A stretch of DNA of 31,256 nucleotides from a virus. The first letter of the stretch is position 1; every line of letters begins with the position of its first letter. A program made the translations under genes and the position numbers. Under the pieces are notes generated by a model. That model saw nothing but the letters and a program-made list of their open reading frames with translations, had not been told where the DNA came from and ran no database searches. This document shows positions 1 through 31,256 of this stretch, piece after piece. The stretch covers positions 1 to 31,256 of the IMG/VR virus record IMGVR_UViG_3300047189_000038, one strand, 5' to 3'.

Positions 1-1059
1 GTGTATGGTCGTGTAACGTCTGGTTCAAATCCAGTTGTTGATGCGGTTCATGGTGGAACAGGACAATCAGTATATGCGGTAGGCGATCTATTGTATGCTG
101 ATACAACTACAACCCTAGCAAGATTGGCTACCAGTTCATCAGGATACGTTCTAATATCAGGAGGTCCTGGAATAGGTCCCTCGTGGGCAACACCAGCAGC
201 GTCAGCAAACATAGCTGGTGGAACAACAGGTAGTATTGTATATCAGTCAGCAGCAAGCACAACAGCATTCCTATCACTTGGAACAACTGATTATGTTCTA
301 ACAGCAGGAGCAAGTGCTCCTCAATATGTTGCTCAGGCAACATTAAGTGTTGGGTCTGCAACAACAGCAACAAATATTGCTGGTGGTGCTGCAAATAGTA
401 TTCCATATCAAACAGGTTCTGGTGCAACAACATTCCTTGCACAGGGCACGGGTGTTCTTCAAGAAACAGCTGGTGCTCCAAGTTGGACTACAACACCAAC
501 ACTAACTGGTACAAATTTTAGTGGCATTCCAAATGGTGCATTAACAAATAGTTCAATTACTGTAACTGGTGGTACAGGGTTAGGTGTAGCAGGAAGTCCA
601 GTAGCATTAGGTGGAACAGTAACGCTATCAAATACAGGTGTTACAAGCAATGTTGCTGGTACAGGTATTTCTGTTTCAAGTGGAACAGGCGCTGTAACAG
701 TTTCATTGTCTGGCACATCAGCTCTTACATCAAATGCTGTAACTCTTGATACAACGACAACAACATTTACAAGTGGTACTGTACAAACAGTTGATACAGT
801 TGCCACTGCATCCTTCCGTACAATTAAGTACTTGGTACAAGTAACAGATAGCACAGGTAGTAAGTATCATGGTGTTGAAATCATAATTGTTCATGATGGT
901 ACAACAGCATATAAGACAGAATACGCAGCCGTAACTTCAGCTGGCGTACTTGGCACCTTTGATGCAAGTATCGCAACAGGAAATTTGACGCTGCAGTTTA
1001 CACCAGGAAGCTCATCAACATATACAGTAAAAGTTGCTAAGCTTCAGATTACAGTTTAA
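1..1059 (+). CDS. Tail-fibre-like virion protein, 5' partial
   Basis: The frame is open at base 1, and the GTG there sits inside repetitive coding sequence, so the true start lies upstream of the window. The visible 352 residues are very rich in Gly, Thr, Ser and Ala, with collagen/beta-helix-like units such as NIAGG and VAGTGISVSSGTGAVTVS. The last ~110 residues change character (FRTIKYLVQVTDSTGSKYHG, VEIIIVHDGTTAYKTEY). From memory this resembles a C-terminal domain common in virion structural proteins of T4-like marine phages. The units NVAGTGIS and IPNGALTNSS recur in the next fibre gene, so the two are paralogous or exchange segments. The role is inferred to be a fibre or baseplate-attached adhesin. 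No catalytic motif is visible. Confidence 0.75.
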   Translation: MYGRVTSGSNPVVDAVHGGTGQSVYAVGDLLYADTTTTLARLATSSSGYVLISGGPGIGPSWATPAASANIAGGTTGSIVYQSAASTTAFLSLGTTDYVLTAGASAPQYVAQATLSVGSATTATNIAGGAANSIPYQTGSGATTFLAQGTGVLQETAGAPSWTTTPTLTGTNFSGIPNGALTNSSITVTGGTGLGVAGSPVALGGTVTLSNTGVTSNVAGTGISVSSGTGAVTVSLSGTSALTSNAVTLDTTTTTFTSGTVQTVDTVATASFRTIKYLVQVTDSTGSKYHGVEIIIVHDGTTAYKTEYAAVTSAGVLGTFDASIATGNLTLQFTPGSSSTYTVKVAKLQITV

Positions 1060-1105
1060 TGATTAACCCCCAAAATGGAAAGTGAAATTTTAGGAGTATT
1101 TTGAG

Positions 1106-1390
1106 ATGGCAACGAATAGAGATTTTATCGTAAAGAATGGTCTACAGACCGGAACACCTATCCTACCTGCTTATGGTGGTACAGGTGTTGCTAATACTAA
1201 CACACTTAGTATTTCCGGTGGTAATGTTACATTTAATGTATCAGGTACAACAAGCGTAACATTGCCCACAACAGGTACTTTGCTAACGACAGCAACATCA
1301 AATACAGTTACAACTGTTGGTACAATCACCACTGGTGTATGGTACTGGTGCTACAGCAACTCCAACAAATGGCCAGTTACTAATTGGTAA
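1106..1390 (+). CDS. Tail fibre, N-terminal fragment ending at a frameshift
   Basis: The start ATG has a good ribosome site (AGGAG about ten bases upstream). The N terminus MATNRDFIVKNGLQTGTPI is the familiar opening of T4-like and cyanophage fibre proteins. The frame reads well through TVGTITTGVW at about residue 78, turns into non-fibre sequence (YWCYSNSNKW) and stops at 1388-1390. The fibre pattern then resumes in the +1 frame (GTGATATPTNGQLLIGNG) and continues to 4148. So this is the 5' part of one roughly 1000-residue fibre gene split by a frameshift near 1340. The shift coincides with a 7-bp direct repeat (ACTGGTG at 1331 and 1344, period 13). Removing one 13-bp unit would join the frames. 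Sequencing error, phase variation or genuine decay cannot be separated from sequence alone. Confidence 0.75.
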   Translation: MATNRDFIVKNGLQTGTPILPAYGGTGVANTNTLSISGGNVTFNVSGTTSVTLPTTGTLLTTATSNTVTTVGTITTGVWYWCYSNSNKWPVTNW

Positions 1391-4148
1391 TGGATCAACG
1401 TTCTCAGTTGCTACACTTGCAACAGGTACAGGCATTTCAACTTCTGTTGGTTCGGGTACTCTCCAGATCAACAACACCGGCGTTACAAGCAATATTGCAG
1501 GAACAGGTATTGGTGTATCTGGTGCAACTGGTGCAGTAACCATTAGCAATACGGGTGTTACACAAATTACCGGCACAGCAAATCAAGTTAATGCTTCAGC
1601 TTCAACTGGTGCAATTACCTTAAGCCTACCACAGTCAATTAACACAGCAGCAACACCAACATTTGCTGGTATTACTATTACAGGTACTCCTTCAAATTCA
1701 ACTGATGCAGCAACTGTAGGATATGTTAATGCAGCAACTGCAGCATTGAATGTTCACCAAGCCGTAGATGTTCTTGCTGATGCTTCAAATATGGTGGTAA
1801 CAGCATCAACATACACAAATGGTTCAGCTGATGCGTCAGGTGGATTAGGCATTGGTGCTTTCTTACAAGATTCTACAACAGGTACGGTACTTGTTATTGA
1901 CACAGTAACAGTTGCTCTAAATGATCGTGTATTGGTTACTGGGTTCACAAGCACATCAGCAAAATATAATGGTATCTATTACGTAGCAACACTTGGTGTG
2001 GCTGGTACAACTAAGTGGAAATTAATTCGTGCAACAGATGCAGACAATAGTACCGCTGGTGAATTAACAACGGGTGACTTTACATTCGTATACAAGGGCA
2101 GTGCAACATATAAGGATACTGGTTGGGTACAGACAACTGTTGGTACAGGAACTCCAGCGGATGCAATTAAGATTGGCACAGATGCCGTTACGTGGACACA
2201 GTTCTCAGGAGCTGGTACATATTCCGCTGGTACAGGATTGTTATTAACAGGTACGGTATTCTCTAACACAGGTGTTTTATCAGCAGTAGCTGGCACAAAC
2301 ATCGCTGTATCGAGTGGTACAGGTAACGTAACAATTAGTGTAACAGGTACTGTTGCAAGTGCAACTAGTGCAACGAATGCAACAAATACAGCTATTACAG
2401 ATGATACAACAACCAATGCAACAATGTATCCTACATGGGTTACAGCAAATACTGGTAACTTGCCTCAGAAGACCACAAGTACCAAACTCACGTTTAACCC
2501 ATCAACGGGTATACTAGCTGCTACAACTTTTAGTGGTGCTCACAGTGGTAGTGGTGCTGGCTTAACAAGCATTCCAAACGGTGCATTGACAAATAGTTCT
2601 GTAACAATTGGTTCAACTGCAATATCACTCGGTGGTACATCAACAACACTAGCTGAATTAACATCAGTTGCAGCAACAACATTTACTGGTGCATTAACAG
2701 GCAACGCATCAACTGCTACATCAGCAGGTAGTGTAACAAATAGTGCTACGTTTAATAATGGTGGGGCTGGCGGTGCTTCTGGTTCAACGTATAATGGTGG
2801 TTCTGCATTAACAGTTTCTTATAACACAATTGGTGCTCCATCAACAACAGGTACTAATGCATCTGGTACCTGGGGTATTAGTATTTCAGGAAATGCTGCT
2901 ACAGCAACAACAGCAACAACAGCTACAACTGCAACAACAGCTACAAACCAATCGGGTGGTACTGTTAATGCAACAACTGGTGCATTTAGTAATACACTAT
3001 CTATTAGTAGCGGTACAATAATTCCGTTAGTACTAACAACATCAAGTGCTGGTCCATGGAGTATTCAGCTTGTACGTTCTGATTTGGGATTAAATTCCAA
3101 GGTATATAATGCAACAGGTACTCAATGGTACTTTGAGCATAGACCATCGTTCGCAGGTAATACTCCTCTTGATAGTGCTAATTACAATAGCTATTCACCA
3201 ACACTAACTGGTGGTAGTGCAAGTGGAACATGGGGTATTAATGTAACTGGTAACGCTGCAACTGCAACAACAGCAGGTGCTCTTACAACAGGCAATAACT
3301 ATCAGGTCAATTCACTGGGCGTTGGTACAGCAGCTAATGGAACACAAGGTGATATTATTGCATCTCGTTCGGGTGGTACAACAGGTGTCATTTACTTTGG
3401 TACAAGTGGTGGAAGATATTTGTACTATGATGGAACCCAGTACATTATGCCAACAGCACTACTATCAGTAGGAGGTGGTGTAAGCACAACAACAGGTACA
3501 TTCTCTAGCAACATGTTGTTCTCAGGTTTGCTCCAGAGAAATACAACATCTGGTTACCTCGAAGGTAACTACAGTGGTGTTGAAACTGGTTCAACAGCAG
3601 GCTGTATCTACACAATTGGTAGCTCAAGTTTTCGTCCAAATACAACAGCAACTAATGCTCTTGGCACAATGTACGGTATAGGATATAACTTATCAAGTGC
3701 AACAAATGGTGGCGGTACTACGATTGCTTCGACAACGGGGGTTGTAAGTGGTCAGTGGGGTATGTACGTTGCACAAGGTGGTACTGCAAACTGCTTCGTT
3801 GGAACTGGTGGAATGTACACTTCTGGAACTGTTCAGGGTGCAGTACTAAATGCAACATCTGATCGCAACCTTAAGAAGAATATTCGCAAGATCGATAACG
3901 CGCTAAGCATTATTGAAGGTCTAAATGGTGTTCGCTTTGATTGGATCAAGGACGATAAACCATCTGCTGGTCTTATTGCACAGGATGTTGAGGTCAATCT
4001 TCCAGAACTTGTTACAACACATGACGAAACAGGTATTAAAGTTCTAAACTACAATGGTGTAGTTGGAGCTCTTGTTGAGTCTGTAAAGGAATTGTCAGCA
4101 ATGGTTGCAGCTCTAAAGGCAGAGGTTGAACAGCTAAAGGCAAAGTAA
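1317..4148 (+). CDS. Long tail fibre with C-terminal S74 intramolecular chaperone domain
   Basis: This is the main body of the fibre begun at 1106. The frame is open from 1287, and the TTG at 1317 is not a convincing start. The first ~800 residues are Gly/Thr/Ala-rich repeats, including two GTWGI-x-x-x-GNAATATT units (around 2868 and 3229) and an ATT-type trinucleotide run (about 2895-2945). A more complex insert lies at about residues 140-310 (NVHQAVDVLADAS through VTWTQFSGAGTY). The last ~100 residues are a peptidase S74 (endosialidase chaperone) domain. It has the conserved TSDRNLKKNI motif with the self-cleavage serine codon at 3858-3860, then GVRFDWI, AGLIAQDVE and NYNGVVGALVE, and a terminal coiled coil. 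In this family the domain trimerises the fibre and then cuts itself off before the serine. The mature fibre probably recognises the host surface. Confidence 0.85.
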   Translation: MVQSPLVYGTGATATPTNGQLLIGNGSTFSVATLATGTGISTSVGSGTLQINNTGVTSNIAGTGIGVSGATGAVTISNTGVTQITGTANQVNASASTGAITLSLPQSINTAATPTFAGITITGTPSNSTDAATVGYVNAATAALNVHQAVDVLADASNMVVTASTYTNGSADASGGLGIGAFLQDSTTGTVLVIDTVTVALNDRVLVTGFTSTSAKYNGIYYVATLGVAGTTKWKLIRATDADNSTAGELTTGDFTFVYKGSATYKDTGWVQTTVGTGTPADAIKIGTDAVTWTQFSGAGTYSAGTGLLLTGTVFSNTGVLSAVAGTNIAVSSGTGNVTISVTGTVASATSATNATNTAITDDTTTNATMYPTWVTANTGNLPQKTTSTKLTFNPSTGILAATTFSGAHSGSGAGLTSIPNGALTNSSVTIGSTAISLGGTSTTLAELTSVAATTFTGALTGNASTATSAGSVTNSATFNNGGAGGASGSTYNGGSALTVSYNTIGAPSTTGTNASGTWGISISGNAATATTATTATTATTATNQSGGTVNATTGAFSNTLSISSGTIIPLVLTTSSAGPWSIQLVRSDLGLNSKVYNATGTQWYFEHRPSFAGNTPLDSANYNSYSPTLTGGSASGTWGINVTGNAATATTAGALTTGNNYQVNSLGVGTAANGTQGDIIASRSGGTTGVIYFGTSGGRYLYYDGTQYIMPTALLSVGGGVSTTTGTFSSNMLFSGLLQRNTTSGYLEGNYSGVETGSTAGCIYTIGSSSFRPNTTATNALGTMYGIGYNLSSATNGGGTTIASTTGVVSGQWGMYVAQGGTANCFVGTGGMYTSGTVQGAVLNATSDRNLKKNIRKIDNALSIIEGLNGVRFDWIKDDKPSAGLIAQDVEVNLPELVTTHDETGIKVLNYNGVVGALVESVKELSAMVAALKAEVEQLKAK
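1331..1350 (+). repeat. 13-bp-period direct repeat at the fibre frameshift
   Basis: ACTGGTG occurs at 1331-1337 and 1344-1350, so the unit is 13 bp, which is not a multiple of three. The fibre reads in one frame before this point and in the +1 frame after it. Loss of one unit by slippage would give ACC ACT GGT GCT ACA GCA and fuse the frames in register (TITTGATATPTNGQ). Confidence 0.6.
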
Positions 4149-4151
4149 CCT

Positions 4152-4808
4152 GTGATCATCTCTACTGAAAAGAAAATTGGTGTATTTTTTGTGCCAAAAA
4201 CTGGATCGGTATCTTTGTTCAGTCTGTTTAATCATGCAAATGCTCCCTTTAAGAAGCATTCGCACGAGAACTACACTGAAATAAAAAATGTAGGTTTAGA
4301 TATCTCTTCTGATTTTCCAAACTATAAGTTTTTTGCTTTCTATCGTGATCCTGTTGATAGATGTTTGTCTGTAATTAAATATTGCAAGAGGGTACACTAT
4401 GGATTTGCTCTCAATGCTTTTTGTGATGATGCCAGTCAGATACATAATGAATCAACACAATATCAGGATCTAAGCGACGAGCTAAAGAATAAAATTGAAG
4501 GCATTTCTAATACACAGTATATCTCTGCTTTTGTTAATCCAATTTTTGGACCTATGGTATTTCCACAAAAATATTGGTTTGATCACGATATTGATATAAC
4601 GATGCTAGACTATGCTAATTATAATATAGAAGTTAGAAGGTTGATGCAACTTTTTGACCTCAATGTTTCAGAAATACCAAAACTTAATGTTAGTCCATCA
4701 GTTCCTTCGCAAGACATTCTAACACAAAGTGAAATTGATGCAATTAAACTAATGTATAAGAAAGATTATGATCTTTTTGCATCCAAGGGAATTTATTTCA
4801 GTAAATAA
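4152..4808 (+). CDS. Sulfotransferase-like protein
   Basis: A 218-residue protein starting at a GTG three bases after the fibre stop, so probably translated from the same message. Residues 12-22 (FFVPKTGSVSL) match the 5'-phosphosulfate-binding loop of PAPS-dependent sulfotransferases (PKTGST-type, with Lys16). Residues 62-73 (AFYRDPVDRCLS) match the 3'-phosphate-binding motif (RDP-x-x-R-x-x-S). Order and spacing fit the carbohydrate sulfotransferase family, and the length is short but usual for microbial members. The likely reaction is transfer of sulfate from PAPS to a glycan or protein; the acceptor is unknown. Its place between adhesin genes suggests modification of the fibre or of the host surface, which is inference. 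It is AT-richer than the fibres around it. A clear SD is not evident. Confidence 0.6.
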   Translation: MIISTEKKIGVFFVPKTGSVSLFSLFNHANAPFKKHSHENYTEIKNVGLDISSDFPNYKFFAFYRDPVDRCLSVIKYCKRVHYGFALNAFCDDASQIHNESTQYQDLSDELKNKIEGISNTQYISAFVNPIFGPMVFPQKYWFDHDIDITMLDYANYNIEVRRLMQLFDLNVSEIPKLNVSPSVPSQDILTQSEIDAIKLMYKKDYDLFASKGIYFSK

Positions 4809-4826
4809 TGTAACAACTGGTTACAT
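4808..4826 (+). other. Intergenic hairpin
   Basis: A 7-bp stem (ATGTAAC / GTTACAT) with a 5-base loop lies just after the sulfotransferase-like gene and before the next start. It has no U-tract, so it is more likely an mRNA processing or stability element than a terminator. Confidence 0.35.
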
Positions 4827-4840
4827 ATTAGGTTTAGTAT

Positions 4841-5773
4841 ATGACAATTAACGTTCAAAAAGCAGGAACAGATTTAGATAGCTTGCTAGCACCAATTCAT
4901 TCGGGTTGGCCTGCGGCGGCTGCAACAGCTATTCAGTATGCTGGTTCTGATCTAAACCTTCGTTTTGCTGCTGCCAGTTCTGGAACTGCATATGGAACAA
5001 CAAACCTTCAACACAACGGAACTGATGTTGGAACACTATTTGCTGCTCTTGGAACAACTAATGTTGCTGTAACAAGTATTTCGGCTGTTACAGGTTCAGC
5101 AGCTAGTAGTTCTGTAACATCCGGTACAACATCTACAACAGCATCAAAGGGTAAGCAATCTGGCTATACGTATACGTGGACGATTGCTACAGGTAGCGGC
5201 ATTACATTTACAGGACAAAGTACAGCAAGTACCGCTGTATCGATAACTGGACTCGGCAATGGCTTATCAAACAATGGAACATTTTACTGTGCTGTTAGTG
5301 ATGGTACAACAACAACGAATACAAACACTGTTGCCTGGAGCTTAACAAATACATCGTCGTCTTCGAAGTATAGTGGTACAATTACACAAGGAACTACGAC
5401 TACAAGTTCAACTTACGTTTCAACAACGTACAAGGGATTTGTGACAACTCCTGTGGCAGTTGGTAGCCGCAGTCCTACAACTCTCACAGATGGTAAGACG
5501 TTGGCTGGCTTCTATGATGTAGTTCAAACGGTTACTGGTACAACTTATTATTATGGTTATGTAGTAATCAGTGGATTCTCATCTGATCCAGGAAAGCCTT
5601 ATTTGACATCAGCACAACGTACTGGAAGTGCTGCAAAACTTACAACGGATGCGACTTGTTCGTATAGTTATTCATCAGGTTCAGCATCATGGACTTGGTA
5701 TACAACAACCCCAAGTCAGGCAGGTTTGTTTGGGTTCCTTACCACTGGCACCGTGGTTTGTACGCTCATCTAA
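4841..5773 (+). CDS. Structural adhesin with Ig-like domain
   Basis: 310 residues with AGG eight bases before the ATG. The N-terminal ~70 residues hold degenerate units built on G-[TS]-D-[LV]-x-x-[LR]-F-A (AGTDLDSLLAP, GSDLNLRFAA, GTDVGTLFAA), a pattern seen in phage virion proteins. Residues ~75-170 look like an Ig/PKD-like beta sandwich (YTYTWTIATG, GTFYCAVSDG, TNTVAWSL). The rest is Ser/Thr/Gly-rich with aromatic clusters and ends in SWTWYTTTPSQ and FGFLTTGTVVCTLI. There is no signal peptide or catalytic motif. A virion-surface decoration or fibre-tip role is inferred from domain type and from its place at the end of the fibre block. A strong terminator follows at once. Confidence 0.6.
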   Translation: MTINVQKAGTDLDSLLAPIHSGWPAAAATAIQYAGSDLNLRFAAASSGTAYGTTNLQHNGTDVGTLFAALGTTNVAVTSISAVTGSAASSSVTSGTTSTTASKGKQSGYTYTWTIATGSGITFTGQSTASTAVSITGLGNGLSNNGTFYCAVSDGTTTTNTNTVAWSLTNTSSSSKYSGTITQGTTTTSSTYVSTTYKGFVTTPVAVGSRSPTTLTDGKTLAGFYDVVQTVTGTTYYYGYVVISGFSSDPGKPYLTSAQRTGSAAKLTTDATCSYSYSSGSASWTWYTTTPSQAGLFGFLTTGTVVCTLI

Positions 5774-5777
5774 TAAA

Positions 5778-5804
5778 AAAGCCCTCTTTCGAGGGCTTTC
5801 TTTT
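5778..5804 (+). terminator. Rho-independent terminator, works in both directions
   Basis: A stem AAAGCCCTC / GAGGGCTTT around a TTTC loop is followed by a T-rich tail on the plus strand and preceded by an A-run (T-run on the minus strand). It sits between the convergent ends of the adhesin gene (5773) and the minus-strand gene ending at 5823. Confidence 0.85.
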
Positions 5805-5822
5805 ATCAACAAACGTTTTGGC

Positions 5823-6173
5823 TTAGTTGGTAGCCTTTATAGCCTCGTCCTTGTCCGCAACGTACGTGAACGTTTCGCGTTCGAGAGCAACGATCAGCTG
5901 GTTAGCATCCTGAATCACCTTCGGAAGGATGTACTCAGGACCACGCTGAATCTCATCGACCATATAACAGAACTCGGTCTGGTATCGGTAGAGACACGTT
6001 CCTTTGTGGTTGCGATTACCGATCTGGTGCGATGCCTTCAGAGCCGCACGCACGAAAGCGTGAGACAAATACGACACTACCTGCTCGGTGTTGATCTTCC
6101 TTTCCTCTTGACGAGGTCCTCGCTGAGGGCGAGAGTAGGGCCTACGTTCACTTGACTGCTTTTCCTCTGGCAT
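5823..6173 (-). CDS. Hypothetical protein, 116 aa
   Basis: I do not recognise the family. The ATG at 6171-6173 is chosen because AAAGGA lies about seven bases upstream; an upstream in-frame ATG at 6209 has no SD. Residues 1-27 are charged, Arg/Pro/Glu-rich and probably disordered (RRPYSRPQRGPRQEER). The rest looks like a small folded helical domain (VVSYLSHAFVRAALKAS, then YRYQTEFCYMVDEI). Its leader carries two hairpins (6204-6245). A small nucleic-acid-binding protein is possible from the basic tail but unproven. Confidence 0.6.
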   Translation of the reverse strand: MPEEKQSSERRPYSRPQRGPRQEERKINTEQVVSYLSHAFVRAALKASHQIGNRNHKGTCLYRYQTEFCYMVDEIQRGPEYILPKVIQDANQLIVALERETFTYVADKDEAIKATN

Positions 6174-6203
6174 ATTGTATCCTTTACAGAGGGTGAAAAC
6201 ACA

Positions 6204-6245
6204 CACCACTTATCGTGGTGCACCTGGATGTGTAGAGCACACATC
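6204..6245 (-). promoter_or_regulatory. Two hairpins in the leader of the 116-aa gene
   Basis: Stem 1 is CACCAC / GTGGTG (6204-6220, loop 5). Stem 2 is GATGTGT / ACACATC (6227-6245, loop 5). Both lie in the likely 5' untranslated leader 30-75 bases before the start at 6173. Neither has a U-tract, so translational or stability control is more likely than termination. Confidence 0.4.
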
Positions 6246-6282
6246 AACGTATATCATATAACACTATACCAAAAATGTCAAC

Positions 6283-6516
6283 TTAGTTCGCCTTAGAATT
6301 TGGGTTAGACACTATCAACTTATTAACATCATCATATGAGCGTTCGATCTCGTTTAGCACTTCATATGCGTTATCATACATCATACCAACAAGTGCATCA
6401 ATCGTTTCTTGATCAAAGGAGAATTTCTTTCGGAGGGTGATCTCATTCTGCTCAACCATCGTGGTGAGAGTGAACTCGAGGTACCCTAGTAATGCTTCTT
6501 GTTCGTGCTTTTTCAT
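6283..6516 (-). CDS. Hypothetical small acidic protein, 77 aa
   Basis: Unrecognised. The start follows GAGGAG by about 12 bases. The sequence is predicted mostly helical and acidic (LEFTLTTMVEQNEITLRKKF, then DNAYEVLNEIERSYDDVNKL), with no Cys, His motif or membrane segment. It is divergent from the RNR gene and shares the 156-bp promoter-bearing gap 6517-6672 with it. Confidence 0.6.
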   Translation of the reverse strand: MKKHEQEALLGYLEFTLTTMVEQNEITLRKKFSFDQETIDALVGMMYDNAYEVLNEIERSYDDVNKLIVSNPNSKAN

Positions 6517-6672
6517 AAACTGTATTTACTCCTCAACGCGCGTCAAGTGTATCAAATTTTTCTCAAACTTACAACACTAATACACCCTTGATCTCCCGAT
6601 AGTATTTCCGTATGGTCCGCAAATAACAACAACAGCCTAAATAGGCAACACATAAAAACACAAGGCAAAAAC
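6517..6672. other. Divergent intergenic region upstream of the RNR gene
   Basis: AT-rich gap between divergent starts. It contains a palindrome GCCTA-AA-TAGGC (about 6636-6647), whose core resembles the late-promoter core TAAATA but lacks the TATA-start, and AAGG eight bases before the RNR ATG. I see no convincing sigma70 pair in it. Confidence 0.35.
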
Positions 6673-9207
6673 ATGGCAACAGTTTTCAAGGATTCCTTTT
6701 CTGAGGAAGTATGGAGTACGACCTATAAGGACTTCACTGATACGACAGTAGACGATACAATGATGCGAGTTGCAAAATTTGTTGCAAGCGCCGAGCCAGA
6801 GGAAAAACAAGCAGAATGGACTAAGAAGTTTTTTGATCTTCTTTCTGATTTCAAAGTAACTGCTGGTGGTCGTATCTACGCAAATGCTGGAACAGAGTAC
6901 GGTGGAACGACGCTAATGAATTGCTTCGTTTCACCACGTCCAAAGGAAAAGGTAGATTCGCTACCTGGTATTCTTCAGGATATTCTTAATCAAACACAGA
7001 CACTCAAGAGTGAAGGTGGATGGGGACAGAACTTCTCATTCATTCGCCCTCGTGGTGCATTCATTCGAGGTATTGGTGTTGAGACGCCTGGTGCAGTTAA
7101 GTACATGGAAGTGTACGATAAGACCTCAGATGTTATCACAGCAGGCTCTGGTCGTAAATCTTCAAGTGCAAAAGCAAAGGGAAAGATTCGTAAGGGAGCT
7201 ATGATGGGTGTGATGGATGTATGGCATCCAGACATCATTGAGTTCATTACTGCCAAGCAACAGCCTGGCCGTCTAACAAAGTTCAATGTCTCTGTCAATT
7301 GTATTGATGAATTCATGACTCGAGTTCTTCGCGTGATTGAAATGCGAGCAGCGGGTAAGTCTGAAGAAGAGATTAAAGAAATCGACAAGTGGGATCTCCG
7401 CTATCCTGATACAAACGTACCTGATTACGACAAGGTGTGGCAGGGTGATATTGTCAAGTGGGAGAATGCTGGATATCCTGTAACTGTCTTCCGTACAGTG
7501 TCAGCTACGTGGTTGTGGAATCTAATTATGGAATCAACATACAACCGCGCCGAGCCAGGTGTGTTGTTCCTTGATCGTGCAAACTATTTTGGTCCATTGA
7601 ACTATCTCGAAACAATCTACGCGACGAATCCTTGCGGTGAACAAACACTTGCTCCAGGCGGCGTATGTAATCTTGGCTCGTTGAACTTAACACAGTTTGT
7701 CAACAAAGATAGAACAGGATTCGACCTCGACGCAATCAAGAAGTACACACGTTACTTGAATCGCTTCTTGGACAACATCAATTCACTGTCGAACGCTCCA
7801 CTCCCAGAGTATATTGAGTCGATGCGAACAAAGCGTCGCATTGGTATTGGTATTCTAGGATGGGGGTCAGCATTATTCATGCTCAAGGTTCGTTTCGGAA
7901 GTGAGAAAGCTGCGCAACTTCGTGATGAAATAATGTCGACAATCGCACGCGAATCGTACATGTCATCAATCGATTTGGCTGAAGAAAAGGGTATGTTCTC
8001 GGTCTGCATTCCTGAGAAGCACGCCAAGGGTCCCTTCGTCAATAGCCTCAACCTTCCAAAGAAGTATATGGACAAGCTGAGGACGATTGGTATCCGCAAC
8101 TCCAGCCTTTTATCCGTGCAGCCCACTGGCAATACTTCGATTTTTGCCAACGTAGTTTCTGGAGGCCTTGAACCTATTTTTATGCCCGAATACGTCCGTA
8201 CGGTTATTGTTGGAACAATGCCAACAGAACTTGAAGGAAAGTGCCCAAGATGGTACGAAGGCGAGTGGTACGAAACAGAGGTTTTCAAACTTGCAAAGGA
8301 AGGTGACGAGGAGATTTTGAAGGGCCAGTTCAATGGGATAACGTATAAGATCGACAAGAACCGTGGATTGACTAAAGAAGTCCTCTGTCAAGACTATGGT
8401 GTTCACTATTTGGCTGAACGCGGTGAGTGGGATCCAAAGGCTGACTGGGCAGTAACAACATTGAATCTCAATGTTGAAGATCATGTTAGTGACTTGAAGG
8501 GCTTTGCTCGTTGGGTTGACTCAGCAATGTCGAAGACAGTTAACGTTCCACACAACTATCCGTTTGAGAAGTTCAAGGACATCTACCTCGACGCTTACAA
8601 GTCAGGATATGTTAAGGGTGTCACAACTTATCGTTCTGGTACAATGACAACAGTGCTTGCCGCAAAAGATGCAAGCGAAGAAGAAATCATCAAGGAAGAC
8701 GTACAACTTCCTGAATCGGCTCCATCAACAATGAAGACGTTGAAGGCTGAAGGCAAGAAGTGGTACTTGTCTGTTGTCTATCACGAGAACGACAAGCGTC
8801 CATTTGCGTTGTTCGTACAAACAAACGCATACGAAAAGAACGTTGTTGCTGAAGAAGCAGTTGAAGTTCTTATTGCTCTCGCTCGTAAGAAGAAGATTCC
8901 AAAGCGTCACATCGATGGCGTATTGATGAAGATCGAAAAGGACAATAACGTCAACAAGACAGCACGCTTGCTTTCGTTCTTATTGCGTCATGGTGTTCTA
9001 ATCAAGAACATTGTCGCAGCACTAGACAAGGTACAGACCGCTTATGTTGGTACGTTCGTATTCGCTGTCAAGAAGTTCTTGTCGACGTATGTCAAGGACG
9101 GCGAGCCAGTTGAAGACGCGAAGTGCAGCAACTGCGGATCAACTACGATTGTTTTCCAAGAAGGATGTTCGGTTTGCAAAAGTTGCGGGTCAAGCAAGTG
9201 TGGGTAA
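6673..9207 (+). CDS. nrdJ: Adenosylcobalamin-dependent (class II) ribonucleoside reductase
   Basis: 844 residues. The enzyme reduces ribonucleotides to deoxyribonucleotides for phage DNA synthesis, using a B12-derived radical and no oxygen. Diagnostic residues are Cys84 (TLMNCFV) and Cys332 (GGVCNLGS) as the reducing pair, and the active-site loop NPCGEQ with Cys321 and Glu323. The C terminus has a zinc-ribbon-like cluster (CSNCGST, GCSVCKSCGSSKCG), typical of class II NrdJ and including the likely redox-relay cysteines. There is no NrdB-type partner or NrdG activase nearby, consistent with class II. AAGG precedes the ATG by eight bases. The stop is directly abutted by the convergent homing endonuclease gene. 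T4 itself uses class I and III enzymes, so this is a lineage-specific replacement that makes infection depend on host cobalamin. Confidence 0.93.
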   Translation: MATVFKDSFSEEVWSTTYKDFTDTTVDDTMMRVAKFVASAEPEEKQAEWTKKFFDLLSDFKVTAGGRIYANAGTEYGGTTLMNCFVSPRPKEKVDSLPGILQDILNQTQTLKSEGGWGQNFSFIRPRGAFIRGIGVETPGAVKYMEVYDKTSDVITAGSGRKSSSAKAKGKIRKGAMMGVMDVWHPDIIEFITAKQQPGRLTKFNVSVNCIDEFMTRVLRVIEMRAAGKSEEEIKEIDKWDLRYPDTNVPDYDKVWQGDIVKWENAGYPVTVFRTVSATWLWNLIMESTYNRAEPGVLFLDRANYFGPLNYLETIYATNPCGEQTLAPGGVCNLGSLNLTQFVNKDRTGFDLDAIKKYTRYLNRFLDNINSLSNAPLPEYIESMRTKRRIGIGILGWGSALFMLKVRFGSEKAAQLRDEIMSTIARESYMSSIDLAEEKGMFSVCIPEKHAKGPFVNSLNLPKKYMDKLRTIGIRNSSLLSVQPTGNTSIFANVVSGGLEPIFMPEYVRTVIVGTMPTELEGKCPRWYEGEWYETEVFKLAKEGDEEILKGQFNGITYKIDKNRGLTKEVLCQDYGVHYLAERGEWDPKADWAVTTLNLNVEDHVSDLKGFARWVDSAMSKTVNVPHNYPFEKFKDIYLDAYKSGYVKGVTTYRSGTMTTVLAAKDASEEEIIKEDVQLPESAPSTMKTLKAEGKKWYLSVVYHENDKRPFALFVQTNAYEKNVVAEEAVEVLIALARKKKIPKRHIDGVLMKIEKDNNVNKTARLLSFLLRHGVLIKNIVAALDKVQTAYVGTFVFAVKKFLSTYVKDGEPVEDAKCSNCGSTTIVFQEGCSVCKSCGSSKCG

Positions 9208-9969
9208 TTATTCTCGCTCCCAACGATATCCTTTGCAGGTAGGCAATAACCCCTTCAAACACTTGTCGATGCCTGACCGATTAACATTCAGAGTTTTAGC
9301 AGCGTGTGAAATGCTGCTAAATTTCCGAACAACTTTGTCAGTATTTGGGTTTATTTGCCGCACGCCCGTCAGTCCTTTTCTTGGTCTAGGCTCATAGGTT
9401 TCATTGAAGCTGAAGTAATATCCTCCTGCGCTTCTGTTGTACTTGTACCCAAGGCAGCATTTGGATATGTTGGCTCTGTGAACGCCTAGCGCTTTTTCTG
9501 CTTCTACTGTGTTTACGTAGTTTCCAATGTTCTTGCCACTGCTGTTGAACACGTATATTCTTTTTGAGTTGACTGCATTCAATCCTCGGCGATTCATTCG
9601 TGGTCCAGTGCCCTTGCCTTTTCGTTCCTGCTTCCATTTTCGACGAAGCGCTGCTGTGTGCTTATACCCATAACAGCCCTCTCCTCCATCCGTCATGTTG
9701 AGTCCGTTGCCTTCAGGATACCTACGGATATTGGTTTTTTGAGTTGCGATCAGTTCTATTTCGTGTGCCTTGGCCTCCTCCTCAGTAGCACATTCTTGCA
9801 ACAACTCTATCGTGTGTTCACCCTTTCCATACTTTCGAAGACTTCGAGATATTAGGGTGTTTCGAGGTTCGCTATGGTGACCACACAATCTTGTGCCCAG
9901 CGTGCCGCTGGTATATCCAAAGTAAATTTTGCCAGTAATTCTGCAGGAAATCTTGTAGGTTTTATACAT
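9208..9969 (-). CDS. GIY-YIG homing endonuclease, free-standing
   Basis: 253 residues from the ATG at 9967-9969, chosen because GGAG lies six bases upstream. The N-terminal GIY-YIG nuclease domain is clear: TYKISCRITGKIYFGYTS, then the catalytic-Arg region GTRLCGHH. A linker with the NMTDGGEG motif (about residue 92) is typical of phage Seg-type enzymes. The C-terminal half carries NUMOD1/IENR-like DNA-binding repeats (IYVFNSSGKNIGNYVNTVEAEKALGVH and a second FSSISHAAKTLNVNRSGIDKCLKG). Its stop codon touches the RNR stop codon. Such genes cut rival phage genomes at a nearby site and spread by repair; the RNR gene end is the natural candidate target. A late-type box lies upstream at 10006-10013. 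Confidence 0.88.
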   Translation of the reverse strand: MYKTYKISCRITGKIYFGYTSGTLGTRLCGHHSEPRNTLISRSLRKYGKGEHTIELLQECATEEEAKAHEIELIATQKTNIRRYPEGNGLNMTDGGEGCYGYKHTAALRRKWKQERKGKGTGPRMNRRGLNAVNSKRIYVFNSSGKNIGNYVNTVEAEKALGVHRANISKCCLGYKYNRSAGGYYFSFNETYEPRPRKGLTGVRQINPNTDKVVRKFSSISHAAKTLNVNRSGIDKCLKGLLPTCKGYRWERE

Positions 9970-9980
9970 GGTGCGCTCCA

Positions 9981-10051
9981 GATGTAGTGTATGTAACATC
10001 TGTGGTATTTATCAAATCTTCACGGAGGTGTAGTGTCTGTAACATTAGTGG
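9981..10051 (+). repeat. Imperfect direct repeat upstream of the GIY-YIG gene
   Basis: Copy 1 at 9981-10005 and copy 2 at 10027-10051 share the core TGTAGTGT-x-TGTAACAT and the end GTGG, about 21 of 25 positions. Copy 1 also has internal dyad symmetry (AGATGT / ACATCT). This could be a binding site for a regulator or a relic of the endonuclease gene's insertion. Confidence 0.5.
10006..10013 (-). promoter_or_regulatory. Late-type promoter box GATAAATA (minus)
   Basis: One mismatch from the T4 late consensus TATAAATA, about 37 bases upstream of the GIY-YIG start at 9969. The identical GATAAATA box occurs before clpP at 21222-21229. Confidence 0.5.
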
Positions 10052-10140
10052 CAAATGAACCCATTAAACCGCATACCCTGCATCAAGTTGAGTATACATA
10101 AGGTTGCCAGTAAAGGAAAAGTTAGGGACAATAGTCCCTA

Positions 10141-10171
10141 ATAAAAGAAAGGCGCCTCTCGACAAGGCGCC
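10141..10171 (-). terminator. Rho-independent terminator (minus)
   Basis: A 7-bp GC-rich stem (GGCGCCT / AGGCGCC) around a 7-base loop. On the minus strand it is followed by TTTCTTTTAT. It would end minus-strand transcripts coming from 10978 and isolate the tRNA region from the homing endonuclease gene. Confidence 0.7.
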
Positions 10172-10176
10172 GTGAG

Positions 10177-10318
10177 CATCGATAACAATTAGAACATTTT
10201 GCTCACATGGCGTAATTGGTAAACGCGACGTACTTGCAATACGTTGGTATATTGGTCCCTAGACCTCTGCCGTGATGGGTTCGAGTCCCTCTGTGAGCAC
10301 CATTTTTTGTTATCGATG
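10177..10318. repeat. Perfect 12-bp inverted repeat flanking the tRNA gene
   Basis: CATCGATAACAA (10177-10188) and TTGTTATCGATG (10307-10318) are exact complements on either side of the tRNA gene. In the precursor RNA they would pair and extend the acceptor stem after a small internal loop. GTGAGCA (10172-10178) can also pair with TGCTCAC (10200-10206), competing with the tRNA's own acceptor stem. Confidence 0.75.
10201..10302 (+). tRNA. tRNA, type II body with apparent UGC anticodon
   Basis: The acceptor stem GCTCACA / TGTGAGC is perfect, with discriminator A and an encoded CCA (10300-10302). The D arm is GCG..CGC with AATTGGTAAA in the loop. The anticodon stem ACGTA / TACGT (10228-10244) encloses CTTGCAA, so positions 34-36 read UGC (10235-10237), an Ala anticodon. 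A very long variable arm (about 29 nt, with GGTC-CCTA-GACC) is of Leu/Ser type. The T loop is TTCGAGT, but the T stem only pairs if T10276 is bulged. The AlaRS identity pair G3-U70 is absent (T3-A70), so charging with Ala is doubtful. The body resembles tRNA-Leu. A T-run follows the gene. Confidence 0.8.
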
Positions 10319-10335
10319 TAAAGTATCAGACATTT

Positions 10336-10363
10336 CACCTCCTAGTTCAACTAGGACCAGGTG
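10336..10363 (+). other. Bulged hairpin downstream of the tRNA
   Basis: CACCT-CCTAG / CTAGG-acc-AGGTG with loop TTCAA. There is no U-tract on either strand, so it may be a processing or protection element rather than a terminator. A second hairpin (GATATTTA / TAAATATC, 10384-10408 region) follows before the next gene's end. Confidence 0.4.
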
Positions 10364-10414
10364 TTAGTCAAGAGATATTTATGATATTTACCCCTCGGCT
10401 AAATATCCAGAAAT

Positions 10415-10978
10415 CTAAGGGTTTGGTAATTGGGTTAGGGTTGATTCTAACTTCTCGTTGAGAACTTGCACGTCCTTGTAGGCTTCCCACATACGGAAGC
10501 TTGCAAGGCGTGCTAATTCGATTGCGTGCTCTGTGACGATTTTGTCAGCCTTGCGATTTGGCTTGGCACGCTTAATGCATTTGACAAACCCACTGTCTGT
10601 AATCAACAGAACCCCCGAGATTGGTTGGACGTGTTCGAGAAGGTCGTCCTTCCAGATTGATTCAGGAAGGGCATAGTAATGCTTCCAAATCTTTACTGGA
10701 TACTCTCGTGGTTGTGGTTCAGGTTTGACGTAAGTCTTCGTTACGGGATCGTATCGACCCCAGCTACGCTTCCACCACTTGTCTTTGTCCTTGTCGAGTT
10801 TTAAATCGGCTCGACTGATCTTGACTTCAACGTCGACAAGGTACAAGTCTTTGGTACAGACCAATAGGTCGGTTTCGTGACCAGTCCAAACAGTATTGGG
10901 GAGAACACACAGGTCGTTGTTGAACACCTTGCGTGCTAAGACTCCACAAATTGTACCCTCAGTCCATTTTTTCTTCAT
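10415..10978 (-). CDS. MmcB-like PD-(D/E)XK nuclease-fold protein
   Basis: 187 residues. The core HETDLLV (Asp37) followed by YLVDVEVKISRADLKLD (Glu51-x-Lys53) fits a PD-(D/E)XK nuclease active site. The order of later elements, KHYYALPESIW and GVLLITDSG, resembles the alphaproteobacterial MmcB/DUF6319-type DNA-repair family, in which a similar D...ExK...YFAVP...GL pattern is found. The insert WWKRSWGRYDPVTKTYVKPEP between Lys53 and the YYALP strand is extra. The likely role is DNA repair or processing. The start codon lies inside a small hairpin (CATCCG / CGGATG), with no good SD. Confidence 0.5.
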   Translation of the reverse strand: MKKKWTEGTICGVLARKVFNNDLCVLPNTVWTGHETDLLVCTKDLYLVDVEVKISRADLKLDKDKDKWWKRSWGRYDPVTKTYVKPEPQPREYPVKIWKHYYALPESIWKDDLLEHVQPISGVLLITDSGFVKCIKRAKPNRKADKIVTEHAIELARLASFRMWEAYKDVQVLNEKLESTLTQLPNP

Positions 10979-11006
10979 CCGATATTTACGGATGAAACCT
11001 GAGGGG

Positions 11007-11405
11007 TTATTTCAATAGTGCTGGGGTCGTTGCTACCTGTGTGCCAAGCGTAAGTGTGAACTTGTTGCTGGCGAGCAGTTTGTTTGAATCAACTGCGCTG
11101 TACTTCGATGGGTCAAGCGACAACGTGATGTGAAAGCGCTTGCCATCAGGACGTTCAGCCTTACCATCAACAGTGCAGACGAGAGCCTCGAGGCCGTCAC
11201 CGGAATCAGCATAGCCAATTACCTTGACGCGTGCTGGCGGTGGTACTTCTGTATCGGCAGGAACGCCGAACTGAACAGTGACGTGGTGTGCAATCACCTT
11301 AGGATACTTTGGTGGGAACTTTGCAAGCAGTGATGTGCGTGCGCTGTCGTCAAGAACGTATGCGGTATAGTTATTTGTATTCATTTTTATCTCGTTAATT
11401 TTCAT
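11007..11405 (-). CDS. 2H phosphoesterase-like protein (LigT/2'-5' RNA ligase fold)
   Basis: Two HxT motifs define the 2H superfamily: HHVTVQF (His41, Thr43 from the first Met) and FHITLSL (His92, Thr94). Members open or join 2',3'-cyclic or 2'-5' phosphodiester bonds in RNA or cyclic oligonucleotides. The first ATG overlaps the upstream stop in an ATGA (11402-11405), implying translational coupling. A second ATG at 11384 (MNTNNYTAYVLDD) is also plausible. The protein is short for the family. Candidate substrates are RNA ends or defence signalling nucleotides; the sequence does not decide. Confidence 0.6.
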   Translation of the reverse strand: MKINEIKMNTNNYTAYVLDDSARTSLLAKFPPKYPKVIAHHVTVQFGVPADTEVPPPARVKVIGYADSGDGLEALVCTVDGKAERPDGKRFHITLSLDPSKYSAVDSNKLLASNKFTLTLGTQVATTPALLK

Positions 11406-11950
11406 AGGCCCAAATCTTTAAGCTGTCGAATCGTGTTAACAGCACTCGTGTGAAGGATTCCGATTCCACCTGCTGCTACCCAAGGTGTAATTGCCTTCAT
11501 TTGATCGTCAATCAAAATCCTTGTCTGGTCTGCAAACTGTCCTTTCTGCGCTGCAGTCTGCACTACATTAACGCGGACGTTTGAACCGAACTGTTCTGTT
11601 ACCCAACCACGCTTTTGTTCCGCTGCATGATAGTGTGGCTGTCCACCTGCTGTCAAAATCTGTGGATGGTGTGGCTTTAGATAGTTCCAAAGGACATGAG
11701 CATCTGGCATCAACTCAAGGTCTGCCCAAACAATGTAACCATGTTTCTTCTGGTACTCTGCAAGAGTCTTCCAAATTAGGTCTCGGTGCTTCTTATCAGT
11801 GCCCATCTTCTGCAATTCATCGTAGCTGAATTCAGGATGATGCATTTCACGCATGATCGTTACAGCTTGTTTAGCAAAGTCGGCAAGAACACCATCGAGA
11901 TCAACGTAGATTGTGTATTGGTGTTCTTCAGTATTCGGTTTATTCGTCAT
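11402..11950 (-). CDS. HAD-family 5'(3')-deoxyribonucleotidase-like phosphatase
   Basis: Counted from the ATG at 11948-11950, the DLDGVLADF motif (Asp17 nucleophile, Asp19 acid/base) is HAD motif I. ILTAGG gives the motif II Ser/Thr, and LIDDQ followed by WVAAGGIGILH gives motif IV. The DxDGVLADF signature and ~180-residue length match the 5'-nucleotidase C (NT5C) group, which dephosphorylates deoxynucleoside monophosphates. In a phage encoding RNR, ThyA and DHFR this fits control of nucleotide pools. An ATG at 11983 is the alternative start, but GAGG directly abuts it. The gene overlaps its upstream neighbour by 11 bases and its downstream neighbour by 4, so it is part of a coupled operon. 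Confidence 0.75.
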   Translation of the reverse strand: MTNKPNTEEHQYTIYVDLDGVLADFAKQAVTIMREMHHPEFSYDELQKMGTDKKHRDLIWKTLAEYQKKHGYIVWADLELMPDAHVLWNYLKPHHPQILTAGGQPHYHAAEQKRGWVTEQFGSNVRVNVVQTAAQKGQFADQTRILIDDQMKAITPWVAAGGIGILHTSAVNTIRQLKDLGL

Positions 11951-12188
11951 CACTCCATTTTCCTGTTTCGTAATCGTCTTCATCCTCGTCGCTCATCTCT
12001 TGTGCAACAACAAACGCTGCCCACTCATTCAAGTTCTTGAATGCTTGTTCATACGCTGTGTCAAAAACAGTCCTATCGGAATTCAATTCAATCCCGTGAA
12101 TCTCCAAGGCCTGTTCTGGTGTTAATCTACGAATCTCTGCTACCAAATGTGCGACTTCGCTCGATGCGTTATGTCTACCGTGACTCAT
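11940..12188 (-). CDS. Hypothetical small protein with acidic tail, 82 aa
   Basis: Unrecognised. The first two thirds look helical (EVAHLVAEIRRLTPEQALEI, AYEQAFKNLNEWAAFVVA). The last 18 residues are nearly all acidic (MSDEDEDDYETGKWSDDE). There are no membrane segments. It overlaps the HAD gene start by 11 bases, so the two are probably co-translated. Confidence 0.55.
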   Translation of the reverse strand: MSHGRHNASSEVAHLVAEIRRLTPEQALEIHGIELNSDRTVFDTAYEQAFKNLNEWAAFVVAQEMSDEDEDDYETGKWSDDE

Positions 12189-12213
12189 GGGAGTATTTGA
12201 CCTTTACCTCTTA

Positions 12214-12411
12214 TTACATGTGAAAAGCAATAATCATGGAAAAAACAAACGCAAGAATTGCATTCATTACTGCCAACCCGATTGCTAGCTTGCGAACGCC
12301 AGCAACTCTGCTAATAGTCATAGCAGCTTGACTTTGAATTTCGCCACGTAAGCTAGTTTCAACAGCTTTTACGGTTTCCAAATTAACAATTTCATCGCTC
12401 ATCGATTTCAT
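12214..12411 (-). CDS. Small single-pass membrane protein, 65 aa
   Basis: The N-terminal ~38 residues are polar and helical; residues ~40-63 form one hydrophobic segment (KLAIGLAVMNAILAFVFSMI). AGGAAG lies about six bases before the ATG, and an exact late-promoter box TATAAATA (12433-12440) lies 22 bases upstream. A late-expressed, single-span membrane protein is a candidate lysis or envelope-modifying factor (inference only). It has the same polar-helix plus C-terminal span design as the late protein at 25226. Confidence 0.6.
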   Translation of the reverse strand: MKSMSDEIVNLETVKAVETSLRGEIQSQAAMTISRVAGVRKLAIGLAVMNAILAFVFSMIIAFHM

Positions 12412-12432
12412 GGTTCTTCCTTCTTTACAACC

Positions 12433-12440
12433 TATTTATA
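12433..12440 (-). promoter_or_regulatory. T4-type late promoter TATAAATA (minus)
   Basis: Exact match to the T4 late consensus on the minus strand, placed directly after the topoisomerase A stop and 22 bases before the 65-aa membrane protein. It would give the downstream genes late expression independent of the topoisomerase operon. Confidence 0.7.
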
Positions 12441-13748
12441 TCAGTACTTCGAAGCAATTTCTTTGAGCTCTTCAACGTACACCTTACGACGTTCGTCTTC
12501 GCTCTTCAACAGCTGTTTATACCGCTTCATCTTTTCCTCAGCCTCTGTGAGTTTTTCATCAACCTTTTCCTTTTCTTCCTCCGTAAATCGGTAGATTGGA
12601 AGGTCGGCGATATAGTCGATGTAAACAATACCCAAATTCGTTAGAATCTCTTTCAACTCACTTCTTGACTTGACCTGGCGTGCAGTTCCACCAACATTCT
12701 TCTTGATTGCCAATAGGACATCAAGGTAACGTTGGATCTCTTCGCTCAACAACTTAGCCAATCGTTCGTAGCGAACCTTGTACCAAGCTAGACGCCAATT
12801 ACAGAACTTCTCAATCATATCCGAGTACGTGGCTGCCCAAACTCGCTTTCCATCGAAGTCGATGACGTTCAAGTTCTCTGAGACAGTAGTGACAAGACCA
12901 AGATATGCCATTACCGCATCATCGTCCATTGACGATATCGTTCCCTTCTTGAACTGGATCAGAATGTCGTACTTGTCCTGTGAATTGTCTGTGTGGTCGA
13001 GGACAATTGGATCTTCGACTTCTTCAAACTTCATCAGGTTTGAAATGAACTTCTGATGTGTCAAACCATACGGAAGATTTGTCACACGAACCTGTGTAGC
13101 ATTCTCGCGAGTAATCTCACCAACGAACACCCACTTGTTACCATCAGACTGGACAGCCTTCTGGTTGGTTGGTTCGAATGTTGGCTTTGGAGTTTTGAAT
13201 CCCTTGCCCATCAAGTAAGCAATCTGTGTATGAACAATGTCTTGCAAGCTCCGTGGTAGGATATCGCTTGCAAAACCAACAGCAATGCCTTCTTGTGGGT
13301 TCAGGAGAACAATTGGTATCAACGGCAAGAAGTGTTTTGGCTCCACCAACGTACCATCATAGTTTTCCATCATTGGAACAATCTCAATATCACGAAGGAC
13401 TACATCCTCAGCAAACTTTGAAATCGTCGCGGATGTGTAACGAGCAGCACCATACGCTGTTGGATTGAGCAGGGTACCGAACGCGCCATCCCCTTTAATC
13501 AGCGGGATGTTGTTTCCATACGGAGCTGCCAATGTATTGACGGCACCTTCTGGAGAAGCGTGTGGATGTAATGGCATGCACTCACCTGCAAGTGTAGCGC
13601 TCTTACGCTTCTTGCCATCTCGAGCAACCCACAACACACGACGTGCGGCTGCCTTAAGGCCATCAGCAGCGTGAGGAATCGCACGGCTCTGAAGAACATA
13701 GAGTGAATAGTCCCTACGTTGTTCGTTAATATACTCACTTGATTTCAT
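12441..13748 (-). CDS. 52: DNA topoisomerase II medium subunit (T4 gp52-like, GyrA/ParC family)
   Basis: 435 residues, close to the ~440 of T4 gp52 and lacking the C-terminal beta-pinwheel of GyrA. The N terminus SLYVLQSRAIPHAADGLKAAARRVLW is the GyrA/ParC breakage-reunion domain (RAIP...DGLK..QRR pattern). The catalytic Tyr104 sits in AARYTSA. NPQEGIAVGFASDILP is the conserved IleValGlu-G-hinge region. A charged coiled coil near the C terminus (residues ~390-425) fits the tower/gate region. With the ATPase subunit at 15456 it forms the enzyme that relieves supercoils during phage replication. Its start overlaps the zinc-ribbon gene stop by four bases (ATGA). Confidence 0.93.
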   Translation of the reverse strand: MKSSEYINEQRRDYSLYVLQSRAIPHAADGLKAAARRVLWVARDGKKRKSATLAGECMPLHPHASPEGAVNTLAAPYGNNIPLIKGDGAFGTLLNPTAYGAARYTSATISKFAEDVVLRDIEIVPMMENYDGTLVEPKHFLPLIPIVLLNPQEGIAVGFASDILPRSLQDIVHTQIAYLMGKGFKTPKPTFEPTNQKAVQSDGNKWVFVGEITRENATQVRVTNLPYGLTHQKFISNLMKFEEVEDPIVLDHTDNSQDKYDILIQFKKGTISSMDDDAVMAYLGLVTTVSENLNVIDFDGKRVWAATYSDMIEKFCNWRLAWYKVRYERLAKLLSEEIQRYLDVLLAIKKNVGGTARQVKSRSELKEILTNLGIVYIDYIADLPIYRFTEEEKEKVDEKLTEAEEKMKRYKQLLKSEDERRKVYVEELKEIASKY

Positions 13749-13936
13749 CTATAATTCTCTATGTGTCCACATTCGCGGCAACGGTCGCCGTAATGGCAAG
13801 CCAAGTCGACGAAAGGAATCCCGGGAACAGGACGTGCTGGTACGAGAACGCTCGGATCCACCCTGCCACCACATTTGGTGCAAGTGGGAATAACAAGCTC
13901 GCTACGCTTATGAATTTTAGGTTCCGACATGATCAT
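13745..13936 (-). CDS. Small zinc-ribbon-like protein, 63 aa
   Basis: Two paired cysteine motifs, CTKCGG (near residue 19) and CRECGH (near residue 53), with a further Cys-His, predict one zinc-binding fold. ATG at 13930 (MSEPKIHK) is an alternative start with a weak GGA upstream. The stop overlaps the topoisomerase A start, so the two are translationally coupled. The function is unknown. Similar small ribbons often bind nucleic acid or a polymerase subunit, but nothing here decides that. Confidence 0.55.
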   Translation of the reverse strand: MIMSEPKIHKRSELVIPTCTKCGGRVDPSVLVPARPVPGIPFVDLACHYGDRCRECGHIENYR

Positions 13937-13984
13937 CCATTATTAGGGTTATATTAATGTACACGAATGAGACATAAATAGTAC

Positions 13985-14590
13985 ATGAAATCAACAAAGA
14001 ATACAACTTGCAAGGTCTACAAAATCACCTGCATCCCCACGAAGAAAATCTATGTGGGGATAACGATTGAGAAGTACCTGTCTCAACGTTTCTGGCGTCA
14101 TGCTAATCGTCCTGGTGGTACATCGTATCTATTTAACTGCATCAAGAAGTACGGTAAAGACAACTTCACGATTGAGCAGTTGTATGAGTATGACACAGCA
14201 GCCAAAGCCAAACGAAAAGAAAAGCAGCTTATCAAAGCCTGGAAACTAAACAGAAACAGATTTCCCAACAGCAAGGGAATGAACCTTACGGATGGTGGTG
14301 ATGGTTCATATGGCATGCGACACACAACTGCATCCAAAAAGAAAATGAGTGGTAAGAATAATCACAATCATGGTCTACTCGGTATCCTCAACCCAACATC
14401 CAAGTCTATACAACAACTTACCCTTACTGGCGAACCAGTCAAGACGTTTGGTAGCATGCACGAAGCTGCTCGGTTCCTGAAACCTGGCTGTGACAAAAGA
14501 ACGCAATCAAGCGTTGCTATTAATATTCGCCAGGCTATTTTGGGGGTTAGTTGCAAGCAAATGTACGGCTATAAGTGGAAGTACGTTTAG
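13985..14590 (+). CDS. GIY-YIG homing endonuclease, free-standing
   Basis: 201 residues on the plus strand inside an otherwise minus-strand replication block. The GIY-YIG domain is clear: KVYKITCIPTKKIYVGITIE (about residues 10-29), then LSQRFWRH with the catalytic Arg, then NMNLTDGGDGSYG-type linker (residues ~98-108). The C terminus has one NUMOD1-like repeat (VKTFGSMHEAARFL). Its stop overlaps the phosphoesterase stop by four bases (TTAG shared), and it sits between the phosphoesterase and topoisomerase A genes, which identifies topoisomerase A as a likely target region. There is no good SD. A CATAAATA box just before the ATG is too close to serve it. Confidence 0.88.
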   Translation: MKSTKNTTCKVYKITCIPTKKIYVGITIEKYLSQRFWRHANRPGGTSYLFNCIKKYGKDNFTIEQLYEYDTAAKAKRKEKQLIKAWKLNRNRFPNSKGMNLTDGGDGSYGMRHTTASKKKMSGKNNHNHGLLGILNPTSKSIQQLTLTGEPVKTFGSMHEAARFLKPGCDKRTQSSVAINIRQAILGVSCKQMYGYKWKYV

Positions 14591-15288
14591 CTATTTTCTA
14601 ATGCCTGAAACTTCTCGATCAACGTCTCAAGAGTTATAGGCTGGTAGTCAAGAAACTCGCAGTTCACGTTGACGTGGTTCTTACTTAATGGGACTTCATC
14701 CACTCTGTGTCCATTACGATGCACATGCCCGTGACAATTTTTCCATCCTTTAGGCAGATTATCCATTGGATAATGTGTAAATGCAACCACCATATCGCCT
14801 AGGGTAAGGTTATACACTAGGTGGACTTCATCAAAGTCCATTGCTTTCAATCCTTTCTTCTTTTCGAAGTCGTGGTTGCCAACAATTAGAATCTTGTATC
14901 CATTTAGTCGACGAACAATCGCTTTCGATAATGCTGAGTTGCGGAATGATACATCGCCAACCCAAACGCTAATATCTTTAGGACCTACAAGGTCGTTGAA
15001 ATTTTTGATCATCAGCTCGTCCATGTGCTGTGCATCATTGAACGGCCTATCACTATACTTAATCACATTGGTGTGACCAAAGTGCAAGTCACTCCAAATC
15101 CAAACTTTGCCTTCCGTAATATCAACTGGATGTTGACACTCTGGAATTGCATTCCATAAATGTATGTGGTGTGCTCTCTGCTTTTTACTTCCGTCAGGAC
15201 GCGTAATCGTGCTTGATAAGCACTTTATGTACAGGTCTCGTAGTTGTAGGTTAATCTCTTTATCAAACGGTTTTACTATTTTCTCCAT
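14587..15288 (-). CDS. Calcineurin-like metallophosphoesterase
   Basis: 233 residues. The two-metal phosphoesterase motifs are in order: SDLHFGH (Asp67, His69), GDVSF (Asp112), GNHD (137-140), HYP (His172) and GHVH (187-190). This matches the phage and bacterial single-domain calcineurin-like hydrolases often named YfcE-like or phage phosphoesterase. The substrate is not evident; nucleotides, RNA 2',3'-cyclic ends or phosphoprotein are possible. It overlaps the upstream 63-aa gene by 26 bases and is the last gene of the primase-topoisomerase B transcript. Confidence 0.82.
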   Translation of the reverse strand: MEKIVKPFDKEINLQLRDLYIKCLSSTITRPDGSKKQRAHHIHLWNAIPECQHPVDITEGKVWIWSDLHFGHTNVIKYSDRPFNDAQHMDELMIKNFNDLVGPKDISVWVGDVSFRNSALSKAIVRRLNGYKILIVGNHDFEKKKGLKAMDFDEVHLVYNLTLGDMVVAFTHYPMDNLPKGWKNCHGHVHRNGHRVDEVPLSKNHVNVNCEFLDYQPITLETLIEKFQALENS

Positions 15289-15454
15289 TAATCTCTAAAT
15301 CTATTGCTTCTCGCAACGAATCTCCTTCTAAGTCTTTCAAAATGTTTCGGTAGTCGGCGGCTAGATACCAAACCGTAATACCTTCTTCCTTGTCTATCTT
15401 TGGATTGAAGAACTTTGTCTCCAACCAATTTAGTCTTTCTGTGTCTGTAGCCAT
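15263..15454 (-). CDS. Hypothetical phage protein, 63 aa
   Basis: The start at 15452-15454 is fixed by AGGAGG six bases upstream, which lies in the last codons of topoisomerase B; only one base separates that stop from this ATG. The sequence opens MATDTERLNWLET, an N terminus I have seen in many small phage proteins of unknown role, followed by ITVWYLAADYRN and an acidic end. There is no zinc or membrane motif. Confidence 0.6.
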   Translation of the reverse strand: MATDTERLNWLETKFFNPKIDKEEGITVWYLAADYRNILKDLEGDSLREAIDLEINGENSKTV

Positions 15455-15455
15455 G

Positions 15456-17336
15456 TTAGCCTCCTGGAGCTTGTAGCCAATTCTTTCGAGCTTCGGCATC
15501 ATTTCCAAACAACAACTCAAGAGTCGCTGTTATGTTACCATCGTCGATAATTGGAATTGAATATTGCTGCAGTCCAGCTATAACAAGTTTCCAGTCATCC
15601 TTGTGCATTGAGCCTAGTCCCTTCATGTATTCTATCGTAAACCCTTTGTATCTTTCCTTCGCTTTCTCGAAGTCAGATCTGGTCGTGAAGTGTACACGCT
15701 TTCCACCTTTAGATGCTACCACGTTTGGAGCAACCATTCGATAGAAGAACGGGTCATAGTCTTTGCTAAAAAGATCGGGCCAAAATGTATAGAACAAGTT
15801 TGTTAACAGGGTAAAGATGTCACTTCCGTCGAAGTCGGCATCCGTCGCAATGATTACCTTTCCGTAATTTAATGTTGAACGTATTGCCTTCTGGCCTGGA
15901 ACCAACCCTATCGCTGTTAACATATCTGTAATTTTGCCCATGTTCAACAACTGCGCTGCAGTTGTTCCATAGACGTTATTGACCTTACCACTCAATGGCA
16001 ACGAAGCGATCGTCTTAGGATCTCGGGCTTCAGTAATCATACTTGCGGCAGAATCACCTTCTGTTATTAGCAGACAGGTCTCAAAACGATTCTTACTTGT
16101 GGCATCAACGAGACTTGGAACCTTCTTATTTAGATTCTTCTGGTGCTCCTTGATAGCTTTTTTGTTTTCGTCAATGTGATGGCGAATCATTGCTCGCTCA
16201 AACACCGACGTTAACCAACCTTTGTTCTTACGAAAGAATGACGACCAGTTGTCATCAATCATCTTAGCAAGCTCATTGCGCAGGTTAGGACCTGTCAATC
16301 GCGTTTTGCTTTGTGCGTCATATTGTGGATCTTGTAGCTTCAGGTTTCCAAGAACGAGCAATCCTTGGCGAACATCGTTCTTTGTAATCTCACACTTTGC
16401 CTTCTTAGCATCTTTTGCAAGGTGTGTCATAACGCGATCGTAGAACGCGTTAAGGAACTGCGTGTTGCAGAGACCACCATCAAACAATAGCGAGCTATTA
16501 ACCCACGAGAAGATTTGTTCATCAACAGCCTTGTTGATATCGAAGACGACAAAGAACTCAATGTTTCCTTGTTCGAACTTGAAATAGTCTTTCGAAAGAT
16601 CCTTGATGATCTCTTCAAAGCCTTTCTTGTACTTGTACTTGTAGTCATTGTATTCAACAGCTACACCAGGATTGGTAAGCGCAATCTCGATAGCACGATT
16701 GTGCATCAAGTCGTCAGGTAGTGTTGGATCGTCAAATACTTGGCTGTCAAGTTGAAACGCCACGCTCGTTCCAGTCTTATCTGACCCAGCACGAATGCTG
16801 GGCTTCGAAATTTCTTTGGCACCATCAGAAAAAGTCTGACGGTAGCGCTTGCCATCTCTATGGATATCTACTGCAAACTCTACACTGCAGTAGTTTGTGC
16901 AAGCTGATCCAACACCATTCTGACCTATTACTCCGGTTTCCTTGCCTTCAGTAAAATTTCTTCCTGAGCGCAAAGAGCCGAAAGCAACCTCTGGAGTGTA
17001 TTTACCAGAGGAGTGCATATCAATTGGGACACCACGGCCATTGTCCATAATTGTGTACGTGCCGAGCACTGGGTTTGCTTCGATCGATAGTAGCTTGTTG
17101 GGTATATTGATCTGCGCAAACTCATCAATACTGTTATCGATGATCTCACCTACAGCCTTGTAGACGGCAGGAATGAACTCGATCTCTCGAACCTCAAACT
17201 TGTCTTTTAGGAATAGGGGAACAGCGTATGCAATCTTCTTTGTGTTGCCGAGATAGATTTGTGTTCTCAAACGAACATGCTCTCGGTCACTGAGGATCTT
17301 GATATCCTCGGCACTATATTCTTGCTTCTTAGCCAT
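15456..17336 (-). CDS. 39: DNA topoisomerase II large subunit (T4 gp39/gp60-like, GyrB/ParE family), undivided
   Basis: 626 residues carrying all parts that T4 splits into genes 39 and 60. The GHKL ATPase has GEIIDNSIDE (Glu64 to Asn68), DNGRGVP (98-104) and GQNGVGS (138-144). A transducer region follows. The TOPRIM domain has LITEGDSAAS (Glu426) and TDADFDGSD (Asp499, Asp501, Asp503), which bind Mg2+ for strand cleavage. It supplies ATP-driven strand passage with the gp52-like subunit. The gene overlaps the upstream 65-aa gene by eight bases. Its end carries the SD for the next gene. Confidence 0.93.
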   Translation of the reverse strand: MAKKQEYSAEDIKILSDREHVRLRTQIYLGNTKKIAYAVPLFLKDKFEVREIEFIPAVYKAVGEIIDNSIDEFAQINIPNKLLSIEANPVLGTYTIMDNGRGVPIDMHSSGKYTPEVAFGSLRSGRNFTEGKETGVIGQNGVGSACTNYCSVEFAVDIHRDGKRYRQTFSDGAKEISKPSIRAGSDKTGTSVAFQLDSQVFDDPTLPDDLMHNRAIEIALTNPGVAVEYNDYKYKYKKGFEEIIKDLSKDYFKFEQGNIEFFVVFDINKAVDEQIFSWVNSSLLFDGGLCNTQFLNAFYDRVMTHLAKDAKKAKCEITKNDVRQGLLVLGNLKLQDPQYDAQSKTRLTGPNLRNELAKMIDDNWSSFFRKNKGWLTSVFERAMIRHHIDENKKAIKEHQKNLNKKVPSLVDATSKNRFETCLLITEGDSAASMITEARDPKTIASLPLSGKVNNVYGTTAAQLLNMGKITDMLTAIGLVPGQKAIRSTLNYGKVIIATDADFDGSDIFTLLTNLFYTFWPDLFSKDYDPFFYRMVAPNVVASKGGKRVHFTTRSDFEKAKERYKGFTIEYMKGLGSMHKDDWKLVIAGLQQYSIPIIDDGNITATLELLFGNDAEARKNWLQAPGG

Positions 17337-17526
17337 CAGAAAGGCTCACCTTGTCAGCAGCAGCTAGCAGGAGCTCAGCCATATGTCGTGCTTCGGTTGG
17401 GGTTAGGGCTATACGAGCTTGATTGCCATTTTCCTGAAGTTGGGCAAGTACAAGGGAAGACATTCCCGATATGCCCACGGCGTAATGATCCCCATCGGGA
17501 TTCGTCTGAGTTGAGTTGTGTATCAC
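17329..17526 (-). CDS. Hypothetical protein, 65 aa
   Basis: The GTG at 17524-17526 is the first usable start. The frame stays open for eleven codons further upstream, with no ATG and no clear SD, so the start is uncertain. The C-terminal half LTPTEARHMAELLLAAADKV looks like a small helical unit seen in phage and alphaproteobacterial proteins. It overlaps the topoisomerase B start by eight bases. Confidence 0.5.
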   Translation of the reverse strand: MIHNSTQTNPDGDHYAVGISGMSSLVLAQLQENGNQARIALTPTEARHMAELLLAAADKVSLSDG

Positions 17527-17533
17527 TTTATAT

Positions 17534-17941
17534 TCAATATGATTCGTATAGTGGTAAATTCAAAATTCTCTTAATTGGTCCTTCCCATTGCCAAAACGTC
17601 TTGCCGTGAGTCATTTCACCTGCAACTGTCCACTGCCATTGATGAATCATCTCATGCACCAGAATCGTAATAAAAGCCTTTCTATCAACAAAGTCGCTAT
17701 TGATTCCAAGTTGAACATGACCCTTCTTTGACATCGGTACACACCATCCATAGTCATTACGAAACTCTCTCACAACAATCTTACGTGGTGGAAGTAGCTT
17801 ACCATCAAACAGTGCATTGTTCAACAGGTTCCACCAACGCATAACAAGAACGGGTGTGACCTTGAAGTCACTTACGTGCCCTCTGCGCTTGAGATGCGCT
17901 ACGATCTTTTTTCTTGCTGCGATCTTTGTTAGTTGTGTCAT
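17534..17941 (-). CDS. SprT-like zinc metalloprotease
   Basis: 135 residues. The zinc motif HEMIHQWQ (His96, Glu97, His100) is followed by the third ligand His112 in EMTHGKTFWQW. The preceding LFDGKLLPPRKI matches the SprT/WSS1 family strand that leads into the active site. Relatives degrade DNA-protein crosslinks (Spartan) or have unknown bacterial roles. The C-terminal zinc ribbon of full SprT is absent. It overlaps the primase 3' end by 74 bases, a long overlap, so a later start is conceivable, but the next Met would cut the fold. Confidence 0.75.
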   Translation of the reverse strand: MTQLTKIAARKKIVAHLKRRGHVSDFKVTPVLVMRWWNLLNNALFDGKLLPPRKIVVREFRNDYGWCVPMSKKGHVQLGINSDFVDRKAFITILVHEMIHQWQWTVAGEMTHGKTFWQWEGPIKRILNLPLYESY

Positions 17942-18968
17942 ACTTGCAATAAATCCCGAGATTAGCCTGGGCAGTGAAGCCCTCCGCTATATTCTCGGCG
18001 ATGGACTTCATTACATAGATCCGGCCATATTTGATTACGGCCTCGTTTATGTCTTTACAATTTCCGATTTGCGGTGTTGACACTGACCAGCCTTTACTTA
18101 GAGCATCTTCAGCAGCAACCCATCCGTCTCCAAGACGATCTGGAATATAAACTTTCTTTCTATATGATTTATTGAGCCAGGTTGCTTGCGCATTCGAGAT
18201 TTCATTGCCTAAAATAGCCACTCCATTAATCGCATACGCATCGAACCATCCCTCTACTATGTATAGTGGTTCGTCTGTTTGCCTGAAGAGTTCAGAGAAC
18301 CCATAGATTACTTTTTCCCTTGTATATGAGGGAGATAGATACTTCTTCTGCTTTTTCCCTGTTAAATCACGGCCTGTGTAGAATATTAGCTGTTTCTCTT
18401 TGTAGATTGGAATAATAATTCTGCCAAACCAACGGTCTAGCTCAGGAACATCAGTTTTATGAGCCAAATAGAATGGATATGATTTGGGGTCAACACCTCT
18501 GTCGTGTTCCAGGTAGTCCTTGGCAATCTCAGCCCATACGTCGTTTGGACTCGCTTCTGATAGTGCGTAGAAGTGAGAAGGCAGCGGAACAGGCATTGGT
18601 TCGATGTTGATAATAGCCTGCGAAGCGGTCGACTCTGCAAACGGTTTACTGCCTTTATCGCGTGCCTGCATTCCTGCAAATAGCACCTGCTTCCATTGGT
18701 CTTCAGGAACACCAAAGTCGTTTAGGACTTGGACCATCTTCTGAGGCATGCCTTGGTGTGTTTCAGGATCGTAAACGGTAGCCATAGAGCAATTGAAGCA
18801 GTGATATGCTACCTTGCTGCCATCGAACTTGAAGCCAGCCCGAGCGCCCTTGCGACCGCTATCGCCACACACTTTACATAAAACAGGTATCCATCCGGTT
18901 CCAGTTGTGGAACCAAGATTGATATATTGCTTTATAATCTGTTCAAGTGTTGCAATGTCGAATGTCAT
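17868..18968 (-). CDS. 61: DNA primase (T4 gp61-like, zinc ribbon plus TOPRIM)
   Basis: 366 residues from the ATG at 18966-18968, chosen because GGGAAA lies upstream and a start at 19004 would deepen the overlap with the preceding gene. The N-terminal zinc ribbon has CKVC (31, 34) and YHCFNC (57, 60), as in CHC2 primases. The TOPRIM part has IVEGWFDA (Glu239) and YIPDRLGDG (Asp277), where the family carries its metal-binding acids. It makes RNA primers for lagging-strand synthesis with a helicase that lies outside this window. The basic tail (NKDRSKKKDRSASQAQRARK) may bind DNA or the helicase. Confidence 0.85.
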   Translation of the reverse strand: MTFDIATLEQIIKQYINLGSTTGTGWIPVLCKVCGDSGRKGARAGFKFDGSKVAYHCFNCSMATVYDPETHQGMPQKMVQVLNDFGVPEDQWKQVLFAGMQARDKGSKPFAESTASQAIINIEPMPVPLPSHFYALSEASPNDVWAEIAKDYLEHDRGVDPKSYPFYLAHKTDVPELDRWFGRIIIPIYKEKQLIFYTGRDLTGKKQKKYLSPSYTREKVIYGFSELFRQTDEPLYIVEGWFDAYAINGVAILGNEISNAQATWLNKSYRKKVYIPDRLGDGWVAAEDALSKGWSVSTPQIGNCKDINEAVIKYGRIYVMKSIAENIAEGFTAQANLGIYCKYDTTNKDRSKKKDRSASQAQRARK

Positions 18969-19881
18969 ATTCTGTTTCCCATATCGTAACGATGTTGTAC
19001 CCAAGTTGTTTTAATTTGCGTTCCCGTCTTTGTGTTTGCTCGTACAACGACCCAGCAGACCTTGATTTGTCGTACGGGTGGCACATCTCAACCGGTGTGA
19101 ATATTTTTGGATTACCGTGGTACACATCACCATAAAATTCGTATATTGTATTTGTCTGCTTACAGAATCCATCAGCATACCAGTTTGTTTCGGGAATATA
19201 GTACTCACCAATATTTTCTGCGTGTTGGATGAATGCATTTGTGCTATTTGCTATTTCTGTTAGCCAGTCAATTGCTTTCTTAGAATATCCCTTCTTTGTG
19301 CAATGTGGACAACCATATCCAATAAGAATATCGATTGGACGAGTTGACCAGGTATGATTTTTAGTACACTGAAATATTAGCTTGTGATGAGCGTTGATAT
19401 ATATTTGGTTGTCGACTAGTTGGAGTTCAATGTGTTTGTCCTTCAACTCTTGAAGAAATTCTTCAGTAGTTTTCTTTGCCTTTCCAGAACACTTACGACA
19501 AGTTTGTTGACTGTTGATAATGTTATTCGGTGTTGCTTGCCATGTATGATCTTTGTCACATACGAATGTTAGTTTTGTAAAAGCGTTCTTATATGTTTGT
19601 TGTTCACACAATATCACTTTATTTGAACGACCTTCATTCAACACCTTCAATTGTTCTACAAATCGTTGGTGACTCTTTACTTGCTTTCCAGAGCAGATTG
19701 GACAGCCTGAACCACGGAGAATATTGTCGGGTAGGGATAACCATTCGTGGTTGCATAACCCGCGAAAACGAAGTCGAACCCGTCTAGTTTGATAGTTGTC
19801 CAAACATTTGACCACAGGGAACGCGTTGTTGCGCCCCGCTAGTTGTTTGAGAAATTCTTGGTGTGTTAATTTAGCTGGCAT
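18943..19881 (-). CDS. EDxHD/Vsr-like homing endonuclease with treble-clef repeats
   Basis: 312 residues. Three zinc-binding repeats lie in the first two thirds (HEWLSLPDNILRGSGCPICSG, HTWQATPNNIINSQQTCRKC, HTWSTRPIDILIGYGCPHC), each with H-x-W, a short linker and C-x-x-C. The C-terminal nuclease has IYEFYGDVYHGNPKIF, matching the EDxHD homing endonuclease family (relatives of I-Bth0305I and Vsr), then RERKLKQLGYNIVTIWETEY. It is free-standing and overlaps the primase start by 26 bases, so it rides on the primase transcript. A late-type box CATAAATA lies upstream at 19913-19920. Confidence 0.82.
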   Translation of the reverse strand: MPAKLTHQEFLKQLAGRNNAFPVVKCLDNYQTRRVRLRFRGLCNHEWLSLPDNILRGSGCPICSGKQVKSHQRFVEQLKVLNEGRSNKVILCEQQTYKNAFTKLTFVCDKDHTWQATPNNIINSQQTCRKCSGKAKKTTEEFLQELKDKHIELQLVDNQIYINAHHKLIFQCTKNHTWSTRPIDILIGYGCPHCTKKGYSKKAIDWLTEIANSTNAFIQHAENIGEYYIPETNWYADGFCKQTNTIYEFYGDVYHGNPKIFTPVEMCHPYDKSRSAGSLYEQTQRRERKLKQLGYNIVTIWETEYDIRHCNT

Positions 19882-19912
19882 AAAACCCTATACAGTTAAA
19901 ACAATTCTATGC

Positions 19913-19920
19913 TATTTATG
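19913..19920 (-). promoter_or_regulatory. Late-type promoter box CATAAATA (minus)
   Basis: One mismatch from TATAAATA, about 32 bases upstream of the EDxHD endonuclease start at 19881. It could drive that gene and the primase operon late, in addition to an unseen early promoter. Confidence 0.45.
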
Positions 19921-20024
19921 CTTATCAGTCAACGTTTTTGATTTTCAAATAGAGGTGAATACACCGTGGGAAACTTACAGCAACTGCCCCAACTCATAAT
20001 ATTATGTAAGTACTAAATACTAGC

Positions 20025-20495
20025 ATGAAACTTTATGAAATCTTTCAACAAACGTTGCCGATTGAGATAACAACCGATACAGCAACCGAATTTTCCGGAT
20101 CATTTCACGATCCCGACGGTAATCTGTACTATTTTGGATTAGAAGAAATTCCAAAACTACAAAAAAATCAACCTAACCTATGGCATGCCGAATTTTCAAC
20201 TGACACAGGAAAAAAGAAAACAACATTACTACTAGGCGATCGTAAGGCCTTTGTAATTTTATCAACAGTCGTGAATGTGGTCTTGAATCAGATAGACAAA
20301 AGAAACATCGATAACATGTACATAACAGCTCGCAATTCGGAGCCCTCTCGTGTATCGTTGTATAGAGTAATATCTCAACGTATAGCAAAAAAGAAAAATT
20401 GGTTCGTAAGAGAGGAACCGGGCGTTGGAAATAGTACGATGTTTACTCTGTCGAGTAAGAAATTGCGAAGGGGCTTTATAGGTGACAGATTTTAA
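20025..20495 (+). CDS. Hypothetical protein, 156 aa
   Basis: Unrecognised. It opens MKLYEIFQQTLPIEI, an N terminus common to small T4-like phage proteins. It looks alpha/beta, with GKKKTTLLLGDRKAFVILST and the basic SLYRVISQRIAKKKNWFV; the C terminus is basic (SSKKLRRGFIGDRF). The middle region ITARNSEPSRVSLYR might suit an acyltransferase-like or nucleic-acid-binding fold, but no motif is firm. It lies alone on the plus strand between minus-strand units. There is no clear SD; a weak CTTACA/TAATAT pair sits 30-60 bases upstream. Confidence 0.6.
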   Translation: MKLYEIFQQTLPIEITTDTATEFSGSFHDPDGNLYYFGLEEIPKLQKNQPNLWHAEFSTDTGKKKTTLLLGDRKAFVILSTVVNVVLNQIDKRNIDNMYITARNSEPSRVSLYRVISQRIAKKKNWFVREEPGVGNSTMFTLSSKKLRRGFIGDRF

Positions 20496-20542
20496 CCCAT
20501 CAATAAGTTAGCCATTCGCCCACTCTACCTATAACCCAAATA

Positions 20543-21187
20543 TCAATCAACGTTCTTCTTGACTGACTTCGTGCCCTTCTTCTTTGGCACCTTTGTCTTC
20601 GACATTTTGTCGAACACCTTTTGATTGATTTTAACCATCTTCTCGAGACGCTTGCGAATATCGTCAGACTGCAACCACAAGTCTTCGCCACGAACGATCG
20701 AGTTGAACTCTTCAACCGACAAGAACGGAACGTATAGCTTTTTAGCGAGTGTATTGAACCATTTGATTTGAGCTTCGAGCTGTGACTGTTGTTCGTTACC
20801 CTTGCCGAATACTCCACCACTGAAATTGTGGATCATCATTAGACAGTTGTCGTGAACAATGAACTCATCTGCCGCCAAGAAAATTAATGTACCCAATGAG
20901 TGACAGTTTGCTTCGATGCTGACGGTAACTTGCGCTTGTGTTGATTGCATTGCATTGATAATTTGAACACCAGTGTCAAGATGACCGCCTGGAGTATTCA
21001 AGTGAATGTAAATGATTTCATCTGCACCAGCCGTTTGAATTTTGTGCACCATATCGACATACTGCTCTGGCTCTTCAATAGCAGAGCTTAGGTAATAGTG
21101 CTGAACTCTGCGAGAAACTATTTGCTCATAATGAGTATACGGTTTAATTTGTTCTTCGTCTTTCTTGGGCTTTTCAATCGCGGCCAT
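20543..21187 (-). CDS. clpP: ClpP-like serine protease (S14 family)
   Basis: 214 residues. The ClpP fold is shown by HLNTPGGHLDTGVQIINAMQ (NSPGG-type motif, residues 63-81), the nucleophile Ser97 in ANCHSLGT (in place of ASMGA), and the catalytic His120 in LMMIHNF. The third acid is probably Glu168 or Asp169 (RGEDLWL). Known ClpP forms a double heptamer fed by ClpX or ClpA. Phage versions may replace or mix with the host subunit or act in head maturation. No head genes are nearby here. Instead it lies immediately downstream of the tmRNA gene, whose tag ends in ALAA. The C terminus is Lys-rich (KVPKKKGTKSVKKN). It has its own late-type box (21222-21229). Confidence 0.82.
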   Translation of the reverse strand: MAAIEKPKKDEEQIKPYTHYEQIVSRRVQHYYLSSAIEEPEQYVDMVHKIQTAGADEIIYIHLNTPGGHLDTGVQIINAMQSTQAQVTVSIEANCHSLGTLIFLAADEFIVHDNCLMMIHNFSGGVFGKGNEQQSQLEAQIKWFNTLAKKLYVPFLSVEEFNSIVRGEDLWLQSDDIRKRLEKMVKINQKVFDKMSKTKVPKKKGTKSVKKNVD

Positions 21188-21221
21188 TATTTTCCCTTAT
21201 TACTTGTTAGATTTACAGGTG

Positions 21222-21229
21222 TATTTATC
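21222..21229 (-). promoter_or_regulatory. Late-type promoter box GATAAATA (minus) for clpP
   Basis: One mismatch from TATAAATA, 35 bases upstream of the clpP ATG and just after the tmRNA terminator. clpP is therefore probably a separate late unit rather than read-through from the tmRNA. Confidence 0.55.
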
Positions 21230-21249
21230 AAAACTGTTTGTTATTACGG

Positions 21250-21282
21250 GAAAAGAAAATACCACCCGAGGGTGGTATTTTC
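21250..21282 (-). terminator. Rho-independent terminator of the tmRNA gene
   Basis: A perfect 12-bp stem (GAAAATACCACC / GGTGGTATTTTC) with loop CTCG on the minus strand, followed by TTTT. It lies about 45 bases after the tag stop codon and defines the 3' end of the coding piece transcript. Confidence 0.85.
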
Positions 21283-21328
21283 TGGTTGGTTTGGTTTATA
21301 AGGTATGTCCTACCCCAGAGCTTTGAGC

Positions 21329-21388
21329 TTACGCAGCGAGTGCGAATCCAAAGTCTTCCATTGCTGGAAGAAATGCATTATCGTTTGC
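21329..21388 (-). other. tmRNA tag reading frame
   Basis: From the resume codon GCA (21388-21386) the frame reads 19 codons, ANDNAFLPAMEDFGFALAA, then TAA (21331-21329). The bases before it (TAATT-GCA-AAC-GAT) closely match the E. coli resume site (TAGTC-GCA-AAC-GAC). Adding the uncoded Ala gives a tag beginning AAND, as in E. coli, and ANDN, as in alphaproteobacterial tags. The end ALAA is the ClpX recognition signal. The tag is longer than the usual 8-15 codons. Confidence 0.9.
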
Positions 21389-21474
21389 AATTATAACGTT
21401 TTGCTTCATTAAGGACGATCGCCTGTCCAGTTGTCCGTGTTTCTTTACCCGTCAATCGATTCCAATTCAGGCCC

Positions 21475-21505
21475 AAAGAAGTCGCTCGCTATCGACTTTG
21501 AAAAT
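21475..21505 (-). other. Intervening segment of the permuted tmRNA
   Basis: A 31-base spacer between the encoded CCA end of the acceptor piece (21506) and the first G of the coding piece (21474). It can fold as AAGTCG / CGACTT with an 8-base loop. In known two-piece tmRNAs this segment is removed during processing, giving separate acceptor and coding RNAs. Confidence 0.75.
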
Positions 21506-21581
21506 TGGTGGACCTGTGGGGTTTCGAACCCCAGTCTTGTCCAGCTATTACAAACCCTTCATACAACTATATCAACAAGGG

Positions 21582-21589
21582 TATTTATA
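21582..21589 (-). promoter_or_regulatory. T4-type late promoter TATAAATA (minus) for the tmRNA
   Basis: Exact late consensus on the minus strand. A start about six bases further on would place the 5' end of the acceptor piece near 21575, giving an acceptor RNA of about 70 bases. Late expression of the tmRNA is therefore likely. Confidence 0.7.
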
Positions 21590-21617
21590 CAACATTCACT
21601 TATGAATGTCAATCTTG

Positions 21618-22124
21618 TTATTTTACCCAGCCATTTGGGTTTAACGGTTCTGAGTACTCTTCTGCAAATTCGTGCGGACCATCGTACGCTGGCAAATTGT
21701 TGTGGTCGAAATCCCCAGCGTTATATGACATCGTCATATGTGGATCAAACGTTGGGAAGTCATGCGTTGCACCATGTTGCTTTCGCAAGAAGTGATGACG
21801 ATCGTGAATTTCAGGGCAGTGGAACTTCATCACAAGGCAACGTCCTTGCTCTGCACCTTCTGCTTCTTCGATTGGTGAAGACGTTGGGAAGATGTCGTAC
21901 TCGTGAAATTTTGCCTTCCAAGTTGGATCGAGCTTGCCAAGTGGGCGAGCTCCAACAAATGCTCGACTGTAAACGACAGTCGCGTGTAGATCATTATCTT
22001 CTACTGGATTTGGGATTCTATGATCCCCCATAAACTCTCGCATTGCACGAATAGTTTCTTTTGTAGGCTTCACACCGAAGTAAGTACCTCGTGGAGCCAT
22101 CTCTCTTATCTCAATCAGTTTCAT
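21618..22124 (-). CDS. acb1: Probable Acb1-type anti-CBASS cyclic-oligonucleotide phosphodiesterase (2H family)
   Basis: 168 residues from the ATG at 22122-22124, with AAGGA five bases upstream. Two HxT motifs, DLHATVVYSR (His47, Thr49) and DPHMTMSYN (His129, Thr131), mark a 2H phosphoesterase. The surrounding pattern, GTYFGVKPTKE, IPNPV before the first motif, CLVMKFHCPEI, then RHHFLRKQHGATHDFP and the ending EEYSEPLNPNGW, matches my memory of T4 gp57B (Acb1). Acb1 degrades CBASS cyclic di- and trinucleotide signals and so blocks abortive infection. It is the last gene of the GroES-ThyA-DHFR operon and directly precedes the tmRNA late promoter. The identification is by pattern, not alignment. 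Confidence 0.7.
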   Translation of the reverse strand: MKLIEIREMAPRGTYFGVKPTKETIRAMREFMGDHRIPNPVEDNDLHATVVYSRAFVGARPLGKLDPTWKAKFHEYDIFPTSSPIEEAEGAEQGRCLVMKFHCPEIHDRHHFLRKQHGATHDFPTFDPHMTMSYNAGDFDHNNLPAYDGPHEFAEEYSEPLNPNGWVK

Positions 22125-22311
22125 ATTTCCTTCCAAGCAAATTTTGCAAGCGGCGGTCTACCCACCTCTCTGCGTATTCCATATCAATGTGTGTGGTGAC
22201 GGTCTCCTCATCATCTCCGAGGACGCGAGCAACGACGACATCTGTTTCGCTGTCTAAAATCACGTACGAGTAAGGACCTCTGCTACCTGCCACACATAAC
22301 TTTCTTGACAT
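22111..22311 (-). CDS. Hypothetical protein, 66 aa
   Basis: Unrecognised. It starts MSRKLCVAGSRGPYSYVILD with AAGG about nine bases upstream. It looks like a small beta-rich N-terminal part followed by a helix (MEYAERWVDRRLQNLLGRKY). Its 3' end overlaps the acb1-like start by 14 bases, suggesting coupled translation. It has no Cys pairs or membrane span. Confidence 0.55.
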   Translation of the reverse strand: MSRKLCVAGSRGPYSYVILDSETDVVVARVLGDDEETVTTHIDMEYAERWVDRRLQNLLGRKYETD

Positions 22312-22320
22312 ATTATACCC

Positions 22321-22854
22321 TTATTTGCGTTGATAGACAACGTAGTAGGCTTTTTCTGTTTGTTTGCCGGAAACGATAGTGAACTTTTTATTTAGCACTT
22401 CAATCGGAAAAGACACGTCACAATTATATGAATCGCCCTTTACAACTGTTACATGAGCTGTATTGCACCAAGAAAGTGCCTGTACAAACAACCGATACCC
22501 ACCGATAACGAATAGTTTTCGTGGATCGGCCTTCATTAGGTCCTGTACACGTCCTAGATTATCAACAACTGTTGCTCCAGGTGCTTTGTACTCTTTGTTG
22601 CTTGTTACGACATATGATTCGCGACCGGGCAAGATTTCGACGATCGGATCATTGTTCCCGTTCATTGCTTTGTGTTTGACGCGTGTATCAAGCAGGTCGT
22701 TGTACGTGTGCCGACCCATAACACAGACATGACCATTCGTTAGGTTTCGGAAGTGCTGGAGGTCTTCGGGTAGGTTCCAAGGAATCTTTCCATCCTTGCC
22801 GAACCCACCACGTTCATCAACGGCAACGACAATCTCTGGTATTTTTCTTTTCAT
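22321..22854 (-). CDS. folA: Dihydrofolate reductase
   Basis: 177 residues. IVVAVDERGGFGKDGKIPWNLPEDLQHFRNLT is the classical DHFR N terminus, including the Met20-loop region and the catalytic acid in NLPEDLQHF. VMGRHTY is the NADPH-binding motif, and VIGGYRLFVQAL is the GG-x-x-[LIF] motif. The enzyme reduces dihydrofolate to tetrahydrofolate, regenerating the cofactor consumed by the ThyA encoded two genes upstream. The length is normal for phage and bacterial enzymes. In T4 the equivalent is frd, beside td (thyA). Confidence 0.93.
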   Translation of the reverse strand: MKRKIPEIVVAVDERGGFGKDGKIPWNLPEDLQHFRNLTNGHVCVMGRHTYNDLLDTRVKHKAMNGNNDPIVEILPGRESYVVTSNKEYKAPGATVVDNLGRVQDLMKADPRKLFVIGGYRLFVQALSWCNTAHVTVVKGDSYNCDVSFPIEVLNKKFTIVSGKQTEKAYYVVYQRK

Positions 22855-22861
22855 ATTGCCT

Positions 22862-23242
22862 TTATGGCTTCAATTCAAAATCGATTAGGTCCTTGATGTT
22901 TGCAATGAGAAGATCCTTGATCGTGTAGATCAAACGTGTTGTGTTCAAGCAATTTCGCTGACGGTACTGAATCTCCATTACGTAGATTCCCTTGTCCATA
23001 TCAGCAATTGTGTTATTGCGAAGGTCGCTAATAACATTCCACTGATCGATGAACCCTTCCATCTGTACCTGCTCCATACAGTCACCGATTATTTCCACAA
23101 AGCTTTCGCGATGGGTGTCATTGCCCCACAACACTTGACCTGTGAGAATTCCATCTTCGATGAACTTGTGAATCTCTGTAAAAATCAACTTATTGTTGAC
23201 CGATCTCTTTTCGAGCTTGTACTCAGCGGTTGGCTTGTCCAT
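22862..23242 (-). CDS. Hypothetical protein, 126 aa
   Basis: Not firmly recognised. It lies between thyA and folA, and its start overlaps the thyA stop by one base. The pattern FTEIHKFIEDGILTGQVLWG, then IIGDCMEQVQMEGFIDQW, then SDLRNNTIADMDKGIYVMEIQY faintly resembles the C-terminal domain of contractile tail-sheath proteins (helix, helix, cDe-NNt-id-G, strand). That would be an unexpected location and could be chance. There is no catalytic motif. Confidence 0.55.
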   Translation of the reverse strand: MDKPTAEYKLEKRSVNNKLIFTEIHKFIEDGILTGQVLWGNDTHRESFVEIIGDCMEQVQMEGFIDQWNVISDLRNNTIADMDKGIYVMEIQYRQRNCLNTTRLIYTIKDLLIANIKDLIDFELKP

Positions 23243-24174
23243 TATACACTAACCTCCATCTTGATTGCGGGGTGGTGTTGGTAACCTACAATTTCAAAGT
23301 CTTCATATTTGAAATCGTCAATCTCTTTGACTGCAGGGTTCAACTTCAGTGTCGGTGACTCATATGAGTCTCTAATCAGTTGCTGCACTAAAGCAGTCTT
23401 GTGATTATTGTATATATGAACATCTCCGCCGGTCCAAACAAACTCCCTTGCTACATGTCCGGTTACATGAGCAAACATATGAGTTAGGATGCTGTACTGA
23501 ACAATATTGAATGGAACACCCAACCCAGTATCACAACTACGCTGGTACAAGTGACAGCTGAGTTCACCTTTGCCATTGCTCCAGAACTGGAATAATGCGT
23601 GGCATGGTGGTAGGCGCATCTCTGGAATCTCAGCAACGTTCCAAGCGCTGATAATGATTCGACGGTCAGTTGGATTAGTACGAAGTTTCTTTACGACTTC
23701 TGCAACCTGATCGATACCTTCATCATCGTCGCACTTGGTATAATACTGCGTCGTGTCAACTTCATATTCCCACTCATCGCGATCTAGGCCAAGTGATTCA
23801 AGATATTCGTCTGAAGGATTGGCAGGGATGTCATGAGGATTTGCCTTGTAATACTTCGTCCAGTTTCGCCATTGAGCACCGTACACAGGTCCAAGCTCAC
23901 CATTCTCATCAGCCCACTCATCCCAAATGTGGACACCGTTGTCGACAAGGTACTTAATGTTTGTGCTGCCCTTCAGATACCAAAGGATCTCGTGAATGAT
24001 TCCCTTTGTGAACATCTTCTTTGTTGTCAGGAGAGGGATCTTGTTGTTCGTTAAATCAAAACGCATCTGTTGAAATGGAAGGCTAATTGTACCTGTACCC
24101 GTACGATCTGTCTTCTCGGTTCCAGTGTATAGGATATCCTTTACCATCTTGAGGTAAGTTTCATCAGCGTTCAT
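23242..24174 (-). CDS. thyA: Thymidylate synthase (folate-dependent)
   Basis: 310 residues from the ATG at 24172-24174 (AAGGA six bases upstream); ATGs further up lack an SD. DRTGTGTISLPFQQMRFDL and PLLTTKKMF open the fold. The catalytic Cys191 is in MRLPPCHALFQFW. DVHIYNNHKTALVQQL provides the dUMP-binding Asn-His pair. The enzyme methylates dUMP to dTMP with methylene-THF. It is about 45 residues longer than E. coli ThyA because of an acidic insert (roughly residues 106-158, from KYYKANPHD to CDDDEGID) in the place where Lactobacillus-type enzymes also have an insertion. It is unlike flavin-dependent ThyX. Confidence 0.95.
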   Translation of the reverse strand: MNADETYLKMVKDILYTGTEKTDRTGTGTISLPFQQMRFDLTNNKIPLLTTKKMFTKGIIHEILWYLKGSTNIKYLVDNGVHIWDEWADENGELGPVYGAQWRNWTKYYKANPHDIPANPSDEYLESLGLDRDEWEYEVDTTQYYTKCDDDEGIDQVAEVVKKLRTNPTDRRIIISAWNVAEIPEMRLPPCHALFQFWSNGKGELSCHLYQRSCDTGLGVPFNIVQYSILTHMFAHVTGHVAREFVWTGGDVHIYNNHKTALVQQLIRDSYESPTLKLNPAVKEIDDFKYEDFEIVGYQHHPAIKMEVSV

Positions 24175-24182
24175 GGGAGTCC

Positions 24183-24392
24183 TTATTTGATTTCGAACAG
24201 TTCTGCCATACGAACCCACTTCTTCCATGATCCATTCATTGAATCAACAGGAGTGATTTCGTGCAGCGTAGCAACAGTAGGCTCAGCAGACGGTTTTGTT
24301 CTGCGTGTTGTTTTCAACTCTTTATCAGCAGTACGACCTGTTAGTTTGACTTCTGTGTCATGAAATACGTACGTCTTTGTTGTGTCTGTCAT
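24183..24392 (-). CDS. Hypothetical basic protein, 69 aa
   Basis: Unrecognised. Thr/Lys-rich (KELKTTRRTKPSAEPTVATL) with a central disordered stretch and a short helical end (SWKKWVRMAELFEIK). It sits between groES-like and thyA with gaps under ten bases, so it is clearly in the operon. The coding call rests on this tight packing. Confidence 0.5.
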   Translation of the reverse strand: MTDTTKTYVFHDTEVKLTGRTADKELKTTRRTKPSAEPTVATLHEITPVDSMNGSWKKWVRMAELFEIK

Positions 24393-24398
24393 AAACTA

Positions 24399-24686
24399 CT
24401 ACAGAACAAAAAGAATGTCTGCCTCACGAACGACAAGATACTTCTCGCCGCCATCAGTGACTTCAGTTCCAGCCGTCTTCACAAATACGGCGACTTCCCC
24501 GACCTGAACGTCAAGGGGTCTCACGTCACCGTTCTTACTACGTACACCAGGACCGACTGCAACAATCTTACCACGCACTGTGGTCTCTTTGTCAATCAAG
24601 CTGGCAAGTACAATGCCACCTTTCGACGTCGTTGTTGGTACTTCTGCTTTGACAATAACACGATCATCCATTGGTCTAATTTTCAT
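24399..24686 (-). CDS. groES: GroES-like co-chaperonin
   Basis: 95 residues, the standard length. MKIRPMDDRVIVKAEVPTTT, SKGGIVLASL, GKIVAVGPG, PLDVQVGE, AGTEVTDGGEKYLVVREADIL together give the complete GroES fold in order, including the mobile-loop region (residues ~16-30). It is far closer to bacterial GroES than to T4 gp31. Phage co-chaperonins cap host GroEL and widen its cavity for capsid protein. Whether this one does so for the phage head protein is inferred. Located in the nucleotide-metabolism operon. Confidence 0.9.
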   Translation of the reverse strand: MKIRPMDDRVIVKAEVPTTTSKGGIVLASLIDKETTVRGKIVAVGPGVRSKNGDVRPLDVQVGEVAVFVKTAGTEVTDGGEKYLVVREADILFVL

Positions 24687-24695
24687 TTTTGTTCC

Positions 24696-25148
24696 TTATT
24701 TTGCTAGCCCATAGTTGTTCAGGCGAACAGCAAGTTCCTGTTCGAAGCCTGGTTGAAGCATCTTGAAGTACTTAGCAATCGGGCTGACCATTGGACCAAC
24801 CGGACCTGCGAACTCTCGGACTTCTTTTGCACCTTCGTAGAACTCCTCAGGGAGGATGATTCCAACACAAGTCAGCGCACCGTCGAGTGAATCCTTGCCC
24901 TCGTAGAACTGAGCCCACGGAAGTGGGTTACCAATTGTGTTGAAGAATGTAATCAGTGAGCGAATCTCATCGCTATAGCCAGCGTTGAGAAGCACCATTG
25001 TTTTGTGGTCCACTGCCCAATGCTCAAGGATTGCATGCTGCTGCGAATCAGCAGGATACTTGGTAAACATCTCGGCGACAACATGAGCCGCCTGTATACC
25101 TTGCTGAATTGACGAGAGATACATATTGCCGAAAAAGTATGCACGCAT
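24696..25148 (-). CDS. Peptidyl-tRNA hydrolase 2-like protein (tentative)
   Basis: 150 residues, first gene of the operon. MYLSSIQQGIQAAHVVAEMF resembles the GK-x-x-AQ-x-x-HA helix of PTH2-type hydrolases. KTMVLLNAGYSDEIRSLITFF and FYEGKDSLDGALTCVGIILPE resemble the later strands, where PTH2 enzymes have an acid-G-x-x-T pattern. The expected Lys before the helix is not obvious, and the C-terminal 40 residues are extra. If right, it would release peptides from stray peptidyl-tRNA. Similar unnamed proteins occur in T4-like phages. Confidence 0.45.
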   Translation of the reverse strand: MRAYFFGNMYLSSIQQGIQAAHVVAEMFTKYPADSQQHAILEHWAVDHKTMVLLNAGYSDEIRSLITFFNTIGNPLPWAQFYEGKDSLDGALTCVGIILPEEFYEGAKEVREFAGPVGPMVSPIAKYFKMLQPGFEQELAVRLNNYGLAK

Positions 25149-25161
25149 TTTGGTAAATTCC

Positions 25162-25169
25162 TATAAATA
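25162..25169 (+). promoter_or_regulatory. T4-type late promoter TATAAATA (plus)
   Basis: Exact late consensus followed by G, on the plus strand, 57 bases before the membrane-protein gene at 25226. Its transcript would be antisense to the start of the minus-strand early transcript that begins near 25174. Confidence 0.75.
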
Positions 25170-25180
25170 GGTTATGAATG

Positions 25181-25209
25181 ATTATAGCACAATCGTGCTA
25201 AAACATCAA
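25181..25209 (-). promoter_or_regulatory. Sigma70-type early promoter (minus) with palindrome in the spacer
   Basis: On the minus strand, -35 TTGATG (25209-25204), a 17-base spacer, and a perfect -10 TATAAT (25186-25181). The start would be near 25174, 26 bases before the 25148 gene start. The spacer holds the dyad AGCAC-AATC-GTGCT (25186-25199, plus-strand reading), well placed to be an operator. It drives the PTH2-like/GroES/ThyA/DHFR operon with host polymerase. Confidence 0.75.
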
Positions 25210-25225
25210 CACTTAAGGAATCACG

Positions 25226-25501
25226 ATGACTGAATATACAGGCCCTGAAAGACGCACAGTTATAACCTTTACTCGTGAAGATAGCGATCGCCTTGTTCGT
25301 CTTGAGCAACAGATTATTGCCAACAACACAAAGATGGATAGTTTGATCCTGCAGCTCAGTGAGACACATAAATCTGTTGCAACACAAACCGTTCGTATTA
25401 ACAAGATCGAAAAGCTTCAAAACTGGATGATGGGCATTGGGTCAGCTATTACGTTTGTAATTAGTACGGCAGTATTCCTGTTCACTGGAACAAAGCACTA
25501 A
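25226..25501 (+). CDS. Late single-pass membrane protein with coiled coil, 91 aa
   Basis: MTEYTGPERRTVI at the N terminus (the TGPERR tag is familiar in phage membrane proteins). Residues ~18-66 form a helical coiled coil (DRLVRLEQQIIANNTKMDSLIL, then TVRINKIEKLQNW). One hydrophobic span follows at ~68-88 (MMGIGSAITFVISTAVFLF). AAGGA lies seven bases before the ATG. A perfect late promoter precedes it and a strong terminator follows, making a one-gene late unit. A holin-like or other lysis role is possible but unproven. Confidence 0.7.
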   Translation: MTEYTGPERRTVITFTREDSDRLVRLEQQIIANNTKMDSLILQLSETHKSVATQTVRINKIEKLQNWMMGIGSAITFVISTAVFLFTGTKH

Positions 25502-25504
25502 AAC

Positions 25505-25530
25505 AAAAGGGGCCAATTAAGGCCCCTTTT
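25505..25530 (+). terminator. Bidirectional Rho-independent terminator
   Basis: A perfect 10-bp stem AAAAGGGGCC / GGCCCCTTTT with loop AATTAA between the convergent ends of the 91-aa gene and phoH. The A- and T-runs make it active on both strands. Confidence 0.9.
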
Positions 25531-25554
25531 GCTATCCCTATCAATCAATTACCG

Positions 25555-26343
25555 TTACGGTGTGATGTGCTCACATGCCACAATCCATGACTTAACGAAC
25601 TCGCTTCGCACGATGTCATATTTTGTGAAGTGAACGCTTGCAAACGAATCCATGTTTTCAAACACGCGGAGTGCCTGAGACATACCTTCAGTACCAAGAT
25701 GTTTCTTACTTTCAGTCAAATCTGTTTGTCGTATATCACCAGTTAGGATGATGCGTGTATTTTCACCAATACGAGTCATGATAGAATTGATTTCATGGAA
25801 AGTCATATTCTGTCCTTCGTCGATGATGACAATTGCATTATCCCAAGTCAACCCTCGAACAAATGATGTCGTCATGAACTCAATCAATCCGGCATCCTTC
25901 ATGTCTTGGTAAGTTGATGAACGTCCGATTAGCTCCCACAAAATGTCATGATATGGAAGTTCGTACTGTGCCGTTTTCTCTTCCAATGTACCTGGCAAGA
26001 AACCTAAGTCTCTTGTGGCCACCGCTGAGCGGACGATAATAATACGACGGGTGCGTTGCGTAAACAGCTCGTTGAGAGCAAGGTAGAAAGCTAGAAAGGT
26101 TTTACCGGTTCCTGCGGAACCTGATGCGCACAAATGCTTTCCTGAGAACCATGCTTGAAACATTTCCTCTTGTGCGACTGTCTTTGGTCTAATATTTTTC
26201 AGATCTTTTGTACTCCATGATTTCTTTTTTGGACCCTCCTCTGCTGCATGTCCGTTTGCCCATAAGGCTTCTTTTAGAAACTCAATCTCATTATTTCTTT
26301 TACTTCTACTAGTGCTCTTGTAAGAGCGCTTTTTTGCTGACAT
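25555..26343 (-). CDS. phoH: PhoH-like ATPase
   Basis: 262 residues from the ATG at 26341-26343 (GGAGGAG upstream). ASGSAGTGKTFLAFY is Walker A (residues 75-82). RSAVATRDLGFLPGTLEEK is the PhoH signature. VIIDEGQNMT (Asp175, Glu176) is Walker B, and LTGDIRQTDL is the sensor motif. The N-terminal ~45 residues are basic and probably disordered. PhoH-like proteins are widespread in T4-type phages; they are RNA-helicase/ribonuclease-related ATPases of uncertain role. Flanked by an exact late promoter and a terminator, so it is an independent late-type unit. Confidence 0.9.
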   Translation of the reverse strand: MSAKKRSYKSTSRSKRNNEIEFLKEALWANGHAAEEGPKKKSWSTKDLKNIRPKTVAQEEMFQAWFSGKHLCASGSAGTGKTFLAFYLALNELFTQRTRRIIIVRSAVATRDLGFLPGTLEEKTAQYELPYHDILWELIGRSSTYQDMKDAGLIEFMTTSFVRGLTWDNAIVIIDEGQNMTFHEINSIMTRIGENTRIILTGDIRQTDLTESKKHLGTEGMSQALRVFENMDSFASVHFTKYDIVRSEFVKSWIVACEHITP

Positions 26344-26398
26344 ACTCTCCTCCAGTTGGAAGGGATAGGGATGTTGCAATCTGTCAGGATTGCACGGT

Positions 26399-26406
26399 TA
26401 TTTATA
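26399..26406 (-). promoter_or_regulatory. T4-type late promoter TATAAATA (minus) for phoH
   Basis: Exact late consensus 56 bases before the phoH start, placed right after the spoVR terminator, so phoH is separated from the prkA operon. Confidence 0.7.
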
Positions 26407-26410
26407 CAGC

Positions 26411-26440
26411 AAAAGAAAAAGGAAGCAACATTTCTGTTGC
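26411..26440 (-). terminator. Rho-independent terminator after spoVR (minus)
   Basis: Stem GCAACA / TGTTGC with a GAAA tetraloop (26425-26440), followed on the minus strand by TTCCTTTTTCTTTT. It ends the prkA-yeaH-spoVR transcript 28 bases after the spoVR stop. Confidence 0.85.
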
Positions 26441-26467
26441 CCCCTTATATCCCAGATGTTTATTGTT

Positions 26468-28024
26468 CTAGTTTTTGCTTCCATCATCCAGGAAAACGTC
26501 TAGCAGCGTTTGGTCACCTTGTACTTCGAATGAGGCACGCACTTCGTGCTTCTCATCTACGGACTCGAGTTTGACATCATATCCCCACAAAAACGCGACC
26601 TTTTTAAGAGTCTCTGTTGTTGTTTCAGCCTCGAGCGGACGGTTGTTAACCATGTAGTGGCGTAACGTAATTGTACGATCGCCCCAACGATCAACATCAA
26701 ACACCTGGATGTCAGGAATCATGTAACCGAAGTTGTATTGTTTTGCCAACGCATCACGAACAACCTTGTATCCCTGTTTGTTGTGAATACCAGAAATCAA
26801 GTACTTTGGATCAGCTTCATCGTCGTGTGTAGCAAACAACTTGAAGTCTCTAATTACTTTTGGCGATAGGAACTGCTGAATGAAGCTTTCGTCCTTAAAA
26901 CCTGCAATGGCAAAGTCAATTGCAGATAAATAGTCTCCGCTCCCCACCCACTGCTGGTTTCCAAACCACTCACGATCTTCTTCGGTTGGGTTCATCGCAA
27001 CACGTTCAATGTCGCGATACATTGCAAACCCAAGCGCATACACGTTGATGCCTGAGTAATACTTGTGGTCGAAGTCAAGCTGGTTGACAACACCGGTGTG
27101 TGATTGGTAGAACTCCATCAACGCACCATCGTCAACAATCTTCTCATCATACAAGTCGTGAATCAATTTGTAATGGAAGTACGTTGCACATCCCTCGTTC
27201 ATCAACTTTGTTTGACCTTGTGGGTAGAAGTACTGAGCGACCTTACGAACAATACGAATAATTTCACGCTGCCAATCCTTCAATCGAGGAGCATTCTTCT
27301 CAATGAAGTACAGCAAATTCTCTTGTGGTTCTTTTGGAAACTTGTCTTCATCCTTTGCTGTTTTTGCTACCTTCTCTTTGTGTGGAACCGTCCGCCAAAG
27401 GTCGTTGAGCTGAGATTGAATATATTGTTCACGCTCCTTTTGTAGCTTTTCTTCAGCAGCAGCGGATAACTTTGGCGGACGCTTGTACTTGTCCACTCCA
27501 TAGCGCTGTAACGCATGTGCAGCATCGAGAATTGCCTCGACTTCATCAACACCATACTTCTCTTCACAGTCGGCGATATACTTCTTGGCGAATGCAAGAT
27601 AGTCAATGATGCTACCTGCATCCGTCCATTGTTTGAATAGATAGTTGTTCTTGAAGAACGTATTGTGGCCAAATGATGCATGAGCAATGACAAGTGCTTG
27701 CATCAACATTGTGTTTTCTTCCATCAAATATGCAATGCATGGATCAGAGTTGATTACAATCTCGTAAGCAAGACCCATGTAGCCACGCTTGTATGCTTCC
27801 AACTCACGAATGAATTGCTCACCATAAGACCAGTGATTGTACATCAGAGGCATGCCAACAGCAGAGTATGCATCAAGCATTTGCTCCGATGAAATGATCT
27901 CGAGTTGGTTTGGATAGTACGGACGCTTGTATTTTGCCTTCCAGATACGTTCAAGTGCGTTGTACGTATCGTCGATCATATCAAACGTCCATTCCTGGCC
28001 ATCTGTGATTTTGAGTTCTGTCAT
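26468..28024 (-). CDS. spoVR: SpoVR family protein (YcgB-like)
   Basis: 518 residues, the normal family length. Hallmarks seen in order: YNHWSYGEQF (about 62-71), LAYEIVINSDPCIAYLMEEN (84-103), AHASFGHNTFFKNNYLF (114-130), LMNEGCATYFHYKL (about 275-288), and near the end YMIPDIQVFDVDRWGDRTITLRH. SpoVR of Bacillus is needed for spore cortex formation; in Gram-negatives the homologue YcgB is a stationary-phase protein made with YeaG and YeaH. The biochemical activity is unknown, though the conserved His/Glu clusters suggest metal binding. Its ATG follows the yeaH stop by one base, showing tight coupling. It is complete and shows no sign of decay. Confidence 0.93.
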   Translation of the reverse strand: MTELKITDGQEWTFDMIDDTYNALERIWKAKYKRPYYPNQLEIISSEQMLDAYSAVGMPLMYNHWSYGEQFIRELEAYKRGYMGLAYEIVINSDPCIAYLMEENTMLMQALVIAHASFGHNTFFKNNYLFKQWTDAGSIIDYLAFAKKYIADCEEKYGVDEVEAILDAAHALQRYGVDKYKRPPKLSAAAEEKLQKEREQYIQSQLNDLWRTVPHKEKVAKTAKDEDKFPKEPQENLLYFIEKNAPRLKDWQREIIRIVRKVAQYFYPQGQTKLMNEGCATYFHYKLIHDLYDEKIVDDGALMEFYQSHTGVVNQLDFDHKYYSGINVYALGFAMYRDIERVAMNPTEEDREWFGNQQWVGSGDYLSAIDFAIAGFKDESFIQQFLSPKVIRDFKLFATHDDEADPKYLISGIHNKQGYKVVRDALAKQYNFGYMIPDIQVFDVDRWGDRTITLRHYMVNNRPLEAETTTETLKKVAFLWGYDVKLESVDEKHEVRASFEVQGDQTLLDVFLDDGSKN

Positions 28025-28025
28025 G

Positions 28026-29321
28026 TTACTTTCGCTTCTCGAATAGTTTGCGGAACAAAGGATAGATTTGTGCTACATCTCCAATTACCGACATCACAAA
28101 GTTCCTATTGAACTCTGTTAGTGGTTGATATACAGGCCACAAGTCACTACTCGTTCCCTTCGATGGATCACTTCCCTTCTTAACTTCAACATATGCAAAG
28201 TATTGACTAATTGGAAGGATACGATTGGCCAGGACATCCTTTGCGATTGGATTATCCTGTGTGTAGTTATCACCGTCCGAAATATGTGTACCGAATACAT
28301 TCCATTGTGTTAGTGGATAGCGTTCCTTGACAATGTTAGCCATCATCTCATAGGCAGGTGATACAACTGTACCTCCACTTTCCTGTGAATGGAAGAATTC
28401 CTCTTCTTCAACTTCCTTTGAAATTGAGTGATGACGAATCCATACGATGTCGACACGCTCATAGTTGTGATGCAAGAACAACAGCATCAACATAAAGAAA
28501 CGCTTTGCCATTTCCTTCTTCCACTCATCCATCGATCCTGAGACGTCCATGATACCAAACATCACAGCCTGTGTTGTTGGTGTTGGGAACTTCTCCCAAC
28601 GATTGTATCGGAGGTCCATATCATCAATGAATGGAACAGCTTTCTTCTTACGCTTCAACACTGTGATCTCTGCTTCGATCTCTTCAATTCGAGCCTTGAT
28701 CTCTTCTGTGATTGGAACTTGTTGAGCTAATAGCATTAACTCACGTTCAAGTTCCTTAATCTTCTTTGCCTTAGGAGAACGAAGTGCAATGCGGCGGCTC
28801 TTGGCTTGCTTCATTGAACGGAGAATATTGAGTCGACTTGGATTACCATCAACTGTAAACCCAGCACGCTTCATGACATAGTTGTCAACCGACACCATGT
28901 CTTTCTTAACCATGTCTGGAAGTTCTAAGTCCTCAAAGAACAAATCGAGAAACTCTTCGCGAGAAAGCGTGAACTCAAAATCGTCCTGACCTTCGCCGTC
29001 TGGTGATCCCTTTGAACCACCACCGCCTGCTCCGCCTTCTGGCTTTGGTATGCGATCGCCTGCTTCGTATTCCTTATTGCCTGGTCGAACAACATCACGA
29101 ACACCACCATGACTATCATGCTGGAATTCAGGTTGTGTTAATCCCTTCTTTTGAATTCGGACTTTTTGAGACTTGCCGAGGTTGTCTTGGATTGAACCGT
29201 CACGGATGATTTCTTTGACGGCTTCTTTCACCTGCTCGCGAACACGACGGACATAGCGTGCACGATTTGTTGCACTCTTCTTTTTGTCGTTCTTGCGACG
29301 GTCGATAATAACGTAGGCCAC
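28026..29321 (-). CDS. yeaH: YeaH/DUF444 protein with VWA domain
   Basis: 431 residues from the GTG at 29321-29319, preferred over the ATG at 29357 because AGGAG lies eight to nine bases upstream and AYVIIDRRKNDKKKSATNRARY is the standard YeaH N terminus. A Gly-rich linker (EGGAGGGGSKGSPDGEG, residues ~96-112) is followed by a helical region. The VWA domain then has the metal-site motif MDVSGSMDEWKK (Asp259-x-Ser-x-Ser), which binds ligand through Mg2+. In E. coli yeaG and yeaH are one operon under stress and stationary-phase control. YeaH is thought to work with the kinase YeaG. A perfect hairpin lies just upstream of its SD. Confidence 0.93.
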   Translation of the reverse strand: MAYVIIDRRKNDKKKSATNRARYVRRVREQVKEAVKEIIRDGSIQDNLGKSQKVRIQKKGLTQPEFQHDSHGGVRDVVRPGNKEYEAGDRIPKPEGGAGGGGSKGSPDGEGQDDFEFTLSREEFLDLFFEDLELPDMVKKDMVSVDNYVMKRAGFTVDGNPSRLNILRSMKQAKSRRIALRSPKAKKIKELERELMLLAQQVPITEEIKARIEEIEAEITVLKRKKKAVPFIDDMDLRYNRWEKFPTPTTQAVMFGIMDVSGSMDEWKKEMAKRFFMLMLLFLHHNYERVDIVWIRHHSISKEVEEEEFFHSQESGGTVVSPAYEMMANIVKERYPLTQWNVFGTHISDGDNYTQDNPIAKDVLANRILPISQYFAYVEVKKGSDPSKGTSSDLWPVYQPLTEFNRNFVMSVIGDVAQIYPLFRKLFEKRK

Positions 29322-29335
29322 TATATTCTCTCCTA

Positions 29336-29366
29336 CTGTGGGTATTGAAAACTCCAATACCCACAG
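29336..29366 (-). promoter_or_regulatory. Perfect 12-bp hairpin between prkA and yeaH
   Basis: CTGTGGGTATTG / CAATACCCACAG with a 7-base loop, directly before the yeaH SD (TAGGAG). It has no U-tract, so it is not a standard terminator. It may be a processing or stability element that sets the ratio of prkA to yeaH. A weak late-like CCTAAATA sits on its 5' side. Confidence 0.7.
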
Positions 29367-29383
29367 CTATTTAGGGATCAAGC

Positions 29384-31256
29384 TTAGTTGTGCTTGCGGT
29401 ATCTCATGTACCACTCTACAGCCAATCTAACCTGCTTCTTCGTATAGCCCTTCTTCGTCATACGATCAACGAACTCGTTGTGCTTCTCTTCTTCCTCGGC
29501 TGTTGCCTTCTTGCTGAAGGAAATCACTGGGAGCAAGTCTTCCGTGTTTGCAAACATCTTCTTCTCGATCACTTGGCGAAGTTTCTCGTAGTTTGTCCAA
29601 TCTGGATTCTTACCCTGATTGGTCTTGCCGTAGCGAAGAACATAACCAACCGTCTCGTTGCGGAAGTCCTTTGGATTTGCGATACCAGCTGGTTTCTCGA
29701 TCTTCTCGAGTTCAGCATTCAGTGCTTCACGGTCGAACATCTCGCCTGTGTCTGGATCACGATAATCCTTCTGCTCAATCCAAGCATCCGCGAACATGAT
29801 GTAGCGGTCGAACAAGTTCTGTCCGTACTCGTGGTAGCTTTCAAGATAAGCCTTCTGCAGCTCGTCGCCGATGAACTCGGCATACTTAGGTGCAAGGATT
29901 CCCTTGATGAAGTCAATACGACGTGTCTCTTCTTCCGAAGGCAACTGCTCCTGTTGCAACTGACGCTCGAGAACGTAGAACAAGTGAATTGGATTACCTG
30001 CTACTTCTTCTGGATCGAAGTTGAACACCTGTGAAAGGATCTTATATGCAAAGCGTGTTGATGAACCTTCCATACCTTCGTTGACACCAGCAGCCTCACG
30101 ATACTCCTCGAGGCTCTTAGCCTTTGGATCCTTATCCTTGAGGTTCTTACCATCATACACTTCCATCTTTGAGAATGGAGTGCTGTTCTCAGGTTCCTTC
30201 AAACGAGTGAGCACAGAGAACTGAGCCATCAAGTTCAAAGTTCCTGGAGCGATAGGAGCCTGCGACAATTCAGAGTTTGCAATCAGCTTCTTGTAAATCT
30301 TCTCTTCTTCAGTGACACGTAGGCAATATGGAACCTTAACAATGTAGACACGATCAAGGAATGCCTCGTTGGTCTTGTTGTTGCGGAACGCCTGCCACTC
30401 ACTTTCGTTACTGTGCGCAAGAATAACTCCCTGGAATGGGATGGCACCAAACTGTTCAGTACCGTTGTAGTGGCCTTCCTGTGTTGCTGTCAATAGAGGA
30501 TGCAACATCTTGATAGGAGCCTTGAACATTTCAACGAATTCCATGATGCCCTGTGTGGAGACGTTCAATCCACCAGCCCAGTTATACGCATCTGGATCGT
30601 GCTGCTCATACTCTTCCAACTCACGAATGTTGACTTTACCAACCAACGAACTGATGTCCTGGTTGTTTTCATCACCTGGCTCAACCTTTGTGATACCACG
30701 CTGGTCGAGGATCGAAGGCCATACTTTGACGACCTTGAACTGAGTGATATCGCCTTCGACTTCGCGAAGACGCTTTGCTGCCCAAGGTGATGGGATTGTC
30801 TTCAAGTAGCGAACTGGAATGCCGTACTCTTCTTCAAGAGTCTTGCCATCTTCCTTCGCATCAAACAATCCTAGCGGCGATTCGAGGATCGGACTGATCT
30901 GCCACTGATTACGATTCTTGTTGAATGCCTTGAGAGCGTAGATAGGGACACGCTGCGCAAGTTCCTTTAATCTCTCAGATAGAGACGACTTACCACCACC
31001 GACAGGTCCGAGTAGATAAAGGATCTGCTTCGATTCTTCCAACCCTTGCGCAGCGTGCTTAAAGAATGAAACAATCTTTTCGATTGTTTCCTCTGTTCCG
31101 AAAAAATCACTGAATGCGGGATAGACTTTAATCTTGCGATTCATAAAGATGCGCGACATGCGATCATCCGTACGAGTGTCTACGACTACCGGGTCGCCAA
31201 TCGCTGTTAGCATGCGCTCCGCGGTTGTGGCGTACGTGCTTCTGTCTTGCTTGCAG
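29384..31256 (-). CDS. prkA: PrkA/YeaG AAA+ serine protein kinase, 5' end beyond the window
   Basis: 623 residues are visible. The ATG at 31213 is internal: the 14 codons before it (CKQDRSTYATTAER) continue the known YeaG sequence, and only about 27 residues are missing at the right edge. The AAA+ part has ILYLLGPVGGGKSSLSERL (Walker A), KVVKVWPSILDQRGITKVEP and DENNQDISSLVGKV. QGIMEFVEMFKAPIKMLHPL, ILAHSNESEW and FLDRVYIVKVPYCLR follow. The C-terminal PrkA kinase-like domain has YAEFIGDELQKAYLESYHEY, DRYIMFADAWIEQKDYRDPDTG and YTKKQVRLAVEWYMRYRKHN. In bacteria PrkA/YeaG responds to starvation and stress. From memory the match to E. coli YeaG is very strong over the whole length, unusual for a phage gene. 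Confidence 0.95.
   Translation of the reverse strand, partial: CKQDRSTYATTAERMLTAIGDPVVVDTRTDDRMSRIFMNRKIKVYPAFSDFFGTEETIEKIVSFFKHAAQGLEESKQILYLLGPVGGGKSSLSERLKELAQRVPIYALKAFNKNRNQWQISPILESPLGLFDAKEDGKTLEEEYGIPVRYLKTIPSPWAAKRLREVEGDITQFKVVKVWPSILDQRGITKVEPGDENNQDISSLVGKVNIRELEEYEQHDPDAYNWAGGLNVSTQGIMEFVEMFKAPIKMLHPLLTATQEGHYNGTEQFGAIPFQGVILAHSNESEWQAFRNNKTNEAFLDRVYIVKVPYCLRVTEEEKIYKKLIANSELSQAPIAPGTLNLMAQFSVLTRLKEPENSTPFSKMEVYDGKNLKDKDPKAKSLEEYREAAGVNEGMEGSSTRFAYKILSQVFNFDPEEVAGNPIHLFYVLERQLQQEQLPSEEETRRIDFIKGILAPKYAEFIGDELQKAYLESYHEYGQNLFDRYIMFADAWIEQKDYRDPDTGEMFDREALNAELEKIEKPAGIANPKDFRNETVGYVLRYGKTNQGKNPDWTNYEKLRQVIEKKMFANTEDLLPVISFSKKATAEEEEKHNEFVDRMTKKGYTKKQVRLAVEWYMRYRKHN

Follow-up and report, generated by a model that had tools for sequence, protein, structure and literature searches.

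Why would a phage encode its own tmRNA, and does the protease gene that adjoins it serve the same function? The locus that raises these questions lies in an IMG/VR record of 31,256 bases, the whole of which was analysed and is called the window here. For the first of them, the conserved pairing of a phage tmRNA with a phage ClpP, without SmpB or ClpX, provides a concrete testable hypothesis. The window encodes the T4-type topoisomerase subunits gp39 and gp52, primase, ThyA, DHFR, PhoH, and NrdA. The nearest relative of its gp39 is that of the Sinorhizobium phage phiM9, with an identity of 35%, and no DNA similarity to isolated phages was found among 50,697 phage records. Several other genes of the window deserve mention. 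PrkA, DUF444 (YeaH), and SpoVR, which form a single operon in bacteria, are consecutive on the minus strand at 26468-31213, and a GroES/Cpn10 gene is situated at 24399-24686 (minus). Two GIY-YIG homing-endonuclease-like genes, at 9208-9999 (minus) and 13985-14590 (plus), adjoin the NrdA and topoisomerase genes, and one of the two contains NUMOD1 repeats. In addition, a tRNA-like match of 49.7 bits at 10201-10299 (plus) bears a 26-nt insert in the variable region and was not reported by ARAGORN.

We found a complete circularly permuted tmRNA gene on the minus strand from 21575 to 21283, within a block of replication and nucleotide-metabolism genes, and its identity as a permuted (two-piece) tmRNA gene is nearly certain. 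The first-pass annotation had proposed a gene of this kind and suggested a covariance-model search; two Rfam models scored above their cut-offs, RF04321 (tmRNA_permuted) with 136.4 bits and an E-value of 6e-27 over the window (cut-off 47) and RF01849 (alpha_tmRNA) with 90.1 bits (cut-off 50), and all of the features that it listed were present in their places. It had also warned that simple searches would miss the gene, and ARAGORN indeed reported no tmRNA gene in the window; because ARAGORN was the tool of the surveys cited below, phages probably carry such genes more often than those surveys suggest. The features of the locus are as follows.

21618-22136, minus: Acb1-like anti-CBASS gene (Pfam Acb1, 104.8 bits), directly upstream of the tmRNA promoter
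21584-21612, minus: predicted sigma-70-like promoter TTGACA-N17-TATAAA, -35 at 21612-21607 and -10 at 21589-21584
21506-21575, minus: acceptor piece with the 5' part of P2, T arm, acceptor 3' strand, discriminator, and CCA, from the RF04321 and RF01849 alignments and the sequence; 5' end approximate
Within the acceptor half, minus: T arm TGGGG-TTCGAAA-CCCCA
21516-21510, minus: acceptor 3' strand CAGGTCC
21509, minus: discriminator A, followed by the encoded CCA at 21508-21506
21475-21505, minus: spacer, a 31-nt hairpin between the CCA and the acceptor 5' strand, fold -6.0 kcal/mol
21283-21474, minus: coding piece with the acceptor 5' strand, D domain, P2, PK1-like hairpin, resume site, tag, and 3' region, from the RF04321 and RF01849 alignments; 3' end approximate
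21474-21468, minus: acceptor 5' strand GGGCCTG, forming 7 bp with CAGGTCC, including G3-U70
21329-21388, minus: tag reading frame ANDNAFLPAMEDFGFALAA with stop TAA, by translation; the frame agrees with the resume site of the model
21254-21283, minus: terminator-like hairpin of 13 bp followed by TTTTC, fold -20.3 kcal/mol, z -6.8
20543-21187, minus: ClpP-family serine protease of 214 aa (Pfam CLP_protease, 51.6 bits, cut-off 20.2)

The acceptor half lies 5' of the coding half, and the two pair as the acceptor stem, with the foldable spacer that the first reading had described between them (21505-21475); its removal during maturation is expected. Both the G3-U70 alanine identity pair and the CCA end are present, the D-domain signature of the coding half is GGAATCGA, and a PK1-like hairpin appears in the covariance-model alignment of the same half. 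The tag ANDNAFLPAMEDFGFALAA terminates in ALAA, a Clp-type degron, and the tags of the relatives mostly end in LAA or AA. Of 84,980 genomes of bacteria and archaea searched, none contained the core of the tag, and no cellular source of the tag was found. The viral permuted tmRNAs of contigs L038, L065, L072, and L103 have predicted tags that are very long, at 28-29 residues, ANDNASNVFSFVDFSNARKYVNEDFALAA being one example.

That the two halves fit each other through 7 bp with G3-U70 was part of the original claim, and the compensatory changes in the relatives agree with it. In seven clean tmRNAs from the ClpP clade described below, every one of the 12 pairs in the acceptor and T stems is formed (84/84 cells), a percentage biased by an extraction score that rewards pairing. 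Double-sided changes occur in 7 of these 12 pairs, a number that none of 500 shuffles attained; 3 of the 7 acceptor-stem pairs taken alone carry double changes, and the pairing falls to 57% or less when the partner is shifted by one column. The acceptor stems among the relatives include GGGGATG/CATCTCC, GGGCCTG/CAGGTCC, GGGCCCG/CGGGTCC, and GGGGCTG/CAGCTCC, with G3-U70 kept throughout. Because of the extraction score, the covariation supports the pairing and does not prove it; the covariance-model scores are independent of that score. In about one third of the relatives, the simple extraction gave no clean acceptor stem or encoded CCA, yet the Rfam model matched. Energy-only co-folding yields the acceptor stem, but the interaction energy of -9.8 is not beyond the shuffles (mean -7.2, minimum -13.9), and the true pair of halves is inseparable from shuffles by thermodynamics alone.

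The predicted promoter matches 6/6 positions in each box (the -10 scored against TATAAA) with a 17-nt spacer, p < 1/300 in shuffles. Of 20 further tmRNAs tested, 7 are preceded by a TTGACA-like box (at least 5/6) exactly 17 nt before TATAAA, or 8 when the TATAGT of L152 is accepted. The first-pass annotation had assigned the gene to a late unit, which does not agree with this promoter of its own or with the surrounding replication and nucleotide genes. The string TATAAATA was probably the source of that placement; its reading as a late promoter was rejected, the string being the -10 part of TTGACA-N17-TATAAA, with similar boxes in several relatives. Such a promoter would fit transcription of the tmRNA early in infection by the host RNA polymerase, as argued for the phage Melnitz, whose tmRNA is placed just after an early promoter (PMC9004378).

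The ClpP gene, on which the first reading made no remark, lies directly downstream on the same strand, and its start is 141 nt from the stop of the tag. The triad Ser97-His120-Asp169 is invariant in 23 homologues. The predicted model of the protein has a pLDDT of 88, and its top PDB match in Foldseek is the ClpP of a ClpX-ClpP complex with ssrA-tagged GFP. Judged by its sequence, the protein is a member of the ClpP-fold family and not an ordinary bacterial ClpP, with 29.7 bits against the cut-off of 308.6 for the bacterial equivalog TIGR00493; this distance makes its docking to the host ClpX uncertain.

Is the adjacency of the two genes a property of this window or of a lineage? A single-sequence scan of viral contigs with the window ClpP gave three loci, and in each of them a permuted tmRNA precedes ClpP in the same orientation, with one opposite-strand ORF between the two genes in L123. 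A profile scan gave 376 candidates, 80 loci of which were read; their records were searched with RF04321 and the distances computed. We defined the ClpP clade by an identity of at least 44% to the window ClpP; it comprises 23 contigs, with L160 set aside and L154 untestable, the contig end being too near. In 20 of the 22 testable contigs, a tmRNA in the same orientation precedes ClpP by no more than 1.3 kb; after the removal of near-identical contigs, the count is 14 of 16. The exceptions are L146, which has no tmRNA, and L150, where the tmRNA is about 86 kb from ClpP. An Acb1 homologue is close to the pair in most clade members.

In the case of L160 (ClpP identity 44%), a sub-cut-off RF04321 match proved on reading to be a permuted tmRNA that contains a long insertion. 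At 3118-3858 of this contig, a spacer of ~585 nt separates the acceptor half (CATCTCC-A-CCA) from the coding half (GGGGATG). Inside it lies an ORF of 186 aa (3192-3752) whose HNH-like motif is not confirmed by Pfam; this ORF may be a homing endonuclease gene housed in the tmRNA spacer that is cut out.

In the records of the 80 loci, no tmRNA above the RF04321 cut-off is adjacent to the ClpPs of 34-43% identity; three members of one group have a tmRNA 3.3 kb upstream, where a fourth member has a weak partial match. Beyond the clade, L054 and L057, whose ClpPs of 33-34% identity lie in tRNA clusters, have a tmRNA directly before ClpP, and in L073 the ClpP lies just past a tmRNA resume motif near the contig end. 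No standard-form tmRNA (RF00023) above the cut-off was found beside other phage ClpPs in 50 records, and many of the sub-threshold matches are tRNA-like. We also picked 50 IMG/VR records for permuted-like sequence from a pattern scan, the counts referring to the matches listed and giving no frequency estimates. Among the matches listed, a permuted tmRNA above the cut-off is present in 49 of these 50 records, and any ClpP in 4, adjacent in 2. On these counts, the idea that every phage tmRNA is coupled to a ClpP was rejected; ClpP is no general partner of phage tmRNA, and tmRNA is a usual neighbor of this kind of ClpP.

We regard it as probable, with good confidence, that the window belongs to a T4-type phage whose permuted tmRNA performs trans-translation through host factors, possibly with the phage ClpP as the protease chamber, although the ClpP linkage could reflect inherited gene order. 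We infer the processing, charging, and activity of the RNA, and its joint role with ClpP, as follows. As in bacterial two-piece tmRNA, RNase P and the tRNA 3' processing enzymes would cut the precursor into acceptor and coding pieces that are kept paired. The host AlaRS would charge the RNA through G3-U70, and the host SmpB, with which a function in trans-translation is likely, would deliver it to stalled ribosomes. The stalled peptide would then gain the tag and pass to ClpX with a ClpP partner; the tagged products would feed Clp proteolysis, in which the phage ClpP is possibly involved, and a joint action of phage tmRNA and phage ClpP is plausible. Neither SmpB nor the Clp ATPase C-terminal domain of a Clp unfoldase was found in 28 records, many of which are fragments and five of which exceed 150 kb. 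Clade records without an adaptor or unfoldase, yet with an adjoining ClpP, suggest that the phage would provide the RNA and the protease chamber and borrow the adaptor and the unfoldase from the host.

How closely the two genes work together separates two readings. The tmRNA may only supplement or replace the host tmRNA in ribosome rescue, with an unrelated ClpP that adjoins it through conserved gene order, and we give this reading a nearly even chance. It agrees with the clade-wide conservation of the syntenic block Acb1-tmRNA-ClpP-primase-gp39 and with the 46 of 50 picked permuted-tmRNA records that lack a ClpP among the matches listed. However, the second ClpP group of L054 and L057 shows the same tmRNA-ClpP order, and the pair persists although the intervening and upstream genes differ between relatives. 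The other reading, which we hold tentatively as a possibility, is a dedicated tag-and-destroy unit, in which a tmRNA with its own tag and the phage ClpP, together with the host SmpB and ClpX, would degrade the products of stalled ribosomes. If this were true, protein removal or recycling, not ribosome rescue alone, would select for the phage tmRNA.

Three further readings depart from trans-translation or from the tagging role of ClpP. The ClpP-like neighbor could be a head-maturation protease without a part in tagging, and its best NCBIfam match is the head-maturation ClpP model, with 70.5 bits under the cut-off of 120; but the best-fitting PHROG is 1827 'ATP-dependent protease', the gene lies within the replication block, and such a role is unlikely because a separate T4 gp21-type S77 prohead protease is present elsewhere in all 7 clade contigs of at least 116 kb. 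It is still harder to regard the RNA as an inhibitor or decoy of the host tmRNA, like the tmRNA-like RNA of the mycobacteriophage DS6A, which has no tag frame and inhibits tmRNA in E. coli (PMC11915505), against the intact tag frame, resume site, stop, CCA, and G3-U70 in the window, which are kept in the relatives. The least credible origin is a passenger, that is, a fragment or copy of a host ssrA gained by integration or imprecise excision. Integration at ssrA is common (PMC9004378, PMC11915505), but the phage gene is complete, has its own predicted promoter, is kept with changed tags in a deep clade of large phages, and carries a tag core foreign to the cellular genomes searched.

The trans-translation reading places the RNA beside several known systems. 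The first-pass annotation had implied that phages carry only one-piece tmRNAs, which published work contradicts: two-piece tmRNA is described in Melnitz and in 53 among 18,146 phage genomes (PMC9004378), and the tmRNA database holds 79 phage tmRNA sequences (PMC11915505). The two-piece tmRNA of Alphaproteobacteria (RF01849, RF04321) has the same order of acceptor half, spacer, and coding half, the same T arm, CCA, D signature, and G3-U70, and likewise a resume site UAUAAUUGCAAACGA and a tag ending in LAA. In contrast, the window gene lies on a phage, encodes its own tag, has the acceptor stem GGGCCTG, and adjoins a phage ClpP. The tmRNA of Melnitz and its relatives is similarly phage-encoded and permuted with an early promoter ahead, but that of Melnitz includes a glutamine riboswitch and is located upstream of a gene for a transcription coactivator, and a ClpP linkage is not described (PMC9004378). 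Huge phages were also reported with tmRNA and, unlike the 28 records here, with SmpB (PMC7162821). The ClpP of jumbo phages is likewise a serine protease of large phages with a patchy distribution, but its survey does not mention tmRNA (PMC7824862). No description of a phage tmRNA-ClpP linkage was found in the literature searched, a scope outside which most subscription journals and bioRxiv lie. The two-piece type of tmRNA was already known in phages, and the conserved arrangement of tmRNA and ClpP is the new part.
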